NCBI GenBank assembly: GCA_000720535.1
Contig: JOAZ01000019.1
Location: 62,001-126,000, forward strand
Length of the DNA: 64,000 nt
Direction: 5' to 3'
Source of the DNA: Streptomyces halstedii
Lineage (GTDB): Bacteria > Actinomycetota > Actinomycetes > Streptomycetales > Streptomycetaceae
Both the position numbers and the translations under genes were made by a program. Numbering within the stretch: the first letter of the stretch is position 1; the number at the start of each line of letters is the position of its first letter. Positions 1-64,000 of the stretch are shown here, piece after piece. The notes under the pieces are model-generated. The model was given only the letters and a program-made list of their open reading frames with translations. It had not been told where the DNA came from and ran no database searches.

Positions 1-14
1 CGGCGGGGGGCACC

Positions 15-275
15 GTGAGCCCCATGCCGATCAACACCGTGACCGAAGACCCGCTCGCCTGGCAGGAGTCCGCGCTCTGCGCGCAGGCCGGGCCCGAGTT
101 CTTCTTCCCGGCGCCGGGCAGCTCGACCCGTGAGGCCAAGCAGCTGTGCGGCGCCTGCGAGGGCAGGATGGCCTGCCTGGAGTACGCGCTCACCCACGAC
201 GAGCGGTTCGGCGTCTGGGGAGGGCTCTCGGAGAAGGAGCGGGAGCGGCTGCGCAGAAGCGGATCCCGGGGCTGA
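15..275 (+). CDS. WhiB-family iron-sulfur transcription factor
   Basis: An 86-residue Wbl protein, a small actinobacterial regulator that usually binds a [4Fe-4S] cluster and acts with a sigma factor. Four cluster cysteines are visible at residues 22, 45, 48 and 54 (C-x22-C-x2-C-x5-C), followed by the family turn GVWGG at residues 66-70 and a short basic C-terminus (ERERLRRS) that would contact DNA. The start is GTG at 15; an in-frame ATG at 24 is equally possible, and both leave the Cys domain intact. It converges on the chitosanase gene with a 13-bp gap. Which Wbl subclass it belongs to cannot be said from this sequence alone. Confidence 0.93.
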   Translation: MSPMPINTVTEDPLAWQESALCAQAGPEFFFPAPGSSTREAKQLCGACEGRMACLEYALTHDERFGVWGGLSEKERERLRRSGSRG

Positions 276-288
276 CCGGGCGGCCCCG

Positions 289-1203
289 TCACGGGATGCG
301 GAAGCTCTCCCCGTACATCTTCCACACCAGCGGGGTGCGCAGCTCCAGGTTGCCCTCGCGGAGGAACACCCGCTGGGCGGTGTCGATGCGGGTGGTGTCG
401 CGCTGGACGGTGCGGGCCTTGATCGCCGCGCGGCCCGCGTCGAGGAACGCGTCGAGGTACGCCCTCTCGTCGCCGCCCTCCGCGGCGGTGTCCGCCTGCC
501 GCATCGCCGTGTCGCGGATGCCGTAGAAGCCGTTCGGCTCCAGGCCGGGTCCGTGCAGCACCATGGCGTCGTAGTAGATGAACTGCCCCAGGGTGCCCAG
601 CCCGTCCATCTTCGCCAGCCGGACGGCCGGCTCGAAGTACAGCCGGTCCCGCGTCGCGTCCTGCGCCTCGCGGAAGGCGCCGTCCTCGGCGGCCTCGCGC
701 CAGGCGGCCGTGAAGCCGGGGTCCAGCCCCTTGTGGGAGTCGCCGCCGTCCACCTTCCGCAGCGCCGGGAGGAACGCGGCGAGCGGATTGTCCGGATGCT
801 CTCGGGTGTACTCCTCGACCAGTTGCAGCATGTCGTTCGTGCCGGAGCAGAAGCCGACGATCCCGGCCGTGTAGCCGTTGCCGTCGCCCACGTCCTCGAT
901 CGCGCCGTACCGGCTCCGCCAGTCCAGGGTGGAGGCGTCCGCGCTGGACACCAGCCGGGAGGCGATCTCCTTCGTCTCGGGTGCGGCGAGGCCCGGCGGA
1001 AGGGCGTCGATCTCCTCGGCGTGTTCCTCCGCCTGCTCCACCGCCTCCGGCGTCGGCTCCGGGTCCGGTCCGGTCTTCGCCGGGCGGGCGGACTGCGGGA
1101 CGAGCTCGGGCGGCTCGGAACCACCGCCGCTGAAGATGATCGAAACGGCGATGACTATCGGCGCACCGAAGAGAGCAAGACGCGTCACTGGCTTCACCGG
1201 CAC
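289..1203 (-). CDS. GH46-family chitosanase-like protein with Glu-to-Asp change at the catalytic acid position
   Basis: Secreted or membrane-anchored protein of about 304 residues. Residues 9-24 are a hydrophobic signal/anchor, residues 25-75 an acidic Pro/Glu-rich linker, and the rest matches GH46 chitosanases of the Streptomyces N174 type, which hydrolyse beta-1,4 GlcN bonds in chitosan. Family landmarks seen are GDGNGYTAG, IVGFCSGT, LPALRKV, LGQFIYYDA, GGDERAYLDAFLDA and DTAQRVFL. The general-base Asp (N174 D40) is present at residue 107. The general-acid Glu (N174 E22) is Asp89 here (SSADAS instead of SSAENS), and the Arg after the base Asp is Asn. Start GTG 1203; GTG 1197 is an alternative. 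The fold assignment is secure; chitosanase activity is uncertain. Confidence 0.85.
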   Translation of the reverse strand: MPVKPVTRLALFGAPIVIAVSIIFSGGGSEPPELVPQSARPAKTGPDPEPTPEAVEQAEEHAEEIDALPPGLAAPETKEIASRLVSSADASTLDWRSRYGAIEDVGDGNGYTAGIVGFCSGTNDMLQLVEEYTREHPDNPLAAFLPALRKVDGGDSHKGLDPGFTAAWREAAEDGAFREAQDATRDRLYFEPAVRLAKMDGLGTLGQFIYYDAMVLHGPGLEPNGFYGIRDTAMRQADTAAEGGDERAYLDAFLDAGRAAIKARTVQRDTTRIDTAQRVFLREGNLELRTPLVWKMYGESFRIP

Positions 1204-1232
1204 AGGGTACGTTCCGCACACCTGTCGGGTCA

Positions 1233-1264
1233 GTCCGCCGGTCCGCCGGTCCGCCGGTCCGCCG
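1233..1264. repeat. Four perfect tandem copies of an 8-bp unit (GTCCGCCG)
   Basis: Read directly: four contiguous identical octamers just upstream of the chitosanase start. They lie in the 128-bp gap to the 3' end of the desaturase gene. A simple-sequence tract of this kind can vary in copy number. Confidence 0.9.
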
Positions 1265-1285
1265 GGCCTCCGGGCCTCAGCGCGA

Positions 1286-1313
1286 AGGCGGCGGCGCACG
1301 CGCGCCGCCGCCT
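1286..1313 (-). terminator. GC-rich hairpin downstream of the desaturase gene
   Basis: A perfect 12-bp stem (AGGCGGCGGCGC, 1286-1297; complement at 1302-1313) closes a 4-nt loop 18 bp past the desaturase stop codon. There is no T-tract, which is usual for Streptomyces terminators. Confidence 0.7.
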
Positions 1314-1331
1314 CACCGCGCGGGGGAGTGG

Positions 1332-2306
1332 TCAGGCCTGGGCGCGGGCGGCCATGCGGGCCTTGCGGGCGGCCAGCTTCTCGTCGAACTTCGATGCCTC
1401 GGTGTCGAGTCCGCCCATGTACAGGCCGAGTTCGTCCTGCGCCTTGAGGCCCTCCGGGCCGAGGCCGTCGATGTCGAGGACCTTGAGGTAGCGCAGCACG
1501 GGCTGGATCACGTCGTCGTGGTGGATCCGCATGTTGTAGATCTCGCCGATCGCCATCTGCGCGGCGGCCCGCTCGAAGCCGGGCATCCCGTGGCCGGGCA
1601 TCCGGAAGTTGACGACGACGTCGCGTACGGCCTGCATGGTGAGGTCCGGGGCGAGCTCGAAGGCCGCGCCGAGCAGGTTCCGGTAGAAGACCATGTGCAG
1701 GTTCTCGTCGGTCGCGATGCGGGCCAGCATCCGGTCGCACACCGGGTCGCCGGACTGGTGGCCGGTGTTGCGGTGCGAGACGCGGGTGGCGAGCTCCTGG
1801 AAGGCGACGTACGCCACGGAGTGCAGCATGGAGTGGCGGTTGTCGGACTCGAAGCCCTCCGCCATGTGCGCCATGCGGAACTGTTCGAGCTTGTCCGGGT
1901 CCACGGCGCGCGAGGTGAGCAGGTAGTCGCGCATCACGATGCCGTGGCGGCCCTCCTCGGCCGTCCAGCGGTGCACCCAGGTGCCCCAGGCGCCGTCGCG
2001 GCCGAAGAGCGAGGCGATCTCGTGGTGGTAGCTGGGGAGGTTGTCCTCGGTCAGGAGGTTCACCACGAGGGCGATCTTGCCGATGTCGGTGACCTTGGAC
2101 TGGTCGGCGGCCCATGCCTCGCCGTCCTCGAACTGGCCGGGGAAGTTGCGGCCGTCGGAGAACGGAACGTACTCGTGGGGCATCCAGTCCTTGGCGACCT
2201 TGAGGTGCCGGTTGAGCTCCTTCTCGACCACCTCTTCCAGCGCGTAGAGCAGTTGGGCGTCGGTCCACGCCTTCGGACTGCCGAGGTGGGGAGAGGTGAG
2301 CGTCAC
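1332..2306 (-). CDS. Acyl-ACP desaturase, soluble diiron type (FA_desaturase_2)
   Basis: A 324-residue ferritin-like diiron enzyme related to plant stearoyl-ACP desaturase and mycobacterial DesA1/DesA2, expected to put a double bond into acyl-ACP in the cytoplasm. The two EXXH iron-binding motifs are visible: EEGRH in the first helical pair and DENLH in the second. TWVHRWTAEEGRHG and IATDENLHMVFYRNLL are typical family blocks. The start is GTG 2306, preceded by AGGAG at good spacing; the reading frame stays open upstream to 2450 but that extension crosses the promoter. The gene is monocistronic, and the repeat array directly in its promoter suggests repression by a TetR/GntR-like lipid regulator that I cannot name. 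Confidence 0.92.
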   Translation of the reverse strand: MTLTSPHLGSPKAWTDAQLLYALEEVVEKELNRHLKVAKDWMPHEYVPFSDGRNFPGQFEDGEAWAADQSKVTDIGKIALVVNLLTEDNLPSYHHEIASLFGRDGAWGTWVHRWTAEEGRHGIVMRDYLLTSRAVDPDKLEQFRMAHMAEGFESDNRHSMLHSVAYVAFQELATRVSHRNTGHQSGDPVCDRMLARIATDENLHMVFYRNLLGAAFELAPDLTMQAVRDVVVNFRMPGHGMPGFERAAAQMAIGEIYNMRIHHDDVIQPVLRYLKVLDIDGLGPEGLKAQDELGLYMGGLDTEASKFDEKLAARKARMAARAQA

Positions 2307-2333
2307 GGGGTACTCCTGGGGACGGGAGAATTT

Positions 2334-2392
2334 ACCTACGGCTACGTAGGTTACGTGACCGTAGGTTAAGGCGGCGGTAAGCTCATAGCCAA
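2334..2392 (-). promoter_or_regulatory. Desaturase promoter overlapped by an operator-like CGTAGGT array
   Basis: On the minus strand TTGGCT (2387-2392) and TAACCT (2363-2368) are separated by 18 bp and resemble -35/-10 boxes. The -10 box lies inside CGTAGGTTA (2360-2368), which is repeated exactly at 2345-2353. The second copy pairs with ACCTACG at 2334-2340 to form a perfect 7-bp inverted repeat with a 4-bp spacer. Three half-sites spaced about 15 bp apart therefore cover the promoter from -10 to about +22, as expected for a repressor site. Confidence 0.65.
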
Positions 2393-2682
2393 GCCCGGAC
2401 CTCGATGTGCCCGATTGCGTACCGTTATCTATGCAGGTGGGACGTGTCATCGGCGGTTCTGTTCCGGTCCGGCGGAGAACGGTGCGACCGGGCCGTGCGG
2501 CCCGCGACCGGCGCTCCCGGCGCCCCTCGCGGGGCGTGCGGGGACACGTCGGGAGGGGCCTGGACCCGTGCGCGCGGGAGGCGGGAGGAGGGTGCAGGGC
2601 GGCGGGGAGTGACCACCCGCGGCCGGTCGTGCCGGGGTGGCGGAGAGGGGCGCGGGACGACCCGGAACAGGGTGTGCGGGGC
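2393..2682. other. Non-coding interval between desaturase promoter and SsgA-like gene
   Basis: No convincing gene. The open frames crossing this stretch lack codon structure and ribosome binding sites. Nothing is recognised beyond general GC-rich sequence. Confidence 0.6.
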
Positions 2683-3099
2683 TCAGCCGGCCCCGCCCAG
2701 CAGGTCCGTCAGATCGCGGTCCAGATCCAGGAAGCGGAATTCGTGGCCCACCGGCACCAGCGCGTGGGCGCGCTCCAGGAAGCGGCGCAGTTCGGCGGTG
2801 CGCACGTGCACCATGGCGATGCCCTCGGCGGCGTGGAACTCCAGCACGGTGCGGTCGTAGCCGAAGGGCCGCACCCGTACGTCACCCGCCCCGGCCGGGT
2901 GGTCCATGCCGGTGGCCAGCAGTTCGCGGGAGAACTCCCAGGAGACCTCGGTGCCTTCGAGGGTCGCCGGACCGGGGAACGCCATGCGGACGGCGAAGGG
3001 GTCCCGGCGGTCGTAGTGCAAGGTGGCGGGCAGGGTCTCCATCCGTGGAGCGGACGCCACCATGCGGGCCTGCACGGACTGCTCGATAACGCTGGACAA
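2683..3099 (-). CDS. SsgA-like sporulation and cell-division protein (SALP)
   Basis: A 138-residue member of the SsgA/SsgB family, which is restricted to sporulating actinomycetes and helps position FtsZ, direct septum formation or guide spore-wall remodelling. Family blocks are visible: LHYDRRDPFAVRMAF near residue 30, VSWEFSRELLATGM near 55, GDVRVRPFG near 75 and the C-terminal FRFLDLDRDLTDLL. The TTG at 3099 is chosen as start because it gives the usual family N-terminus (a short beta strand ending QARMVAS) and follows a GGGAGCAGG stretch; an internal ATG at 3063 would delete that strand. Which SALP (SsgB to SsgG) it is cannot be assigned. Confidence 0.88.
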   Translation of the reverse strand: MSSVIEQSVQARMVASAPRMETLPATLHYDRRDPFAVRMAFPGPATLEGTEVSWEFSRELLATGMDHPAGAGDVRVRPFGYDRTVLEFHAAEGIAMVHVRTAELRRFLERAHALVPVGHEFRFLDLDRDLTDLLGGAG

Positions 3100-3323
3100 G
3101 GCCTGCTCCCTCTCTCGTCGGACGAACGGATCCCGGCATGGGAGTAGACGACGGAACGCCCCCATCCGTGCACCGCTGCGGGGCGTGAGCTGTGTCACCG
3201 CCCGGCTTCCCCCAGAGCCCCTGCCCCGTTTCGGCCGCCGCACCCTGGACGGTCCGCGTGCGCCGCCGAAGTCCCCTGCGGGCGCGGGGAGCGGCACGCG
3301 GCGGCCCGTACACTGACCGCATC

Positions 3324-4001
3324 ATGACGACCTTCCCGATGCCCGCGGACGAGGCCGAAGCCCGTGCCGTACAGGACGCGTTGCGTGCGCGGGTGGTGCT
3401 CGACGAGAGCGGTCCGCCGCCCGGCGCCGGACGGGTCACCGGGGTGGACGTCGCCTACGACGAGGAGCGGGACGTCGTCGTCGCGGCGGCCGTGGTGCTG
3501 GACGCGGCCACGCTCGACGTGGTCGCCGAGTCCACCGCGCGCGGCCGGGTGAGCTTCCCGTACGTCCCCGGGCTGCTGGCCTTCCGGGAGATCCCCACCG
3601 TGCTCGCCGCGCTGGAGAGGCTGCCCGTCGGGCCGGGGCTCGTCGTCTGCGACGGCTACGGGCTGGCCCACCCGCGCCGGTTCGGCCTCGCCAGCCACCT
3701 CGGGGTGCTCACCGGACTGCCCGTCATCGGCGTCGCGAAGAACCCCTTCACCTTCCATTACGAGCAACCGGGTCCCCGTCGGGGCGACTTCAGCCCGCTC
3801 CTGGACGGGGAGGAGGAGGTGGGACGGGCGTTGCGCACCCAGGACGGCACCAAGCCCGTCTTCGTCTCCGTGGGGCACCGCACGACTCTGGACAACGCCT
3901 GCGCCCACACCCTCGCGCTGGCCCGCGACTTCCGTCAGCCGGAGACCACCCGCAGGGCCGACGCCCTGTGCCGGTCCGCGCTGCGGGAGGCCGTCACCTG
4001 A
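3324..4001 (+). CDS. nfi: Endonuclease V (deoxyinosine 3'-endonuclease)
   Basis: A 225-residue DNA-repair nuclease that nicks the second phosphodiester bond 3' of deoxyinosine arising from adenine deamination. All family blocks are present: VTGVDVAYDEE with metal ligand Asp42, FPYVPGLLAFREIP (the substrate-recognition Tyr-Pro wedge), VVCDGYGLAHPRRFGLASH with the second acidic ligand, and VIGVAKN. The chosen ATG at 3324 matches family length; the frame is open further upstream to 3192 but without family sequence. It is divergent from the SsgA-like gene and probably monocistronic. Confidence 0.95.
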   Translation: MTTFPMPADEAEARAVQDALRARVVLDESGPPPGAGRVTGVDVAYDEERDVVVAAAVVLDAATLDVVAESTARGRVSFPYVPGLLAFREIPTVLAALERLPVGPGLVVCDGYGLAHPRRFGLASHLGVLTGLPVIGVAKNPFTFHYEQPGPRRGDFSPLLDGEEEVGRALRTQDGTKPVFVSVGHRTTLDNACAHTLALARDFRQPETTRRADALCRSALREAVT

Positions 4002-4046
4002 GTACGCGGGCCCGGCCGCGATTGTTGCCGACTGGGGACACGACCG

Positions 4047-4066
4047 GATGTTGTTCGTCGAACATC
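4047..4066. promoter_or_regulatory. Imperfect 20-bp palindrome upstream of the small membrane protein gene
   Basis: GATGTT and AACATC flank GTTCGTCG, and a second nested pair GTTC/GAAC lies inside. The site ends 18 bp before the ATG at 4085, so it could be an operator. The regulator is unknown. Confidence 0.4.
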
Positions 4067-4084
4067 GGGGGCAGGCTGGTACAC

Positions 4085-4231
4085 ATGATCGACCAGAACA
4101 CGCCTCGCATGAGCACCGGAACCGTACGCCTCTCCCAGCGTGGTGTCGCCGTGGGCATGACCCTCGGCGTCGTCGCGGGAGCCGCCTGGACCGTCTCCAT
4201 GGTCTGCACCCTCGCCTCCTGGATGCTCTGA
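4085..4231 (+). CDS. Small single-pass membrane protein, function unknown
   Basis: A 48-residue ORF with a polar N-terminus of about 18 residues and one hydrophobic segment from about residue 20 to the end (GVAVGMTLGVVAGAAW, then a short loop and VCTLASWML). The ATG at 4085 follows a GGGGGCAGG stretch. I do not recognise a named family. It stands alone between endonuclease V and a tandem repeat, with a palindrome in its upstream region. The amino-acid pattern and plausible ribosome site favour a real gene, but the evidence is thin. Confidence 0.55.
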   Translation: MIDQNTPRMSTGTVRLSQRGVAVGMTLGVVAGAAWTVSMVCTLASWML

Positions 4232-4254
4232 CCCCGCCTCTGCGGACGGGGCCC

Positions 4255-4302
4255 CGCCCGGACCGTGCCCCGCCCGGACCGTGCCCCGCCCGGACCGTGC
4301 CC
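4255..4302. repeat. Three perfect tandem copies of a 16-bp unit
   Basis: The unit CGCCCGGACCGTGCCC is repeated exactly at 4255-4270, 4271-4286 and 4287-4302, between the small membrane protein gene and the 3' end of the enoyl-reductase-like gene on the other strand. Confidence 0.95.
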
Positions 4303-4310
4303 CGCCCCGG

Positions 4311-5501
4311 TCAGCGCGCCGCCGCGACCCGGAACCCGATGCCGGCCGACCGCAGCCGTTCCAGCAGCGCGTCGCCCATGGCCACGGCCGTGGTGACCTG
4401 CCCCGATGTCGCGGGCAGCTCGTCCAGGGCCAGGCACAGCGCGGACTGCGCCAGCATCTTCGCCGTCTCGTCGTAGCCCGGGTCGCCGCCCGAGACCTCC
4501 GTGAGGACCCGCCGGCCGCCGCCCTCCCCGATGAAGCGGACCGTGAACCAACTGCGGCGCCTGCGCTCCTCGTCCGGTCCGGACCCCGGTGCGTAACGGC
4601 TCGTCAGCCAGTCCCGTACCGCGGGTACCTGGGCGGCCCCGGCCAGCACACCGAGCGCCGCGGTGCCCCCGAGTGCCACCGGCAGGTGCTTCACCGAGGC
4701 GAAGTGCCGGTAGCGGAAGTCGGGGCCGTAACGTTCCAGCGCACGGGCCGAGCGCTCCACCACCCGGGGGTCGAGGGTCGGCAGCGGCAGCGCCCAGGTG
4801 CCGGTCGAGGCGCTGAAGTGCGGGGAGCCCTGCGGTGCGCGGGCCCGGCGGCCGACCAGGCGGGGCTCGTGCAGCCGGCGTTCCCGCGCGGCCCGCGCCG
4901 TCTGCCGGCCGCGCCCCAGGGCCGCCAGCGCCGAGGCGAACGTACCGCCGGAGAAGACCGCGCCGGCGCGGACGAAGCCGTCCACGGTCGGCGGCACCCC
5001 CTCGGGCAGCCGCCGGACGGTGAAGTAGACGCCGAGGTCGTGCGGCACGGAGTCGAAGCCGCAGGCGTGCACGAGCCGGGCGCCCGTCTCCCGGGCCCGG
5101 GTGTCGTGCCGCAGATACATCCGGTCGACGAACTCCGGCTCACCGGTCAGGTCGGCGTAGTCCGTCCCCGCGTCCGCGCAGGCGGCGACCAGCTTCTCGC
5201 CGTAGCGGATGTACGGTCCCACCGTCGAGGCCACCACGTGCGTGGACGCCGCGAGTTCGCCCAGCGCCTCCGCGTCGTCCGCGTCCGCCGTGAGCAGCGG
5301 CAGGTCGGCGCACCGGGGATCGGTCAGGGCCAGCCGTTCCCGCAGCCGCTCCAGCCTGGGCAGGCTGCGGCCGGCCAGGGCCCAGCGGCAGCCGTCCGGC
5401 GCGTGCGCCGCCAGATACGCGGCGGTGAGCGATCCCACGAACCCCGTCGCCCCGAAGAGGACGATGTCCCAAGGGCGTTCTGTCCCGTGCTGCCTGTTCA
5501 T
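4311..5501 (-). CDS. Saccharopine-dehydrogenase-like protein (trans-acting enoyl reductase family)
   Basis: A 396-residue NAD(P)-binding protein of the family that includes mycobacterial Rv2953, which acts in trans as enoyl reductase in phthiocerol/phenolphthiocerol polyketide-lipid synthesis. The N-terminal Rossmann site is clear (IVLFGATGFVGSLTAAYL, about residues 13-30). STVGPYIRYGEKLVAACADAGTDY and VHACGFDSVPHDLG are also typical of the family. The C-terminal third has a hydrophobic patch near residues 275-290 that may sit on the membrane. It is divergent from the racemase/beta-oxidation operon, so a role in lipid metabolism is reasonable; the substrate is unknown. Confidence 0.85.
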   Translation of the reverse strand: MNRQHGTERPWDIVLFGATGFVGSLTAAYLAAHAPDGCRWALAGRSLPRLERLRERLALTDPRCADLPLLTADADDAEALGELAASTHVVASTVGPYIRYGEKLVAACADAGTDYADLTGEPEFVDRMYLRHDTRARETGARLVHACGFDSVPHDLGVYFTVRRLPEGVPPTVDGFVRAGAVFSGGTFASALAALGRGRQTARAARERRLHEPRLVGRRARAPQGSPHFSASTGTWALPLPTLDPRVVERSARALERYGPDFRYRHFASVKHLPVALGGTAALGVLAGAAQVPAVRDWLTSRYAPGSGPDEERRRRSWFTVRFIGEGGGRRVLTEVSGGDPGYDETAKMLAQSALCLALDELPATSGQVTTAVAMGDALLERLRSAGIGFRVAAAR

Positions 5502-5613
5502 GGAATGCCTCCGCTGGGGCGCCGGCGCCGATGTGAGCAGCCAGAGGCTAGCGGAGCCGTGCGTGGCGTCGCGGGGCCGGGCGGTGTCCGGTACGAGAGG
5601 ATCCGAAGGAACT

Positions 5614-5693
5614 AAGCGCTTGCTCGCCCGAAAGGGTTGTGCGGAACGGAGTCCGTTCTTAGCATCATCGATGTTACATCAGTTGTGTCACAC
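5614..5693. promoter_or_regulatory. Cluster of palindromes in front of the lipid-catabolism operon
   Basis: Four inverted repeats are read directly: AAGCGCTT (5614-5621), GAACGGA-G-TCCGTTC (5644-5658, perfect), GATG-TTA-CATC (5670-5680) and GTGT-C-ACAC (5685-5693). They lie within 95 bp of the racemase start at 5707. One or more are probably operators; the MerR gene at the far end of the operon is a possible partner. Confidence 0.5.
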
Positions 5694-5706
5694 CGCTGGG
5701 GGCTTG

Positions 5707-6858
5707 ATGACAACGACAGGGCGCGGTCCGGACGGCCCGCTGGCCGGGGTGCGCGTCGTCGAACTGGCGGGCATCGGGCCCGGACCGTTCGCCGCGATGC
5801 TGCTGGCCGACCTCGGCGCCGACGTGGTGCGCGTGGACCGCCCGGACGCCTCGGCGCTCGTCCTCGATCCGGCGTACGACCTCACCAACCGCAACAAGCG
5901 CTCCGTCCGCGTCGACCTCAAGAGCCAGGACGGCGCCGGACACGTCCTCGACCTGGCCGAACGCGCCGACATCCTCATCGAGGGCTACCGGCCGGGCGTG
6001 GCCGAGCGGCTGGGCGTGGGCCCGGACGCCTGCCTGGAGCGCAATCCCCGGCTGGTGTACGGGAGGATGACCGGCTGGGGCCAGGACGGTCCGCTCGCCG
6101 ACCGGGCGGGCCACGACGTCGGGTACATCGCCCTCAGCGGCACCCTCTCCATGATCGGCGACCCCGGCGGACCGCCCGCGCTCCCCGCCAACCTGGTCGG
6201 CGACTACGCGGGCGGCTCGCTCTACCTGGTCGTCGGCGTGCTCGCCGCCCTGCGTCACGCCCGTACGCCCGACGGCACCGGACAGGTCGTGGACGCGGCC
6301 GTGGTGGACGGCTCCGCCCACCTCGCCACGATGATCCACGGCATGCTGGCGGCCGGCGTCTGGCAGGACCGGCGCGGCTCCAACCTCCTGGACGGCGGCT
6401 GCCCCTTCTACGGCTGCTACGAGACGTCCGACGGCCGGTACATGGCGGTCGGGCCGCTCGAACAGCGCTTCTACGAGCAGTTCACCACCCTGCTGGGCAT
6501 CGAGGAGGAGACCGCCTCCGCCCGCGACGACCTCGGCCGCTGGCCCGAACTGCGCGCCGCGGTCGCCGCACGGTTCCGCACCCGCAGCCGCACCGAGTGG
6601 ACCGAGGTCTTCGAGGGGACGGACGCCTGCGTGGCCCCCGTCCTCTCGCTCCGCGAGGCGCCCGGCCACCCGCACCTCGCCGCCCGCGCCACCTACGTGG
6701 AGCACGGCGGCCTCACCCAGCCCGCGCCCGCGCCGCGGTTCTCCGCGACGCCCACCGCGGTGCGCCGCCCGCCCGCCCGGCCCGGAGCGGACACCGAGGA
6801 GGTCGCGGCGGACTGGGACGTACCCGGGCTGCGGACCGCCGAGGAGTCCGCGGGCTGA
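5707..6858 (+). CDS. Alpha-methylacyl-CoA racemase (CaiB/BaiF family III CoA-transferase fold)
   Basis: A 383-residue enzyme predicted to epimerise (2R)- and (2S)-methyl-branched acyl-CoA so that beta-oxidation of branched or isoprenoid chains can proceed. It starts with the family block PLAGVRVVELAGIGPGPFAAM. The racemase-type catalytic residues are present: His in GHDVGYIALSG, Asp in NLVGDYAGGS, and the Glu-containing YETSDGRYMAVGPLE block. These favour racemase over CoA-transferase. ATG 5707 follows a GGGGG run. It is first in a same-strand row with acyl-CoA dehydrogenase (63-bp gap), thiolase and FadB, implying one branched-chain fatty-acid oxidation operon. Confidence 0.9.
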   Translation: MTTTGRGPDGPLAGVRVVELAGIGPGPFAAMLLADLGADVVRVDRPDASALVLDPAYDLTNRNKRSVRVDLKSQDGAGHVLDLAERADILIEGYRPGVAERLGVGPDACLERNPRLVYGRMTGWGQDGPLADRAGHDVGYIALSGTLSMIGDPGGPPALPANLVGDYAGGSLYLVVGVLAALRHARTPDGTGQVVDAAVVDGSAHLATMIHGMLAAGVWQDRRGSNLLDGGCPFYGCYETSDGRYMAVGPLEQRFYEQFTTLLGIEEETASARDDLGRWPELRAAVAARFRTRSRTEWTEVFEGTDACVAPVLSLREAPGHPHLAARATYVEHGGLTQPAPAPRFSATPTAVRRPPARPGADTEEVAADWDVPGLRTAEESAG

Positions 6859-6921
6859 TGTCCCCCTCCGCACCGGGGCTCCGCCCCGCCCCCTCCACCG
6901 ACCGTCTCCAGGGAGTCCGAA

Positions 6922-8064
6922 GTGCAGCGGCAGATCTTCACCGAAGAGCACGACGCGTTCCGCGCGACCGTCCGCGCCTTCCTGGACAAGGAGGTCCTCC
7001 CGTACTACGAGCAGTGGGAGAAGGACGGCATCGTCTCCCGTGACGCCTGGCTGGCGGCGGGCCGTCAGGGGCTGCTCGGCCTCGCCGTGCCCGAGGAGTA
7101 CGGGGGCGGCGGCACCACCGACTTCCGCTACAGCGCGGTGCTGGCCGAGGAGTTCACCCGGGCCGGTGTCCCCGGCTTCGCCGTCGGCCTGCACAACGAC
7201 ATCATCGGCCCCTATCTGACCTCGCTCGCCACCGAGGAGCAGAAGCGCCGCTGGCTGCCCGGATTCTGCTCCGGCGAGACCGTCACCGCCATCGCCATGA
7301 CGGAACCCGGCGCCGGTTCCGACCTCCAGGCCATCCGTACCACCGCCGAGGACAAGGGCGACCACTGGCTGCTCAACGGGTCCAAGACCTTCATCTCCAA
7401 CGGCATCCTCGCCGACCTGGTGATCGTCGTCGCCAGGACCACCCCCGAGGGCGGGGCCAAGGGCCTCTCACTGATCGTCGTCGAGCGCGGAGCCGAGGGC
7501 TTCGAGCGCGGCCGCAACCTCGACAAGATCGGCCAGAAGTCCCAGGACACCGCCGAACTCTTCTTCCACGACGTGCGCGTCCCCAAGGAGAACCTCCTCG
7601 GCGAGCGCGACGGCGCCTTCCTCCACCTGATGACCAACCTGGCCCAGGAACGCGTCGCCATAGCGGTCGCCGGGATCGCCGCCGCCGAACACCTCCTGGA
7701 GATCACCACCCGCTACGTCAAGGAGCGCGAGGCCTTCGGACGGCCGCTCGCCAAGCTCCAGCACATCCGGTTCGAGATCGCGGAGATGGCCACCGAGTGC
7801 GCCGTCACCCGCACCTTCCTGGACCGGTGCGTCGTCGACCACACGGAGGGGACCCTCGACGCCGTACACGCCTCGATGGCCAAGTGGTGGGCCACCGAAC
7901 TCCAGAAGCGTGTCGCCGACCGCTGCCTCCAACTGCACGGCGGATACGGCTACATGGCCGAGTACCCGGTGGCCAGGGCCTTCACGGACGGCCGCGTCCA
8001 GACCATCTACGGCGGAACGACCGAGATCATGAAGGAGATCATCGGCCGTTCGCTGCTCGCCTGA
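6922..8064 (+). CDS. Acyl-CoA dehydrogenase (FAD-dependent)
   Basis: A 380-residue flavoenzyme for the first step of beta-oxidation, making trans-2-enoyl-CoA. Motifs seen are [16 protein letters not shown] (FAD/substrate loop), [28 protein letters not shown] and the C-terminal [19 protein letters not shown]. The C-terminal catalytic-Glu position of medium-chain enzymes is Gly here ([12 protein letters not shown]). The catalytic base is therefore expected in the long-chain/isovaleryl-type position, and Glu243 in AQERVAIA fits. GTG start at 6922 follows CAGGGAG. It lies in the racemase-thiolase-FadB operon and probably handles branched or long chains. Confidence 0.93.
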
Positions 8065-8129
8065 CCCCCTCCGGCCGTCGCCCGGACCGCCGACAACTCC
8101 CCGCGCATCCCTCCCGAAAGGCTGCTGAC

Positions 8130-9344
8130 TTGAGCACCGAAGCGTACGTGTACGACGCGATCCGCACCCCGCGCGGCCGCGGCAAGGCCGACGGGGCCCT
8201 GCACGGGACCAAGCCGATCGACCTCGTCGTCGGCCTCATCCACGAGATCCGGCGCCGCTTCCCGGACCTGGACCCCGCCGCGATCGACGACATCGTCCTC
8301 GGCGTCGTCAGCCCGCTCGGCGACCAGGGCTCCGACATCGCCCGGATCGCCGCGATCGCCGCGGGACTTCCGGACTCCGTCGCCGGTGTCCAGGAGAACC
8401 GCTTCTGTGCCTCCGGCCTGGAAGCCGTCAACCTGGCGGCCGCCAAGGTCCGTTCCGGTTGGGAGGACTTGGTCCTGGCCGGGGGCGTCGAGTCGATGTC
8501 CCGGGTGCCGATGGGCTCCGACGGCGGCGCCTGGGCCATGGACCCGATGACCAGCTTCCAGACCGGCTTCGCCCCCCAGGGCATCGGCGCCGACCTCATC
8601 GCCACCATCGAGGGCTTCAGCCGCCGCGACGTCGACGAGTACGCCGCCCTCTCCCAGGAGCGCGCCGCCGTCGCCTGGAAGGAAGGGCGCTTCGCCCGCT
8701 CGGTCGTCCCCGTCGAGGACCGCAACGGGCTGCTCGTCCTCGACCGCGACGAGCACATGCGCCCCGGCACCACCGCCGACTCGCTCGCCGCGCTGAAGCC
8801 CTCCTTCGCCACCATCGGCGAGATGGGCGGCTTCGACGCCGTCGCCCTCCAGAAGTACCACTGGGTCGAGAAGATCGACCACGTCCACCACGCGGGCAAC
8901 TCCTCCGGCATCGTGGACGGCGCGGCCCTCGTCGCGATCGGCTCGAAGGAGGCCGGCGAACGGTACGGCCTCACCCCGCGCGCCCGGATCGTCTCCGCCG
9001 CCGTCTCCGGCTCCGAGCCCACCATCATGCTGACCGGCCCCGCCCCCGCCACCCGCAAGGCGCTCGCCAAGGCCGGGCTCACCATCGACGACATCGACCT
9101 CGTCGAGATCAACGAGGCCTTCGCCGGTGTCGTCCTGCGCTTCGTCCGGGACATGGGACTCTCCCTCGACAAGGTCAACGTCAACGGCGGCGCCATCGCG
9201 CTCGGCCACCCCCTCGGCGCGACTGGCGCGATGATCCTCGGCACCCTCGTCGACGAACTGGAGCGGCGGGACCGGCGCTACGGCCTCGCCACCCTCTGCG
9301 TCGGCGGCGGCATGGGCGTCGCCACCGTCGTCGAGCGTCTCTGA
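8130..9344 (+). CDS. fadA: Acetyl-CoA C-acyltransferase (3-ketoacyl-CoA thiolase)
   Basis: A 404-residue thiolase performing the last beta-oxidation step, cleavage of 3-ketoacyl-CoA by CoA. The nucleophilic Cys93 lies in [12 protein letters not shown], the His in [16 protein letters not shown], and the second catalytic Cys in [11 protein letters not shown]. The start is TTG 8130, 9 bp after GAAAGG. It sits between acyl-CoA dehydrogenase (65 bp) and FadB (36 bp), which together would form the trifunctional complex. Confidence 0.95.
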
Positions 9345-9380
9345 CCGTCCCCGGCCCCTTTCTTACGGAGTGGAACACCC

Positions 9381-11552
9381 ATGACCGAGAGCACGACCAT
9401 CCGCTGGGAACAGGACGAGACCGGCATCGTCACCCTCGTCCTGGACGACCCCGACCAGTCCGCCAACACGATGAACCAGGCGTTCAAGGACTCCCTCGCC
9501 GCCGTCGCCGACCGCGCCGAGGCCGAGAAGGACTCCATCCGGGGCATCGTCTACACCTCCGCCAAGAAGACCTTCTTCGCGGGCGGCGACCTCAAGGAAA
9601 TGATCAAGGCCGGCCCCGAGGACGCCCAGGCCGCCTTCGACACCGGTACGGCCATCAAGCGCTCGCTGCGCCGCATCGAGACCCTCGGCAAACCGGTCGT
9701 GGCGGCGATCAACGGCGCCGCGCTCGGCGGGGGTTACGAGATCGCCCTCGCCGCCCACCACCGCGTCGCCCTGGACGCCCCCGGCTCCCGCATCGGCCTG
9801 CCCGAGGTCACCCTCGGCCTGCTGCCCGCGGGCGGCGGCGTCACCCGCACCGTACGCCTCATGGGCATCACCGACGCCCTGCTCAAGGTCCTGCTCCAGG
9901 GCACCCAGTACACCCCCGCGCGGGCCCTGGAACACGGCCTGGTCCACGAGACCGCCGCCACCCACGAGGAGATGCTCGCCAAGGCGCGCGCCTTCATCGA
10001 CGCCCACCCCGAGTCGCACCAGCCCTGGGACGTCAAGGGCTACCGCATCCCCGGCGGCACCCCCTCCCACCCGAAGTTCGCGGCGAACCTGCCGGCCTTC
10101 CCCGCCAACCTGAAGAAGCAGCTGGCCGGCGCGCCCATGCCCGCGCCCCGCAACATCATGGCCGCGGCGGTCGAGGGCTCCCAGGTGGACTTCGAGACCG
10201 CGCAGACCATCGAGGCCCGCTACTTCACCGAGCTGGTCACCGGCCAGGTCGCGAAGAACATGATCCAGGCCTTCTTCTTCGACCTCCAGGCCGTCAACTC
10301 CGGCGCCAGCCGCCCCCAGGGCGTCGAGGAGCGCCAGGTCCGCAGGGTCGCCGTCCTCGGCGCCGGGATGATGGGCGCGGGCATCGCCTACTCCTGCGCC
10401 CGCGCCGGACTCGACGTCGTCCTCAAGGACGTCTCCGCCGAGGCCGCCGCCAAGGGCAAGGCCTACAGCGAGAAGCTGCTGGCCAAGGCGCTCTCCCGGG
10501 GCCGTACGACCGAGGCGGAGCGCGACGCGCTGCTCGCCCGCATCACCCCGACCGGTGACGCGGCCGACCTCGCGGGCTGCGACGCGGTCATCGAGGCGGT
10601 CTTCGAGGACACCACGCTCAAGCACAAGGTGTTCCAGGAGATCCAGGACGTCGTCGAGCCCGACGCGCTGCTCTGCTCCAACACCTCCACGCTCCCCATC
10701 ACCGTGCTCGCCGAGGGCGTGGAGCGGCCCGCCGACTTCATCGGGCTGCACTTCTTCTCCCCGGTCGACAAGATGCCCCTGGTGGAGATCATCAAGGGCG
10801 AGCGGACCGGCGACGAGGCGCTGGCCCGCGCCTTCGACCTGGTGCGGCGGATCAGGAAGACCCCGATCGTGGTCAACGACTCCCGGGGCTTCTTCACCTC
10901 CCGCGTCATCGGCCACTTCATCAACGAGGGCGTCGCCATGGTCGGCGAGGGCATCGAGCCCGCCTCGGTCGAGCAGGCGGCGGCCCAGGCCGGCTACCCG
11001 GCCAAGGTCCTCTCCCTGATGGACGAGCTGACGCTCACCCTCCCGCGCAGGATCCGCGACGAGACCCGGCGGGCGATCGAGGAGGCGGGCGGCACCTGGC
11101 CGGCGCACCCGGCCGACGCGGTCATCGACCGGATGGTCGACGAGTTCGGGCGGCCCGGCCGCAGTGGGGGAGCGGGCTTCTACGAGTACGGAGAGGACGG
11201 CGGGCGGGGCCTCCTGTGGCCGGGGCTGCGCGAGCACTTCACGAAGCCCGGGGCGGAGATCCCGTTCGAGGACATGCGGGAGCGGATGCTCTTCTCCGAG
11301 GCGCTGGACAGCGTCCGCTGCCTGGAGGAGGGCGTCCTGACGACGGTCGCCGACGCCAACATCGGCTCCGTGATGGGCATCGGCTTCCCGCCGTGGACCG
11401 GCGGCGTGCTCCAGTACATCAACGGCTACGAGGGCGGTCTGCCCGGCTTCGTGGCCCGCGCCCGCCAGCTCGCGGAGCGCTACGGGGACCGCTTCCTGCC
11501 GTCGCCGCTGCTGCTGGAGAAGGCGGAGAAGGGCGAGACCTTCCACGACTGA
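9381..11552 (+). CDS. fadB: Fatty-acid oxidation multifunctional protein: enoyl-CoA hydratase / 3-hydroxyacyl-CoA dehydrogenase
   Basis: A 723-residue fusion. Residues 1 to about 200 form a crotonase domain (TFFAGGDLKEM and NGAALGGGYEIALA make the oxyanion hole; LPEVTLGLLPAGGG). A 3-hydroxyacyl-CoA dehydrogenase follows from about residue 320: NAD site VAVLGAGMMGAGIAY, the catalytic block LHFFSPVDKMPLVEIIKG, and two C-terminal helical repeats. It catalyses hydration and oxidation of enoyl-CoA. RBS TACGGAG precedes ATG 9381. It is last in the operon, and its stop codon lies within a 4 x 11-bp tandem repeat. Confidence 0.95.
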   Translation: MTESTTIRWEQDETGIVTLVLDDPDQSANTMNQAFKDSLAAVADRAEAEKDSIRGIVYTSAKKTFFAGGDLKEMIKAGPEDAQAAFDTGTAIKRSLRRIETLGKPVVAAINGAALGGGYEIALAAHHRVALDAPGSRIGLPEVTLGLLPAGGGVTRTVRLMGITDALLKVLLQGTQYTPARALEHGLVHETAATHEEMLAKARAFIDAHPESHQPWDVKGYRIPGGTPSHPKFAANLPAFPANLKKQLAGAPMPAPRNIMAAAVEGSQVDFETAQTIEARYFTELVTGQVAKNMIQAFFFDLQAVNSGASRPQGVEERQVRRVAVLGAGMMGAGIAYSCARAGLDVVLKDVSAEAAAKGKAYSEKLLAKALSRGRTTEAERDALLARITPTGDAADLAGCDAVIEAVFEDTTLKHKVFQEIQDVVEPDALLCSNTSTLPITVLAEGVERPADFIGLHFFSPVDKMPLVEIIKGERTGDEALARAFDLVRRIRKTPIVVNDSRGFFTSRVIGHFINEGVAMVGEGIEPASVEQAAAQAGYPAKVLSLMDELTLTLPRRIRDETRRAIEEAGGTWPAHPADAVIDRMVDEFGRPGRSGGAGFYEYGEDGGRGLLWPGLREHFTKPGAEIPFEDMRERMLFSEALDSVRCLEEGVLTTVADANIGSVMGIGFPPWTGGVLQYINGYEGGLPGFVARARQLAERYGDRFLPSPLLLEKAEKGETFHD

Positions 11553-11589
11553 CGTACGGCTGACGTGCGACTGAAGTACGACTGACGCG
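11546..11589. repeat. Four 11-bp tandem repeats across the fadB stop codon
   Basis: Units CGACTGACGTA, CGGCTGACGTG, CGACTGAAGTA and CGACTGACGCG follow each other without gap. They differ at only a few positions. The first unit contains the fadB stop codon. Confidence 0.9.
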
Positions 11590-11607
11590 CCGGTCCGCGG
11601 GCCGTGT

Positions 11608-12342
11608 TCACTCCGTGGTGAACGCGGCCCGCAACTCCTCCTTGAGCGACCGCTGGAAGGCGGTCAGCAGGGCCTGGAGCACCATCGGCTGCATATGGGC
11701 CGACAGCGACTTCATCGCCTTCACGTGCTCCGGGTCCGACTCCCGCTCCCGGTACGGACCCCACACCTCGTCCCGGAACAGCCGGGTCAGCTCGTGCGCG
11801 GCCGAGCGGGTGTGCTCCAGCAGCACCGTGCGCGCGGCCAGGATCGTCTCGTGGGCGATCGGTACGTCCAACAGCTCCGCCCCGAGCCGCAACAGCCCCA
11901 CGTCGACCCGGTACGCGCCCGCGTCGGCGTCGGCCGGGCGCTCCAGGACGCCCATGGCCGCCAGCCGGTCCACGTCCGCCTCCGTGAGCGCCCGCCCCGC
12001 GCGCCGCTCCAGCTCCGCCCGGCCCATGTCCTCCGCCGCGTCCGGCGCCCAGGACGCCACCAGCGCCCGGTGGATGGCCAGATCGTGGGCGCTCAGGTCG
12101 GGCGGCAACTGCTCCAGGTACCGTTCGATGGCGGAGAGCGTCATGCCCTGGCGCTGGAGCTCCTCGATCAGCGCGAGGCGCGAGAGGTGGGCCGGGCCGT
12201 AGTGTCCGACCCTGCGCGGACCGATGACCGGGGGCGGCAGCAGGCCCCGGGTGCCGTAGAAGCGGACGGTGCGGACGGTGACACCCGCGCGGGCCGCGAG
12301 TTCGTCCACGGTGAGCGTCGGCTCCTCGGTCCCGGTGGCCAT
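11608..12342 (-). CDS. MerR-family transcriptional regulator
   Basis: A 244-residue regulator with an N-terminal MerR winged helix (VDELAARAGVTVRTVRFYGTRGLLPPP, roughly residues 10-37), a dimerisation helix region, and a C-terminal all-helical ligand domain of about 130 residues without metal-binding Cys. This layout resembles MerR regulators of fatty- or amino-acid catabolism rather than metal sensors. ATG 12342 follows AAGGAG. It converges on fadB with a 55-bp gap and is the obvious candidate controller of the racemase-fadB operon, but that is inference from position. Confidence 0.88.
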   Translation of the reverse strand: MATGTEEPTLTVDELAARAGVTVRTVRFYGTRGLLPPPVIGPRRVGHYGPAHLSRLALIEELQRQGMTLSAIERYLEQLPPDLSAHDLAIHRALVASWAPDAAEDMGRAELERRAGRALTEADVDRLAAMGVLERPADADAGAYRVDVGLLRLGAELLDVPIAHETILAARTVLLEHTRSAAHELTRLFRDEVWGPYRERESDPEHVKAMKSLSAHMQPMVLQALLTAFQRSLKEELRAAFTTE

Positions 12343-12440
12343 GACTGCTCCTTGTCGCGGACGGCCCGTCCGTCCGGGCCTTGCGTCGATCAGGTGCAAC
12401 AGTATTGCTGTCTCACCACCGTTGTGAAAGTGCCCGGCCG

Positions 12441-12953
12441 CTACGGACGCCAACGACGGCGCGGGGTGGTCCGCTCGTAGGGCTGCGGGTCGGGGTAGGT
12501 CAGGAGTTCCAGCGTGCTTCCCCAGGGTGTCCGCAGATAGGCGAACCGGTTCCGCTCTCCCTCTTCCGGTCCCGGCAGCGGGTGGGGCCGGCCGAGCAGG
12601 ACCGCGCCCGCCCGTACGCAGTCCTCGACGGCCCCGTCGAGGTCCTCGACGTACAGGGCGATGTGCTGCCATCCGAAGTCGCACGGCAGCGCCGGCGGCT
12701 CCTGACGCGGCCCGTCGAACTCGAACAGCTCGATGCCGGGCCCCCGGGGGAGCGCCAGCATGCGGACCGCCCGCTGCTCCGTGCCCTTCGGCACCCCGAG
12801 CCGCTCCTCGGTCTCCAGGCCGCCCCTGGGGCCGTCCGCGCGCCTCAGGGTGTCGTACAGCACCTCGGCCCCGAGCGCCCGGACCAGGAAGAGCGTCGCG
12901 CTCTCCAGGTCGGGGACGGTGACACCCACATGATCGATCCCTCGTACGCTCAT
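12441..12953 (-). CDS. VOC-family (glyoxalase/bleomycin-resistance fold) protein
   Basis: A 170-residue protein with two beta-alpha-beta-beta-beta modules. Putative metal ligands are His in IDHVGVTV (near residue 8), Glu in PGIELFEF, His in GWQHIALYVEDL and Glu in STLELLTY, the H-E-H-E pattern of metal-dependent VOC enzymes such as methylmalonyl-CoA epimerase or lactoylglutathione lyase. ATG 12953 follows GGTGAGGGT. The substrate is unknown. It is adjacent to, and in the same direction as, the MerR gene (98 bp) and divergent from the macrodomain gene. Confidence 0.85.
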   Translation of the reverse strand: MSVRGIDHVGVTVPDLESATLFLVRALGAEVLYDTLRRADGPRGGLETEERLGVPKGTEQRAVRMLALPRGPGIELFEFDGPRQEPPALPCDFGWQHIALYVEDLDGAVEDCVRAGAVLLGRPHPLPGPEEGERNRFAYLRTPWGSTLELLTYPDPQPYERTTPRRRWRP

Positions 12954-13070
12954 ACCCTCACCTTGCCCGGGAGCCCCGGCCGCTGCCCGCCGACGCGCCC
13001 TCCCCGTGGCCCGGGGGCCCGTGAACCCGGCAACGGACCGGTTGTCGGTGGCGGCCCGTACGGTGAGGGC

Positions 13071-13547
13071 ATGACGGGGATCACGTACGTACGGGGAGAC
13101 GCCACCGCGCCACGAGGCGAGGGCGTCAAGCTGATCGTCCACTGCTGCAACGACGCGGGCGGCTGGGGCAGGGGCTTCGTCCTCGCCCTCTCCCGCCGCT
13201 GGCCGGAGCCGGAGGCGGCCTACCGCCGCTGGTACCGCGAGCGCGCGGACAACGACTTCGGCCTCGGGGCCGTGCGGTTCGTCCAGGTGGAGCCGTACGT
13301 CTGGGTGGCGAACCTGGTGGGCCAGCGGGGCATACGCACCGGCCGCGCGGGGACCCCGGTGCGTTACGAGGCGCTGGAGGCGGGCCTGCGCCAGGTGGCC
13401 GTGCGGGCGGCCGGGCTGGACGCCTCCGTCCACATGCCGCGCATCGGCTGCGGGCTGGCCGGCGGCTCCTGGGACCGCGTCGAGCCCCTGGTGGCCGGCG
13501 AGCTGGTGAACCGGGGCCTCGCGGTGACGGTGTACGACCACGGGTAG
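13071..13547 (+). CDS. Macrodomain protein (ADP-ribose processing, Poa1/TARG1-like)
   Basis: A single 158-residue macrodomain. The ADP-ribose-binding features are the opening ITYVRGDATAPRGEG, the CCNDAGGWGRGFVLALSRRWP loop and the C-terminal MPRIGCGLAGGSWDRVEP. These match the branch with ADP-ribose-1''-phosphate phosphatases and TARG1-type deacylases, which remove ADP-ribose from acidic residues or bases. ATG 13071 follows GGTGAGGGC. It is a stand-alone gene with no ADP-ribosyltransferase next to it, so a general detoxifying role is more likely than an antitoxin role. Confidence 0.88.
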   Translation: MTGITYVRGDATAPRGEGVKLIVHCCNDAGGWGRGFVLALSRRWPEPEAAYRRWYRERADNDFGLGAVRFVQVEPYVWVANLVGQRGIRTGRAGTPVRYEALEAGLRQVAVRAAGLDASVHMPRIGCGLAGGSWDRVEPLVAGELVNRGLAVTVYDHG

Positions 13548-13671
13548 CACCCCTGGACGGACCCCACCCCCCGCCTCGCCGCGCGACCGCCGGACCGCGC
13601 CCGCGACCGCCGCCGGACCGGGGAGGCCCGCAGCCCGCAAGCGCCCCCGAGCCCCGGGGTGTCCGGACCTG

Positions 13672-13686
13672 CGTTACAGAGTGACG
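13672..13686. promoter_or_regulatory. Imperfect palindrome upstream of the TetR gene
   Basis: CGTTAC-AGA-GTGACG pairs at 5 of 6 positions and lies 69 bp before the TetR start. The hexamer GTTACA recurs in the DUF2236 divergent region at 15391-15396, weakly suggesting a common regulator. Confidence 0.4.
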
Positions 13687-13754
13687 CTTCGGGTGTCTGT
13701 GTTCCGGCGGGCCTGTGGTTGAGTGGAGCGCGTCACGGCGTACGGGGAGGGCTC

Positions 13755-14387
13755 ATGGAGGCACAGGACACCGAGGAAGCCCTGCTGGCCGGCGCGCTCG
13801 GGCAGTCGCCGCCCTCCGACGCGCTGAGCGAACAGATCCTCGACGCGGCCCGCGAGCAGTTCATGACCTTCGGGCTGCGCCGCTCGACCGTGGACGACGT
13901 GGCCAAACGCGCCAAGGTCTCCCGGGTCACCGTGTACCGCCGGATCGGCAACAAGGACAGCCTGGTGTCGGCCTGCCTGCTGCGCGAGTACCGCCGCTTC
14001 GTCGGGGACGTGGACGAGGCGGTCGCCGCCCTGCCCACCACGGAGGACCGCCTGGTCGAGGGCTTCGTGGCCGTGCTCAGGCACATCCGCGAACACCCCC
14101 TGGTGGGCGGGCTGCTGCGGCTGGAGCCGGAGATCATGCTGCCCTTCCTCACCCTGGAGAGCGGCCCCGCCTTCCTCGCCATGCGCGGGTATCTGGCCGA
14201 CCGGCTGCGCGACGCCCAGCGCGCCGACGGACGGCCGGAGACGGACCCGACACCGGTGGCCGAGCTCATGGTGCGGATCACCGTCTCCTTCCTCCTCAAC
14301 CCGGTGAGCTGCTTCGCGCTCGACGACGACGAGCGGGTGCGCGCCTTCGCCCGCCGCTATCTGCTGCCGCTGCTCGGCCCCCGCTGA
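13755..14387 (+). CDS. TetR-family transcriptional regulator
   Basis: A 210-residue regulator. The N-terminal helix-turn-helix is clear (QILDAAREQFMTFGLRRSTV, then VAKRAKVSRVTVYRRIGNKD, about residues 26-67). The C-terminal ligand domain is not recognised. GGGGAGG precedes ATG 13755. It converges (24-bp gap) on the first DUF2236 gene, which with a second, divergent DUF2236 gene is the likely target; TetR genes commonly accompany this oxygenase family. Confidence 0.93.
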   Translation: MEAQDTEEALLAGALGQSPPSDALSEQILDAAREQFMTFGLRRSTVDDVAKRAKVSRVTVYRRIGNKDSLVSACLLREYRRFVGDVDEAVAALPTTEDRLVEGFVAVLRHIREHPLVGGLLRLEPEIMLPFLTLESGPAFLAMRGYLADRLRDAQRADGRPETDPTPVAELMVRITVSFLLNPVSCFALDDDERVRAFARRYLLPLLGPR

Positions 14388-14411
14388 CCGAGTCCCGCGC
14401 GCCGTCCCCGC

Positions 14412-15290
14412 TCAGGGCCGCTCCATGGGCAGGGGTTCCAGCGGGCGGCTCCTGGCCCAGTGCGGCCCCAGGTCGTCGAGGTGGTAGCCGAAGGGGTAGC
14501 TGCGCGGCCGGGGCCTGGACGGCAGCCACCGGGGCCGGGCCGGCAGCAGGCCGACGCCGTGCGACCGGGCGCGCACCAGCCGCTCCGCGGTGGCCCGGAC
14601 CCAGCGCGGCCGCGGCGGGAACCCCAGCGCCCTCAGCAGCGGCTCGTCCAGCAGGGCCAGCGAGACCCAGGCCACCACAGGGCGCAGCGGCGCCGGGTAC
14701 CAGCGGGCCATGACCCGGAAGGTGGCGGTGGCCACCCGCCGGTTCGCCGGGTCGTAGGCGAACATCGCGCGCTCGTAGGAGTCCAGCAGTTCCTCGAACC
14801 CCTCGTACGTCTCCGGGGCGCCCGCTATCCCCATCAGGGCCGCCGTCCTGCGCGCCGCCTCCGCCATGGCCCGTACCTCCTGCGGGCACAGGGGGCGCCA
14901 GCCGAACCGGTCGATCCACCGCTTGGGCCCGACGACGGTGGTGGCCAGGACGTAGAGGTAGTCCTCGTTGGGGATGCGGTACCTGGCGTGGATCCGGTTG
15001 AGGCGGCGGGCCGCCTCGCGGGCCCGCTCCGACTCGAAGCCCTCCGCCGTCATCTCGTACCCGAACAGGACGGTGTCGTCGTAGCGCTTCTGCCCGTTGC
15101 GCTCGAACTCCTGGGTGCGGTCCAGGAGTACGGAGATCCGGGGCACCCCGTAGTCGCGCAGGAAGGCGACGCCGAGGCCCTGCCGGAAATCCCAGGGGAA
15201 CTCGTACCGCGACATCAGCCGGAGGATCTCGGCGCAGTCCCGCGCGGGATCCATCCGCCGGATCTCGCGTAAACGGCTGTAACGGCCCAT
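14412..15290 (-). CDS. MpaB/DUF2236 (latex-clearing-protein-like) oxygenase-family protein, with TTA codon 7
   Basis: A 292-residue protein of the DUF2236 family, whose characterised members (rubber oxygenase Lcp, MpaB) are heme-binding oxygenases cleaving unsaturated chains. Visible blocks are GLGVAFLRDYGVPRISVLL, YDDTVLFGYEM, IPNEDYLYVLATTVVGPKRWIDRFGWRPL and a helical core with YERAMFAYD. AGGAGGT precedes ATG 15290. Codon 7 is TTA (15272-15270), the only in-frame TTA I found in the window, so translation should depend on the bldA tRNA-Leu and be delayed to development. The frame is open upstream to 15389, but the Shine-Dalgarno supports 15290. Confidence 0.85.
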   Translation of the reverse strand: MGRYSRLREIRRMDPARDCAEILRLMSRYEFPWDFRQGLGVAFLRDYGVPRISVLLDRTQEFERNGQKRYDDTVLFGYEMTAEGFESERAREAARRLNRIHARYRIPNEDYLYVLATTVVGPKRWIDRFGWRPLCPQEVRAMAEAARRTAALMGIAGAPETYEGFEELLDSYERAMFAYDPANRRVATATFRVMARWYPAPLRPVVAWVSLALLDEPLLRALGFPPRPRWVRATAERLVRARSHGVGLLPARPRWLPSRPRPRSYPFGYHLDDLGPHWARSRPLEPLPMERP

Positions 15291-15383
15291 CTCTGCGACC
15301 TCCTGAAGCTCGGGTGCTGGGGCCCTCCCGGGCGCGGTTCCCGTCCCCCGCGCGGCGTGTGACGGCCCACTCCCGCCCTGGAG

Positions 15384-15409
15384 AGTCAAAGTTACAAATA
15401 CTATTGACT
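15384..15409. promoter_or_regulatory. AT-rich inverted repeat between the divergent DUF2236 genes
   Basis: AGTCAA (15384-15389) and TTGACT (15404-15409) form a 6-bp inverted repeat around a 14-bp spacer containing GTTACAAATACTA. This is the only AT-rich patch in the 250-bp divergent region and probably holds the promoters and operator for both oxygenase genes. Confidence 0.5.
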
Positions 15410-15540
15410 TGTTTCACCGGGGCGTCAACACCCCCGCTCCGGAACACCGGCCCGCCGCCCGTGCCGCCGGCGCCGCATACTGGCAGGTGCCCGGCCCGGG
15501 ACCCGCCCCGGGCAGCCGCCGACCCCCGGGGAGCACCTGG

Positions 15541-16455
15541 ATGACCAGCGCGGACACCGGAGCGGCCGAGCCCGTGCCACCCCCGCCCGGCGGGGTGCTG
15601 TGGAGCCTGGCCGGAGATATCAGGGCGCTGCTCATGCTGCCCGCCGCGCTCACCCTCCAGGTGGCCCACCCGGCCGTCGGCGCGGGCGTGGACGAGTACT
15701 CGGTCTTCCGCACCGACCCCTGGGGGCGCGGCGAACGCTCCCTGCGTTCCCTCCAGCTCTGGGTGTACGGAGGAGAGGCGGGCGTCGAAGAGGGCCGCCG
15801 GCTGCGCACCCTGCACCGCTCCATCCAGGGCACCGACACCCGGGGCCGCCCCTACCACGCGCTCGCGCCCGCTAACTACGCCTGGGTGCACGCCACCGGC
15901 TTCCCCGTCTACCGGCACGCCACGCGCTATCTGGTCCGGCCGCTCACCGAGGCGCAGGAGCGGGCGCTGTACCGGGAGTGGCTCCAGGTCGGCCGGGTAC
16001 TCGGCATCCACGACCGGGACATGCCACAGACGATCGAGGAGTTCTGGCCGTACTACCACGCCGTGCTCGCCGAGGAGATCGAGCGGACCGTCGTCGTGGA
16101 GGACCTGGTCGCCACCGACCGCCCCGTACCGCCGCCGGACCGGGGGCCGCTGGTCGCGCGCCTCCTGCTCCGGGCGCTGTGGCCGGTGCTGCTGCCGCCG
16201 CTCGCGCGGTTCCGCCGGTTCATCACGATCGGGCTGATGCCGCCGGACGCCCGCGAGGCGATCGGTCTCGAATGGAGCGCCGCCCAGGAACGACGGCTGC
16301 GGAGGTTCTGCGGGCTGGTGCGCCGGGTCGTGCCCGTCCTGCCCGAACGGCTGCGTTATCTGCCGCTCGCCCGGCGGGCGCGGGCGGCCTGGCGCGCGGA
16401 GCGCGGGGCCCGGGGCGTCAGGCCGACGCGCGCCGGATCAGTTCGGTCGGGGTGA
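15541..16455 (+). CDS. MpaB/DUF2236 oxygenase-family protein (second copy)
   Basis: A 304-residue paralogue-type member of the same broad family, from a different subgroup: SLAGDIRALLMLPAALTLQVAHPAVGAGV, FRTDPWGRGERSLRSLQ, the heme-family His in the HATGFPVYRHATRYL region, and EEFWPYYHAVLAEEIERT. ATG 15541 follows GGGGAGCACC. The frame is open to 15409 upstream, but that stretch is Pro/Ala-rich with no family sequence. Its last 38 bp overlap the convergent LacI gene. It shares a divergent control region with the other DUF2236 gene. Confidence 0.87.
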   Translation: MTSADTGAAEPVPPPPGGVLWSLAGDIRALLMLPAALTLQVAHPAVGAGVDEYSVFRTDPWGRGERSLRSLQLWVYGGEAGVEEGRRLRTLHRSIQGTDTRGRPYHALAPANYAWVHATGFPVYRHATRYLVRPLTEAQERALYREWLQVGRVLGIHDRDMPQTIEEFWPYYHAVLAEEIERTVVVEDLVATDRPVPPPDRGPLVARLLLRALWPVLLPPLARFRRFITIGLMPPDAREAIGLEWSAAQERRLRRFCGLVRRVVPVLPERLRYLPLARRARAAWRAERGARGVRPTRAGSVRSG

Positions 16456-17470
16456 CCACCGAGGCGGGCCACTCCCCGGCGCCGTGGTCCAGCCGCTCCA
16501 TCAGCAGCCGCACCATGAGCCGCCCCATGCCCTCCACGTCCTGACGGACCGTCGTCAACGGCGGGTCGGTGGCCTCGGCGACCGAGGCCATGTCGTCGAA
16601 GCCGACCAGTGCCACCTCCTCGGGCACCCGCAGCCCCCTCGCGCGCAGCACCCGCAGGGCACCCGAGGCCATCAGGTCGTTCGCCACGAAGACCGCGTCC
16701 AGGTCCGGGCGGACCTCCAGCAGCCGTTCCATCGCCCGAGCGCCACCGTCCGCCGTGAAGTCGCCGTCCACGGTCAGCGCCGGATCGGCGTCCGGCAGCA
16801 CGTCGCGGTAGCCGTCGATCCGGTCGAGCGCCGACGTCTGGTCGCGCGGGCCCGCTATGTGCGCGACGCGCCGCCGGCCAAGTGACACCAGATGACGTAC
16901 GGCCTCCCGGGCGCCGCCCCGGTTGTCGCAGTCGACGTACGGCACCGGCGTCCCGGCGCCGTCCCCCTCCGGAGGCCGCTCAGGCCGTCCGCCGTAGACC
17001 GTCGGCACCCGGAACCGGCGGATGATCGCGGGCAGTTCGTCGTCCGTGTGCAGGGAGAAGGCCAGGACGCCGTCCACATGCCCGCCCGCCAGATAGCGGG
17101 TGACCCGGTCGAAGTCGCCCCTGCCCTCCACCAGCAGCAGGACCAGTTGCGCGTCGTGCGCGTTCAACTCGCGGCTGATCCCGCGGATCTGGCGGGAGAA
17201 GAAGGGGTCGGAGAAGATCCGGAACTCGGGTTCGTCGATGATCACGGCCACCGCGCCGTTGCGCCGGGTGACCAGGGTCCGGGCCGCGTGGTTCGGGATG
17301 TAACCCAGCTCGTCGACCGCCTTGCGCACCTGGTCCACCAGTGGCTGGCGCACCCCGGCACCGCCGTTGACGACCCGGGACACCGTCGCCCGGGACACAC
17401 CGGCGTGGGCGGCGACCGCCTCCAGGGTGGGCCGGACGTCACGCTGCGGTTGGGGGGTCGGGTCGGGCAA
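16418..17470 (-). CDS. LacI-family transcriptional regulator
   Basis: A 350-residue regulator: HTH at about residues 14-33 (TLEAVAAHAGVSRATVSRVVNG), hinge helix (NHAARTLVTRRNG), then a periplasmic-binding-protein-like effector domain (DGVLAFSLH, RRVAHIAGP, DAVFVANDLMASGALRVLRARGLRVPEEVALVGFDD). These are typical of sugar- or polyol-responsive repressors. TTG 17470 is chosen as start, with GAGGAG 7 bp upstream. A perfect 18-bp palindrome lies 19 bp upstream and is probably its own operator. It is divergent from the BCCT transporter, a possible target. Confidence 0.93.
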   Translation of the reverse strand: MPDPTPQPQRDVRPTLEAVAAHAGVSRATVSRVVNGGAGVRQPLVDQVRKAVDELGYIPNHAARTLVTRRNGAVAVIIDEPEFRIFSDPFFSRQIRGISRELNAHDAQLVLLLVEGRGDFDRVTRYLAGGHVDGVLAFSLHTDDELPAIIRRFRVPTVYGGRPERPPEGDGAGTPVPYVDCDNRGGAREAVRHLVSLGRRRVAHIAGPRDQTSALDRIDGYRDVLPDADPALTVDGDFTADGGARAMERLLEVRPDLDAVFVANDLMASGALRVLRARGLRVPEEVALVGFDDMASVAEATDPPLTTVRQDVEGMGRLMVRLLMERLDHGAGEWPASVVTPTELIRRASA

Positions 17471-17489
17471 GGGACGCTCCTCGGACGCG

Positions 17490-17507
17490 CGTGCCCGATC
17501 GGGCACG
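17490..17507. promoter_or_regulatory. Perfect 18-bp palindrome, probable LacI operator
   Basis: CGTGCCCGATCGGGCACG is fully self-complementary. It sits 19 bp upstream of the LacI-type regulator start, in the position expected for autorepression. Confidence 0.75.
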
Positions 17508-17515
17508 GCCGAACC

Positions 17516-17547
17516 GGCGGGTTCAGCACAACGGGCGGGTTCAGCAC
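17516..17547. repeat. Two direct copies of GGCGGGTTCAGCAC
   Basis: Exact 14-bp copies at 17516-17529 and 17534-17547 (period 18 bp), in the lacI-BCCT intergenic region. They may be a second regulatory element or a local duplication. Confidence 0.85.
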
Positions 17548-17772
17548 GAACGCCCGCCAGCCTAACCGCCCGGGCGGCCGCGCCGGGCGGACGTGCGGCG
17601 CCGCGGACGCAGATCGCCGCGCCCGCGCACCGGCACGGACGCACGGCGCCACGGACGCGTGTCCCGCACGGCAGACCGTGCCGTGGCGGTCCGCGGATGC
17701 CGGGAGATGTACGCCGTGTGTGGTACTGCCTACAAGGGGCGATATCAGCGCATCACACGAAAGGTGCCGTTT

Positions 17773-19506
17773 GTGTCACATGATGAGCAGGGAACCGGCG
17801 GCCGGGAGTACCTTCCGGTCACCGCCGATCTGCCCGCCGAGCCGGTCCGGGGCCGTCCCACGACCGACCGGGTGGTCTTCGGCGTCGCGGCGGGCCTCAC
17901 CCTCGCCTTCGTGATCTGGGGCTCCACGGCCACCGAATCGCTGGAGAACGCCTCCCACACACTGCTCGACGGCCTCATCCACAACGGCGGCTGGGGCTTC
18001 ATGCTGGCCGCTTCCGGCTTCGTGGTCTTCGCCCTCTGGCTCGCGGTCAGCCGCTACGGGAAGATCTCGCTCGGCCAGGAGGGCGAGGAGCCCGAATTCC
18101 GCACGGTCTCCTGGGTCGCGATGATGTTCAGCGCCGGCATGGGCATCGGCCTGATGTTCTACGGGGTGAGCGAGCCGCTGTCCCACTTCCGCAAGCCACC
18201 CCCCGGCACGCATCCCGCCGACGACGCCGAGGCGATGCAGACGGCGATGGCGACCACCCTCTTCCACTGGACGCTCCATCCGTGGGCGATCTACGCGGTC
18301 GTCGGACTCGCCATCGCCTACAGCACCTACCGGAGGCGCCGACGGCAGACCATCAGCGCGGTCTTCGAGCCGCTCATCGGATCCCGGCACGCCCACGGGG
18401 GCGTCGGCCGGGTCATCGACATCCTGGCCATCTTCGCGACCCTCTTCGGCTCCGCGGCCTCGCTGGGGCTCGGCGCGCTCCAGATCGGCAGCGGCTTCCA
18501 CGAACTCAACTGGATGGAGAAGACCGGCACGGGCCTGCTGGTCGCGATCATCGCCGTCCTCACGGCCGCCTTCGTCGCCTCCGCCGTGTCCGGAGTCGAG
18601 CGGGGCATCCAGTGGCTGTCCAACATCAACATGGTGCTCGCCCTGATCCTGGCGGCCTTCGTCTTCGTCGTCGGCCCCACCATCATCGTGCTCGACCTCA
18701 TCCCCACCTCGATCGCCGCGTACTTCGGCGACCTGCCGCAGCTCGCCGGGCGTACCGAGGCGACCGGACAGGGCGAGGTGGCCGAATGGCTCGCCGGCTG
18801 GACGGTCTTCTACTGGGCCTGGTGGATCTCCTGGACCCCCTTCGTCGGCATGTTCATCGCCAGGATCAGCCGTGGCCGGACGATCCGTCAGTTCGTCGGC
18901 GGTGTGATCCTGGTGCCCAGCACGGTGAGCCTGATCTGGTTCGCCGTGTTCGGCGGCACCGCGATCAGACTGGACGAGGCGGGCCGGCTCAAGGGGGTCG
19001 GCGCCACCCAGGAGGCACAGCTCTTCGGGGTCCTCCAGCAGTTCCCGGCCGCGACGCTGATGAGCATCCTCGTCATGGTCCTGGTCGGCATCTTCTTCGT
19101 CTCCGGCGCCGACGCGGCCTCGGTCGTGATGGGCACGCTCTCCCAGAAGGGCGTGCTCGAACCCGCCCGCTGGGTCGTGATCTTCTGGGGCGTGGTCACC
19201 GGCGCGGTGGCGGCGGTCATGCTGCTCATCGGCAACGGCGAGGGCGACGCGCTGGCGGGCCTCCAGAACCTGACGATCCTGGTGGCCGCGCCGTTCACCG
19301 TCGTGATGGTCGGTATGTGCGTCTCCCTGATGCGGGACCTGCGGCACGACCCCCTGATCGTCCGCAGGGAGTTCGGCGTGGAGGCCGTCGAGTCGGCAGT
19401 GATCCAGGGGCACGCCAAGTACGACGGCGACTTCGAGATCCGGATCGGCCCCGGCGCCGAGGAGGTCACCTACGACGAACGGCACCAGCCCCGGCCGCCC
19501 GCCTGA
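17773..19506 (+). CDS. BCCT-family betaine/choline/carnitine transporter
   Basis: A 577-residue membrane protein with about twelve transmembrane helices importing quaternary ammonium compatible solutes with Na+ or H+. Family signatures are FSAGMGIGLMFYGVSEPLSHF (substrate/ion helix) and the aromatic box segment FYWAWWISWTPFVGMFIARISRGRT. The 60-residue C-terminal tail is acidic and hydrophilic and may be regulatory. GTG 17773 is preferred because GAAAGG lies 8 bp before it; GTG 17764 is in frame. It is monocistronic and divergent from the LacI regulator. Confidence 0.95.
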   Translation: MSHDEQGTGGREYLPVTADLPAEPVRGRPTTDRVVFGVAAGLTLAFVIWGSTATESLENASHTLLDGLIHNGGWGFMLAASGFVVFALWLAVSRYGKISLGQEGEEPEFRTVSWVAMMFSAGMGIGLMFYGVSEPLSHFRKPPPGTHPADDAEAMQTAMATTLFHWTLHPWAIYAVVGLAIAYSTYRRRRRQTISAVFEPLIGSRHAHGGVGRVIDILAIFATLFGSAASLGLGALQIGSGFHELNWMEKTGTGLLVAIIAVLTAAFVASAVSGVERGIQWLSNINMVLALILAAFVFVVGPTIIVLDLIPTSIAAYFGDLPQLAGRTEATGQGEVAEWLAGWTVFYWAWWISWTPFVGMFIARISRGRTIRQFVGGVILVPSTVSLIWFAVFGGTAIRLDEAGRLKGVGATQEAQLFGVLQQFPAATLMSILVMVLVGIFFVSGADAASVVMGTLSQKGVLEPARWVVIFWGVVTGAVAAVMLLIGNGEGDALAGLQNLTILVAAPFTVVMVGMCVSLMRDLRHDPLIVRREFGVEAVESAVIQGHAKYDGDFEIRIGPGAEEVTYDERHQPRPPA

Positions 19507-19543
19507 GAAGGCGCCCCGGCACGGCGCCCCCGCCGGGCTCCGC

Positions 19544-20476
19544 TCAGCCCACCAGAGAGGCCGCGGCCCGCGCACAGCCCCACGCCACCGTGACCCCGGC
19601 CCCGCCGTGCCCGTAGTTGTGCACCAGCAGGCCGCCGCCCGGCAGCTCCTCGGCCTCGATCCGCACGCCGCCGTCCCGGGACGGCCGCAGCCCCACCCGG
19701 TGGGCGGTCACCCGGGCGCCCGCGATCTCCGGCCGCACCCGCGCACACCGCGCCACGATCGCCTCGGCCGTCCCCGGATCGGGCTCCGTACGCCAGTCGT
19801 CCGCCTCCGCCGTGCCGCCCAGCACCAGGCCGCCCGGCTGCGGGAAGAAGTACGTCGTCGCGCTCGACGCCGGATCCGCCTCGGCGAACCACTCCCGGAC
19901 ACCCGGGTTCTCCACCACGACCAACTGGCCCCGCACCGGCCGCACCCCCGGGTCCGGGACCAGCTCACGGGCGCCCAGGCCCGTGCAGTTGACCACCACC
20001 GGGGCCTCGGCGGCGGCCTCCCCGAAGTCGCGGACCGTACGCCGCTCCAGCCCCCCGCCCGCCGCCGCCAGCCGCCGCTCCAGCCACGCCAGATGCACCG
20101 GCATGTCGATCAGGGGCAACCTCACCCGCAGCCCCCGTGCCCCCTCCGACGCCCCCGCCAGACCGTCCGCCCACGGCCCCAGCGACGCGAGGCGTACCCC
20201 CGCGTGCGTCCCGGCGACCATCCGCACGCCGGTCTCCACCGGGGAGGCGGCCAGTTCCCCGTACACCCGCAGCGTCTCCAGCGACCAGTCGCCGGCCCGC
20301 GCCCCGGGCTCGATCCGGTACGGCCACCACAGCGCCCCGGCCACCGCCGAGGTGGTGCCCGACGCCGGGTCCCGGGACCACACCCGCACCCGCCGGCCGC
20401 GCTCCGCCAGCACCAGCGCGGTGGTCAGCCCGCTGACCCCGCCACCCACCACGACCACGTCCGCCGTTCCGCCCAT
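19544..20476 (-). CDS. D-amino-acid oxidase (FAD-dependent)
   Basis: A 310-residue DAAO-fold flavoprotein oxidatively deaminating D-amino acids to keto acids, NH3 and H2O2. Seen: the dinucleotide site VVVVGGGVSGLTTALVLAERG at the N-terminus, the GALWWPYR active-site segment, TYFFPQPGGLVLGGT with the substrate Tyr region, the carboxylate-binding Arg in VGLRPSRDGGVRIE, and C-terminal HNYGHGGAGVTVAWG. ATG 20476 is the family-like start; upstream in-frame sequence is Arg-rich and non-homologous. It is divergent from the ABC-F gene, with no link in function apparent. Confidence 0.93.
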   Translation of the reverse strand: MGGTADVVVVGGGVSGLTTALVLAERGRRVRVWSRDPASGTTSAVAGALWWPYRIEPGARAGDWSLETLRVYGELAASPVETGVRMVAGTHAGVRLASLGPWADGLAGASEGARGLRVRLPLIDMPVHLAWLERRLAAAGGGLERRTVRDFGEAAAEAPVVVNCTGLGARELVPDPGVRPVRGQLVVVENPGVREWFAEADPASSATTYFFPQPGGLVLGGTAEADDWRTEPDPGTAEAIVARCARVRPEIAGARVTAHRVGLRPSRDGGVRIEAEELPGGGLLVHNYGHGGAGVTVAWGCARAAASLVG

Positions 20477-20579
20477 CGCGCCCACTCCCGTCGCCGTTCT
20501 CCGCCTCGTCCGCCGGGCCCGGCGGCCCGGCACGGGCCCGCTCAGGGCCGACCCGCCGGTTCGCTAGGATCGCATCCTG

Positions 20580-22220
20580 ATGACTGCCACCCTCGTCGCC
20601 AAGGACCTCGCCGCCGGGCACGGCGACCGCACCCTCTTCACCGGCCTCGATCTCGTCGTCGCCCCCGGCGACGTGATCGGGCTCGTCGGGGCCAACGGAG
20701 CCGGTAAATCCTCCCTGCTCCGCCTCCTGGCCGGGCTCGACCGGCCCGAGGAGGGCGAACTGCGGCTCTCCCCGCCCGGCGCCACCGTCGGACACCTCCC
20801 CCAGGAGCCCGAGCGCCGCGCGGGCGAATCCGTACGGGAGTTCCTCGCCCGCCGTACCGGGGTCGCCGACGCCCAGCGGGCGATGGACGCCGCGACCCAG
20901 GCCCTGGTCGACCAGGCGCCCGGCGCGGACGACGCCTACGCCGAGAGCCTGGAGCGCTGGCTCGCCCTCGGCGGTGCCGACCTCGACGAGCGCGCCGAGG
21001 ACGTCGCCGCCGAACTCGGTCTGACCGTCGGCCTCGACTCCGCGATGACCGCCCTCTCCGGCGGTCAGGCCGCCCGCGCGGGGCTGGCCTCGCTGCTGCT
21101 GTCACGCTACGACGTCTTCCTGCTCGACGAGCCCACCAACGACCTCGACCTGGACGGCCTGGAACGCCTCGAACGCTTCGTCTCCGGACTGCGGGCCGGC
21201 ACCGTCGTCGTCAGCCACGACCGCGAGTTCCTCATGCGCACGGTCACCGAGGTGCTCGAACTCGACCTCGCGCAGCAGCAGGTCACCCTCTACGGCGGCG
21301 GGTACGCCTCCTACCTGGAGGAGCGCGAACGCGCCCGCGCCCACGCCCGCGAGGAGTTCGAGGAGTACGCGGACCGGCGCTCCGCCCTGGAAGGCCGCGC
21401 CCAGACACAGCGAGGCTGGATGGAGAAGGGCGTCAGGAACGCCCGCCGCAAGGCCACCGACAACGACAAGATGGGCCGCAAGTTCCGCAGCGAGACCAGC
21501 GAGAAGCAGGCCGCCAAGGCCAAGCAGACGCTGCGCATGATCGAGCGGCTGGAGGTCGTCGAGGAACCCCGCAAGGAATGGGAGCTGCGGATGGAGATCG
21601 CCTCCGCCCCCCGCTCCGGCTCCGTCGTCGCCACGCTCCGCGACGCGTCCGTCGTCCGCGGCGACTTCACCTTCGGCCCCGCCACCCTCCAGATCGACTG
21701 GGCGGACCGGGTCGCCGTCACCGGCGCCAACGGCTCGGGCAAGTCCACCCTGCTCGCCGCGCTGCTCGGCCGTCTGCCGCTGGACTCCGGCCACGCCTCG
21801 CTCGGCTCGGGCGTCGTGGTCGGGGAGGTCGACCAGGCGCGGAAGCTCTTCCACGGTACGGAGAGCCTGCTGGACGCCTTCTGCGCGGCGGTCCCGGACA
21901 CCGAACCCGCCGAGGTCCGCACCCTGCTCGCCAAGTTCGGGCTGCGCGCGGCCCATGTGCTGCGCCCCGCCACCACCCTCTCGCCGGGTGAGCGCACCCG
22001 TGCCGCCCTCGCGCTCCTCCAGGGCCGGGGCGTCAACCTGCTGGTGCTGGACGAACCGACCAACCACCTGGACCTGCCGGCGATCGAACAGCTGGAGTCG
22101 GCGCTCGATTCGTACACCGGCACGCTGCTGCTGGTGACGCACGACCGCCGGATGCTCGAAGCCGTCCGCACCACCCGCCGCCTGGAGGTCGCCGGCGGCA
22201 CGGTCGTCGAGGCCGGCTGA
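20580..22220 (+). CDS. ABC-F family ATPase (ribosome-associated, two ATP-binding domains)
   Basis: A 546-residue soluble protein with two nucleotide-binding domains and no membrane part. Domain 1: Walker A GANGAGKSS, signature LSGGQ, Walker B FLLDEPTNDLD. Domain 2: Walker A GANGSGKST, signature LSPGE, Walker B LVLDEPTNHLD. Between them is a charged, Arg/Lys-rich linker (residues about 235-325) that in this family enters the ribosomal E site. Such proteins either regulate translation or protect ribosomes from antibiotics; the sequence does not decide which. ATG 20580 is the start. Confidence 0.93.
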   Translation: MTATLVAKDLAAGHGDRTLFTGLDLVVAPGDVIGLVGANGAGKSSLLRLLAGLDRPEEGELRLSPPGATVGHLPQEPERRAGESVREFLARRTGVADAQRAMDAATQALVDQAPGADDAYAESLERWLALGGADLDERAEDVAAELGLTVGLDSAMTALSGGQAARAGLASLLLSRYDVFLLDEPTNDLDLDGLERLERFVSGLRAGTVVVSHDREFLMRTVTEVLELDLAQQQVTLYGGGYASYLEERERARAHAREEFEEYADRRSALEGRAQTQRGWMEKGVRNARRKATDNDKMGRKFRSETSEKQAAKAKQTLRMIERLEVVEEPRKEWELRMEIASAPRSGSVVATLRDASVVRGDFTFGPATLQIDWADRVAVTGANGSGKSTLLAALLGRLPLDSGHASLGSGVVVGEVDQARKLFHGTESLLDAFCAAVPDTEPAEVRTLLAKFGLRAAHVLRPATTLSPGERTRAALALLQGRGVNLLVLDEPTNHLDLPAIEQLESALDSYTGTLLLVTHDRRMLEAVRTTRRLEVAGGTVVEAG

Positions 22221-22225
22221 CACGG

Positions 22226-22262
22226 CGGGCCCGCCCTCCCGGTACGGCGGAGGGCGGGCCCG
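22226..22262. terminator. Bidirectional hairpin between ABC-F and Tex genes
   Basis: A perfect 14-bp stem (CGGGCCCGCCCTCC at 22226-22239, complement at 22249-22262) with a 9-nt loop lies between the converging 3' ends. Confidence 0.85.
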
Positions 22263-22274
22263 GCACCGGTGTCC

Positions 22275-24773
22275 TCAGCGCTTGCGGCCGCCCTGGTCAG
22301 GGCCCGTCAGCCCCGCGCGGCGGAGCGCGTCCGCCATCGCGCTGTTGGCCGGCGCGGGCGACGGACGCGAGGAGCCACCGCCCCGCCGGTCACGGCCCTG
22401 GCCGCCGCCACCCTGACGGCCGCCCTGCCGCTGCGGCTGCCCGGCCTGCCCCTGCCCGGACCGGCCGCCACCCTGCCCGGACTGCCCCTGGCCCGACCGC
22501 GCCTGGTCCTGCCGGCCCTGGCCGCCCTGACGCTGCCGCGGGGGACGCTCGCCGCCGCGCTCACGCTTCGGGCCCTGGCCGCCGCCCGCCGCCGACGCCT
22601 CGTCGTCCAGCCGCAGCGTCAGCGAGATCCGCTTGCGCGGGATGTCCACCTCCATGACCTTCACCTTGACGACGTCGCCCGGCTTCACCACGTCGCGCGG
22701 ATCCTTCACGAACGTCCGCGCCATCGCCGACACATGCACCAGACCGTCCTGGTGGACACCGACGTCCACGAACGCGCCGAACGCCGCGACGTTCGTGACG
22801 ACGCCCTCCAGCACCATGTCCGGAGCCAGGTCCCCGATCTTCTCGACACCCTCCCGGAAGGTGGCGGTCCGGAACGCCGGACGCGGGTCCCGCCCCGGCT
22901 TCTCCAGCTCCTTGAGGATGTCCGTGACCGTGGGCAGGCCGAACTTCTCGTCCACGAAGTCGTCCGGACGCAGGGAGCGCAGGACGTCCGTGTTGCCGAT
23001 CAGCGAGGCGACGTCGCCGCCCGTCCGTTTCACCATCGTCCGCACCACCGGATACGCCTCCGGGTGCACGCTGGAGGCGTCCAGCGGGTCACCGCCCCGG
23101 ATCCGCAGGAAGCCCGCGCACTGCTCGTACGCCTTCGGGCCGAGGCGCGCCACGTCCTTCAGCGTCCGGCGGGAGGGGAACGGGCCGTTGGTGTCACGGT
23201 GCGCCACGATGTTCTCGGCGAGCGTCGAGCCGATGCCCGACACCCGCGAGAGCAGCGGCGCCGACGCCGTGTTCACGTCGACCCCGACGCCGTTCACACA
23301 GTCCTCGACCACCGCGTCCAGCGAACGCGACAGCTTCACCTCCGACAGGTCGTGCTGGTACTGGCCGACGCCGATCGACTTCGGGTCGATCTTCACCAGC
23401 TCGGCCAACGGGTCCTGGAGCCGCCGGGCGATCGACACGGCACCGCGCAACGACACGTCCATGTCGGGCAGTTCCTGCGAGGCGAAGGCCGACGCCGAAT
23501 ACACGGACGCGCCCGCCTCCGACACCATCACCTTGGTGAGCTTCAGCTCCGGGTGGCGCTCGCACAGCTCACCGGCCAGCTTGTCCGTCTCCCGGGACGC
23601 CGTGCCGTTGCCGATGGCGATCAGCTCCACCCGGTGCTCCCTGGCCAGCCGCTCCAGGGTGGCCAGGGACTGCTCCCACTTGTTGGCCGGCACATGCGGG
23701 TGGATGACGTCGGTGGCGACGACCTTCCCGGTGGCGTCCACCACGGCGACCTTCACGCCCGTACGGAAACCGGGGTCGAGCCCCAGCGTCGCCCGGGTAC
23801 CGGCCGGAGCCGCGAGCAGCAGGTCCCGCAGGTTCGACGCGAAGACCCGGACCGCCTCATCCTCCGCCGCCGTCCGCAGCCGGAGCCGCAGATCGATGCC
23901 GAGGTGCACCAGGATCCGGGTGCGCCAGGCCCACCGCACCGTGTCACCGAGCCACGTGTCACCGGGCCGGCCGCGGTCCGCCACACCGAAACGGCGGGCG
24001 ATCATGTTCTCGTAGACCGAGGGGCCGGTCCGCTCGGCGCTCTCCCCGTCCTCGGGCGACAGGACCAGGTCGAGCACGTCCTCCTTCTCGCCCCGGAGCA
24101 TCGCCAGCACCCGGTGCGAGGGCAGCGCGGTGAACGGCTCCGCGAAGTCGAAGTAGTCCGCGAACTTCGCGCCCGCCTCCTCCTTGCCCTCGCGCACCTT
24201 CGACACGGCCCGGCCGTGCGACCACATGCGTTCGCGCAGCTCACCGGTCAGATCGGCGTCCTCCGAGAACCGCTCGGTCAGGATCGCGCGGGCGCCGTCC
24301 AGCGCCGCCTGGGGGTCGGCCACGCCCTTGTCCGCGTCGACGAACGCGGCCGCCGCGGCGAGCGGGTCCTGGGAGGGGTCGCCGAGCAGCCCGTCCGCCA
24401 GCGGTTCCAGACCGGCCTCGCGCGCGATCTGCGCCTTCGTCCGGCGCTTGGGTTTGAAGGGCAGATAGATGTCTTCGAGCCGCGCCTTGGTGTCGGCCGC
24501 CCGGATCCGCGCCTCCAGCTCCTCGTCGAGCTTGCCCTGTTCGCGTACGGAGTCGAGCACCGCCGTACGACGGTCCTCCAGCTCCCGCAGGTACCGCAGC
24601 CGTTCCTCAAGCGTGCGCAACTGCGCGTCGTCGAGCATCTCGGTCGCTTCCTTGCGGTAGCGCGCGATGAACGGCACGGTCGACCCGCCGTCGAGCAGCT
24701 CGACCGCCGCCCTCACCTGACGCTCCTGTACGCCGAGTTCCTCGGCGATCCTGCCTTCGATGGACGTCGTCAC
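22275..24773 (-). CDS. Tex-family S1 RNA-binding transcription accessory protein with long Gly/Gln/Arg-rich tail
   Basis: An 832-residue protein. Domain order: Tex N-terminal helical region ([35 protein letters not shown]), a YqgF/RNase-H-like domain ([18 protein letters not shown]), helix-hairpin-helix units ([19 protein letters not shown]), and an S1 domain at about residues 645-720 ([24 protein letters not shown]). The last 110 or so residues are a disordered Gly/Gln/Arg repeat region. Tex proteins bind nucleic acid and affect transcription elongation or stress tolerance. GTG 24773 is the start. It converges on ABC-F across a strong hairpin. Confidence 0.95.
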
Positions 24774-24944
24774 GGTTTTCCCGACTCGCCTTCTCGTACT
24801 GGCTGTGCTGGCTGTGCCACGGGGGTGGTCCACACCCGGGTGGTCCCCTTCGCCTGCATTGTGCCGGGTCGCCGGGTGCCGTGTCGCGCGACCTCCTCGA
24901 ACGCGGCCCGCGGATCCGCGGACCGCGAACGCCTCACGGACCGG

Positions 24945-25808
24945 TCAGCCCTTCCCCACCAGGTCGTCAGGGAACGCCCCCGCGGCCGCGGCCGTGAACA
25001 GGAAGCCGCGCCCCAGCTCCGTCAGCCGCTCCACCCCCGCCGCTCCCAGGTGCTCGTACGGCGCCGCGTCCATCCGGTCCGTGGCCTCCTCCAGCTCCGC
25101 CCTGAGCGCCGTGCCGGCGTCCGTCAGCTCACCCGCCCCGTCGAGCATCCCGCGCCCGCGCAGCCGTTCCACCGCGGCGTCCCAGTCGGCGCGCTGCCAG
25201 CCCCGGGTGGCCAGGACCCACCGGGGCGCCATGCCCTTGCCCGTCGCGGTGTGACTGACCAGGGCCTCGACCGGATCGAGTCCGGCCGCGAGCAACGCGG
25301 CGAGGTGGGCGTCGCCGCGGTGCTCGCGCAGGAGCGACGCCGCGTGCCAGTACGCCAGGTGCGGCGCCTCGGGCACCGGCTGGTCGGCGTGCCCGGCGTA
25401 CAGCGGCTTGGCGTGCCGGGCGCATCCCTCGGCGGCACGCAGGGCGAGGTGGGCGGCCTCGGCCATCTCCGGGGAGGCGACGACCTCCTCGCCGAGCACC
25501 CGGCGCAGCGTGGCGTCGGCGGCGCGCAGCCGTGCGCCGACCGCGGCCGGGGGTGTCACGACCGACCACACGGCCGGCACATGACGGGACACCAGCTCGT
25601 GGTTGAAGTTGTAGAAGGCGGCGGTGACCGTGCCGGGCCCGACCGCGCCCAACACGGCGGCGCGGGCCGCGAAGTAGACGGCGGTGGGGTCGTCGAGGCC
25701 CAGTTCCCCGAACTCCTTGCCGAGGTCGGGGGAGAAGTAGACGCAGGAGTGCAGCGGGTTGAGCGCGTTGTGGCAGCGCCGGCCGGCGCGCGGCGGAAGA
25801 GAAGGCAT
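24945..25808 (-). CDS. SCO6745-like family protein with C-terminal winged-helix region
   Basis: A 287-residue actinobacterial protein. The N-terminal two thirds are helical (GRRCHNALNPLHSCVYFSPDLG; FYNFNHELVSRHVPAVWSV; LYAGHADQP). The last 90 residues resemble a MarR-like winged helix (WDAAVERLRGRGMLDGAGELTDAGTALRAELEEATDRMDAAPYE). The family is named after S. coelicolor SCO6745 and has no assigned biochemical function I know of. ATG 25808 is the start. It lies upstream of, and co-directional with, tex, separated by 171 bp. Confidence 0.8.
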   Translation of the reverse strand: MPSLPPRAGRRCHNALNPLHSCVYFSPDLGKEFGELGLDDPTAVYFAARAAVLGAVGPGTVTAAFYNFNHELVSRHVPAVWSVVTPPAAVGARLRAADATLRRVLGEEVVASPEMAEAAHLALRAAEGCARHAKPLYAGHADQPVPEAPHLAYWHAASLLREHRGDAHLAALLAAGLDPVEALVSHTATGKGMAPRWVLATRGWQRADWDAAVERLRGRGMLDGAGELTDAGTALRAELEEATDRMDAAPYEHLGAAGVERLTELGRGFLFTAAAAGAFPDDLVGKG

Positions 25809-25874
25809 GGCTGCACGTTACCGACTGGTCGGTACGCTCCGTAACCCCGGGGCGGGCACGACCTGCCTCCGCCG

Positions 25875-25930
25875 GACCGCCCCCACGGCCGCAGGACCGC
25901 CCCCACGGCCGCAGGACCGCCCCCACGGCC
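25875..25930. repeat. About 2.8 tandem copies of a 20-bp unit
   Basis: The unit GACCGCCCCCACGGCCGCAG is exact at 25875-25894 and 25895-25914. A third copy (25915-25930) is truncated after 16 bp. It sits between the SCO6745-like start and the crotonase 3' end. Confidence 0.95.
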
Positions 25931-25975
25931 GGCGGCCCGGCCGCCTGGTCGAGGAGGCCCGCTCCGGGAGCCGCT

Positions 25976-26797
25976 TCATCCTGAGGTGACCGGGCTCCCG
26001 GGTGCGTCCTCGTCCTGGCCCGTCGTGAAGGTGAAGCGGGGCGCCCGGCGCTCGATGAAGGCGGCGACGCCCTCGGCGGTGTCGCCGCTGCCGCGCGCCC
26101 GCGCCTCCCAGTACGCGTCCCGGTCGGTCCGTCCGTCGGCGAACTCCTTCGCCGCGGCCTGGGTCAGCTGCGAGCGCGACGCCAGCACCCGCGCGAAGTC
26201 CCGTACCCGCTCCTCCAGCCCGTCCGCCGGCAGCACCTCGTCCACCAGCCCGGTGCGCAGGGCGCGTTCGGCGGCGACCAGCTCGCCGGAGAACAGCAGG
26301 AACTTCGCCGTCGCCGGGCCGACCAGTGTCACCAGCCGCCGGGTCGACGAGGCGGGGTAGACGATCCCGAGCTTGGCCGGGGTGACGCCGAACGACGCCT
26401 CCTGATCGGCGAACCGCAGGTCGCACGCGACCGCGAGCTGGCACCCGCCGCCCACGCAGTAGCCGCGCACCGCGGCCAGCGTCGGCCGGGGGAAGGCGGC
26501 CAGCGCCTCCTCGGCGCGTACGGCGGCCTCCTGCGCGCGGCCCGCGGGGTCCTGGAGCGAGGTGATGTCCGCACCGGCGCAGAAGGTCCCGCCCGCCCCG
26601 GTGAGCACGAGGACGCGCACGGCGGGGTCGGCGGACAGCGCGTCCAGCAGGCCGGGCAGCGCCGCCCACATGTCCGCGGTCATCGCGTTCCGCTTGGCGG
26701 GGTTGCTGATGACGACGGTGGCGACGCCGTCCGCCACCTCGTGCTCCAGCCGGGGCCCGGCCGCCGTGCCGCGTTGCGCCTGTCGCCTGAGGTCCAT
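25976..26797 (-). CDS. Enoyl-CoA hydratase/isomerase family protein
   Basis: A 273-residue stand-alone crotonase. The oxyanion-hole segments are GTFCAGADITSL and GYCVGGGCQLAVACDLRFA. The active-site segment FGVTPAKLGIVYPASSTRRL lacks a conventional second Glu (the residue there is Gly/Ile), so it may be an isomerase, thioesterase-like or other crotonase rather than a classical hydratase. ATG 26797 gives the family-like N-terminus; an in-frame ATG at 26836 is possible. No pathway partner is adjacent. Confidence 0.87.
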   Translation of the reverse strand: MDLRRQAQRGTAAGPRLEHEVADGVATVVISNPAKRNAMTADMWAALPGLLDALSADPAVRVLVLTGAGGTFCAGADITSLQDPAGRAQEAAVRAEEALAAFPRPTLAAVRGYCVGGGCQLAVACDLRFADQEASFGVTPAKLGIVYPASSTRRLVTLVGPATAKFLLFSGELVAAERALRTGLVDEVLPADGLEERVRDFARVLASRSQLTQAAAKEFADGRTDRDAYWEARARGSGDTAEGVAAFIERRAPRFTFTTGQDEDAPGSPVTSG

Positions 26798-27110
26798 GCG
26801 CCGGATGCTATCGGCAGGCGTCGGCCCCGTGATCACGAAGGGTCAAGAAGGGGCGCGAAGCGGACAGGACGGTGCGGAGCCGGCGAGGACCCGTACGGAG
26901 CCGCCGAAGGCCCGTGAGGAGCTGTCGACGACCGGGCCCGTGACCGAGGGCGGCCTGCACGTCACGGACCAGATGGATCCCGAACATGGCGGAAAGTGGT
27001 TCGCTGCCGGACAACTCCGAACGCATTCCTTCGCGTTGCTGTCATGAGTGGGCACTTGTAGTCAGCCGCTGAGTCAGGGCCGCGTCGTTCCCGACACTCA
27101 TTACTCGAAA
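26798..27110. other. Non-coding interval upstream of the ATPase gene
   Basis: Divergent intergenic stretch. The part from about 27000 to 27110 is the least GC-rich and probably holds promoters, but I cannot assign boxes with confidence. No gene is supported. Confidence 0.5.
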
Positions 27111-27142
27111 GTCAGTGACAGGCGAAGTCAGTGACAGGCGAG
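27111..27142. repeat. Tandem 16-bp direct repeat at the start of the ATPase gene
   Basis: GTCAGTGACAGGCGAA (27111-27126) is followed immediately by GTCAGTGACAGGCGAG (27127-27142), with one mismatch at the last base. It covers a possible GTG start at 27115 and lies just before the ATG at 27163. Confidence 0.9.
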
Positions 27143-27162
27143 CCGAGAGCGGGTGCCGGTCG

Positions 27163-27618
27163 ATGGAGAGCCGCGAAACAGTACCGGCCCACCCCGTGCC
27201 GTTCACCGGGGTGTGGCGCTTCACCGCGCCCGCCGTCGACGCCTCGGTGCCACAGGCCCGGCGCGCCGTGCGGGACCTGCTGGAGCGGCAGCGGGTCCCC
27301 GCCGGGGACGACCTCCTGCACGGACTGCTGCTGATCGTCTCGGAACTCGTCACCAACGCGGTCAGGCACGCGGCCGTGCTGTCACCGGAACTGGCCGTGG
27401 AGGTGGCCGTCGGGGCGGAGTGGATCAGGGTCTCCGTCGAGGACGGCCACCCCTACCGCCCCACCGCCCTGGTCACCGACCACGCGCAGACGGGCGGCCG
27501 GGGGCTGCTGCTGGTCCGCGAGATCACCGCGGAGGCGGGGGGCACCTGCGACGTGGCGCACACGGCGGGCGGCGGCAAGATCATCTGGGCGGCGATGCCG
27601 CTCGGCACCGTGCCCTGA
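27163..27618 (+). CDS. Histidine-kinase-like ATP-binding protein (anti-sigma regulatory factor type)
   Basis: A 151-residue single HATPase_c_2 domain, as in the large Streptomyces family of RsbW/SpoIIAB-like proteins. The N box is LLIVSELVTNAVRHA, the G1 box VSVEDGHPYRP, and the G2 region TGGRGLLLVREITAEAGG. Such proteins bind ATP and often a sigma or anti-sigma partner; no partner gene is adjacent. ATG 27163 is chosen because the 16 extra residues from GTG 27115 are encoded by a tandem repeat; 27115 remains possible. Confidence 0.88.
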   Translation: MESRETVPAHPVPFTGVWRFTAPAVDASVPQARRAVRDLLERQRVPAGDDLLHGLLLIVSELVTNAVRHAAVLSPELAVEVAVGAEWIRVSVEDGHPYRPTALVTDHAQTGGRGLLLVREITAEAGGTCDVAHTAGGGKIIWAAMPLGTVP

Positions 27619-27640
27619 CCGGTCCCCGCCCGCCGCCGCC

Positions 27641-28234
27641 TCACCAGCCGGCCGACGGACCGGTCAGCTCCCTGATCGCGGGCCGCGCCGCGTCCAGCAC
27701 CGTCATGAACCACGCCGAGAACGGCGCGGCGGCGTGGCGCCCGGCCAGCTCCTCCGCGGTCACGAACGCGGTCTCGCCCACCTCGTCCGCGTCCGGCCGC
27801 ACCCGCTCCTGCACCATCCCGACGAAGAGGTGGTTGAACTCCTGCTCCACCAGCCCGGAGGCCGGGTCCGGGTGGTTGTAGCGGACCGTGCCCGCCGCCG
27901 CGAGCAGCGAGGGCGACACCCCCAGCTCCTCGTACGTACGCCGGGCGGCGGCCGCGAAGGGCGCCTCGCCCGGGTAGGGGTGACCGCAGCACGTGTTCGA
28001 CCACACGCCGGGGGAGTGGTACTTGCCGAGTGCCCGGCGTTGCAGCAGCAGCCGTCCCTGCTCGTCGAAGAGGAAGACGGAGAACGCCCGGTGCAACTGG
28101 CCGGGGGCCTGGTGGGCCGCGAGCTTCTCCGCGGTGCCGATGGTGGTGCCGCTCTCGTCGACCAGTTCGAGCATGATCGCTTCTGCTGTGCCGTTCGACG
28201 AGCTGTGCGTCGCGGTGGCTGGTGTGGTCGGCAT
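27641..28234 (-). CDS. idi: Isopentenyl-diphosphate delta-isomerase, type I
   Basis: A 197-residue Nudix-fold enzyme interconverting IPP and DMAPP, the prenyl starters for hopanoids, quinones and undecaprenyl phosphate. Motifs are HRAFSVFLFDEQGRLLLQRRA, the catalytic Cys in SNTCCGHPYPGE, the Nudix-like AAARRTYEELGV, and the Glu-containing EQEFNHLFVG. ATG 28234 lies 7 bp after GAAGG; the ATG at 28240 is too close to that ribosome site. It lies about 10 kb from the hopanoid operon, to which it would supply precursors. Confidence 0.96.
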   Translation of the reverse strand: MPTTPATATHSSSNGTAEAIMLELVDESGTTIGTAEKLAAHQAPGQLHRAFSVFLFDEQGRLLLQRRALGKYHSPGVWSNTCCGHPYPGEAPFAAAARRTYEELGVSPSLLAAAGTVRYNHPDPASGLVEQEFNHLFVGMVQERVRPDADEVGETAFVTAEELAGRHAAAPFSAWFMTVLDAARPAIRELTGPSAGW

Positions 28235-28552
28235 ACCCATCCTTCGCTTTGGTTACCGGCCTCGTGCGCCGGACCCCTGGAGTCCGGTCAAGTCTGCCGT
28301 ACAAAAGCCGCTTGTCCGCACTGCGGGTGCGGGCATGTCCGTCCCGCCGGACCGGGCGGCGCGGCGGGACGGACACCACCCGGCCCCCGACGGCGGGGCG
28401 GCCTGGTCCGCGTACCGGCACCGGCACCCCGGGGACCAGCGCCCTCACCGCCGTGACCGGCGTCCGGGAGCCGGACCGGGGCGGGCCTGGACGCCGTGGC
28501 GGAGCCGGACGGCGGACGGCGGCCCGGTACCGGAACGAGTGACGCCCGGCGG
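28235..28552. other. Non-coding interval with a 13-bp inverted repeat
   Basis: This 318-bp gap holds a perfect 13-bp inverted repeat (TGTCCGTCCCGCC at 28336-28348, complement at 28363-28375, 14-nt loop). It may terminate transcription from the CDF gene, whose stop is 177 bp away on the same strand. No gene or clear promoter is recognised. Confidence 0.6.
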
Positions 28553-29494
28553 TCAGTGGCAGAGCTTGGCCTCGTGCGCGGCGTGCCCGCTCGGCTCCAG
28601 CTGGAAGGTGCAGTGCTCCACGTCGAAGTGGTCGCCCAGGCAGCCCTGGAGGTCGTGCAGCAGCTTCTCGTGCCCGATCGAGTCCAGCACCTCCTGGTGC
28701 ACCACCACGTGGGCGGAGAGGACCGGCATCCCCGAGGTGATCGTCCAGGCGTGCAGGTCGTGGACGTCCAGCACCCCGGGCAGGGCCGTGATGTGGGCCC
28801 GGACCTCCGCCACGTCGACGCCCTTCGGGGCCGACTCCAGCAGCACGTCGAGCGTCTCGCGCAGCAGCTTGACCGTACGCGGCACGATCATCAGGCCGAT
28901 CAGGAGCGAGGCGATCGGGTCGGCGGCCTGCCAGCCGGTCGCCATGATGACGCCGGCCGCCACCAGCACGGTCACCGAGCCGAGGGTGTCCGCGAGGACC
29001 TCCAGATAGGCGCCCCGCACATTGAGGCTGTCCCGCTGCCCGCGTACGAGCAGGGAGAGCGAGACCATGTTGGCGACCAGGCCGACCGCGGCGAAGGCCA
29101 GGGCCAGCCCGCCCCGGGTGTCGGCCGGGGTGATGAAGCGTTCCACGGCCTCGAAGACCAGGTAGCCGCCGACCCCGAGCAGCAGCAGACAGTTGGCCAG
29201 CGCCGCCAGGATCTCGGCGCGGGCGAACCCGAAGGTGCGGTTGGGGCCCGCCGGGCGGTTGGCGAAGTGGATCGCCAGCAGCGCCATGCCCAGGCCCAGC
29301 GCGTCGGTCGCCATGTGGGCCGCGTCCGCGATCAGCGCCAGGGAGTCGGCGAGCAGCCCGCCGACGATCTCCATCACCATGACGCCGAGCGTGATGACCA
29401 GCGCGACCCGGAGGCGCCCCCGGTACGCGGCCGCCGCCGTCCCCGTCGGCGGCGGCCCCGTGTGCGTGTGCCCGTGGTCGTGACCAGCCCCCAT
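28553..29494 (-). CDS. Cation diffusion facilitator (CDF) metal efflux transporter
   Basis: A 313-residue membrane protein with six predicted helices and a cytoplasmic C-terminal domain, exporting Zn2+ or a similar divalent metal by proton exchange. The His-rich N-terminus (GHDHGHTHT) is typical of Zn/Co exporters. The TM2 metal site is HMATD (H-x3-D). In TM5 the corresponding motif reads EVLAD (E-x3-D) where CzcD-type Zn transporters have H-x3-D, so metal selectivity may differ. ATG 29494 follows GGGAGG. No metal regulator gene is adjacent. Confidence 0.93.
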   Translation of the reverse strand: MGAGHDHGHTHTGPPPTGTAAAAYRGRLRVALVITLGVMVMEIVGGLLADSLALIADAAHMATDALGLGMALLAIHFANRPAGPNRTFGFARAEILAALANCLLLLGVGGYLVFEAVERFITPADTRGGLALAFAAVGLVANMVSLSLLVRGQRDSLNVRGAYLEVLADTLGSVTVLVAAGVIMATGWQAADPIASLLIGLMIVPRTVKLLRETLDVLLESAPKGVDVAEVRAHITALPGVLDVHDLHAWTITSGMPVLSAHVVVHQEVLDSIGHEKLLHDLQGCLGDHFDVEHCTFQLEPSGHAAHEAKLCH

Positions 29495-29655
29495 GAGTAC
29501 GCCTCCCGAGCGCGTGTACGCGGTCGGGCGCCCACCGCCCGACGCGGCCAGTGAACTACGGGGAGGGGGTATCCGGCAACACGGCACTGAACACCGTTGT
29601 CATGTGCCCTGACCTGCGCAAATGTTCGCAGGTCCACGCGGTGCGGGCCCGGTCG

Positions 29656-30639
29656 TCAGCGTGTTCGGGCGTCCGGGTGGCGCAGGCACCAGCCCTCCCA
29701 GGCCGACTCGACCATGTCCCGCACGCCGAGCCGCGCCGTCCACCCCAGCTCCCGTGTCATCCGCTCCGCCGACGCCACGGCGCGGGCCGCGTCACCGGGG
29801 CGGCGCGGCCCGGTCTCGGGCTCGACGGGCCGGCCGGTGACCTCGCCCACCAGCGTCGCCAGCTCGCGCACGGACACGCCCTCGCCACGGCCGATGTTCA
29901 CCGTCAGGTCCTCGCCGGCCCCCCGTGAGGCGAGGCTCCCGGCCACCGCGAGGTGCGCGTCGGCGAGGTCGGCGACATGGATGTAGTCGCGGACACAGGT
30001 GCCGTCCGGGGTCGGGTAGTCGTCACCGAAGATCCGCGGTGCCTGCCCGCGGGTGAGCCGGTCGAAGAACATCGGCACGACGTTGTGGACCCCGGTGTCC
30101 GACAGCCGGGGCTCGGCCGCCCCCGCCACGTTGAAGTACCGCAGGCACGCCGTGGTCAGACCGTGTGCCCGGCCCGTCGCCCGCACCAGCCACTCCCCGG
30201 CGAGCTTGGTCTCGCCGTAGGGGTTGATGGGGACGCACGGGGTCAGCTCCGTGATCCGCTCGACGTCGGGGACGCCGTACACCGCCGCCGACGACGAGAA
30301 GAGGAAGCGCCGCACCCCGGCCGCGACCACCGCCTCCAGGAGGACGGTGAGCCCGCCCACGTTCTCCCGGTAGTACAGCAGCGGGTCCTCCACGGACTCG
30401 CCGACCTGCTTCTTCGCCGCGAGGTGCACCACCCCCGTGACACCGTGCCCGGCCAGCACCCGGTCCAGCAGCCCGCGGTCCGCCGCCGAGCCCCGGACCA
30501 GGGTGACGCCCTCGTCCAGCCGCCCCGCGTCGCCCGTGGAGACGTCGTCGAGGACGACGACCCGCTCCCCGGCCCCCGCCATGGCCCTCGCCACGTGCGC
30601 CCCGATGTATCCCGCCCCGCCTGTGATCAGCCATGTCAT
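29656..30639 (-). CDS. galE: UDP-glucose 4-epimerase (extended SDR)
   Basis: A 327-residue NAD-dependent epimerase converting UDP-Glc to UDP-Gal, or a close NDP-sugar. The N-terminal nucleotide site is GGAGYIG (residues 7-13). The catalytic Ser is in LFSSSAAVYG and the Tyr-x3-Lys pair in NPYGETK. C-terminal sugar-binding blocks are DGTCVRDYIHVADLADAH and NIGRGEGVSVREL. ATG 30639 is the start. It is divergent from the polyol-phosphate operon, for which it could supply sugar nucleotides, but that link is positional only. Confidence 0.92.
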   Translation of the reverse strand: MTWLITGGAGYIGAHVARAMAGAGERVVVLDDVSTGDAGRLDEGVTLVRGSAADRGLLDRVLAGHGVTGVVHLAAKKQVGESVEDPLLYYRENVGGLTVLLEAVVAAGVRRFLFSSSAAVYGVPDVERITELTPCVPINPYGETKLAGEWLVRATGRAHGLTTACLRYFNVAGAAEPRLSDTGVHNVVPMFFDRLTRGQAPRIFGDDYPTPDGTCVRDYIHVADLADAHLAVAGSLASRGAGEDLTVNIGRGEGVSVRELATLVGEVTGRPVEPETGPRRPGDAARAVASAERMTRELGWTARLGVRDMVESAWEGWCLRHPDARTR

Positions 30640-30931
30640 GGGCGTCAGCTTAGGCTTTCGCCCCCGATGCCCAGGATCGCCCCGGGCGCGGGGCCCCGGG
30701 GGAGGGCGCGGTTTGTGGGACGGGGCGGTGATCCACGATGATGATCGCGAACGCGCCGCAGGATGGCCGCTTCACTCGAACAAGGATGGCCACTTCACCC
30801 GAACGAAGCACAAACGGGCGGTGAACTCGGTCTTCCGTTCATCCGATAGCCTCAGCCGACGAGCCGCCGGCCCCCGCCTCGGGGCCGCACAGTCGCGCGC
30901 CGTTCCCGTCACCGCCAAGGAGTGAGTTCGT
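30640..30931 (+). promoter_or_regulatory. Leader/promoter region of the polyol-phosphate operon with a tandem 23-bp repeat
   Basis: Non-coding. Two adjacent 23-bp copies (30760-30782 and 30783-30805, three mismatches, each starting AGGATGGCC) lie about 130-170 bp before the first gene. Spacing of 23 bp puts them on the same DNA face, so they look like a regulator site. AAGGAG at 30917-30922 is the ribosome site for the CTG start. Confidence 0.5.
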
Positions 30932-32770
30932 CTGTCGACCGCCATCCTCACCGGTGCACCGGTACCCGGATCGTCGCTCGCGGACGATCTGCGGTCCCTC
31001 GGCTTCGACGTGACCGCAGCCGCCGACGCCACCCAGGCCGCCGAGCTGCTCGCCACCGTCCCCACCGACCAGCGCGTCGCCCTGGTGGATCCCCGCTTCA
31101 TCGGCCACCTCCACGCCCTCAGGCTCGGACTGACCGACCCCCGCTTCGACGCCGCCGCCGTCCCCGGCGCCCTCACCGCACAGCCCGCGGCCCGCGGCGC
31201 GCTGCTCCGCGCCCTGCGCCGGACCGTGGCCGCCGTCGGCGCCGGCAGCCCCGTGGCGCCCCCCGGAGCCGGAGAAGTGGCCGCCACCGAGGACCGCACG
31301 GTCCCCGGCCGGCTGGCCACGGCCCTGGACGCCGAGGGCGTCCGCGTACAGCGTCCCGAGCTCGGATCGCTCACCGCCGCGGTGCCCGCCGGCCCCGAGG
31401 AGCGGGTCGCCGCACGGACCTCCGTCGCCGCCGTCGACGACGAGGCGGTCCGGCTGCGCAGCGCGGTCAAGGCCCACGACGGCTTCTTCACCACCTTCTT
31501 CATCAGCCCCTACTCCCGCTACATCGCGCGCTGGTGCGCCCGCCGGGGCCTCACCCCCAACCAGGTCACCACCGCCTCGCTGATCACCGCCCTGATCGCG
31601 GCGGGCAGCGCGGCGACCGGCACCCGCGGCGGTTACGTCGCGGCCGGGGTGCTGCTGCTCCTGTCGTTCGTCCTGGACTGCACCGACGGGCAGCTCGCCC
31701 GCTACTCGCTCCAGTACTCGACGATGGGCGCCTGGCTGGACGCCACCTTCGACCGGGCCAAGGAGTACGCCTACTACGCGGGCCTCGCCCTCGGCGCCGC
31801 GCGCGGCGGCGACGACGTATGGGTCCTCGCGCTGGGGGCGATGGTCCTCCAGGCCTGCCGCCACGTCGTGGACTTCTCCTTCAACGAGGCCAACCACGAC
31901 GCGGTCTCCAACACCAGCCCCACCGCCGCCCTCTCCGACCGGCTCGACAGCGTCGGCTGGACCGTCTGGGCGCGCCGGATGATAGTCCTGCCCATCGGTG
32001 AACGCTGGGCCATGATCGCCGTGCTGACCGCGCTCACCACGCCCCGGATCGTCTTCTACGCCCTGCTGGTGGGCTGCGCGCTGGCCGCCTGCTACACCAC
32101 GGCGGGCCGGCTGCTCCGCTCGCTGACCCGCAAGGCCCGGCGTACCGACCGCGCCATGCGGGCCCTGGCCGACCTCGCCGACTCCGGACCCCTCGCCCAG
32201 GCGGTCGCCGCGGTGCTCAGGCGCCCCGGCGGCGGCTTCACCGCCCCGCTGCTGGCTCTCCTCGCCGCGGTGCTGATGGTCGCGGCGGCCCTCTTCGCGC
32301 CCTTCGGCGGATGGCTCACCGTCGGCGCCGCCGTGCTGTACGCCGTCCTCGGCGGCCTCGCGGTCTCCCGTCCGCTGGGCGGCGCGCTCGACTGGCTCGT
32401 ACCGCCCGCCTTCCGGGCAGCGGAGTACTGCGTGATCCTGGTGCTCGCCGCCCGCAGCGACAGCCCGCACGCGGTTCCGGCGGCGTTCGGGCTGGTCTCG
32501 GCCGTCGCCTACCATCACTACGACACGGTCTACCGCATCCGAGGCGGTACCGGTGCGCCGCCGCGGTGGCTGGTGCGCGCCGTCGGCGGTCACGAGGGCC
32601 GGACCCTCGTCGTGGCGCTGCTCGCCGCCCTGCTCACCACCGGCTCAGATTTCACCACGGCGCTCACCGTGCTCGCGGTCGCCGTGGCTCTCGTGGTGCT
32701 CGTGGAGTCCATCCGCTTCTGGGTGTCCTCCTCGGCCCCCGCCGTACACGACGAAGGAGAACTCGCATGA
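30932..32770 (+). CDS. Multidomain CDP-alcohol phosphatidyltransferase with DUF5941-type C-terminus; probable CTG start
   Basis: About 612 residues. Residues 1 to about 165 form a soluble N-terminal domain I do not recognise (ALVDPRFIGHLHALRLGLTDPRF). A CDP-alcohol phosphotransferase follows with the complete D-x2-DG-x2-AR-x8-G-x3-D-x3-D motif (D249, D252, G253, A256, R257, G266, D270, D274). The rest is a multi-helix region matching DUF5941 as I remember that family. The frame opens at 30926, and the only start-like codon near the strong AAGGAG is CTG 30932 (9-bp spacing), giving an N-terminus (M)STAILTG. GTG 31010 lacks a ribosome site. It heads a coupled operon. Confidence 0.85.
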   Translation: MSTAILTGAPVPGSSLADDLRSLGFDVTAAADATQAAELLATVPTDQRVALVDPRFIGHLHALRLGLTDPRFDAAAVPGALTAQPAARGALLRALRRTVAAVGAGSPVAPPGAGEVAATEDRTVPGRLATALDAEGVRVQRPELGSLTAAVPAGPEERVAARTSVAAVDDEAVRLRSAVKAHDGFFTTFFISPYSRYIARWCARRGLTPNQVTTASLITALIAAGSAATGTRGGYVAAGVLLLLSFVLDCTDGQLARYSLQYSTMGAWLDATFDRAKEYAYYAGLALGAARGGDDVWVLALGAMVLQACRHVVDFSFNEANHDAVSNTSPTAALSDRLDSVGWTVWARRMIVLPIGERWAMIAVLTALTTPRIVFYALLVGCALAACYTTAGRLLRSLTRKARRTDRAMRALADLADSGPLAQAVAAVLRRPGGGFTAPLLALLAAVLMVAAALFAPFGGWLTVGAAVLYAVLGGLAVSRPLGGALDWLVPPAFRAAEYCVILVLAARSDSPHAVPAAFGLVSAVAYHHYDTVYRIRGGTGAPPRWLVRAVGGHEGRTLVVALLAALLTTGSDFTTALTVLAVAVALVVLVESIRFWVSSSAPAVHDEGELA

Positions 32771-33504
32771 TCGGCCTCGTACTGGCAGCAGGTGCCGGAC
32801 GCCGTCTGCGTCCCTATACGGACACACTGCCCAAGGCCCTGGTGCCCGTGGACGGGGAGAAGACGGTCCTGGACCTGACGCTGGCGAACTTCGCCGAGGT
32901 CGGTCTCACCGAGGTCGCGGTCGTCGTCGGCTACCGAAAGGAGGCGGTCTACGCCCGCAAGGCCGAGTTCGAGGCCACGTACGGCGTGAAGCTGACGCTC
33001 ATCGACAACGACAAGGCCGAGGAGTGGAACAACGCCTACTCCCTGTGGTGCGCCCGTGACGTCCTCAAGCAGGGCGTCATCCTCGCCAACGGCGACACCG
33101 TGCACCCGGTCTCCGTCGAGCGGACCCTCCTGGGCGCGCGCGGCGAGGGCCGGAAGATCATCCTCGCCCTGGACACCGTGAAGAACCTCGCCGACGAGGA
33201 GATGAAGGTCGTCACCGAGGACGGCCGGGGCGTGCGGCGCATCACCAAGCTGATGGACCCCGCCACCGCGACCGGCGAGTACATCGGCGTGACGCTGATA
33301 GAGCCGGAGGCGGCCGAGGAGCTCGCCGACGCGCTGAAGACCACCTTCGAGCGGGACCCCGACCTGTACTACGAGGACGGCTACCAGGAGCTCGTCGACC
33401 GCGGCTTCACCGTGGACGTCGCGCCCATCGGCGAGGTCACCTGGGTCGAGATCGACAACCACGACGACCTGGCCCGCGGCAGGGAGATCGCGTGCCGGTA
33501 CTGA
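32767..33504 (+). CDS. Nucleotidyltransferase (CTP:phospho-alcohol / sugar-phosphate NTP-transferase family)
   Basis: A 245-residue enzyme with the NTP-transferase signature LVLAAGAGRRLRPYTDTLPKALVPV at the N-terminus, a metal-binding Asp in LANGDTVHPV, and EVTWVEIDNHDDLARG at the C-terminus. This pattern fits phosphocholine/inositol-phosphate cytidylyltransferases, which charge a phosphorylated alcohol with CMP. ATG 32767 overlaps the previous stop (ATGA), and its end overlaps the next gene by 13 bp. It would provide the CDP-alcohol for the two phosphotransferases around it. Confidence 0.88.
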   Translation: MIGLVLAAGAGRRLRPYTDTLPKALVPVDGEKTVLDLTLANFAEVGLTEVAVVVGYRKEAVYARKAEFEATYGVKLTLIDNDKAEEWNNAYSLWCARDVLKQGVILANGDTVHPVSVERTLLGARGEGRKIILALDTVKNLADEEMKVVTEDGRGVRRITKLMDPATATGEYIGVTLIEPEAAEELADALKTTFERDPDLYYEDGYQELVDRGFTVDVAPIGEVTWVEIDNHDDLARGREIACRY

Positions 33505-34553
33505 CCCGCCTCATCCCCTCGCCGGTCGTCGTGGACATCCGGCCCGGCGCCCTGGACGATCTGGCCGGCCTCCTGGCCGACCAGCGGATCTCCGCCTCCG
33601 GAAAGCTCGCCGTCGCGATCAGCGAGGGGTCGGGACGCGTGCTGCGCGAACGGCTCGCCCCGGCGCTGGCGGGCGCCGACTGGTACCCGGTCGGCAACGG
33701 CACGATAGACGCCGCGGTGCGGCTCGCCGACGGCATCAAGGGCAACCGGTACGACGCCGTCGTCGGCCTCGGCGGCGGCAAGATCATCGACGTGGCGAAG
33801 TACGCCGCGGCGCGCGTGGGCCTGCCCATGGTCGCCGTCGCGACGAACCTCTCCCACGACGGCCTCTGCTCCCCGGTCGCGACCCTGGACAACGACAACG
33901 GACGCGGCTCCTACGGCGTCCCCACCCCGATCGCCGTGGTCATCGACCTCGACGTGATCCGGGAGGCCCCCGCCCGCTACGTGCGCTCCGGCATCGGCGA
34001 CGCGGTGTCCAACATCTCCTGCGTCGCCGACTGGGAACTCGCCCACGAGGTGCGCGGCGAGGACATCGACGGGCTCGCGGCCGCCATGGCCCGGCAGGCC
34101 GGCGAGGCCGTGCTGCGCCATCCCGGAGGGGTGGGTGACGACGCCTTCCTCAAGGTGCTGGCCGAGGGACTGGTCCTGACCGGCATCTCGATGTCGATCG
34201 CCGGAGACTCCCGTCCCGCCTCCGGCGGCTGCCACGAGATCAACCACGCCTTCGACCTGCTGTACCCGAAGCGGGCCGCCAGCCACGGCGAACAGGTCAG
34301 CCTCGGCGCCTGCTTCGCCATGCACCTGCGGGGTGCCCGCGAGGAGTCGCGGCACATGGCGTCCGTCCTGCGCGGGCACGGGCTGCCCGTCCTGGCCGAA
34401 GAGATCGGCTTCAGCGCCGACGAGTTCGTCCGGGCCGTGGAGTACGCCCCGCAGACGCGCCCGGGACGTTTCACGATCCTGGAACACCTCAACCTGTCCA
34501 CCGACCAGATCAGGGACGCGTACGCCGACTATGCACAAGCCATCCATAGCTGA
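33492..34553 (+). CDS. sn-Glycerol-1-phosphate dehydrogenase-like enzyme (EgsA/AraM family)
   Basis: A 353-residue metal-dependent alcohol dehydrogenase. The NAD(P) site is VVGLGGGKIIDVAKYAA, and the metal-site region is GDSRPASGGCHEINHAFD followed by SHGEQVSLGACF. SRPASG-x2-H-x3-H is characteristic of glycerol-1-phosphate dehydrogenases of archaea and Bacillus AraM, which reduce DHAP to sn-glycerol 1-phosphate. GTG 33492 overlaps the upstream gene. The usual partner prenyltransferase (PcrB/GGGPS) is not present, so the product is more likely fed to the neighbouring nucleotidyltransferase. The substrate itself is inferred. Confidence 0.87.
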   Translation: MPVLTRLIPSPVVVDIRPGALDDLAGLLADQRISASGKLAVAISEGSGRVLRERLAPALAGADWYPVGNGTIDAAVRLADGIKGNRYDAVVGLGGGKIIDVAKYAAARVGLPMVAVATNLSHDGLCSPVATLDNDNGRGSYGVPTPIAVVIDLDVIREAPARYVRSGIGDAVSNISCVADWELAHEVRGEDIDGLAAAMARQAGEAVLRHPGGVGDDAFLKVLAEGLVLTGISMSIAGDSRPASGGCHEINHAFDLLYPKRAASHGEQVSLGACFAMHLRGAREESRHMASVLRGHGLPVLAEEIGFSADEFVRAVEYAPQTRPGRFTILEHLNLSTDQIRDAYADYAQAIHS

Positions 34554-35310
34554 ACTCCGGCCGGTCGTGCACCCGGCGGGCGTGAAGGACCGGCGCAGCG
34601 GGGAGCACTGGGCGGGCCGTCTCTACATGCGCGAGATCTCGCTGCGCATCGACCGGCACCTGGTGAACACCAGGATCACGCCCAACCAGCTGACCTATGT
34701 GATGACCGTCGCGGGTGTGCTCGCCGCGCCCGCGCTGCTGGTCCCCGGGATCTGGGGGGCCCTGCTCGGCGTGCTCATGGTCCAGCTCTACCTGCTGCTC
34801 GACTGCGTCGACGGCGAGGTGGCCCGCTGGAAGAAGCAGTTCTCCCTGGGCGGGGTCTACCTGGACCGGGTCGGCGCCTACCTGTGCGACGCGGCCGTGC
34901 TGGTCGGCCTCGGGCTGCGCGCCGCCGACCTGTGGGGCAGCGGCCGCGTCGACTGGCTGTGGGCGTTCCTGGGCACGCTCGCCGCGCTCGGCGCGATCCT
35001 GATCAAGGCCGAGACCGACCTGGTCGGCGTCGCGCGCCACCAGGGCGGGCTGCCGCCGGTCAAGGAGGCCGCCTCCGAGCCCCGCTCCTCCGGCATGGCG
35101 TTCGCCCGCCGGGCCGCCGGGGCGCTCAAGTTCCACCGGCTGATCCTCGGCGTCGAGGCCTCGCTGGTCGTCCTGGCCGCCGCCGTCGTGGACGTGGTCA
35201 GGGACGACCTCTTCTTCACCCGTCTCGCGGTCGCGGTGCTGGCAGGGATCGCCCTTCTCCAGACCGTCCTGCACCTCGTCTCGATCCTGGCGTCCAGCAG
35301 GCTGAAGTGA
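34531..35310 (+). CDS. CDP-alcohol phosphatidyltransferase family protein lacking the fourth motif Asp
   Basis: A 259-residue membrane protein with several hydrophobic helices. The CDP-alcohol phosphotransferase motif is present as D91-x2-D94-G95-x2-A98-R99-x8-G108-x3-D112. The position of the last Asp, generally taken as the catalytic base, is Ala116 (LDRVGAYLCD). Asp120, four residues on, is the nearest acid. ATG 34531 overlaps the previous gene by 23 bp, and the end overlaps the next start (GTGA). It may be an enzyme with altered chemistry or a partner of the complete phosphotransferase encoded first in the operon. Confidence 0.88.
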   Translation: MHKPSIAELRPVVHPAGVKDRRSGEHWAGRLYMREISLRIDRHLVNTRITPNQLTYVMTVAGVLAAPALLVPGIWGALLGVLMVQLYLLLDCVDGEVARWKKQFSLGGVYLDRVGAYLCDAAVLVGLGLRAADLWGSGRVDWLWAFLGTLAALGAILIKAETDLVGVARHQGGLPPVKEAASEPRSSGMAFARRAAGALKFHRLILGVEASLVVLAAAVVDVVRDDLFFTRLAVAVLAGIALLQTVLHLVSILASSRLK

Positions 35311-36191
35311 GCTCCTCCATGAAACTCGGCGCGGTCATCATCACCATGGGCAACCGCCCCGAGGAACTGCGCGCCCTCCTCGATTCGGTCGCCCGGCAGG
35401 ACGGCGACCGGATCGAGGTGGTCGTCGTCGGCAACGGCGCCCCGGTCCCCGGCGTCCCCGAGGGCGTACGGACGGTGGAGCTGCCCGAGAACCTGGGCAT
35501 CCCGGGCGGCCGCAACGTCGGTATCGAGGCCTTCGGCCCGTCCGGCTCGGACGTGGACGGGCTGCTCTTCCTCGACGACGACGGGCTCCTGCCGAACACC
35601 GACACCGCCGAGCTGTGCCGGCAGGCGTTCGGCGCGGACCCGGAGCTCGGCATCATCACCTTCCGCATCGCCGACCCGGACACCGGGGTCACCCAGCGCC
35701 GGCACGTGCCGCGGCTGCGGGCCTCCGACCCGATGCGCTCGTCGAGGGTGACGACCTTCCTCGGCGGGGCCAACGCGGTCCGTACCCAGGTGCTCGCCGA
35801 GGTCGGGGGGCTCCCCGGTGACTTCTTCTACGCGCACGAGGAGACCGACCTCGCCTGGCGGGCCCTCGACGCCGGCTGGATGATCGACTACCGCGCGGAC
35901 ATGGTCCTCAACCACCCCACCACCGCGCCCTCCCGGCACGCGGTCTACCACCGCATGGTGGCCCGCAACCGGGTCTGGCTCGCCCGCCGGAACCTGCCCG
36001 CGCCGCTGGTGCCCCTCTACGTCGGGGTCTGGCTGCTGCTCACGCTGGTGCGCAGGCCCTCGGCGCCGGCTCTGAAGGCGTGGTTCGGGGGCTTCCGGGA
36101 GGGCTGGACCAAGCCCTGCGGGCCGCGGCGTCCCATGAGGTGGCGTACGGTGTGGCGGCTGACCAGACTGGGCCGACCACCCGTGATCTGA
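35307..36191 (+). CDS. Family 2 glycosyltransferase
   Basis: A 294-residue GT-A fold enzyme: N-terminal VIITMGNRPEELRALLDSV, LPENLGIPGGRNVGIEA, the metal-binding DDDG in LLFLDDDGLLP, and FYAHEETDLAWRALDAGW with the ED acceptor-site motif, as in rhamnosyl- or galactosyltransferases. A C-terminal hydrophobic stretch (VPLYVGVWLLLTLV) may anchor it. GTG 35307 overlaps the upstream stop. It probably decorates the lipid- or polyol-phosphate made by the operon before export. Confidence 0.92.
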   Translation: MSSSMKLGAVIITMGNRPEELRALLDSVARQDGDRIEVVVVGNGAPVPGVPEGVRTVELPENLGIPGGRNVGIEAFGPSGSDVDGLLFLDDDGLLPNTDTAELCRQAFGADPELGIITFRIADPDTGVTQRRHVPRLRASDPMRSSRVTTFLGGANAVRTQVLAEVGGLPGDFFYAHEETDLAWRALDAGWMIDYRADMVLNHPTTAPSRHAVYHRMVARNRVWLARRNLPAPLVPLYVGVWLLLTLVRRPSAPALKAWFGGFREGWTKPCGPRRPMRWRTVWRLTRLGRPPVI

Positions 36192-36298
36192 GAGGCTTTC
36201 CTCTGAGAACATGAGCCGTAGACATATGTACGGGGACCCCTGTCCGCCCTGGCCGCGCCCGCTCGCGCCGCGCACTGTGAAGACGAGAGTTCTGACTT

Positions 36299-37228
36299 GT
36301 GAGTGACACGACCCAAGACGGCGGGCTCGCCCTGAGCGCCCCACCGTCCGCCGACGACGGGCTGAGCGCGTCCCAGCTGGCCGCCAAGTACGGCCTGGCC
36401 GTGAGCGGTGCCAGGCCCGGACTCGTCGCGTACGTCCGGCAGCTCTGGGGCCGCCGGCACTTCATCCTGGCCTTCTCCCGGGCCAAGCTGACGGCGCAGT
36501 ACAGCCAGGCGAAGCTCGGCCAGGTGTGGCAGGTGGTCACACCGCTGCTGAACGCCCTGGTCTACTTCCTGATCTTCGGCCTGATCCTGGGCACCCGGAG
36601 GGGGATGACCCAGGAGGTCTTCATCCCCTTCCTGGTGACCGGCGTCTTCGTCTTCACCTTCACCCAGAGCTCGGTCATGGCGGGGGTGAAGTCGATCTCC
36701 GGCAACATCGGCCTGGTCCGCGCCCTGCACTTCCCGCGCGCCTCCCTGCCGATCTCGTTCTCGCTCCAGCAGCTCCAGCAGCTGATGTTCTCGATGATCG
36801 TGCTGCTGGCGGTCGCGGTCGGCTTCGGCAGCTATCCGGCGCTGTCCTGGCTGCTGGTCCTGCCCGCGCTGGCCATGCAGTTCCTGTTCAACAGCGGACT
36901 CGCGCTGATCATGGCGCGGCTGGGCAGCAAGACCCCGGACCTCGCCCAGCTGATGCCGTTCATCATGCGGACCTGGATGTACGCCTCGGGCGTCATGTAC
37001 TCCATCCCCGTGATGCTGGCGGACAAGCCGCGGTGGATCGCGGACGTGCTCCAGTACAACCCGGCGGCCATCTACATGGACCTGGTCCGCTTCGCCCTGA
37101 TCGACGGCTACGGCTCGGAGAACCTGCCGGACCACGTGTGGGCCGTCGCGCTCGCCTGGGCGGTCGTGGTGGGCGTCGTGGGCTTCGTGTACTTCTGGAA
37201 GGCAGAGGAACGGTACGGCCGTGGCTGA
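36299..37228 (+). CDS. ABC-2 type polysaccharide/teichoic-acid export permease (TagG/Wzm type)
   Basis: A 309-residue protein with a 45-residue cytoplasmic N-terminus and six transmembrane helices. AKLTAQYSQAKLGQVWQVVTPLLNALVYFLIFG and the central LVRALHFPRASLPISFSLQQL match permeases exporting undecaprenyl-linked polymers such as teichoic acid or O-antigen. GTG 36299. It is 107 bp downstream of the glycosyltransferase and overlaps its ATPase partner by 8 bp. Confidence 0.93.
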   Translation: MSDTTQDGGLALSAPPSADDGLSASQLAAKYGLAVSGARPGLVAYVRQLWGRRHFILAFSRAKLTAQYSQAKLGQVWQVVTPLLNALVYFLIFGLILGTRRGMTQEVFIPFLVTGVFVFTFTQSSVMAGVKSISGNIGLVRALHFPRASLPISFSLQQLQQLMFSMIVLLAVAVGFGSYPALSWLLVLPALAMQFLFNSGLALIMARLGSKTPDLAQLMPFIMRTWMYASGVMYSIPVMLADKPRWIADVLQYNPAAIYMDLVRFALIDGYGSENLPDHVWAVALAWAVVVGVVGFVYFWKAEERYGRG

Positions 37229-38006
37229 GGAATCGTCCAAGGGACACATCCCGACCGTGATCGCCGACGACGTGCACATCGTGTACCGGGTCAACGGCAC
37301 GGGCGGCGGCAAGGGCAGCGCCACCGCGGCGCTGAGCCGGATCCTGCGCCGGGGCAAGGGGGAGCCGCGCGGCGTACGCAAGGTGCACGCGGTGCGCGGG
37401 GTCTCCTTCACCGCCTACCGGGGCCAGGCGATCGGCCTCATCGGCACCAACGGCTCCGGCAAGTCCACCCTGCTGCGGGCCATCGCCGGACTCCTGCCGC
37501 CCGAGAGCGGCAAGGTGTACACCGACGGCCAGCCGTCCCTGCTGGGCGTCAACGCCGCCCTGATGAGTGACCTGACCGGTGAGCGCAACGTCGTGCTGGG
37601 CGGTCTCGCGATGGGCATGAGCCGCGAGGAGATCCGCTCCCGCTACCAGAAGATCGTCGACTTCTCCGGGATCAACGAGAAGGGCGACTTCATCACGCTG
37701 CCCATGCGGACGTACTCCTCCGGCATGGCGGCCCGGCTGCGCTTCTCCATCGCGGCGGCCAAGAACCACGACGTCCTCATGATCGACGAGGCGCTGGCCA
37801 CCGGCGACCGCAAGTTCCGGGTGCGCTCCGAGGAGCGGATCCGCGAGCTGCGCAAGGAGGCGGGCACGGTCTTCCTCGTCAGCCACAACAACAAGACGAT
37901 CCGGGACACCTGCGACCGGGTGCTGTGGCTGGAGAAGGGCGAGCTCCTGATGGACGGCTCCACCGACGAGGTGCTCAAGGCCTACGAGCGGGAGACCGGC
38001 AAGTAG
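37221..38006 (+). CDS. ABC transporter ATP-binding protein (TagH/Wzt type)
   Basis: A 261-residue ATPase. Walker A is GTNGSGKST, the family-specific YSSGM signature replaces LSGGQ, and Walker B is VLMIDEAL. The extended N-terminus (IVYRVNGTGGG, then VRKVHAVRGVSF) and GVNAALMSDLTGERNV are typical of TagH/Wzt ATPases. It lacks the C-terminal carbohydrate-binding domain found in some Wzt proteins. GTG 37221 overlaps the permease gene. A terminator follows. Confidence 0.95.
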   Translation: MAEESSKGHIPTVIADDVHIVYRVNGTGGGKGSATAALSRILRRGKGEPRGVRKVHAVRGVSFTAYRGQAIGLIGTNGSGKSTLLRAIAGLLPPESGKVYTDGQPSLLGVNAALMSDLTGERNVVLGGLAMGMSREEIRSRYQKIVDFSGINEKGDFITLPMRTYSSGMAARLRFSIAAAKNHDVLMIDEALATGDRKFRVRSEERIRELRKEAGTVFLVSHNNKTIRDTCDRVLWLEKGELLMDGSTDEVLKAYERETGK

Positions 38007-38019
38007 TGTCCACGTGTCC

Positions 38020-38055
38020 GTGGCCCCCGCCGGAGAACCCCCCGGCGGGGGCCAC
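38020..38055 (+). terminator. Strong hairpin after the ABC exporter operon
   Basis: A perfect 14-bp stem (GTGGCCCCCGCCGG at 38020-38033, complement at 38042-38055) with an 8-nt loop lies 14 bp after the ATPase stop. It separates the export operon from the hopanoid operon. Confidence 0.88.
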
Positions 38056-38423
38056 GGCGTGTGGCCCCGGATACGGCGGATGCGGCAGGGGCCCCTGGGA
38101 CATCTCCTTCCGGCGGATGACGCCAATCGCGGTCGTTACGGGGAAGGTTGGCGGGGCGGGCGGCGTTGTACCGGGACGCGCTGCACCCCGGCGCCCCGGT
38201 GCGAGTTGTACAACGTAAGCTGTACCGGTGCTGATTCGCGGCCGTTTCGTGGTGATACGCCCCGGTGTATCGATCGTCTCCGTCCGTCGCACAGGAGAGT
38301 GTGAGCGGCGTGTCCGAAAAGGGATGTTTTGGGTCGGCAGTGTAGAACGGGAGATATGACGGCAATGATGGGAAATCTCCAGCTCCGACGTGGTTTCGCC
38401 GTCCCCGCGTCGGGCGGTACGCA
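38056..38423 (+). promoter_or_regulatory. Hopanoid operon leader with repeated TTGTAC elements
   Basis: No gene is supported. GTTGTAC occurs at 38165 and 38205, the latter within the perfect palindrome GTTGTACAAC (38205-38214), and a related GCTGTACCGG follows at 38219. This spacing suggests a regulator site for the operon. I cannot assign -10/-35 boxes. Confidence 0.45.
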
Positions 38424-39344
38424 GTGACCCGTACCCCGAAGGCGTACACCGACGCCGCCGCGACCGGCACCCTCGACAAGGCCGCCGACGAGAACTTCCC
38501 CGTCGCCCCCTTCTTCCTGCCGCAGGCCTGGCGCGACGACCTCATGGCCGTGTACGGCTTCGCCCGCCTGGTCGACGACATCGGCGACGGCGACCTCGCG
38601 CCCGGCGGCGCCGACGCCCGCCACCTCGGCGTGGACGCCGGAGGCGACGAGGACCGGCTCGCCCTGCTCGACGCGTTCGAGGCCGACCTGCACCGCGTCT
38701 TCGCGACCACCGGCGACGGCCCGCGCCACCCCCTGCTGCGCGCACTGCGCCCCACCGTGCGGCGCTGCGCGCTCACCCCCGACCCCTTCCTCGGGCTCGT
38801 CGAGGCCAACCGGCAGGACCAGAAGGTCCGCCGCTACGCCACCTACGAGGAGCTCCTGGCCTACTGCGAGCTGTCCGCCAACCCCGTCGGCCGCCTCGTC
38901 CTCCAGATCACCGGCACCGCCAGCCCCGAGCGCGTCCGCCGCTCCGACGCCGTGTGCACCGCCCTGCAGATCGTCGAGCACCTCCAGGACGTCGCCGAGG
39001 ACCTCGCCCGGGACCGGATCTACCTGCCCGCCGAGGACATGGCCCGCTTCCACGTCGGCGAGGACGACCTCGCCCTGCCCAGCGCGGGAGCCTCGCTGCG
39101 CGCTCTGATCGCCTTCGAGGCGCAGCGCGCCCACGAGCTGCTGGACGAGGGCACCGCGCTGGTGGGCAGCGTCCACGGCAGACTCAGACTGCTGCTCGCG
39201 GGATTCGTCGGCGGGGGCCGGGCCGCCCTCGGCGCCGTCTCGGCCGCCGGTTTCGACGTACTGCCCGGACCGCCCAAGCCCACCGCGCCCCGACTGCTGC
39301 GCGACGTGGGAGCAGTCCTGCGAAGAGCGCACAGAGAGAGGTGA
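38424..39344 (+). CDS. hpnC: Squalene synthase HpnC (hydroxysqualene synthase)
   Basis: A 306-residue all-helical trans-isoprenyl diphosphate synthase. Aspartate-rich motifs are LVDDIGDG and LQDVAEDLARDRIYLP. In the HpnCDE route HpnD makes presqualene diphosphate from two farnesyl diphosphates, HpnC converts it to hydroxysqualene, and HpnE reduces that to squalene. GTG 38424. Its stop overlaps the hpnD start (GTGA), so the two are translationally coupled. Confidence 0.93.
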   Translation: MTRTPKAYTDAAATGTLDKAADENFPVAPFFLPQAWRDDLMAVYGFARLVDDIGDGDLAPGGADARHLGVDAGGDEDRLALLDAFEADLHRVFATTGDGPRHPLLRALRPTVRRCALTPDPFLGLVEANRQDQKVRRYATYEELLAYCELSANPVGRLVLQITGTASPERVRRSDAVCTALQIVEHLQDVAEDLARDRIYLPAEDMARFHVGEDDLALPSAGASLRALIAFEAQRAHELLDEGTALVGSVHGRLRLLLAGFVGGGRAALGAVSAAGFDVLPGPPKPTAPRLLRDVGAVLRRAHRER

Positions 39345-40297
39345 GCCGGACCGTGGAGGGACAGACGACGTACATGTCGGCACCGGTACAGGCCGCGTAC
39401 AGCTACTGCGAGGCGGTCACCGGACAGCAGGCCCGCAACTTCGCGTACGGCATCAGGCTCCTGCCGTACGAGAAGCGGCAGGCCATGTCGGCGTTGTACG
39501 CCTTCTCCCGTCGGGTCGACGACATCGGCGACGGGGTACTGGAGCCAGAGACCAAGCGGTCCCGGCTGGAGGGCACCCGCGAACTGCTCGACCGGATCCG
39601 GCACGGCGCCGTCGACGAGGACGACACCGACCCGGTGGCCGTCGCGCTCGCCGACGCGGCCCGCCGGTTCGCGCTGCCGCTCGGCGGTCTCGACGAGCTC
39701 ATCGACGGCGTCCTGATGGACGTGCGCGGCGAGCACTACGAGACCTGGGACGACCTGAAGACCTACTGCCGGTGCGTGGCGGGCGCCATCGGGCGGCTGA
39801 GCCTCGGCGTCTTCGGGACGGCGCCGGGCGTACCGGGCGCCGACCGCGCCGCCGAGTACGCCGACACCCTCGGCCTCGCCCTCCAGCTCACCAACATCCT
39901 GCGCGACGTCAGGGAGGACGCGGGCAACGGCCGCACCTACCTGCCCGCCGACGACCTCGCCAAGTTCGGCTGCTCCGCGGGCTTCCACCGGGCCACCCCG
40001 CCCCCCGGCTCCGACTTCGCCGGGCTGGTGCACTTCGAGGTCCGGCGGGCCCGCGCCCTGTTCGCCGAGGGCTACCGGCTGCTGCCCATGCTCGACCGGC
40101 GCAGCGGAGCCTGCGTGGCCGCGATGGCCGGCATCTACCGCCGCCTCCTCGACCGCATCGAGCGCGATCCCGAGGCCGTCCTGCGCGGACGGGTCTCGCT
40201 GCCCGGCCACGAGAAGGCCTACGTGGCGGTCCGCGGGCTCTCGGGTCTCGACGCGCGTCACATCTCGCGCCGTACGACCAGGGGGCGGAGCCGATGA
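39341..40297 (+). CDS. hpnD: Presqualene diphosphate synthase HpnD
   Basis: A 318-residue squalene/phytoene synthase family enzyme condensing two farnesyl diphosphates to presqualene diphosphate. Motifs are YAFSRRVDDIGDG (first Asp motif), LTNILRDVREDAGNGRTYLP (second Asp motif) and YCRCVAGAIGRLSLGVFG. GTG 39341 overlaps the hpnC stop; GTG 39353 and ATG 39374 are in-frame alternatives that also keep the catalytic domain. It is coupled to a short ORF and hpnE downstream. Confidence 0.94.
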   Translation: MSRTVEGQTTYMSAPVQAAYSYCEAVTGQQARNFAYGIRLLPYEKRQAMSALYAFSRRVDDIGDGVLEPETKRSRLEGTRELLDRIRHGAVDEDDTDPVAVALADAARRFALPLGGLDELIDGVLMDVRGEHYETWDDLKTYCRCVAGAIGRLSLGVFGTAPGVPGADRAAEYADTLGLALQLTNILRDVREDAGNGRTYLPADDLAKFGCSAGFHRATPPPGSDFAGLVHFEVRRARALFAEGYRLLPMLDRRSGACVAAMAGIYRRLLDRIERDPEAVLRGRVSLPGHEKAYVAVRGLSGLDARHISRRTTRGRSR

Positions 40298-40398
40298 CGG
40301 GGCGTATCCTCCTGCCGGACGGCGGGGCGGAGCGGGCAACCCCGCGCCCGGCCCGTGCGTCCCTGACCGCGACGACACTGCGAAAGGGAGACGGATGA
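40294..40398 (+). CDS. Possible 34-residue protein between hpnD and hpnE
   Basis: ATG 40294 overlaps the hpnD stop (ATGA) and its own stop overlaps the hpnE ATG (ATGA). A 34-codon frame is therefore stitched exactly into the coupled operon. The peptide is Arg/Thr-rich (RPARASLTATTLRKGDG at the C-terminus) with no membrane segment or recognised domain. It may be a real small protein or simply a ribosome-coupling bridge between hpnD and hpnE. Confidence 0.45.
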   Translation: MTGRILLPDGGAERATPRPARASLTATTLRKGDG

Positions 40399-41783
40399 AC
40401 GGCCGGACCCCGCACCCCTCCAGGGCGGTGGTCGTCGGCGGCGGACTCGCCGGAGTCACCGGCGCCCTCCGCCTCGCCGACGCCGGTGTCCGGGTGACCC
40501 TGCTCGAAGGACGCCCCCGGCTGGGCGGGCTGGCCTTCTCCTTCCGCCGCGGCGACCTCTCCGTGGACAACGGGCAGCACGTCTACCTGCGTTGCTGCAC
40601 CGCCTACCGGTGGTTCCTGGACCGGATCGAGGGCACCGCCCTCGCCCCGTTGCAGAGCCGTCTCGACGTGCCCGTCCTGGACGTCGGGCGTTCCGCCGGA
40701 CCCCGGCTCGGCCGGCTGCGCCGCGGCGGGCTGCCCGTACCGCTGCACCTGGCCGGCGGGCTCGCCGCCTACCCGCACCTCTCGCTCGCCGAGAAGGCGG
40801 GCGTCGCCCGCGCCGCCCTGGCCCTGGGCCGCCTGGACCCCGCCGACCCGGCCCTCGACGGCATCGACTTCGCGACCTGGCTGCGCCGCCACGGCCAGTC
40901 CGACCGCACCCTCGCGGCCCTCTGGGACCTCGTCGGCGTCGCCACGCTCAACGCCAGGGCACCGGACGCCTCCATGGCGCTCGCCGCCATGGTCTTCAAG
41001 ACGGGACTGCTCTCCGACCCGGGCGCCGCCGACATCGGCTGGGCCGCCGTGCCGCTCGGCGACCTCCACGACACGCTCGCCCGCAAGGCCCTCGAATCCG
41101 CCGGAGTGGACGTCCGGGTGCGCAGCCGGGCCACCGGTCTGACCCGCACCGAGGACGGCCGCTGGGCGGTCGAGACCGACGGCGAGCGCTTCGAGGCGGA
41201 CAACGTCGTCCTCGCCGTCCCGCAGGGCCAGGCCCACGCGCTGCTGCCCGAGGGGGCCCTGGAGAACCCGGGCCGGCTGCTGGAGCTGACCGACTCGCCC
41301 ATCCTGAACGTCCACGTGATCTACGACCGCAAGGTGCTGCGCAGGCCGTTCTTCGCCGCGCTCGGCTCGCCCGTCCAGTGGGTCTTCGACCGCACCGCCT
41401 CCTCCGGGCTCCAGGGCGCGGGCCAGTATCTCGCGGTCTCCCAGTCCGCGGCGCAGGACGAGATCGACCTGCCGGTCGCCGAACTGCGCGCCCGCTATCT
41501 GCCCGAACTGGAGCGGCTCCTTCCGGCCGCCCGGGGTGCGGGGATCCGGGACTTCTTCGTCACCCGCGAGCGCACGGCGACCTTCGCGCCCGCTCCCGGG
41601 GTGGGACGCCTGAGGCCGGGCGCGCACACCCGGGCCCCCGGGCTCCACCTCGCCGGCGCGTGGACCGCCACCGGCTGGCCCGCCACGATGGAGGGTGCCG
41701 TCCGCAGCGGGTTCACCGCCGCGGACGCCGCGCTCCAGGTGCTCGGCAGGCCCCACCGACATCCGCTGCAGGAGGCGGCATGA
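40395..41783 (+). CDS. hpnE: Hydroxysqualene dehydroxylase HpnE (FAD amine-oxidase fold)
   Basis: A 462-residue flavoprotein that reduces hydroxysqualene to squalene, the last step before cyclisation. FAD site AVVVGGGLAGVTGALRLADAG (about residues 11-31) is followed by LLEGRPRLGGLAFSF and DNGQHVYLRCC. The C-terminal FAD segment is LHLAGAWTATGWPATMEGAVRSG. ATG 40395 overlaps the preceding small ORF, and the stop overlaps the next ATG, so the genes are tightly coupled. Confidence 0.94.
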   Translation: MNGRTPHPSRAVVVGGGLAGVTGALRLADAGVRVTLLEGRPRLGGLAFSFRRGDLSVDNGQHVYLRCCTAYRWFLDRIEGTALAPLQSRLDVPVLDVGRSAGPRLGRLRRGGLPVPLHLAGGLAAYPHLSLAEKAGVARAALALGRLDPADPALDGIDFATWLRRHGQSDRTLAALWDLVGVATLNARAPDASMALAAMVFKTGLLSDPGAADIGWAAVPLGDLHDTLARKALESAGVDVRVRSRATGLTRTEDGRWAVETDGERFEADNVVLAVPQGQAHALLPEGALENPGRLLELTDSPILNVHVIYDRKVLRRPFFAALGSPVQWVFDRTASSGLQGAGQYLAVSQSAAQDEIDLPVAELRARYLPELERLLPAARGAGIRDFFVTRERTATFAPAPGVGRLRPGAHTRAPGLHLAGAWTATGWPATMEGAVRSGFTAADAALQVLGRPHRHPLQEAA

Positions 41784-42883
41784 GCAGTACCACCGGAACA
41801 AGAGGAGAGTCTGTGACCCCGGCGAACCCGGCTTTCGACACCGTGGCGGACACCACGGACGTCACCGCGCTTCTGGAGCGCGGAAGGGCCCTGTCAGCGC
41901 CGGTACTGCGAGCCGCGGTGGACCGGCTGGCGCCGCCCATGGACACCGTCGCCGCCTACCACTTCGGCTGGATCGACGCACAGGGCCGCCCCGCCGACGG
42001 CGACGGCGGCAAGGCCGTACGGCCGGCGCTCGCACTGCTGTCCGCCGAGGCGGCCGGCGCTCAGGCGGAGGCCGGGATCCCCGGCGCGGTCGCCGTCGAA
42101 CTCGTGCACAACTTCTCGCTGCTGCACGACGACCTGATGGACGGCGACGAACAGCGCCGCCACCGCGACACCGTATGGAAGGTGCACGGGCCGGCCCAGG
42201 CGATCCTGGTCGGCGACGCCCTGTTCGCCCTGGCCAACGAGGTCCTGCTGGAGCTCGGCACCGCCGAGGCCGGCCGGGCGGCCCGCCGGCTGACCACCGC
42301 CACCCGCAAGCTCATCGACGGGCAGGCCCAGGACATCTCCTACGAGCACCGCGAGCGGGTCACCGTCGAGGAGTGCCTGGAGATGGAGGGCAACAAGACG
42401 GGCGCCCTGCTCGCCTGCGCGGTCTCCATCGGCGCCGTGCTCGGCGGCGCGAACGACCGCACCGCCGACATCCTGGAGGCGTACGGCTACCACCTCGGCC
42501 TCGCCTTCCAGGCCGTCGACGACCTGCTGGGCATCTGGGGCGACCCGGAGTCCACGGGCAAGCAGACCTGGAGCGATCTGCGCCAGCGCAAGAAGTCCCT
42601 GCCGGTCGTCGCCGCGCTGGCCGCGGGCGGACCGGCCTCCGAGCGTCTGGGCGAACTGCTCGCCGCCGACGCCAAGAGCAGTGACTTCGACAGCTTCTCC
42701 GAAGAGGAGTTCGCCGCCCGAGCGGCACTCATCGAGGAGGCGGGCGGCCGTGAGTGGACCGCCCAGGAAGCGCGTCGTCAGCACGCGGTGGCCATCGAGG
42801 CCCTGCACGGTGTCGACATGCCGGAAAGGGTGCGGACGCAGCTCACTGCGCTCGCCGACTTCGTCGTCGTACGAAAGAGATGA
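41780..42883 (+). CDS. Polyprenyl diphosphate synthase (farnesyl/geranylgeranyl type)
   Basis: A 367-residue trans-prenyltransferase: GGKAVRPALALL (IPP binding), first Asp-rich motif LLHDDLMDGDEQRR, and second motif FQAVDDLLGIWGD in which the last Asp is Gly (DDLLG). Within the hopanoid operon it most likely makes farnesyl diphosphate for HpnD/HpnC. ATG 41780 overlaps the hpnE stop and follows GGAGG. A 101-bp gap with a strong hairpin separates it from shc. Confidence 0.93.
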   Translation: MSSTTGTRGESVTPANPAFDTVADTTDVTALLERGRALSAPVLRAAVDRLAPPMDTVAAYHFGWIDAQGRPADGDGGKAVRPALALLSAEAAGAQAEAGIPGAVAVELVHNFSLLHDDLMDGDEQRRHRDTVWKVHGPAQAILVGDALFALANEVLLELGTAEAGRAARRLTTATRKLIDGQAQDISYEHRERVTVEECLEMEGNKTGALLACAVSIGAVLGGANDRTADILEAYGYHLGLAFQAVDDLLGIWGDPESTGKQTWSDLRQRKKSLPVVAALAAGGPASERLGELLAADAKSSDFDSFSEEEFAARAALIEEAGGREWTAQEARRQHAVAIEALHGVDMPERVRTQLTALADFVVVRKR

Positions 42884-42908
42884 TGACCATTCAGATATGA
42901 CGCGTCGC

Positions 42909-42937
42909 CGGCGGGCGCCCACCGAGGGCGCCCGCCG
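42909..42937 (+). other. Intra-operon hairpin between prenyl synthase and shc
   Basis: A perfect 12-bp stem (CGGCGGGCGCCC at 42909-42920, complement 42926-42937) with a 5-nt loop lies in the only sizeable gap of the coupled hpnC-shc segment. It could attenuate, process or stabilise the mRNA. There is no T-tract. Confidence 0.8.
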
Positions 42938-42984
42938 ACGGAGACCCCAGCACAGCAGAGGACCAACTGCACGAAGGGGAAGCC

Positions 42985-44994
42985 ATGACAGCGACGACCG
43001 ACGGAAGCACCGGGGCCGCGAACCTTCGCGCGGTCACGTTCGGCGATCCGATCGAACCGACTACCGACACGGACGATGTCCTCGCCGCCGCGCGAAGGGC
43101 CGCGGGGCGCTCGGTGGAGCACCTCCTCGGCAGGCAGGACGAACAAGGCTGGTGGAAGGGAGACCTCGCCACCAACGTCACCATGGACGCCGAGGACCTG
43201 CTGCTCCGTCAGTTCCTGGGGATCCAGGACCCGGAGACCGTCCAGGCGGCGGCCCGCTTCATCCGGGGCGAGCAACTCGGCGACGGCACCTGGAACACCT
43301 TCCACGGCGGACCGCCCGACATCTCCGCCACCATCGAGGCGTACGTCGCACTCCGGCTGGCCGGAGACCTGCCGGACGACCCGCACATGCTCAGGGCGGC
43401 CGGCTGGGTCAGGGAGCAGGGCGGCATCGCGGCCTCACGGGTCTTCACCCGCATCTGGCTGGCTCTCTTCGGCTGGTGGAAGTGGGAGGACCTGCCCGAA
43501 CTGCCGCCCGAGCTGATGTTCTTCCCCTCGTGGGTCCCGCTCAACATCTACGACTTCGGCTGCTGGGCCCGCCAGACCATCGTGCCGCTCACCATCGTCT
43601 CCGCGAAGCGGCCCGTGCGCCCCGCTCCGTTCGCGCTCGACGAACTGCACACCGACCCGGAGCACCCCGCCCCGCCCCGGCCGCTCGCCCCCGCGGCGAG
43701 CTGGGACGGCGTCTTCCAGCGGCTCGACAAGGCGCTGCACGCGTACCACAAGGTCGCCCCGCGCCGGCTGCGCCGCATCGCCATGAACGCGGCGGCCCGC
43801 TGGATCATCGAGCGGCAGGAGAACGACGGCTGCTGGGGCGGCATCCAGCCGCCCGCGGTGTACTCGGTCATCGCACTCCATCTGCTCGGCTACGACCTCG
43901 AACACCCGGTGATGCGGGCCGGTATCGCCTCGCTCGACCGCTTCACCGTCTGGCGCGAGGACGGCTCCCGCATGGTCGAAGCCTGCCAGTCCCCGGTCTG
44001 GGACACCTGCCTGGCCACCATCGCGCTCGCCGACGCCGGTGTGCCCCCGGACCACCCGGCCCTGGTGAGGGCGGCGGACTGGATGCTCGGCGAGGAGATC
44101 GTACGGCCCGGGGACTGGTCCGTACGCCGCCCTCAACTGGCGCCGGGGGGTTGGGCGTTCGAGTTCCACAACGACAACTATCCGGACATCGACGACACCG
44201 CCGAGGTCGTGCTCGCCCTGCGCCGGGTCCGCCACCCGGACCAGCCGCTGGTGGACGCCGCCATCGAGCGCGGGGTCCGCTGGAACCTCGGCATGCAGTC
44301 CCGTGACGGGGCGTGGGGCGCCTTCGACGCGGACAACACGAGCCCCTTCCCCAACCGCCTGCCGTTCTGCGACTTCGGCGAGGTCATCGACCCGCCGTCC
44401 GCCGACGTCACCGGGCACGTGGTGGAGATGCTCGCCGTCGAGGGCCTGGCCACCGACCCGCGTACCCGCCGGGGCATCCAGTGGCTCCTCGACGAACAGG
44501 AGGCGAGCGGAGCCTGGTTCGGCCGATGGGGCGTCAACTACATCTACGGGACCGGCTCCGTGGTACCCGCGCTGATCGCCGCCGGACTTCCCGCGTCCCA
44601 CTCCTCCGTCCGACGGGCCGTCAGCTGGCTGGAGTCCGTCCAGAACGACGACGGTGGCTGGGGCGAGGACCTGCGGTCCTACCGGGAGGAGAAGTGGATC
44701 GGCCACGGCGCCTCGACCGCCTCCCAGACCGCCTGGGCGCTGCTCGCGCTGCTGGCCGCCGGGGAGCGGGAGAGCAGGGTGGTGGAGCGGGGCGTCACCT
44801 GGCTGGCCGAGACCCAGCAGGCCGACGGGTCCTGGGACGAGCCGTACTTCACCGGGACCGGCTTCCCCTGGGACTTCTCCATCAACTACCACCTCTACCG
44901 GCAGGTGTTCCCGCTCACCGCGCTGGGACGCTATGTGCACGGCGAGCCCTTCGCCACCGCCGGTACGGGCACGGCACCCGGCAGGGAGGCCTGA
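42985..44994 (+). CDS. shc: Squalene-hopene cyclase
   Basis: A 669-residue class II triterpene cyclase converting squalene to hopene/hopanol on the membrane surface. The catalytic protonating motif DxDD is D401-I-D403-D404 in YPDIDDTAEV. QW-type repeats are seen around residues 45-55 (GRQDEQGWWKGDL), 275-285 (ERQENDGCWGG), 425-445 (MQSRDGAWGAFDAD), 550-560 (SVQNDDGGWGED) and 610-620 (TQQADGSWDEPY). AAGGGGAAG precedes ATG 42985. It is the signature gene of the operon. Confidence 0.97.
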   Translation: MTATTDGSTGAANLRAVTFGDPIEPTTDTDDVLAAARRAAGRSVEHLLGRQDEQGWWKGDLATNVTMDAEDLLLRQFLGIQDPETVQAAARFIRGEQLGDGTWNTFHGGPPDISATIEAYVALRLAGDLPDDPHMLRAAGWVREQGGIAASRVFTRIWLALFGWWKWEDLPELPPELMFFPSWVPLNIYDFGCWARQTIVPLTIVSAKRPVRPAPFALDELHTDPEHPAPPRPLAPAASWDGVFQRLDKALHAYHKVAPRRLRRIAMNAAARWIIERQENDGCWGGIQPPAVYSVIALHLLGYDLEHPVMRAGIASLDRFTVWREDGSRMVEACQSPVWDTCLATIALADAGVPPDHPALVRAADWMLGEEIVRPGDWSVRRPQLAPGGWAFEFHNDNYPDIDDTAEVVLALRRVRHPDQPLVDAAIERGVRWNLGMQSRDGAWGAFDADNTSPFPNRLPFCDFGEVIDPPSADVTGHVVEMLAVEGLATDPRTRRGIQWLLDEQEASGAWFGRWGVNYIYGTGSVVPALIAAGLPASHSSVRRAVSWLESVQNDDGGWGEDLRSYREEKWIGHGASTASQTAWALLALLAAGERESRVVERGVTWLAETQQADGSWDEPYFTGTGFPWDFSINYHLYRQVFPLTALGRYVHGEPFATAGTGTAPGREA

Positions 44995-44998
44995 CCCG

Positions 44999-45649
44999 AT
45001 GGCTGATCCCCGAAGGCCGCCGGCCGCTCCGCCCCTGGTGATCGCCTGCGCCCTGGGCATCGAGCTGCTGGCCCTGCGCACCGGGCGGGCGGGCGGCGCC
45101 TCGGGCCCCACGACGGTCGTACGGACCGGCATGGGGCCCAAGGCCGCCGAGACGGCCGTCCGGCGCGCGCTCGGCCGGGACGGAACCGGGGACGCGGCCG
45201 TCATGGCCTCCGGCTTCTGCGCCGGCCTCGGCCCCGGGATGCACCCCGGGGACATCGTCGTCGCCGAGGAGACCCGGGACCACAGCGGCACCACCCCCTG
45301 CACGGGCACCGGCGCGCTGGTGGACGCCCTGGTCAGGGCGGTGCCCGGACGCACCGTCCACACCGGTCCGCTGACCGGCTCCGACCACGTCGTCCGGGGA
45401 ACCGAACGCGCCGGCCTCAGGGCGACCGGCGCCATCGCGGTGGACATGGAGTCCGCCGCCACGCTTCGTACCGCCGTACGGACAGGACCGCGCCCCGTTG
45501 CGGCCGTACGGGTGGTCGTGGACGCTCCAGAGCATGAGCTCGTCCGCATCGGCACGGTCCGCGGTGGAATATCGGCATTCCGCGTTCTCCGTGCTGTCCT
45601 TCCGGCTTTTCACGAATGGCACCGATCTTTGCTGCTCCCCAGGAGGTGA
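44999..45649 (+). CDS. hpnG: Hopanoid nucleosidase/phosphorylase HpnG
   Basis: A 216-residue PNP/UDP-phosphorylase-fold protein predicted to remove adenine from adenosylhopane, giving ribosylhopane. Conserved points are the N-terminal LVIACALGIELLAL, TGMGPKAAETAVRRAL, SGFCAGLGPGMHPGDIVVAEE and the nucleoside-site AVDMESAATL. ATG 44999 is 4 bp after the shc stop. Its stop codon lies within the AGGAGGTGA ribosome site of hpnH, so the two are coupled. Confidence 0.9.
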   Translation: MADPRRPPAAPPLVIACALGIELLALRTGRAGGASGPTTVVRTGMGPKAAETAVRRALGRDGTGDAAVMASGFCAGLGPGMHPGDIVVAEETRDHSGTTPCTGTGALVDALVRAVPGRTVHTGPLTGSDHVVRGTERAGLRATGAIAVDMESAATLRTAVRTGPRPVAAVRVVVDAPEHELVRIGTVRGGISAFRVLRAVLPAFHEWHRSLLLPRR

Positions 45650-45655
45650 GCCCAG

Positions 45656-46672
45656 ATGGCCATGCCGCTCCGTCAGTCCATCAAGGTTGCGACGTATCTC
45701 GTCGAACAGAAGCTCCGCAAGCGGGACAAGTTCCCGTTGATCGTCGAGCTGGAGCCCTTGTTCGCCTGCAATCTGGCGTGCGAGGGCTGTGGGAAGATCC
45801 AGCACCCGGCCGGTGTGCTCAAGCAGCGCATGCCGGTCGCGCAGGCGGTCGGGGCGGTGCTCGAATCAGGTGCCCCGATGGTGTCCATCGCCGGCGGCGA
45901 ACCCCTGATGCACCCTCAGATCGATGAGATCGTGCGCCAGTTGGTGGCCAAGAAGAAATACGTCTTCCTCTGCACCAACGCCATGCTCATGCGTAAGAAG
46001 CTGGAGAAGTTCACCCCCTCGCCCTACTTCGCCTTCGCGGTGCACATCGACGGACTGCGGGAGCGGCACGACGAGTCCGTCGCCAAGGAAGGCGTCTTCG
46101 ACGAGGCGGTGGCGGCGATGAAGGAGGCCAAGCGGCGCGGCTTCCGGGTCACCACCAACTCCACCTTCTTCAACACCGACACCCCGCAGACCGTCATCGA
46201 GGTCCTCAACTACCTCAACGACGAGCTGAAGGTCGACGAGATGATGATCTCGCCCGCCTACGCCTACGAGAAGGCGCCCGACCAGGAGCACTTCCTGGGC
46301 GTCGAGCAGACCCGCGAGCTCTTCAAGAAGGCCTTCGCGGGCGGCAACCGGGCCCGCTGGCGGCTCAACCACTCGCCGCTCTTCCTGGACTTCCTGGAGG
46401 GCAAGGCCGACTTCCCGTGCACGGCCTGGGCGATCCCCAACTACTCCCTCTTCGGGTGGCAGCGGCCCTGCTACCTGATGAGCGACGGGTACGTCCCGAC
46501 GTACCGGCAGCTCATCGAGGAGACCGACTGGGAGAAGTACGGCCGGGGCAAGGACCCGCGCTGCGCCAACTGCATGGCGCACTGCGGCTACGAGCCCACC
46601 GCCGTCCTCGCCACGACGGCGTCCCTCAAGGAGTCGCTGCGGGCGATGCGGGAGACGATCGCCCCGAGCTGA
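45656..46672 (+). CDS. hpnH: Radical SAM adenosyl-hopene transferase HpnH
   Basis: A 338-residue radical SAM enzyme that joins the 5'-deoxyadenosyl group to hopene, starting C35 hopanoid side-chain synthesis. The [4Fe-4S] motif is C38-x3-C42-x2-C45 in FACNLACEGCGK, followed by the SAM-binding VSIAGGEPLMHP. The C-terminal Cys cluster DPRCANCMAHCGYEP is typical of the HpnH family. ATG 45656 follows an excellent AGGAGGTGA. Confidence 0.96.
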   Translation: MAMPLRQSIKVATYLVEQKLRKRDKFPLIVELEPLFACNLACEGCGKIQHPAGVLKQRMPVAQAVGAVLESGAPMVSIAGGEPLMHPQIDEIVRQLVAKKKYVFLCTNAMLMRKKLEKFTPSPYFAFAVHIDGLRERHDESVAKEGVFDEAVAAMKEAKRRGFRVTTNSTFFNTDTPQTVIEVLNYLNDELKVDEMMISPAYAYEKAPDQEHFLGVEQTRELFKKAFAGGNRARWRLNHSPLFLDFLEGKADFPCTAWAIPNYSLFGWQRPCYLMSDGYVPTYRQLIEETDWEKYGRGKDPRCANCMAHCGYEPTAVLATTASLKESLRAMRETIAPS

Positions 46673-46684
46673 CGGCCGGGAGGA

Positions 46685-46714
46685 CGCGCGGGGAGGGTGC
46701 GCCCTCCCCGCGCG
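46685..46714 (+). terminator. Strong hairpin between hpnH and the aminotransferase gene
   Basis: A perfect 13-bp stem (CGCGCGGGGAGGG at 46685-46697, complement 46702-46714) with a TGCG loop begins 13 bp after the hpnH stop. It would at least reduce read-through to the aminotransferase. Confidence 0.85.
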
Positions 46715-46839
46715 GTGTGACGCCGGTGTACGGGCGGCCGCGCGGGCCCGGCTCCGGTGGGGGCGCCGCCGCGCGGGCCGAGGCGGCCTGCACGGCCGAG
46801 GACAGTGGGGGAGCGGACCATGCCGAAGGAGAGCGGGGA

Positions 46840-48237
46840 ATGAAGGACAACCGGCCGGGGGGCTTCGACCTGGCGAAACTCCTGGCGGAGCGTGGCGACG
46901 AGAGGTATGAGCTGCACGCCCGGTACCTCAACCACCAACTGCCGCGGATGCTCCGCACCATCGGCTTCGACCGGGTCTACGAGCGGGCCCAGGGCGCCTA
47001 CTTCTGGGACGCGGACGGGAACGACTACCTCGACATGCTGGCCGGGTTCGGGGTGATGGGACTCGGCCGGCACCACCCCGTCGTACGCCAGGCCCTGCAC
47101 GACGTCCTGGACGCCTCGCTGGCCGACCTCACCCGTTTCGACTGCCAGCCGCTGCCGGGGCTCCTGGCCGAGAGACTGCTCGCGCACAGCCCGCACCTGG
47201 ACCGGGTGTTCTTCGGGAACAGCGGCACCGAGGCGGTCGAGACGGCGCTGAAGTTCGCCAGGTACGCCACCGGGAAGCCGAGGATCCTCTACTGCGACCA
47301 CGCCTTCCACGGACTGACGACCGGTTCCCTCTCGGTCAACGGCGAGGACGGCTTCCGGGACGGGTTCGCCCCCCTGCTGCCCGACACCGCGATCGCGCTG
47401 GGCGACCTCGACGCGCTGCGGCGCGAACTCGGCCGCGGAGACGTGGCCGCGCTGATCGTGGAACCCGTCCAGGGCAAGGGTGTCCACGCGGCACCGCCCG
47501 GCTTCCTGCGGGAGGCCCAGGAACTGCTGCACCGGCACAAGGCGCTGCTCATCGCCGACGAGGTGCAGACCGGCCTCGGCCGCACCGGCGACTTCTACGC
47601 GTACCAGCACGAGGAGGGCGTCGAGCCCGATCTGGTCTGCGTGGCCAAGGCGCTCTCCGGCGGGTACGTCCCGGTCGGCGCGACCCTCGGCAAGGAGTCG
47701 GTCTTCAAGCGCGTCTACTCCTCCATGGACCGCGTCCTCGTCCACTCGGCCAGCTTCGGTTCGAACGCCCAGGCCATGGCCGCGGGGCTCGCGGTGCTCG
47801 CGGTGATGGAGGACGAGGAGACCGTCGCCAACGCCCGCCGCACCGGGGACCTGCTGCGCGAACGGCTCGCCGGGCTCGTGGACCGCTACGAGCTGCTGCA
47901 CGAGGTGCGCGGCCGGGGGCTGATGATCGGCATCGAGTTCGGCCGGCCCTCGTCGCTGAAGCTGCGGAGCCGCTGGGCGATGCTCCAGGCCGCCCGCAAG
48001 GGGCTGTTCGCGCAGATGGTCGTCGTACCGCTGTTGCGGAAGCACCGGATCCTGACCCAGGTCTCCGGCGACCACCTGGAAGTGATCAAGCTGATTCCGC
48101 CCCTGGTCATCGGTGAGCCGGAGGTGGAGCGGTTCGTCACGGCCTTCACGGCCGTCATGGACGACGCGCACAGCGGGGGCGGACTGATGTGGGACTTCGG
48201 CCGGACCTTGGTGAAGCAGGCCGTCGCCAACCGCTGA
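46840..48237 (+). CDS. Class III aminotransferase, HpnO-like (aminobacteriohopanetriol synthesis)
   Basis: A 465-residue PLP enzyme. Features are NSGTEAVETALKFAR (PLP phosphate cup), HAFHGLTTGSLS, LIVEPVQGKGVH, LLIADEVQTGLGRTG, and the Schiff-base Lys in CVAKALSGGYVPVGA. In the hopanoid context it should transaminate ribosylhopane-derived aldehyde to 35-aminobacteriohopanetriol. AAGGAG precedes ATG 46840. It is separated from hpnH by 167 bp including a strong hairpin; in S. coelicolor, as I recall, ispG and dxs occupy this gap. Confidence 0.9.
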   Translation: MKDNRPGGFDLAKLLAERGDERYELHARYLNHQLPRMLRTIGFDRVYERAQGAYFWDADGNDYLDMLAGFGVMGLGRHHPVVRQALHDVLDASLADLTRFDCQPLPGLLAERLLAHSPHLDRVFFGNSGTEAVETALKFARYATGKPRILYCDHAFHGLTTGSLSVNGEDGFRDGFAPLLPDTAIALGDLDALRRELGRGDVAALIVEPVQGKGVHAAPPGFLREAQELLHRHKALLIADEVQTGLGRTGDFYAYQHEEGVEPDLVCVAKALSGGYVPVGATLGKESVFKRVYSSMDRVLVHSASFGSNAQAMAAGLAVLAVMEDEETVANARRTGDLLRERLAGLVDRYELLHEVRGRGLMIGIEFGRPSSLKLRSRWAMLQAARKGLFAQMVVVPLLRKHRILTQVSGDHLEVIKLIPPLVIGEPEVERFVTAFTAVMDDAHSGGGLMWDFGRTLVKQAVANR

Positions 48238-48249
48238 ACGGGGCGTGGG

Positions 48250-48326
48250 GCTGTCGGAGAGGCGCTGTCGGAGAGGCCGGCCGCCGTAGGGAAGGCCGGT
48301 CGATGTCGGGAAGGCCGGTCGATGTC
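48250..48326. repeat. Two tandem duplications (14 bp x 2 and 19 bp x 2)
   Basis: GCTGTCGGAGAGGC is exactly repeated at 48250-48263 and 48264-48277. GGGAAGGCCGGTCGATGTC is exactly repeated at 48289-48307 and 48308-48326. Both lie between the aminotransferase and the XRE regulator. Confidence 0.95.
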
Positions 48327-48353
48327 CGGGCGGTGGCTCGGCGAGGATTCTTG

Positions 48354-48382
48354 CCTCTCAGGTAAGGAATTTGCCTGAGAGG
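48354..48382. promoter_or_regulatory. Perfect 9-bp inverted repeat, probable operator of the XRE/cupin gene
   Basis: CCTCTCAGG (48354-48362) and CCTGAGAGG (48374-48382) flank an 11-bp AT-rich spacer, each half preceded or followed by short AT runs. It ends 24 bp before the regulator start, a place typical of autoregulation. Confidence 0.75.
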
Positions 48383-48406
48383 AAAGATCCTGGCTCAATG
48401 GGGGGT

Positions 48407-49015
48407 ATGAACCACCCTGAAGGAGCGGTGACCGACGAGGTGCCGGGCGTCGCGCCCCGCCTGCGGGACCTGCGCCGTGACCGGGGCCTCACCCTGGAGA
48501 CGGCCGCCCGCCGGGCAGGACTCTCGCCGGCGCACCTCTCCCGGCTGGAGACGGGCCGCAGGCAGCCCTCGCTGCCGATGCTGCTGGGCCTCGCCCGGAT
48601 CTACGGTACGACGGTCTCCGCGCTCCTCGGTGAGGTGCCACCCGAACGGGACGCGATCGTCCGCGGCGGTCCCCTCGGCGTGAGCGAGGCGGACGGGTGG
48701 CGCTACCGGCAGGCGGGCGGGCCGGGGCGCGCGATGCAAGCCCTGCGCGTGCGTGTGCCGTACGGCACGGAGGGCGACCTCGTGCGGGTCCATCCCGGCG
48801 AGGAATGGCTGTACGTCCTGGAAGGCCGTCTCAGGGTCGCCCTGGGGGAGACGCTGCACGATCTCGACCCCGGGGACAGCGCGCACTTCGACTCGCTGAC
48901 CCCGCACCGGATCGCCTCGCTCGACCGGTCCGGCGCCCAGCTGCTCTTCGTCCACACGCTGCTGCAGAGCTCCGCCGCCGAGCTGTGCCTGGGCAACGGG
49001 ATCCATCGGCTCTGA
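48407..49015 (+). CDS. XRE-family regulator with C-terminal cupin domain
   Basis: A 202-residue regulator. The N-terminal HTH_3 domain spans about residues 18-72 (LRDLRRDRGLTLETAARRAGLSPAHLSRLETGRRQPSLPMLLGLARIY in two parts), and a single cupin barrel about 115-195 (RVHPGEEWLYVLEGRLRVALGETLHDLDPGDSAHFDS; HRIASL). Such proteins sense a small molecule in the cupin. ATG 48407 follows GGGGGT; ATG 48398 is in frame. It is followed 106 bp later by a small membrane protein that often accompanies this regulator type and may be co-transcribed. Confidence 0.92.
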   Translation: MNHPEGAVTDEVPGVAPRLRDLRRDRGLTLETAARRAGLSPAHLSRLETGRRQPSLPMLLGLARIYGTTVSALLGEVPPERDAIVRGGPLGVSEADGWRYRQAGGPGRAMQALRVRVPYGTEGDLVRVHPGEEWLYVLEGRLRVALGETLHDLDPGDSAHFDSLTPHRIASLDRSGAQLLFVHTLLQSSAAELCLGNGIHRL

Positions 49016-49121
49016 AGCCGCCCCCGCCGCCCCGCGCGCTCCCCGCCGGGCTCCCCCTCCACCTCCTTCGCCATCCTCCTTCGTCATCCTCCGGCCCGTG
49101 CGGGCGGAAGAGAGGACTGTC

Positions 49122-49295
49122 ATGTCCGATTCCGAGAACTACGACCCGCTGACTCCGTACCGGCCGGACAAGAAGGAGACGCAGGAGCGGCGGATGCCGC
49201 GCGGCGTCGTCATCCGGCTCTTCGCCTACCTGGTGGCCGGACACGTCATCGCCGCCTTCCTCTACCTCCTGTTCACCGTCGCCGGGGAAGGCTGA
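49122..49295 (+). CDS. Small membrane protein (DUF6126-like)
   Basis: A 57-residue protein with a polar, charged N-terminus (residues 1-27, DKKETQERRMPRG) and one transmembrane helix (about residues 29-53, IRLFAYLVAGHVIAAFLYLLF). I associate this architecture downstream of an XRE/cupin gene with the DUF6126 family, from memory. ATG 49122 follows AGAGAGG. Possibly the membrane partner or target of the upstream regulator. Confidence 0.8.
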   Translation: MSDSENYDPLTPYRPDKKETQERRMPRGVVIRLFAYLVAGHVIAAFLYLLFTVAGEG

Positions 49296-49329
49296 CGCGC
49301 TGACGGGGCCGCCGGGGCCGACGGGGGAC

Positions 49330-49420
49330 GGGCGGACGGCCGGTCCGGTGGGAACGCCGGACGGGCCGCGGTCGCTCGGGCGGTACCGGCGCGTTCCGTG
49401 TCCCGGTCGGCCGTCCGCCC
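49330..49420. other. Long-range 12-bp inverted repeat between converging genes
   Basis: GGGCGGACGGCC (49330-49341) and its complement (49409-49420) are separated by 67 bp in the gap between the small membrane protein and the phosphatase. It may fold as a large terminator. No gene is seen in 49296-49523. Confidence 0.5.
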
Positions 49421-49523
49421 CGCGTCCGGCCGACCGTGCGCCCTGCCCGTGCCCTGAGGCCTCAGCCTGGGGGCCGCGTCTCCGGGGTCCGGGCTCCTGA
49501 GGCCGGTGGCCCCGGGTGTGTGG

Positions 49524-50333
49524 TCAGGCGTCCTCGGTCAGGCGCTCGCGCAGCTTCTCGCGGGTTTCGGGGGCGAGGCGCAGCCCCTCGGTCAGATAGC
49601 GGTCCGTGCCGCCCCAGCTCTCCTCGATCGTGGTGAAGGCCGCGGCGAGGTACTCGGCACGCGCGCCGAAGAGCGGGTTGAGCAGCTCCATCACCTCGTC
49701 CGACATACCGGCCGCCGAGGTGTCGCTGCGCTGCACCTTGTAGCGGCGGTGCGCGTCGTTGGACTTGAGGTAGTCGGCCTCGATGGCCTCCCTCCCGACG
49801 CCGACGGCGAGCAGCGCGACCGCGATCGAGAGCCCGGCGCGGTCCTTCCCCGCGGCGCAGTGCATCAGCGCGGGCACGCTGTCCTCGGCCAGTGCGTGCA
49901 GCACCCGGCTGTGCTCGGCGGTGCGGTCGGTGATGATCGACCGGTAGGAGGCGATCATGCGCTCCGTCCCCTTGCCGCCCGCCAGGATCGAACGCAGCTG
50001 CTCGATGTTCCCGTCGCGCACCAGCCGCCAGAACTCGGCGCCGTCCGCCGGGTCGGAGAGCGGAATGCTGACATTCCGGACGCCGGGCAGCTCTACGTCG
50101 TATCCGTCGAGCCGGTGGTCGGCCGCGTTGCGGAAGTCGAAGACGGTGTGCAGGCCGAGGCCGGACAGGAACGCGGTGTCGGCCTCGGAGGCGTGGGCCA
50201 GGTGGCCGCTGCGGTAGAGGCGCCCGAATCGCACCCTGCGGCCGTCCAGGGTGGGGAGCCCGCCCACGTCACGGAAGTTGCGGACACCGGTCAGCTCGAT
50301 GTCGGTCGACGGAACCTCTGGCAGCTGCGTCAC
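49524..50333 (-). CDS. Protein tyrosine/serine phosphatase (Y_phosphatase3 family)
   Basis: A 269-residue phosphatase with the P-loop HCAAGKDRAG (C-x5-R, with the Lys-Asp pair of the lipid/tyrosine phosphatase group that includes MptpB). The N-terminal family block GVRNFRDVGGLPT and LYRSGHLAHASEADTAFL are also present. It acts on phosphotyrosine or phosphoinositide-like substrates, identity unknown. GTG 50333 is 5 bp after AGGAG; the GTG at 50339 lies inside that ribosome site. It is a single gene. Confidence 0.93.
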   Translation of the reverse strand: MTQLPEVPSTDIELTGVRNFRDVGGLPTLDGRRVRFGRLYRSGHLAHASEADTAFLSGLGLHTVFDFRNAADHRLDGYDVELPGVRNVSIPLSDPADGAEFWRLVRDGNIEQLRSILAGGKGTERMIASYRSIITDRTAEHSRVLHALAEDSVPALMHCAAGKDRAGLSIAVALLAVGVGREAIEADYLKSNDAHRRYKVQRSDTSAAGMSDEVMELLNPLFGARAEYLAAAFTTIEESWGGTDRYLTEGLRLAPETREKLRERLTEDA

Positions 50334-50692
50334 AAGCACTCCTGGGGTGTCGGGTGTCGGCGCCGCTCGCCGACGAGAGCACGCTGGCGACCCTACGACA
50401 TGGGTTCATCAGGCAATCGTTTCGGTCGCCCGGCGAGGGGCGACGGTGAAGTCGTGTCCGTATTGGAGCATTTGAAACAACATGCCCCACTTGCCGGGGA
50501 GATGGTGGCGGCCAGGTGAGCGGGATCATATCCGTGACGGTGTGTGGCGGAGATCGTGGCGGCCATTCCGTACGTCGTGCGGAAAGCCAAGATCCGTAAT
50601 CCACGGAGTGTGACGGGAATTCCGGCACGGAATTGAATGATGGATTCCGGAGTACGGCCGGTGGCTTGTTCCCGGCCTCCCGGCTCGCTTAC
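50334..50692. other. Non-coding interval upstream of the riboswitch
   Basis: About 360 bp of relatively AT-rich sequence (for example around 50455-50490 and 50580-50660). It should contain the promoters of the phosphatase (minus strand) and of the riboswitch-led M23 gene (plus strand). A 39-codon frame at 50399 is not convincing. No other element is recognised. Confidence 0.5.
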
Positions 50693-50889
50693 GGTCACCG
50701 TCAATCCGGACGGAACGCCTAATCCTGCCGCCGCCCGGAATCCGCACCGACCCACGTGTGGCAGGAGCGGGGGAACCAGGTAAGTCGCCGACCGGAGTCA
50801 TCCGGAACGGCTCGGGGTCAAGTCGCGTCCCACGCGGCCGGGCATCTCCAGTCCGAACCCGACAGCTCACCTCGCAGGCGCCGGAGAGG
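50693..50889 (+). ncRNA. ydaO-type c-di-AMP riboswitch
   Basis: The leader carries the conserved ydaO pieces in order as found upstream of Streptomyces cell-wall hydrolase genes. AATCCTGCCGCC (from 50721) is followed by GGCAGGAGCGGGGGAACC (from 50760), then GCTCGGGGTCAAGTCGCG, then GGGCATCTCCAGTCCGAACC and ACAGCTCACCTCGCAGGCG just before the ribosome site. By analogy with rpfA-type leaders, c-di-AMP binding would switch transcription off, linking wall hydrolysis to second-messenger level. Boundaries are approximate. Confidence 0.87.
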
Positions 50890-50897
50890 AAATCCCC

Positions 50898-51836
50898 ATG
50901 CCCGCAAAGGGTAAGCACCGCCGTACGACGTCCGGTCCGATCGCCCGCGGCGTCCTCGCCGCGGGAGCCGGCGGCGCCGTCCTGGCCCTTCCGCTGTTCG
51001 GCGCCACCGGCGCCCACGCGGCGGAGCAGTCCGCGCCGACCGCCGAGTCCGCGACCACCGCGACCGGCGCGTCCACCGCCCCGGCCGCCAAGAAGACGAG
51101 CGCCCCGAAGACCTACTCCGTGGTCTCCGGCGACTACCTGTCGAAGATCGCGGCCGACCAGAAGATCAAGGGCGGCTGGCAGAAGCTGTACCAGGACAAC
51201 AAGGACGTCGTCGGCGACAACCCGAGCCTGATCTTCCCGGGCATGAAGCTGACCCTCGGCGCCAAGGCGTCCGGCGCGGCCACCCAGACCGCTCCGTCCG
51301 AAGCCGCTCCCTCGAAGGCCGCCCCTTCGAAGTCCACCGAGTCCGAGGCCGCCCCGAAGGCTTCGGTCCCGGCTCAGAACACGGCCGCCGAGTCGCCCGC
51401 GCCGGCCTCCGCCGCCGAGAGCGACAGCTCCGGCTGGACCACCCCCGTGGCCTCCGCCAACGTCACCACCCAGTACCGCGCCTCCGGCGCCAGCTGGTCC
51501 AGCGGTTACCACACGGGCTCCGACTTCCAGGCCGCCTCGGGCACCAGCGTCCGGGCCATCGGTCCGGGCACCGTGGTCTCGGCCGGGTGGGGCGGCGCGT
51601 ACGGCAACGAGGTCGTCATCCAGCACAGCGACGGCATGTACTCCCAGTACGCCCACCTGTCCTCGCTCGGCGTCTCGGCCGGCCAGACCGTGACCGGCGG
51701 TCAGCAGATCGGCCTCTCGGGCTCCACCGGCAACTCCACCGGTCCGCACCTCCACTTCGAGGTCCGCACCGGCCCGAGCTACGGCTCGGACGTCGACCCG
51801 ATCGCCTACCTGCGTTCGCACGGCGTCTCCATCTGA
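50898..51836 (+). CDS. Secreted LysM / M23 peptidase (cell-wall endopeptidase)
   Basis: A 312-residue exported protein. Residues 1-42 are a signal peptide (basic KGKHRRTTS, hydrophobic core, AHA-AE cleavage). A LysM domain at about 72-118 (YSVVSGDYLSKIAADQKIKGGWQKLYQDNK) binds peptidoglycan. A Ser/Ala/Pro-rich linker follows to about 178, then an M23 metallopeptidase with zinc motifs HTGSDF (H-x3-D) and HLHF (H-x-H). It should cleave peptide cross-links. GAGAGGA precedes ATG 50898. It is controlled by the ydaO riboswitch and closed by a strong terminator. Confidence 0.95.
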   Translation: MPAKGKHRRTTSGPIARGVLAAGAGGAVLALPLFGATGAHAAEQSAPTAESATTATGASTAPAAKKTSAPKTYSVVSGDYLSKIAADQKIKGGWQKLYQDNKDVVGDNPSLIFPGMKLTLGAKASGAATQTAPSEAAPSKAAPSKSTESEAAPKASVPAQNTAAESPAPASAAESDSSGWTTPVASANVTTQYRASGASWSSGYHTGSDFQAASGTSVRAIGPGTVVSAGWGGAYGNEVVIQHSDGMYSQYAHLSSLGVSAGQTVTGGQQIGLSGSTGNSTGPHLHFEVRTGPSYGSDVDPIAYLRSHGVSI

Positions 51837-51876
51837 CGCGGCCGGGCGGCCACGGCGGTTCTCCTGATACGCCCGG

Positions 51877-51916
51877 AGCGGAGGGGCGGTACGCGGTCGC
51901 GTACCGCCCCTCCGCT
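51877..51916 (+). terminator. Strong intrinsic terminator of the M23 peptidase gene
   Basis: A 19-bp perfect stem (AGCGGAGGGGCGGTACGCG at 51877-51895 and its complement at 51898-51916) with a 2-nt apical spacing is followed by TATTCC, 40 bp after the stop. Confidence 0.92.
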
Positions 51917-51942
51917 TATTCCAGCTTTACCAAAACCTGACC

Positions 51943-51963
51943 GGGTGGTCTTTCTCACCACCC
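51943..51963. other. Short hairpin upstream of the SGNH hydrolase gene
   Basis: GGGTGGT (51943-51949) pairs with ACCACCC (51957-51963) around CTTTCTC. It lies in an AT-rich stretch 50 bp before the hydrolase start. It may be a second terminator or an operator. Confidence 0.6.
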
Positions 51964-52013
51964 GTCAACCCTTTATTACGGTCGCGTAGGTCACATTCAA
52001 AGGTGCAAGATAT

Positions 52014-52847
52014 GTGCTCGTGGCAGACGATTCGAGAAACAGACAGCAAGGCAACATCGGGTCGTACGCGGCGATAGGCGACAGCTTCACCGAGGGGGTC
52101 GGCGACCCTGGCCCCGACGGGACGTTCGTCGGCTGGGCGGACCGTTTCGCGGTCCTCCTCGCGGACCAGCTCCCCGACTCCGACGGAGCGACGGGCCCGG
52201 CGGGCGAAGCGCACGGGCATTTCCGGTACGCCAATCTCGCCGTACGCGGACGCCTCCTCGACCAGATCGTCGAGGAGCAGGTCCCCCGCGCCAAGGAGCT
52301 GGCACCGGATCTGGTGAGCTTCTGCGCGGGCGGCAACGACATCATCCGGCCCGGAACCGACCCCGACGACGTGGCCGAACGCTTCGAACGGGCGGTCGCG
52401 GACCTGGCGGGCTCGGTCGGCACGGTCATGGTCACCACCGGCTTCGACACCCGGGGTGTCCCGGTCCTCCGGCACCTGCGCGGCAAGATCGCCACGTACA
52501 CCGCCCATGTCCGGGCCATCGCCGACCGCTACGACTGCCCGGTGCTGGACCTGTGGTCCCTGCGCTCCGTGCAGGACCGGCGTGCCTGGGACGGCGACCG
52601 GCTGCACCTCTCGCCCGAGGGGCACACCCGGGTGGCGCTGCGGGCCGCGCAGGTCCTCGGTATCGAGGTGCCGGCCGATCCCGACCAGGCCTGGCCGCCG
52701 CGGGCACAGCGTGGAGCGCTGGAAGAGCGGCGCGACGACATCCACTGGGCGCGCGAATACCTCGTGCCGTGGATCGGCCGGAGGCTGCGCGGAGAGTCCT
52801 CCGGGGACCATGTCGAGGCCAAGCGGCCTGACCTGCTGCCCCTTTGA
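52014..52847 (+). CDS. SGNH/GDSL-family hydrolase (lipase/esterase)
   Basis: A 277-residue cytoplasmic esterase/lipase-like enzyme without a signal peptide. The four SGNH blocks are IGDSFTEG (Ser nucleophile), NLAVRG (Gly), CAGGNDI (Asn) and DRLHLSPEGH (Asp and His). GTG 52014 is preceded by AAAGG at 9 bp; GTG 52020 is an alternative. It converges on the STM4011 gene with only 4 bp between stop codons, embedded in the palindrome TGAGGCCTCA. Confidence 0.92.
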   Translation: MLVADDSRNRQQGNIGSYAAIGDSFTEGVGDPGPDGTFVGWADRFAVLLADQLPDSDGATGPAGEAHGHFRYANLAVRGRLLDQIVEEQVPRAKELAPDLVSFCAGGNDIIRPGTDPDDVAERFERAVADLAGSVGTVMVTTGFDTRGVPVLRHLRGKIATYTAHVRAIADRYDCPVLDLWSLRSVQDRRAWDGDRLHLSPEGHTRVALRAAQVLGIEVPADPDQAWPPRAQRGALEERRDDIHWAREYLVPWIGRRLRGESSGDHVEAKRPDLLPL

Positions 52848-52851
52848 GGCC

Positions 52852-53919
52852 TCAGCCGGTGACGAGGGGGAGCGGCCGCCGGTGATGCGCCCGGCCGTCC
52901 GGCCCGTCCGGCGTGGGTGCCCACACCGGACGGGCGGGTATGCGCTCCAGCACCCCTCCGGCGAAGACGTCGTACAACGGCAGGGACTCCAGGTGCACAT
53001 AGCCGATGTGGCAGTCGCACACCGCGAGCGGGCAGCCGCGCGGGCCCAGTGAGCTCCGGTAGCCGCCGTCGTAGAGATTGCCGAGCTCGGTCCGGACGAA
53101 GTGGCAGCGGCGCACCGTGCCGTCACCGTCGACCGAGATCACCGACTCACCGGTCCGGCACGGCAGTCCCGCCGAGGTGTGCGGATGCCTGCTGTAGGGG
53201 AACAGCGGGTCCAGCGCGGTCCAGCGGTCCGCCTCCGCGTCCGTGTAGGTATGGCCCTCGGCCGCGTTGACCCAGAGGTACACCTCGGGCGGCAGCGCGG
53301 CCCGGAGCCGCCGGGCCTCCTCCAGGTGGCCCTCCAGGCCCACCACCCCGACGCTGAACCGCACCCCCAGGTCCGACAGTTCCCGGCACCGGCCCAGGAA
53401 CCGCTCGTACGGGGTCTGGCCCGGGTGGTACGTGCACCACAGGGCGACCTTGTCCCGGTCGGCGTCGGCCAGCCAGCCGGTGCGGCAGCTCAGGTTGGTC
53501 TGGATGGCGACCCGGCGGATGTGCGGCAGCCGCGACAGCTCGACCAGCGCCCGCCGGTACCAGGACCGTACGAGACCCTCGCCCCACGGGGTGAACAGCA
53601 CCGAGAGCCGGTCGCCGGTCTGCGCGCCGGCCCAGCCGGTGAAGCGCTCCAGGGCGGCGCGGTCCGCCCGCAGTTGCTCACCGCTGTCCCGGCGCTTGGC
53701 GAACGGGCAGTACGGGCAGTCGTAGTCGCAGGACGCCAGCGGACCGCGGTACAGGACGGTCAGGTCGATGCCGTCGGCGGCGCCGGAGACGGTCGGGCCG
53801 GGGCTGGGGCCGGAGACCGTCGGGCTGGGGCTGGGGCTGGGGCTGGGGCCGGGTCCGGTGGCCGGCGGGCCGGCTTCCGGGCCGGTGGTGGGCGGGTCGG
53901 TGCTCATCCGGGTGCTCAC
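52852..53919 (-). CDS. STM4011-family radical SAM protein
   Basis: A 355-residue radical SAM enzyme. The N-terminal 45 residues are a Pro/Ser/Gly-rich linker encoded by hexanucleotide repeats. The [4Fe-4S] motif is C64-x3-C68-x2-C71 (ASCDYDCPYCPFAKR). Further Cys residues in the C-terminal part (VRRCHF; GPRGCPLAVCDCHIGY) suggest an auxiliary cluster as in SPASM/twitch proteins. GTG 53919 overlaps the upstream stop (GTGA). It is the last gene of the STM4015-STM4011 operon; the substrate is unknown. The family name comes from Salmonella, remembered from NCBI family models. Confidence 0.9.
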   Translation of the reverse strand: MSTRMSTDPPTTGPEAGPPATGPGPSPSPSPSPTVSGPSPGPTVSGAADGIDLTVLYRGPLASCDYDCPYCPFAKRRDSGEQLRADRAALERFTGWAGAQTGDRLSVLFTPWGEGLVRSWYRRALVELSRLPHIRRVAIQTNLSCRTGWLADADRDKVALWCTYHPGQTPYERFLGRCRELSDLGVRFSVGVVGLEGHLEEARRLRAALPPEVYLWVNAAEGHTYTDAEADRWTALDPLFPYSRHPHTSAGLPCRTGESVISVDGDGTVRRCHFVRTELGNLYDGGYRSSLGPRGCPLAVCDCHIGYVHLESLPLYDVFAGGVLERIPARPVWAPTPDGPDGRAHHRRPLPLVTG

Positions 53920-55262
53920 TTCGCCTCGTACGCGGACATCGCGGCCCGTACCGCGGGGGAGAACAGCTCCGGGCCCAGCGCGTCGGAGTGCGCCAGACCT
54001 TCGGGTGACAGCCGCAGCCCGCCGGGTGCCGCGGACCCGTCCAGCCAGCCGCGCGCCGCGAAGCGCTCCAGCTCGGCGGGGAAGTCGGCGTGCGGATCCG
54101 TGCCGAACCGCTCGCGGTACCCGGCCCGGTCCATCCCCTCGGCCTGGAGCAGCGACTGCAACAGGTGGCGCCTGCGCGCCTCGTCACCGGTGACGTATCT
54201 GCCGACCTCCGCCCGGGAGAAGTCCCCGGTGGCGGTGAAGTCGTCGATGATGCCCCGGATCCCCCGCATCTCCACCGCGTAGTCGAAGGAGTAGTGCAGC
54301 GAGGAGGTGTACGAACGCGCGCCGCAGCCGAGCCCGATCATGCCGTCGGTCTGGCAGGCGTAGTCGTCGGGGCCGGCCTGCGGGGCGTCCTTGAGGCGGA
54401 ACATGCGCATCGACACCTGTTCGTAGCCGTGGGCGAGCAGATGGTCGCGCCCTGCCCGGTACAACCGCAGCCGCTGCTCGTCCCAGGCCCTGTCCGGGGC
54501 GTCCGCGTCGGTCCGGTGCCGGCCCAGACCCGTCAACGGGCGTACGTAGAGGGGGTAGAGGTAGAGCTCCTCCGGGCGCCAGGCCAGGGCGGCGTCCAGC
54601 GAGAAGCGCCAGCTCTCCTCCGTCTGCCCGTCGATGCCGTAGATCAGGTCGATGTTGAGGACGGGGACACGGGCGTCGCGGATCCGGCCCAGCGCCGCCT
54701 CCACCTCCGAACGGTGCTGCGGACGGACGGCCGCCCGCGCCTCGGCGTCCACGAAGCTCTGGACACCGATGCTGACCCGGGTCGTGCCCCGGTCGGCGAG
54801 CACCGCGAGCCGGTCCGCCGTGGCGGTCGACGGGGAGGTCTCCACCGACAGCGGCACCGACCGCAGATCGGCGCCCATCCGCCTCTCCGCGATGTCGCAG
54901 AGCCGCTCCAGCTCACCCGCCGTCAGGAAGGTGGGTGTGCCGCCACCGAACGCGGCGGCCGCGAAACGCACCGGGTCCGCGTCGCCCAGCGCGTCCCGGA
55001 CGGCCGTGGCCTGCCGGTCCAGGGCGTCGAGGTAGCGGGTGGTCAGCTCGTCCGGTGCGCCGATCCTGGTGAACAGGTTGCAGAAGCCGCAGCGGACCTC
55101 GCAGAACGGTATGTGCAGGTAGAGGGAGAGCGCGTCCTTGGGCTCGGACGCCCACAGCTCGCTCAGGAGCGGGCGCCCGGCGGGGTGCCCGGCGAGCGGG
55201 CGGTAGGCCGTCTTGTGCGGATAGGCGTAGACGTAACCGCGGTACGGGGTGGTGCTGGTCAT
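53916..55262 (-). CDS. STM4012-family radical SAM protein (HemN-like)
   Basis: A 448-residue protein resembling coproporphyrinogen-III dehydrogenase/HemW. LYLHIPFCEVRCGFCNLF carries C54-x3-C58-x2-C61. AFGGGTPTFLTAGELERL, TRVSIGVQSF and LIYGIDGQTEESWRFSLD are HemN-type SAM-binding blocks, and the C-terminal part has a HemN-like winged-helix region. It is not a heme gene by context: no other heme genes are near, and it is coupled (ATGA) between STM4013 and STM4011. ATG 55262 follows GGGGG. The reaction is unknown. Confidence 0.9.
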   Translation of the reverse strand: MTSTTPYRGYVYAYPHKTAYRPLAGHPAGRPLLSELWASEPKDALSLYLHIPFCEVRCGFCNLFTRIGAPDELTTRYLDALDRQATAVRDALGDADPVRFAAAAFGGGTPTFLTAGELERLCDIAERRMGADLRSVPLSVETSPSTATADRLAVLADRGTTRVSIGVQSFVDAEARAAVRPQHRSEVEAALGRIRDARVPVLNIDLIYGIDGQTEESWRFSLDAALAWRPEELYLYPLYVRPLTGLGRHRTDADAPDRAWDEQRLRLYRAGRDHLLAHGYEQVSMRMFRLKDAPQAGPDDYACQTDGMIGLGCGARSYTSSLHYSFDYAVEMRGIRGIIDDFTATGDFSRAEVGRYVTGDEARRRHLLQSLLQAEGMDRAGYRERFGTDPHADFPAELERFAARGWLDGSAAPGGLRLSPEGLAHSDALGPELFSPAVRAAMSAYEAK

Positions 55263-56128
55263 CGAGATGCCCCCGGGTCGAGGAAGAAGTGTGCGTACGG
55301 CACGGTCCAGACGGCCTCGTGCCCCAGCCGGTGACCGGTGTAGCCGCCGTCCCCGTACGCCGTGCCGTGGTCGGAGCAGACGATCGCGAAACACCGGCGG
55401 CGGCTGCTCACCGCGGCGAAGAGGCGTCCGATGTGCCGGTCCACGTACTCCAGGGCGGCGGCGTGCGTCGCCCTGGAGTCGCCCGCCTCGGCGGTGGCGC
55501 CGGGCAGATGGAACCAGTTGGGCTGATGCAGGGCCGACACGTTGACGAAGAGGAACAGCCGCCGCTCCGGTGGCAGGGCGGCCACCACCCGCTCGGCGCA
55601 CGCCACCTGGGCCTCGAAGGAGGTGGGGGAGGCGACGCCGAACTCCGGCTCCCAGTGACTCTCCTGGAACAGGCCCGGCAGCACCGAGCCGAGCGGGGGA
55701 CGGCGGTTGAAGAAGCCGACCCCGCCGATGCACACCGTGTGGTAGCCGGCGCCGACGAGACCCGAGGGCAGATCGGGGGTCTCGTGGACGAAGGTGCCGT
55801 CCGCCGTGGACTCGCTGCCCGCGAAGCGCGCCGCGAACAGGCGCGGATGCGGACCGGGAGAGGCCGGCGTGGGCAGGAATCCGGCGAACATCGCCTGGTG
55901 CGAGGCGTAGGTGAAGCTGCCCGGAGCGTGCCTCTTCTCCCAGACGCCACCAGGGAGGTGACGGGCCAGGTGGGGGATGCGGCCGGCGGCGGCGAGCTCC
56001 TCGGCCACATCGAAACGCAGGGTGTCCAAGGTGACGAACAGCAGGTCGTGGCTGCCCACCACCGCGTTCATATCGGGGTTCGGGGCGTCCTGGACGCGGG
56101 TGACGGGGTCAGGGGGCTGAGGCGGCAC
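55259..56128 (-). CDS. STM4013-family sulfatase-like hydrolase
   Basis: A 289-residue protein of the alkaline-phosphatase/sulfatase superfamily. LLFVTLDTLRFDVA gives the first metal-binding Asp pair. APGSFTYASHQAMFAGFLP corresponds to the nucleophile region, with Thr/Ser rather than the sulfatase Cys. SDHGTAYGDGGYTGHRLGHE supplies the second Asp-His metal site. A phospho- or sulfo-ester or phosphonate is the likely substrate class. GTG 56128 follows GAGGAA and overlaps the STM4014 end by 20 bp; ATG 56071 is an alternative. It is coupled to STM4012. Confidence 0.85.
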   Translation of the reverse strand: MPPQPPDPVTRVQDAPNPDMNAVVGSHDLLFVTLDTLRFDVAEELAAAGRIPHLARHLPGGVWEKRHAPGSFTYASHQAMFAGFLPTPASPGPHPRLFAARFAGSESTADGTFVHETPDLPSGLVGAGYHTVCIGGVGFFNRRPPLGSVLPGLFQESHWEPEFGVASPTSFEAQVACAERVVAALPPERRLFLFVNVSALHQPNWFHLPGATAEAGDSRATHAAALEYVDRHIGRLFAAVSSRRRCFAIVCSDHGTAYGDGGYTGHRLGHEAVWTVPYAHFFLDPGASR

Positions 56129-57302
56129 GGTCGTTCCTCGCTCGGTCGTTCGTCGGCTGTTCCTCGGGGCGGCGCTCTTCCCCGGCGGCCCGCAGGACCG
56201 CGGCGACCTGCGCCGCGTAGGTGTCCAGGCCTTCCGCACCACTGCCCGGCAGGCCGGTCAGACGGGGCAGCAGATCCCCGAAGGCGTTGACCTCACCCAC
56301 GGCGAAGCGTCGCCAGCCGGTCGCCGGAAGCAGGTCGACCCCCACACACAGGGTGTCCGGGAAGCACGCGGCGGCCCGCTCGCACACCGCGAGGGCTTCG
56401 GCCCAGCCGCCGCCCGCGTCCTCGACGGCCGCCCGCACCTCGTCGAGATCGCCGCGCGCCCCGCCCAGGTGCAGATTGGTCATGGGGGAGCGGCTGGTCC
56501 GTACGACGGCGTGGGTCGCCCGGCCCGCGACCACCACCACCCGGAGGTCGGCGACCCGGCCGCCGCGCACCGAGGCCTTCGGCAGCCAGCGCTCGACATG
56601 CAGCCCGTCCGGAGCGAGGGCGTCGACGACCGCCGCCACCTCGCTCTCCGTCGTGCACCGGCGCACCCGGAGCGAGTTGAAGAGGCGGCCCGCCTCGTCC
56701 CGCTCCACGGACGTCGTGGCGCGCACCCGGCCGGGGCCCGCCGTCTCCACGGCCAGCACCCCGGAGGCGGAGGAGCCGTGGGCGAGCTTCACGAACACCC
56801 GCGGCATCCGGTGGTCCGTCATCAGCCGGCGTACGTCCGCCCAGTCCCGCACCGGTGGCGCCGCCTGACCCGAGGTGGGCGACTCCGGCACGGGCACCCC
56901 GGCGGCGTCCATGACACCGTGGCAGAGGCGCTTGTCGAAGAGCACCGCGATGTCGTCCGGGTCGTCCAGCAGAACGGCCCCGGCCGAGGCGGCCGTCCGG
57001 GCCACGTCCCGCACCGCGGAGGTGAAGCGGGTGTACCAGAGGGCCGAACCCTCCACCCTGGTCGGGTCGTCCACCCCGCGCAGCAGCCGTTCGACCTCGG
57101 TGTCCTCGCCGGGCGAGTCGATACGGACCCGCTCGCCCGGAAGGAAGGCGGCCTCACCCCGTACCACCTGCCGCCAGGACACGGTGCGCGCCTCGGGCAG
57201 CCCGGCGGCCCGCACCGCGTCCTGGAAGAGGCCGACCCTGCGGTTGCCGGGATTCCCGACGACCGCGAGGCGCGGCAGCGCGCTATTCGCTGACAACGAC
57301 AT
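56109..57302 (-). CDS. STM4014-family ATP-grasp protein
   Basis: A 397-residue ATP-grasp enzyme related to RimK-type ligases. RVFVKLAHGSSASGV supplies the ATP-binding Lys, DLRVVVVAGRATHAVVRTS and TNLHLGG the central sheet, and GVDLLPATGWRRFAVGEVNAFGDL the metal-binding Asp/Glu/Asn. Such enzymes join a carboxylate to an amine or hydroxyl via acyl phosphate, including modification of ribosomally made peptides. ATG 57302 overlaps the STM4015 end by 20 bp. With two radical SAM proteins and a hydrolase, it points to a modification pathway. Confidence 0.87.
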   Translation of the reverse strand: MSLSANSALPRLAVVGNPGNRRVGLFQDAVRAAGLPEARTVSWRQVVRGEAAFLPGERVRIDSPGEDTEVERLLRGVDDPTRVEGSALWYTRFTSAVRDVARTAASAGAVLLDDPDDIAVLFDKRLCHGVMDAAGVPVPESPTSGQAAPPVRDWADVRRLMTDHRMPRVFVKLAHGSSASGVLAVETAGPGRVRATTSVERDEAGRLFNSLRVRRCTTESEVAAVVDALAPDGLHVERWLPKASVRGGRVADLRVVVVAGRATHAVVRTSRSPMTNLHLGGARGDLDEVRAAVEDAGGGWAEALAVCERAAACFPDTLCVGVDLLPATGWRRFAVGEVNAFGDLLPRLTGLPGSGAEGLDTYAAQVAAVLRAAGEERRPEEQPTNDRARNDRAASAP

Positions 57303-58311
57303 AACGGAACTCGTCGTCCTCGGGATCCGAGTCGTCCGCCTCGTCGAGATCGACGTGGACGTCCGCCCCGGCACACAGGTCGCGGAAGCGCGACACCAGC
57401 GGCTCGGTGAGGTAGTGGTGGTGCAGGTCCAACGAGACGAGATGGGTGAGCGGCTGGCCGTCCAGGAGGGCACGGGCGCCCGTGTCACCGAGCGTCCCCA
57501 TGGACAGGGCGAGCGATTCCAGCCGGGCGACGACGGGGGCGGAGGCGACCGCCGCCGCGATCTCGTCCTGGATCTCGCTGTTGCACAGGCCCAGATGGCG
57601 CAGGCTCGGGAGGGCGGCGCCCGACAGGAGGGGGCGTATGTCCTCGACCGTGGTGTCGCCGCCGTACCCCTGGGTGCCGAGCCACAGCTCCAGCCGCTCC
57701 AGAGCGGGCAGGTCGGACGCGCCCAGCGCGCGGACGACATGGCCGGGCAGCCCGCCGGACTCGAAGCGCAGCGACTTCAGCGCCCGGTGGTTCACGGGAT
57801 TCAGTCGCAGCTCCTCGTCGTCCGACATGGAGTCACCCCCGCCCCGCACGACCAGCTCCTCCAGCAGGGGGAAGGCCTCGAACACCGGGGTGATGTCGCA
57901 CAGCTGGATCCACGAGACCTCGCATTCCTCACCGGTCACATCGGCGAGGAACAGGCCGCGCAGCTCCGGGAGAAGGCCCGCGTCGGAGGCGATCAGCCTC
58001 AGAGCGGGTCCGAGGGAGACGTAGTCCTCGTGCCACCAGGGGCCGATCAGCAGGGCACGGACCCGGCGCGTGTCGACCGTGCCGAGGAAGTGCCGCCAGA
58101 GCGCGGGGAATCCGCCGTCCTCGGGCGGATATTCCAGCCGCCAGGCGACGGAACCGGGCTCGGGAAGCGTGGGCGCCGGCAGGGTGTCCGGCTCCGGGAG
58201 GGTGAACACCGGCAGGCCGTGGAAGACCTCGGGATGGTCGATGTCGAGATGCTCGACGATCATGTGCTCGACGTCCTCGCGCTCGTCGTTCGTGGGTCCC
58301 GTCCGCGTCAT
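57283..58311 (-). CDS. STM4015-family leucine-rich-repeat protein, copy A
   Basis: A 342-residue protein: acidic N-terminus, then leucine-rich repeats through about residue 300 (LPALERLELWLG, LPSLRHLGLCNSE, LTHLVSLDLHHHYLTEP), then an acidic tail ending EFRYVVVSE. It shares many blocks with copy B next to it, including SGGLP-x2-VVR, ERLELWLG and GQPLTHL-x2-LDLHHH-x-LTEP. LRR proteins usually bind partners, so it may be a scaffold or the substrate of the operon enzymes. ATG 58311 is 7 bp after the copy B stop; ATG 58263 is an alternative. Confidence 0.85.
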   Translation of the reverse strand: MTRTGPTNDEREDVEHMIVEHLDIDHPEVFHGLPVFTLPEPDTLPAPTLPEPGSVAWRLEYPPEDGGFPALWRHFLGTVDTRRVRALLIGPWWHEDYVSLGPALRLIASDAGLLPELRGLFLADVTGEECEVSWIQLCDITPVFEAFPLLEELVVRGGGDSMSDDEELRLNPVNHRALKSLRFESGGLPGHVVRALGASDLPALERLELWLGTQGYGGDTTVEDIRPLLSGAALPSLRHLGLCNSEIQDEIAAAVASAPVVARLESLALSMGTLGDTGARALLDGQPLTHLVSLDLHHHYLTEPLVSRFRDLCAGADVHVDLDEADDSDPEDDEFRYVVVSE

Positions 58312-58318
58312 CGCCGCA

Positions 58319-59275
58319 TCACTCCGCGACCGTGGTGTAGCGGCCCGCGGCGCCCCGGCCGTCCCAGGGCTCACAGCGCTCGGAGAGGTCGATCCGCACG
58401 CCGTGCGGCTCCAGGGCCTCGACGACCCGGCGCTCCATCGGCTCGGTCAGGAAGTGGTGGTGCAGGTCCAGCGCCGTCAGGTGGGTGAGCGGCTGGCCTT
58501 CGAGCAGCGCGGCCGCCCCCTCGTCACCGAGTGTGCCGGAGGAGAGGTCGAGCGTCCGGAGCCGGGCGACGACCGGGGCCGAGGCGATCGCGGTCGCGAT
58601 CTCGTTCTCCAACTCGCTGTTGCGCAGGCCGAGATGGTGGAGCCGGGGGAAGCGGGTGCCGGAGAGCAGCGGCGCGAGGTGGCGCAGGGACGCGTCGCCT
58701 CCGTACGCGGACACCCCGAGCCAGAGTTCGAGCCGCTCCAGCGCGGGCAGCTCGCTGTCCAGCACCCCGCGCACCACCTCCGCCGGCAGGCCGCCGCTCT
58801 CGATCGTCAGCGCCCGCAGGGACGCGTGCCGGACCGGCGGGAACACCAGGCCGCTGCCGCCACGGACACCGAGCTCGGTCAGGGCGGGGTAGGCGGTGAG
58901 GAGAGCGGTGACGTCCGACTGCTCGATCCAGGAGATCTCGGCCTCCTCCATCTCCAGGTCCCCGACGAAGACCGCCTCCAGCGAGGTGAAGCGGTCGGCG
59001 GCGGCCACGACGAGGCCGATGGGATGCGAGGAGTCCTTCTCGTACGCCTCACCCCACTGCCCGATGATCAGCGCCCGCACCCCGGCGGGGTCGACGGCTT
59101 CGAGGAACGCGTCGAACTGCTGCTCCCAGGCGTCGTCCCTCTCGTCGTCGTAGGGATCGACCCGGAGGCGCCAGGCCGCGTCCCCCGCCTCCGGCCGTAC
59201 GGTCCCACCGGTCTCAAGCTGGAAATCCACGGCCGGGAGGCCGAGCAACTCGTGCAGATGTTCCACACCGGGCAT
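58319..59275 (-). CDS. STM4015-family leucine-rich-repeat protein, copy B
   Basis: A 318-residue paralogue of copy A, with the same repeat order (LPALERLELWLGVSAYGGD, FPRLHHLGLRNSE, LRTLDLSSGTLGDEGA, LTHLTALDLHHHFLTEP) and a C-terminus ending GRYTTVAE, matching copy A at R-Y-x2-V-x-E. ATG 59275 lies 10 bp after AGGAG. It is first in the operon, about 40 bp downstream of a DNA-damage-type promoter. Confidence 0.87.
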   Translation of the reverse strand: MPGVEHLHELLGLPAVDFQLETGGTVRPEAGDAAWRLRVDPYDDERDDAWEQQFDAFLEAVDPAGVRALIIGQWGEAYEKDSSHPIGLVVAAADRFTSLEAVFVGDLEMEEAEISWIEQSDVTALLTAYPALTELGVRGGSGLVFPPVRHASLRALTIESGGLPAEVVRGVLDSELPALERLELWLGVSAYGGDASLRHLAPLLSGTRFPRLHHLGLRNSELENEIATAIASAPVVARLRTLDLSSGTLGDEGAAALLEGQPLTHLTALDLHHHFLTEPMERRVVEALEPHGVRIDLSERCEPWDGRGAAGRYTTVAE

Positions 59276-59316
59276 GGCGCTGAGCTCCTGTTGCTGAGGA
59301 CGATTGATGTCCGCAA

Positions 59317-59339
59317 GGTCTATCAAGCCCCACTGACAA
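59317..59339 (-). promoter_or_regulatory. RecA-NDp (PafBC)-like promoter of the STM4015-STM4011 operon
   Basis: On the minus strand TTGTCAGTG (59339-59331), 8 bp, then TAGACC (59322-59317). This matches the actinobacterial RecA-independent DNA-damage promoter TTGTCRGTG-N8-TAnnnT at all conserved positions except the final T. Transcription would start about 35 bp before the copy B ATG. Confidence 0.65.
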
Positions 59340-59412
59340 CGGCGCGGCCGGGCCGGGCCGGAGCGCGTCGGAAGGGCGTGGACGGAGGCTTCCGGGCCCG
59401 GTCCGGGGCCCG

Positions 59413-59435
59413 TTGTCAGACCCCCGCCGTAGCGT
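59413..59435 (+). promoter_or_regulatory. RecA-NDp (PafBC)-like promoter of the small protein/DUF6745 pair
   Basis: TTGTCA (59413-59418), then GAC in place of GTG, 8 bp, and TAGCGT (59430-59435). It mirrors the divergent site on the other strand: CCGTTGTCAG is identical in both, at 59410-59419 here and as the complement at 59333-59342. Confidence 0.6.
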
Positions 59436-59483
59436 TCTGTTCGTGGTCGGCACAGCGGGTGCCGCCGTGGAGGGGAGACGTCT

Positions 59484-59810
59484 GTGTACCGGCAGGGTGA
59501 CGTGCTGATCATGGCTCTGGAGGAGTCGGCGGTGCCGGCCCAGTTCCTCAAGGCGCCGGGCGAACTGCGGGACGGGCGGGGGCAGCTGGTGCTCGCACTG
59601 GGCGAGGTCACCGGGCACGCGCACGCGGTGCGGGGGCCGGGCAGGCTCCTGCGGGAGGCCGGTCCTTTCGGGCCGATGCTGCTCCATCTCCCCGAGGGCG
59701 GCCGGGTGGTGCACGAGGAGCACGCCCCCATACCCCTGCCCAAGGGGTGGTTCAGGGTGGTGCGGCAGCGGGAGTACGCGCCGGGTGCCGTCCGCATCGT
59801 CGCCGACTGA
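59484..59810 (+). CDS. Conserved small protein upstream of DUF6745 gene, function unknown
   Basis: A 108-residue soluble, beta-rich-looking protein. Conspicuous blocks are the N-terminal YRQGDVLIMALEE, LALGEVTGHAHAVRGPGR and the C-terminal HEEHAPIPLPKGWFRVVRQREY. The three His in GHAHAV and HEEHAP could bind a metal. I recall similar small proteins next to LRR or DUF6745 genes in other bacteria but no function. GTG 59484 follows GGAGGGGAG. It is followed 99 bp later by the DUF6745 gene and is expressed from a damage-type promoter. Confidence 0.8.
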   Translation: MYRQGDVLIMALEESAVPAQFLKAPGELRDGRGQLVLALGEVTGHAHAVRGPGRLLREAGPFGPMLLHLPEGGRVVHEEHAPIPLPKGWFRVVRQREYAPGAVRIVAD

Positions 59811-59909
59811 CGGGGCGGGCGGTGCGGCGGCGACGGGACGGGACGGCACGGGTGACGTGCCGTGGGTGATGTGCGGTCAGCGCAGACGGATTGGGGACGG
59901 GGAACACCG

Positions 59910-60911
59910 ATGCAGTACGTGAACGACTGGCGGGCCGTGGCGGCGGCGACGGGCGGGGCAGACCGGGGAACCGCGGAGGACGGGGTGCGGCTCGCCTACC
60001 GCCGCGCCGGACTCGCGGAACCGGAGCGGATCATCTGGGTGGACTCACCCCGGGCGGCCGTCGAGGCGGTGGAGAAGCTGACCGACGCCGGACGCTCCGT
60101 GCGCGAGGAGGTGCGCACCCGGCCGTGGGCCGAGGAGCGCCGCCGGATGTACGACGAGCTGGGACCGGCCGGCTGGTCGGCCCTGTGGTCCGCCACCGGG
60201 GCCCAGTTGTGGGAGACCACGGCCGCCCTGGCCGAGCGGATACGGGCAGGTGTGGTCGCGGACCTCGCGGACGTGCCCGAGGACGAGTCCGACGTGCGGC
60301 TCGTTCTGCTCGACGCGGTCCTCGGCCAGCACGACGCGGCCTGGCTCGCCGCCTTCGACGGCCGCGGCGACCGGCTGAACGGCCTGGCGGAGGTCGCCAG
60401 GAACGCCGGCTGGTGGTGGCCCTACGAGCGGGCCGTGGTGATCAGCGAACGGCCGGTCGCCCTCCACCGCGACGAGGCGGGACGGCTCGACCGGGGCGAC
60501 GGGCCCGCGCTCGCCTACCGCGACGGCTTCGCGCTGCACGCCTGGCGGGGCATGCCCGTACCGGCCGAATTCCTCGACGGACTCGCGGATCTGACGCCCG
60601 AGCGGATACGCGCCGAGGAGAACGCCGAGCTGCGCCGCGTGATGCTGGAGTACTACGGCTACGACCGCTACCTGGCCGAATCGGACGCCGAGCCGGTGCA
60701 CCGGGACGAGACCGGCGTCCTCTGGCGGATCGCGCTGGAGGGCGACGAGGACGTCGTCATGGTCGAGGTCGTCAACTCGACGCCGGAGCCGGACGGCACC
60801 CACCGCACGTACTGGCTGCGGGTGCCGCCCAGCACGAGGACGGCGAAGGACGGCGTCGCCTGGACGTTCGGGGTCGAGGGAGAGGCCTACGCCCCGCTGC
60901 GCCAGACCTGA
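59910..60911 (+). CDS. DUF6745-family protein
   Basis: A 333-residue protein. The C-terminal half shows the DUF6745 hallmark as I remember it: ISERPVALHRDEAGRLDRGDGPALAYRDGFALHAWRGMPVPAEF in adjoining blocks, then LTPERIRAEENAELRRVMLEYYGYDRYL. The N-terminal half is helical and Glu/Arg-rich. Biochemical role unknown; the HRDEAGRLxR-x-DGPA unit looks like a repeat-type beta hairpin. ATG 59910 follows GGGGACGGGGAAC. It probably shares a transcript with the 108-residue protein and is linked by its promoter to the STM4015 operon. Confidence 0.82.
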   Translation: MQYVNDWRAVAAATGGADRGTAEDGVRLAYRRAGLAEPERIIWVDSPRAAVEAVEKLTDAGRSVREEVRTRPWAEERRRMYDELGPAGWSALWSATGAQLWETTAALAERIRAGVVADLADVPEDESDVRLVLLDAVLGQHDAAWLAAFDGRGDRLNGLAEVARNAGWWWPYERAVVISERPVALHRDEAGRLDRGDGPALAYRDGFALHAWRGMPVPAEFLDGLADLTPERIRAEENAELRRVMLEYYGYDRYLAESDAEPVHRDETGVLWRIALEGDEDVVMVEVVNSTPEPDGTHRTYWLRVPPSTRTAKDGVAWTFGVEGEAYAPLRQT

Positions 60912-61054
60912 CCTGGACCACCCGGACCGCCGTGGCCGGTGGCCTGGCAGGGGCGGGGCGCGGGCAGGGGCGTGGGCAGGGAGCGGCGGGGCGTGCGCCG
61001 TGGGCCAGTGGCGGGCGGTGGCGATCCCTGGCCCCCGCCCGCCGCCGGGCGCGG

Positions 61055-61666
61055 TCAGGCCGTCAGGGCCGCGTGCTCGATGCCCAGTTCGTGCGCGAGT
61101 GCTTCCTCGGTCCACCGGATCATGGTGGCCCGTGAGAGAGGGCCCGCGTACGACGTCATCTGGAGGGCCAGGCCGTCCAGCAGGGCGGTCAGCCGCCAGG
61201 CCACCGAGACCGGGTCCTCGCAGCGGAACTCCCCGGCCGCCGCTCCCTCCTCGATGACCTCCGCCAGCTCGGCCTTCCACTGCTGGTCGAGATCGCCCGC
61301 GACCTCGCGCAGCGCCGGATCGCGCAGCGAGGCGGCCCAGCCCTCGATCCACAGGCGCCAGCCCTTGGCCCGCCCGGTCGGGGCGTACCAGCGGACGGCG
61401 GCCCGCAGCCGCCGCACCGCACTCGTACGGCGCGCCAGGATTCCGCGCAGATGGGCCAGATCGGCCTCGGCCGCGTAGGCGAAGGCCGAGGCGACCAATT
61501 TCTCCTTGGAGGAGAAGTGGTAGAGCACCAGGGCGTTGCTGACGCCCAGGACGGAGGCGACATCGGCGATCCTCAGCGAGGACACACCTCGCACCTCGAT
61601 CTGCTCGACGGCGGCGCGCAGGAGCTCCTCACGCCGCTCCGCCACGCTCAGCCGCACTCTCGCCAT
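61055..61666 (-). CDS. TetR/AcrR-family regulator (BetI-like C-terminus)
   Basis: A 203-residue regulator. HTH: ERREELLRAAVEQIEVRGVSSLRIADVASVLGVSNALVLYHFSSKEKL in two parts, residues about 9-56. The C-terminal domain resembles BetI-type TetR proteins (WRLWIEGWAASLRDPALREV; WRLTALLDGLALQM). ATG 61666 is the start. It is divergent from the PPOX-type flavoprotein gene (119 bp), its most probable target. Confidence 0.92.
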   Translation of the reverse strand: MARVRLSVAERREELLRAAVEQIEVRGVSSLRIADVASVLGVSNALVLYHFSSKEKLVASAFAYAAEADLAHLRGILARRTSAVRRLRAAVRWYAPTGRAKGWRLWIEGWAASLRDPALREVAGDLDQQWKAELAEVIEEGAAAGEFRCEDPVSVAWRLTALLDGLALQMTSYAGPLSRATMIRWTEEALAHELGIEHAALTA

Positions 61667-61785
61667 CCGGCCACCCTAACCAATGCCCGGCCGCGTCACC
61701 GCCCCGCCCGTATCCGCCGGAGCGGGACCCGGACACGGAGTCCTGGATGCGGAATCCTGCGGCACGCACGGACGTTGGAGTCGGC

Positions 61786-62226
61786 ATGACCGACAACGAA
61801 TCCGCGCGCGAAGCGCTGCTCCGTCTCCTCGGCGAACACGACGGAGGGGTGCTCGTCACCCTCAAGCGCGACGGCAGGCCTCAGCTGTCCAACGTGAACC
61901 ACGCCTATTACCCCGAGGAGGGAGTGATCCGGGTGTCGGTCACCGAGGGCCGGGCGAAGACGCGCAACCTGCGCAGGGACCCACGCGCGAGCTACCACGT
62001 GACCAGCGACGACCGGTGGGCGTGGACCGTCGTCGACGCCACGGCCGAGCTCGGTCCGCCCGCCGCCGACCCGCATGACGAGACGGTGGAGCAGCTGATC
62101 ACGCTCTTCCGGGACGTGCAGGGCGAACACCCGGACTGGGACGACTACCGACGAGCCATGGTGCGGGACAGCAGGGTCGTCCTCACCCTGCGGATCGAGC
62201 ACGTGTACGGGCAGCCGCGTGCCTGA
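61786..62226 (+). CDS. PPOX-class FMN/F420-dependent oxidoreductase
   Basis: A 146-residue split-barrel protein. GGVLVTLKRDGRPQLSNVNHAYYPEEGVIRVSVTEGRAKTRNLRRDPRASYHV (in parts) is the typical flavin/F420-binding region, and WAWTVVDATAELG follows. Members related to Rv1155 use F420H2 or FMN to reduce small molecules. ATG 61786 lies 7 bp after GGAG; an in-frame ATG at 61747 is less likely. It is divergent from a TetR gene. Confidence 0.9.
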   Translation: MTDNESAREALLRLLGEHDGGVLVTLKRDGRPQLSNVNHAYYPEEGVIRVSVTEGRAKTRNLRRDPRASYHVTSDDRWAWTVVDATAELGPPAADPHDETVEQLITLFRDVQGEHPDWDDYRRAMVRDSRVVLTLRIEHVYGQPRA

Positions 62227-62325
62227 CGCGCGCCCGTACGGGGGTGGACCCCGGCGTACCGCCCACCGGGCTCCGGCGTACCGCCCGCCTCTGACGAAAA
62301 CCTACCGACTGCCCCAGGAGATCTT

Positions 62326-63570
62326 GTGACCGGTGCCGACAAGCGGCCTTCCCTCCGAGCGAGAGTCCGCTCGCTGCGCCCCGTGGCCTTCGGCGCGGAA
62401 CCGGACGGCGCGCGGATGGAGCGCATCCGCAGCTCGCCTCATTTCGCCGACGGCGTGTTCCAGAACCCGTTGGAGGCACGGACCGTCCCGTCCGGCTCCA
62501 TGGCCGATTTCGCGAAGGCCTACTTCCGCAAGGAGGAGCGGGCCCGCAGGGCACCGACCGGAACCGTGCCGGTCCACGCGACCACGGTGGCCGATCTCGC
62601 CGCCCCGCCCGCCTCGGGCCTGCGTCTGACCTGGCTCGGGCACTCCAGTGTGCTCGCCGAGATCGACGGCGCTCGGGTGCTGTTCGACCCGGTCTGGGGC
62701 GAGCGCTGCTCACCGTTCTCCTTCGCGGGACCCAAGCGCCTGCACCCGGTGCCCGTACCCCTGGCCGCGCTGGGCTCCGTCGACGTCGTCGTCATCTCGC
62801 ACGACCACTACGACCACCTGGACCTTCCCACGATCAGGGCCCTGGCCAAGAGCTCCACGGTCTTCGCGGTGCCGCTGGGCGTCGGCGCCCATCTGGAGTA
62901 CTGGGGTGTGGCCCCCGACCGGATCCACGAACTGGACTGGAACGAGACCGCGCGGGTCGCGGGGATCGCCCTGACCGCCACCCCGGCCCGGCACTTCTGC
63001 GGGCGCGCGCTGCGTAACCAGCAGCACACCCTCTGGGCCTCCTGGGTCGCCGCAGGGCCGGAACACCGCGTCTACCACAGTGGCGACACCGGGTACTTCT
63101 CCGGCTTCCACGACATCGGCGCGGAGCACGGGCCCTTCGACGCGACCATGATCCAGATCGGCGCCTACTCCAACCACTGGCCGGACGACCGCAGACACGG
63201 CGAGCCCGACCCGGGCGCCTGGCCCGACATCCACATGACCCCCGACCAGGGGGTCCGGGCGCATCTCGACCTCCAGGGCGGCGATCCGGCCGAGGGGGTC
63301 ATGCTGCCGATCCACTGGGGCACGTTCAATCTCGCGATGCACCCGTGGGCCGAGCCCGCCGAGTGGTCCATGCGCGCCATGGAGTCCGTCGGGGCGACGA
63401 TGGCGGCGCCACGGCCGGGCCAGCCCTTCGAGCCCGCCGACCCCCGGCCGGTCGAGCCGTGGTGGCGAGCGGTCGCGCAGGAGCCGGCCGCGGGCTGGGG
63501 CAACTGGCCCCCGGTCCACGTACCGCTCGCCCGTCACCTCGCGCGCGGCGATCTGGTGGCGGATGCGTGA
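62326..63570 (+). CDS. MBL-fold metallohydrolase (NAPE-PLD / UlaG-like)
   Basis: A 414-residue hydrolase. The zinc motif is ISHDHYDHLD (H-x-H-x-D-H), preceded by TWLGHSSVLAEIDGARVLFDPVWGERCSPF, with later ligands in TPARHFCGR, YHSGDTGYFSGF and PIHWGTF. This layout matches the N-acyl-phosphatidylethanolamine phospholipase D-like group, suggesting phosphodiester or phospholipid hydrolysis. The N-terminal 100 residues include the family block RSSPHFADGVFQNP. GTG 62326 follows CAGGAG. Possibly co-transcribed with the PPOX gene (99-bp gap). Confidence 0.92.
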   Translation: MTGADKRPSLRARVRSLRPVAFGAEPDGARMERIRSSPHFADGVFQNPLEARTVPSGSMADFAKAYFRKEERARRAPTGTVPVHATTVADLAAPPASGLRLTWLGHSSVLAEIDGARVLFDPVWGERCSPFSFAGPKRLHPVPVPLAALGSVDVVVISHDHYDHLDLPTIRALAKSSTVFAVPLGVGAHLEYWGVAPDRIHELDWNETARVAGIALTATPARHFCGRALRNQQHTLWASWVAAGPEHRVYHSGDTGYFSGFHDIGAEHGPFDATMIQIGAYSNHWPDDRRHGEPDPGAWPDIHMTPDQGVRAHLDLQGGDPAEGVMLPIHWGTFNLAMHPWAEPAEWSMRAMESVGATMAAPRPGQPFEPADPRPVEPWWRAVAQEPAAGWGNWPPVHVPLARHLARGDLVADA

Positions 63571-63682
63571 CGGGCGGGGCGGCCGCCCACCACCGGGCGA
63601 CCGCCGAAGGCCCGCCGGACGGCGCTGACCGGACAGCGGCGGGCGGCACCGGACCCGGCCGGACCGGCGCGGGACCAGCGGA

Positions 63683-64000
63683 TCAGGCAGGCTCGTGCGG
63701 TCCGGGCGTTCGCAGCAGTGCCTCCAACGGCCGTACGCCTTCGCCCGTGAGGAGGGTGCGGGCCGTCGCGATCCGCTGTTCCCGCGCCGGTCCCGGACGG
63801 GTCAGGACGTCCAGGGACCGGGTCAGCGCCGCGGCGTCCGGGGCGTGGTCGGTGAGGCCGTCCGCCGCCATCCTCCTGGCGCCCTCGCGTCCGTGCCCCG
63901 GAATGGTGCGGTAGCTGACGACCGGCACCCCGACGGCCATCGCCTCCAGTGCCGTCTGGCCCGCTGCGTTGTCGACGAGCGCGTGGGACGCCGACAGGAG
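63683..64000 (-). CDS. Glycosyltransferase, C-terminal part (truncated by window end)
   Basis: The frame runs to the window edge; 105 residues of the C-terminus are present. The segment VDNAAGQTALEAMAVGVPVVSYR followed by IPGHGREGARRMAADGL is the nucleotide-sugar binding half of a GT-B glycosyltransferase like MurG or diacylglycerol galactosyltransferases. The N-terminal half and start lie outside the window. It converges on the MBL-fold gene with a 112-bp gap. Confidence 0.82.
   Translation of the reverse strand, partial: LLSASHALVDNAAGQTALEAMAVGVPVVSYRTIPGHGREGARRMAADGLTDHAPDAAALTRSLDVLTRPGPAREQRIATARTLLTGEGVRPLEALLRTPGPHEPA

Follow-up and report, generated by a model that had tools for sequence, protein, structure and literature searches.

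The STM4011–STM4015 operon of Streptomyces halstedii is proposed to encode a protein maturation pathway that acts at an encoded C-terminus. In this reading, to which we give a probability of about 0.55, the leucine-rich repeat (LRR) protein STM4015 would be the substrate or carrier, STM4014 would load its terminal glutamate, and STM4013, STM4012 and STM4011 would go on to modify whatever is loaded, or the tail itself. The general scheme is as follows. The last six residues of STM4015 would provide the handle for the enzymes of the operon. (i) STM4014, a ligase of the LysX/RimK kind, would use ATP to activate one carboxylate of the terminal Glu and link an amino compound to it. This first step is supported, though not proven, by two independent lines of evidence; the subsequent steps we infer. 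(ii) STM4012, STM4011 and STM4013 would transform the tethered group, the tail or both. (iii) The product may be released, or it may remain at the C-terminus as a prosthetic group by which the LRR protein is armed. We lean towards a lasting modification of STM4015 because no peptidase belongs to the five families and none was recognised among the recurrent neighbours. One modification machine would be common to several LRR proteins per genome, unlinked ones included. A broader and more tentative possibility is that LRR proteins of many phyla gain a ligated group at an encoded C-terminal Glu, from which radical SAM chemistry makes a permanent prosthetic group.

The window is the whole 64,000-nucleotide stretch of DNA that was analysed; its features are collected in table 1. 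An earlier note, made from the sequence alone, had described six minus-strand genes of STM4011–STM4015 type, and all six proteins indeed exceed their own NCBIfam cut-offs. The overlaps or gaps below 10 bp that it gave for the junctions hold in part. With the preferred starts, two junctions are gaps of 37 and 55 bp and three are overlaps of 4, 4 and 20 bp; alternative upstream starts at 56128 (STM4014/STM4013 junction) and 58311 (copy b) would turn the two gaps into a 20 bp overlap and a 7 bp gap, respectively, in agreement with the earlier note. The interval assigned to the operon takes in the six genes but omits a divergent gene pair that recurs with it. Assignment to a defence system was rejected, PADLOC returning one weak radical SAM match (STM4012, 24.6 bits) for eight proteins.

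Table 1. Features of the STM4011–STM4015 locus, in positions of the window.
Feature	Position	Strand	Basis
Six-gene operon	52852–59275	−	STM4011–STM4015 families, STM4015 in two copies
STM4011 radical SAM enzyme, twitch/SPASM-like	52852..53919	−	NF038073 rSAM_STM4011, 415 bits, cut-off 200
STM4012 HemN/HemW-like radical SAM enzyme	53916..55262	−	NF006067, 636 bits, cut-off 380
STM4013 alkaline-phosphatase-superfamily metal hydrolase or transferase	55259..56071	−	NF038075, 420 bits, cut-off 250
STM4014 ATP-grasp ligase, 397 aa	56109..57302	−	NF038074, 465 bits, cut-off 175; model
STM4015 LRR protein copy b, 326 aa, tail RYVVVSE-COOH	57283..58263	−	NF038076, 362 bits, cut-off 275
C-terminal heptapeptide codons and stop, copy b	57283..57306	−	Translation; tail conservation
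STM4015 LRR protein copy a, 318 aa, tail RYTTVAE-COOH	58319..59275	−	NF038076, 392 bits, cut-off 275; model; 2ra8
C-terminal heptapeptide codons and stop, copy a; proposed target, the terminal Glu	58319..58342	−	Translation; conservation over 260 unique ORFs
Small protein 'MYRQGDVLI', 108 aa	59484..59810	+	PHROG of unknown function, E 4.7e-11
DUF6745 protein, 349 aa	59862..60911	+	PF20530, 393 bits

The conserved C-terminal tail of STM4015 is a new observation of this analysis. The tail is near-invariant, [Y/F]-x-[A/S]-V-[S/A/T/G]-Glu-COOH, and is preceded by a mostly acidic variable stretch. When 260 unique STM4015 ORFs are anchored at the C-terminus, the entropy is 0.42 bits at position −1, 0.78 at −3 and 0.93 at −6, and 2.6–3.6 bits over −8 to −25. 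This tail count leaves out 12 ORFs below 200 bits (eight with a Glu tail, four without) and two open-ended ORFs; an earlier count that applied no score floor gave a Glu end in 147 of 153. The exact terminal Glu is present in 232 of the 236 unique ORFs that share one fetched stretch with STM4014, and in 24 of 25 representatives chosen below 50% identity. Three linked paralogues that lack it belong to Herpetosiphon (L036, L046 and L049), and the last of these retains SE followed by YLQD. Conservation reaches past the Glu (V at −3 in 231/260, Y or F at −6 in 248/260) and LRR folds usually bind proteins, which could suit a tail that is a docking tag joining LRR proteins and enzymes, the real substrate being a small molecule or another protein. 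Docking, however, requires neither an exact C-terminus nor a free carboxylate, both of which nearly all linked copies maintain, and the fold of STM4014 comes closest to ligases that act at such a carboxylate. A tail that serves for docking only is considered rather unlikely.

Leucine-rich repeats, previously noticed in two of the proteins, are supported by an AF2 model of copy a (pLDDT 91.3) and by a solved member of the family, PDB 2ra8, which is the nearest solved structure to that model. The tail of the model has a pLDDT of about 76 and is not clearly disordered. In the 362-residue chain of 2ra8 the native final Glu corresponds to position 354, and the eight residues beyond it are presumably a tag. 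The PDB entry itself is uncharacterised.

Orphan and unlinked copies provide a comparison between the tail and the presence of the system. Four sampled genomes (G173, G214, G241 and G367) have a full-length STM4015 and no STM4014 over the cut-off. Their STM4015 tails end in Y, V, P and D, none in Glu. For G367, a shortened profile match had been seen before its STM4014 search. On the tree the four orphans represent three independent events, and two of the three clades also hold copies from system-positive genomes. Where the fetched stretch of a system-positive genome lacks STM4014, its STM4015 copies keep Glu in 15 of 20 cases, the five exceptions being L168, L169, L181, L204 and L210. The difference between 0/4 orphans and these unlinked copies has a one-sided p of about 0.012, calculated by hand and uncorrected for relatedness. 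From the family of an Actinomadura genome, a selection of 20 stretches was used rather than every copy; it comprises odd-tailed and unlinked copies and some ordinary ones. STM4011 has no match in three orphan genomes and is a 54-bit fragment with a stop in the fourth, so that loss of the tail is not attributable to STM4014 over another enzyme. As a control, the last residues of DUF6745 (5/5) and its partner (3/3) stay conserved in genomes without STM4014 over the cut-off, in a divergent clade; C-terminal conservation as such therefore does not track the system, and these two proteins were rejected as further tail substrates. Candidate orphans set aside were G552, where the STM4015 match stops 79 bases short of a contig end, G175, where a partial STM4014 is present (141 bits, under the cut-off), and G285, G197 and G368, whose weak STM4015 matches were not counted.

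The ATP-grasp fold recognised earlier in one protein is supported by a confident model of STM4014 (pLDDT 90.5). Ranked by Z score, the nine solved structures closest to it are without exception ArgX, LysX or RimK (Z 22.7–24.4), to which sequence identity is 13–22%; DcsG has a Z of 22.1, which amounts to a tie with the lower-ranking of these nine, differences under 1 being ties. The top Foldseek matches are LysX, ArgX with LysW, LysX/ArgX with LysW-gamma-AAA, PsnB, DcsG and RimK. A profile search against PDB sequences gave 32 weak matches, with LysX (E 0.0005) ahead of RimK (0.002) and cyanophycin synthetase (0.006). The modelled fold is thus nearest to C-terminal-Glu ligases, and a shared fold by itself shows no function. 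LysX is described in a passage of PMC10433800 as coupling alpha-aminoadipate to the C-terminal Glu of LysW, and RimK in a passage of PMC4431377 as adding Glu residues to S6. The STM4014/STM4015 pair resembles the LysW/LysX carrier system in its predicted LysX/ArgX-type fold and in the C-terminal Glu of the partner. In that system an isopeptide bond is formed to the gamma-carboxyl of the terminal Glu, and the further enzymes are LysZ, LysY, LysJ and LysK. LysW, however, is small, binds zinc and ends in EDWGE, whereas the LRR partner here has about 290 or more residues and a YxAVSE-like tail, and is accompanied by radical SAM enzymes and an enzyme of the phosphatase superfamily. Unlike RimK, whose substrate is ribosomal protein S6, STM4014 is encoded beside LRR proteins and further modifying enzymes. 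Pearlins (PEARL peptides), as portrayed in PMC9303977 and PMC9016710, are also ribosomal carriers that undergo chemistry at the C-terminus, and one of their clusters includes a radical SAM enzyme, but they use aminoacyl-tRNA-dependent loading and short peptides in place of an ATP-grasp enzyme and LRR proteins.

The C-x3-C-x2-C motifs reported for two proteins are invariant in both radical SAM families (79/79 rows kept for STM4011, 81/81 for STM4012); score floors for alignment rows were 150 bits for STM4011–STM4014, 200 for STM4015 and 80 for the DUF6745/small-protein pair. The C-terminal half of STM4011 carries five further conserved cysteines (C209, C227, C251, C256 and C258); a full SPASM set has more. 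SkfB (6efn, E 0.0027) is the sole PDB sequence match of the STM4011 profile with an E-value of up to 0.1, and the match is confined to residues 195–264 of the profile. SkfB is a radical SAM protein of peptide maturation. The twitch/SPASM-like cysteine set and the SkfB match, together with the aromatic residue at −6 and the rank of the graspetide ligase PsnB, fifth by Foldseek E-value against the STM4014 model, would suit a graspetide-like (RiPP) pathway. STM4014 would then form an intramolecular ester or amide through the Glu side chain, radical SAM chemistry would crosslink the Tyr/Phe, and the tail would be cleaved off as product, which makes the LRR body an oversized leader. Graspetides do share a similar ATP-grasp fold and a genetically encoded substrate. 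Their precursors are short and pair Glu/Asp with Ser/Thr/Lys, whereas the LRR protein STM4015 has at least 280 residues, and its body (about 290 residues) is itself conserved. Moreover, the tail has no invariant nucleophile, position −2 being S or T in 151/260, with A (61) and G (33) making up most of the rest, and no protease was recognised among recurrent neighbour clusters, from one example read per cluster. Such a pathway is distinctly unlikely.

STM4012 scores below the cut-offs for HutW (143 bits, cut-off 400), HemN (123.7, 324.95) and HemW (122.9, 205.4), and its PDB sequence matches are HemN 1olt, the best, and the methyltransferase NocN 9p2u. These matches are what a tetrapyrrole or other small-molecule side pathway, with STM4012 acting on a heme-type substrate like HemN/HemW, has in its favour, but the sub-threshold scores, a HemN-like relative (NocN) that by its name acts outside heme synthesis, and the unexplained STM4015 tail and LysX/RimK-type ligase make it very improbable. 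STM4013 had been described as a phosphatase/sulfatase-type hydrolase. Pfam assigns it to Sulfatase (E 1.5e-9) and also to Phosphodiest, in keeping with that description; the label 'sulfatase' itself appears doubtful because an invariant Thr55, in FTYASH, occupies the place of the usual nucleophile (82/82 rows kept), where sulfatases have Cys or Ser (formylglycine sulfatase motif). Other conserved residues are D235, H236 and H248 (each 81/82), numbered along an aligned row starting DMNAVV, one ahead of the protein counted from Met.

The modification pathway suggested in the earlier note, in which an LRR protein would serve as scaffold or substrate, agrees with this evidence; the LRR protein looks like a substrate at its C-terminal Glu, and the pathway itself we infer. 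If the proposed pathway is right, the LysW/RimK principle would extend to large binding proteins, with radical chemistry added, and the C-terminal tail would serve as a sequence tag by which targets could be recognised wherever they lie in a genome. One enzyme set arming a family of LRR binding proteins would constitute a kind of protein maturation that has so far gone unrecognised. The window locus is a clear member of NCBIfam families (2ra8 included) that are widespread and carry locus names without function. A literature search found no functional study of them, and the earlier note knew of no function either. A positive-selection survey (PMC2784778) and an RpoN regulon study (PMC3844500) contain one mention each of STM4015 or STM4013, and PMC11964587 mentions PRK08208. 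The terminal-Glu finding makes function cheaply testable, by the mass of STM4015 with versus without STM4014.

The earlier note would have taken a lack of co-occurrence as refutation, but a neighbourhood survey found all five families together in 72 of 76 relative loci with enough flank (STM4014 preceded by at least 1.2 kb and followed by at least 5 kb). One pattern scan supplied 354 STM4014 relatives, confirmed by tblastn. Of the clusters formed from 761 flanking ORFs, 14 occur in at least six loci, and many of their members are Actinomadura-type relatives. One example of each was inspected by eye, rather than by profile search, and no protease was recognised among these examples. An ABC-ATPase-like cluster (nine loci, several phyla) was taken for a large superfamily. 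Neighbours of unlinked STM4015 copies were compared across 14 loci; among the four of these that were listed, the one shared ORF (in L179, with four other loci) was discarded as it overlaps the STM4015 ORF itself. The divergent pair is a frequent accessory of the operon and separable from it, both genes being present in 41 of the 66 loci having room. The small protein has no match in Pfam or NCBIfam, and the best PDB sequence matches are at E 0.22 for DUF6745 and 0.34 for the small protein.

Across 150 genomes of the window's genus, 67 have both STM4014 and STM4015 over the cut-off, and STM4015 accompanies 67 of the 68 that are STM4014-positive. The families also occur in E. coli (154 of 5426 complete genomes). 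Surveyed loci contain up to five linked STM4015 copies, and L203 contains seven. Loci L033 and L056 consist of STM4015 and STM4014 alone and keep the Glu tail; no STM4011 was found in these two genome records, which are MAGs and possibly incomplete. In two further two-gene MAGs (L034 and L067), STM4011 sits on another contig.

The six-gene operon lies in a window with a GC content of about 72%. The source is taken to be Streptomyces, since rows from its genus are interspersed with Streptomyces rows on the STM4015 tree and the best plasmid matches also come from Streptomyces. Each of the six proteins exceeds its own NCBIfam family cut-off, which bears out the STM4011-STM4015 composition proposed in an earlier note. 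That note also described the genes as joined by overlaps or gaps under 10 bp. With preferred starts three junctions overlap, by 4, 4 and 20 bp, and the other two are gaps of 37 and 55 bp.

Features of the operon and its immediate surroundings (window positions)
Feature	Position	Strand	Remarks
Six-gene operon	52852-59275	minus	transcription order STM4015, STM4015, STM4014, STM4013, STM4012, STM4011
STM4015, two copies	within 52852-59275	minus	LRR proteins
STM4014	within 52852-59275	minus	ATP-grasp
STM4013	within 52852-59275	minus	alkaline-phosphatase superfamily
STM4012 and STM4011	within 52852-59275	minus	both radical SAM
GDSL-type lipase/hydrolase gene	52014-52847		convergent with operon, 4 bases from STM4011 end
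Small protein, 108 residues	59484-59810	+	divergent from operon; beyond the interval of the earlier note
DUF6745 protein	59862-60911	+	divergent from operon; beyond the interval of the earlier note

STM4015 is proposed to be an LRR substrate or carrier. The putative ligase STM4014 would load its C-terminal Glu, and the remaining operon enzymes would then modify the loaded protein. The loading step is judged somewhat better than an even bet (probability roughly 0.55-0.6). The proposed action is like that of RimK on S6 and of LysX on LysW. Unlike LysW, STM4015 proved to have no EDWGE tail and is not a small zinc-binding carrier; the operon is therefore kept apart from the LysW system. The family names are already known, and the mechanism is apparently undescribed: no functional paper on STM4011-STM4015 was found in the open literature, a scope that excludes most subscription journals.

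The loading step draws on two independent lines, the first concerning the substrate and the second the enzyme: a near-invariant terminal Glu, and beside it a putative ligase closest to enzymes that work on C-terminal Glu. (i) Among 260 unique STM4015 ORFs the typical end is [Y/F]-x-[A/S]-V-[S/A/T/G]-E, and 247 end in Glu. The proportion is 232/236 for ORFs sharing a fetched stretch with STM4014, the four others being three Herpetosiphon paralogues and one MAG ORF (L067). Glu is also the last residue in 24 of 25 aligned representatives picked at below 50% identity. The commonest last residue elsewhere accounts for 15/78 ORFs in STM4011, 17/84 in STM4013 and 26/87 in STM4014; the STM4012 end is more conserved than these (R in 52/80). 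A simple LRR-end motif was found in 232 of the 247 Glu-ended ORFs. In these 232 the spacing between motif and tail is not constant (median 33 residues, sd 4.1), and in 88% the 12 residues ahead of the tail carry a net negative charge. In three Herpetosiphon loci (L036, L046, L049) with four linked copies apiece, the tail of the first copy is changed or lengthened (..ISGYLA, ..VSEYLQD) and the remaining three copies still end in Glu. A third, unlinked copy in the window's own genome (L180, G000:C34:9385-10239) is Glu-ended (..RYIAVAE).

(ii) Invariant STM4014 residues (29 rows; window-protein numbering) include D123-K124, K172, E237, D252, R254, R268, T275-N276, D323 and N339. Sequence matches in the PDB are weak, in the order LysX, RimK, cyanophycin synthetase, and in the HMMER alignment LysX lines up with the D-x-R, R and T-N positions. 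For the AlphaFold2 model (pLDDT 90.5; 24 rows), Foldseek places LysX and ArgX nearest. VIA-align Z scores, ranked from 1000 Foldseek hits and read as ties where they differ by less than 1, are 24.4 for ArgX, 23.7 for LysX, 23.1-23.6 for RimK, 22.7 for a second ArgX entry, 22.1 for DcsG and then 21.7 for glutathione synthetase. According to passages of PMC10433800, LysX attaches alpha-aminoadipate at the C-terminal Glu of LysW, a protein with an EDWGE tail; PMC4431377 describes, in the passages used, RimK as ligating Glu residues to S6.

The structure nearest to the STM4015 model (pLDDT 91.3; 19 rows) is 2ra8, a Bacteroides fragilis member of the STM4015 family that is itself uncharacterised (identity 32%; TM 0.79, normalised to query length). 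The family match stops at residue 354 of the 362-residue chain (..YPMITE), so the construct holds extra residues beyond the native final Glu, presumably a tag. At about 76, the pLDDT over the model's final 18 residues falls short of showing disorder.

A profile search for STM4014 across 84,980 species genomes gave 354 relatives. The best 80 loci, with seven of 13 plasmid hits added, made 87, and gene content was counted in the 76 with at least 1.2 kb before and at least 5 kb after STM4014. All five families occur together in 72 of these 76, so the co-occurrence expected in the earlier note is upheld. The exceptions are a Bacteroides plasmid with fragmented STM4012 and STM4013 (L027), two loci with STM4015 and STM4014 only (L033, L056) and one without STM4015 (L071). 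Hosts include Actinomycetota, Chloroflexota, Planctomycetota, Bacteroidota, Deinococcota, Pseudomonadota, Bacillota and Capsulimonas/Abditibacterium. Each of the 76 loci has between one and five STM4015 copies, apart from L071 with none; L203 has seven. A match spanning STM4015-STM4013 occurs in 154 of 5426 complete E. coli genomes. Decayed operons were seen at L182, L193 and L227: G213 has its genes in fragments, G287 a partial STM4011 together with DUF6745, and one E. coli strain an STM4015 annotated as frameshifted. The stretch at L219 (G373:C6) has all families except STM4014, which that genome carries on a separate contig.

Among 150 sampled genomes from the window's genus, STM4014 exceeds the cut-off in 68, STM4015 in 71 and both in 67; the genome with STM4014 alone (G213) holds a decayed copy with fragmented genes. 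These 71 STM4015-positive genomes, together with 50 from a 110-genome sample of an Actinomadura genome's family, yielded four full-length STM4015 proteins from genomes without STM4014 over the cut-off. None ends in Glu: ..SISVGPLTY (G173), ..RYVSIAV (G214), ..RSICVEGLP (G241) and ..YFPAIID (G367). STM4011 is also missing from three of these genomes, and what is left of it in G241 is a stop-containing fragment of 54 bits. In system-positive genomes, STM4015 copies whose fetched stretch has no STM4014 keep Glu in 15/20 cases and lack it in 5/20. On a tree of 102 LRR bodies the Glu-less state represents seven changes scattered among Glu-bearing clades. The four orphans count as three events, and system-positive genomes contribute copies to two of the clades concerned; the orphan tails are thus supporting evidence only. 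STM4015 occurs in 52 of 325 genomes sampled class-wide, five of them tested before. STM4014 was found in 46 of the other 47, a set overlapping in part with genomes already searched (some identical); the exception, G552, ends at a contig edge.

STM4011 has CxxxCxxC and five further conserved Cys, spaced C-x17-C and C-x4-C-x-C; SkfB, through its C-terminal part, is its sole match by sequence in the PDB at E <=0.1. STM4012 resembles HemN and has two sequence matches in the PDB, HemN and the methyltransferase NocN. STM4013, earlier called a sulfatase-like hydrolase, does belong to the alkaline-phosphatase superfamily and retains D235, H236 and H248, but an invariant Thr55 occupies the usual nucleophile place, and sulfatase Cys/Ser is absent there in the aligned family rows. 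In three loci examined, two from E. coli and one from Salmonella (L026, L227, L228), the end of STM4011 is overlapped by a gene for a Cof-type HAD phosphatase; in the Bacteroides plasmid such a phosphatase is fused to STM4011 (L027 10373-11935). With this phosphatase in view, the pathway may include a phosphorylated intermediate.

DUF6745 and the small protein form a two-gene module, present in 41 of 66 loci with room and in most on the strand opposite the operon. A divergent version of the module also occurs in same-genus genomes without STM4014 over the cut-off. Both proteins have fixed C-terminal ends (T in 48/49 for DUF6745, D in 51/52 for the small protein), which the divergent version keeps in five genomes without STM4014 over the cut-off (L194-L198; DUF6745 5/5, small protein 3/3 found). 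The pair thus serves as a control in which C-terminal conservation does not follow the system. The small protein carries conserved His motifs, GHxH and HEEH.
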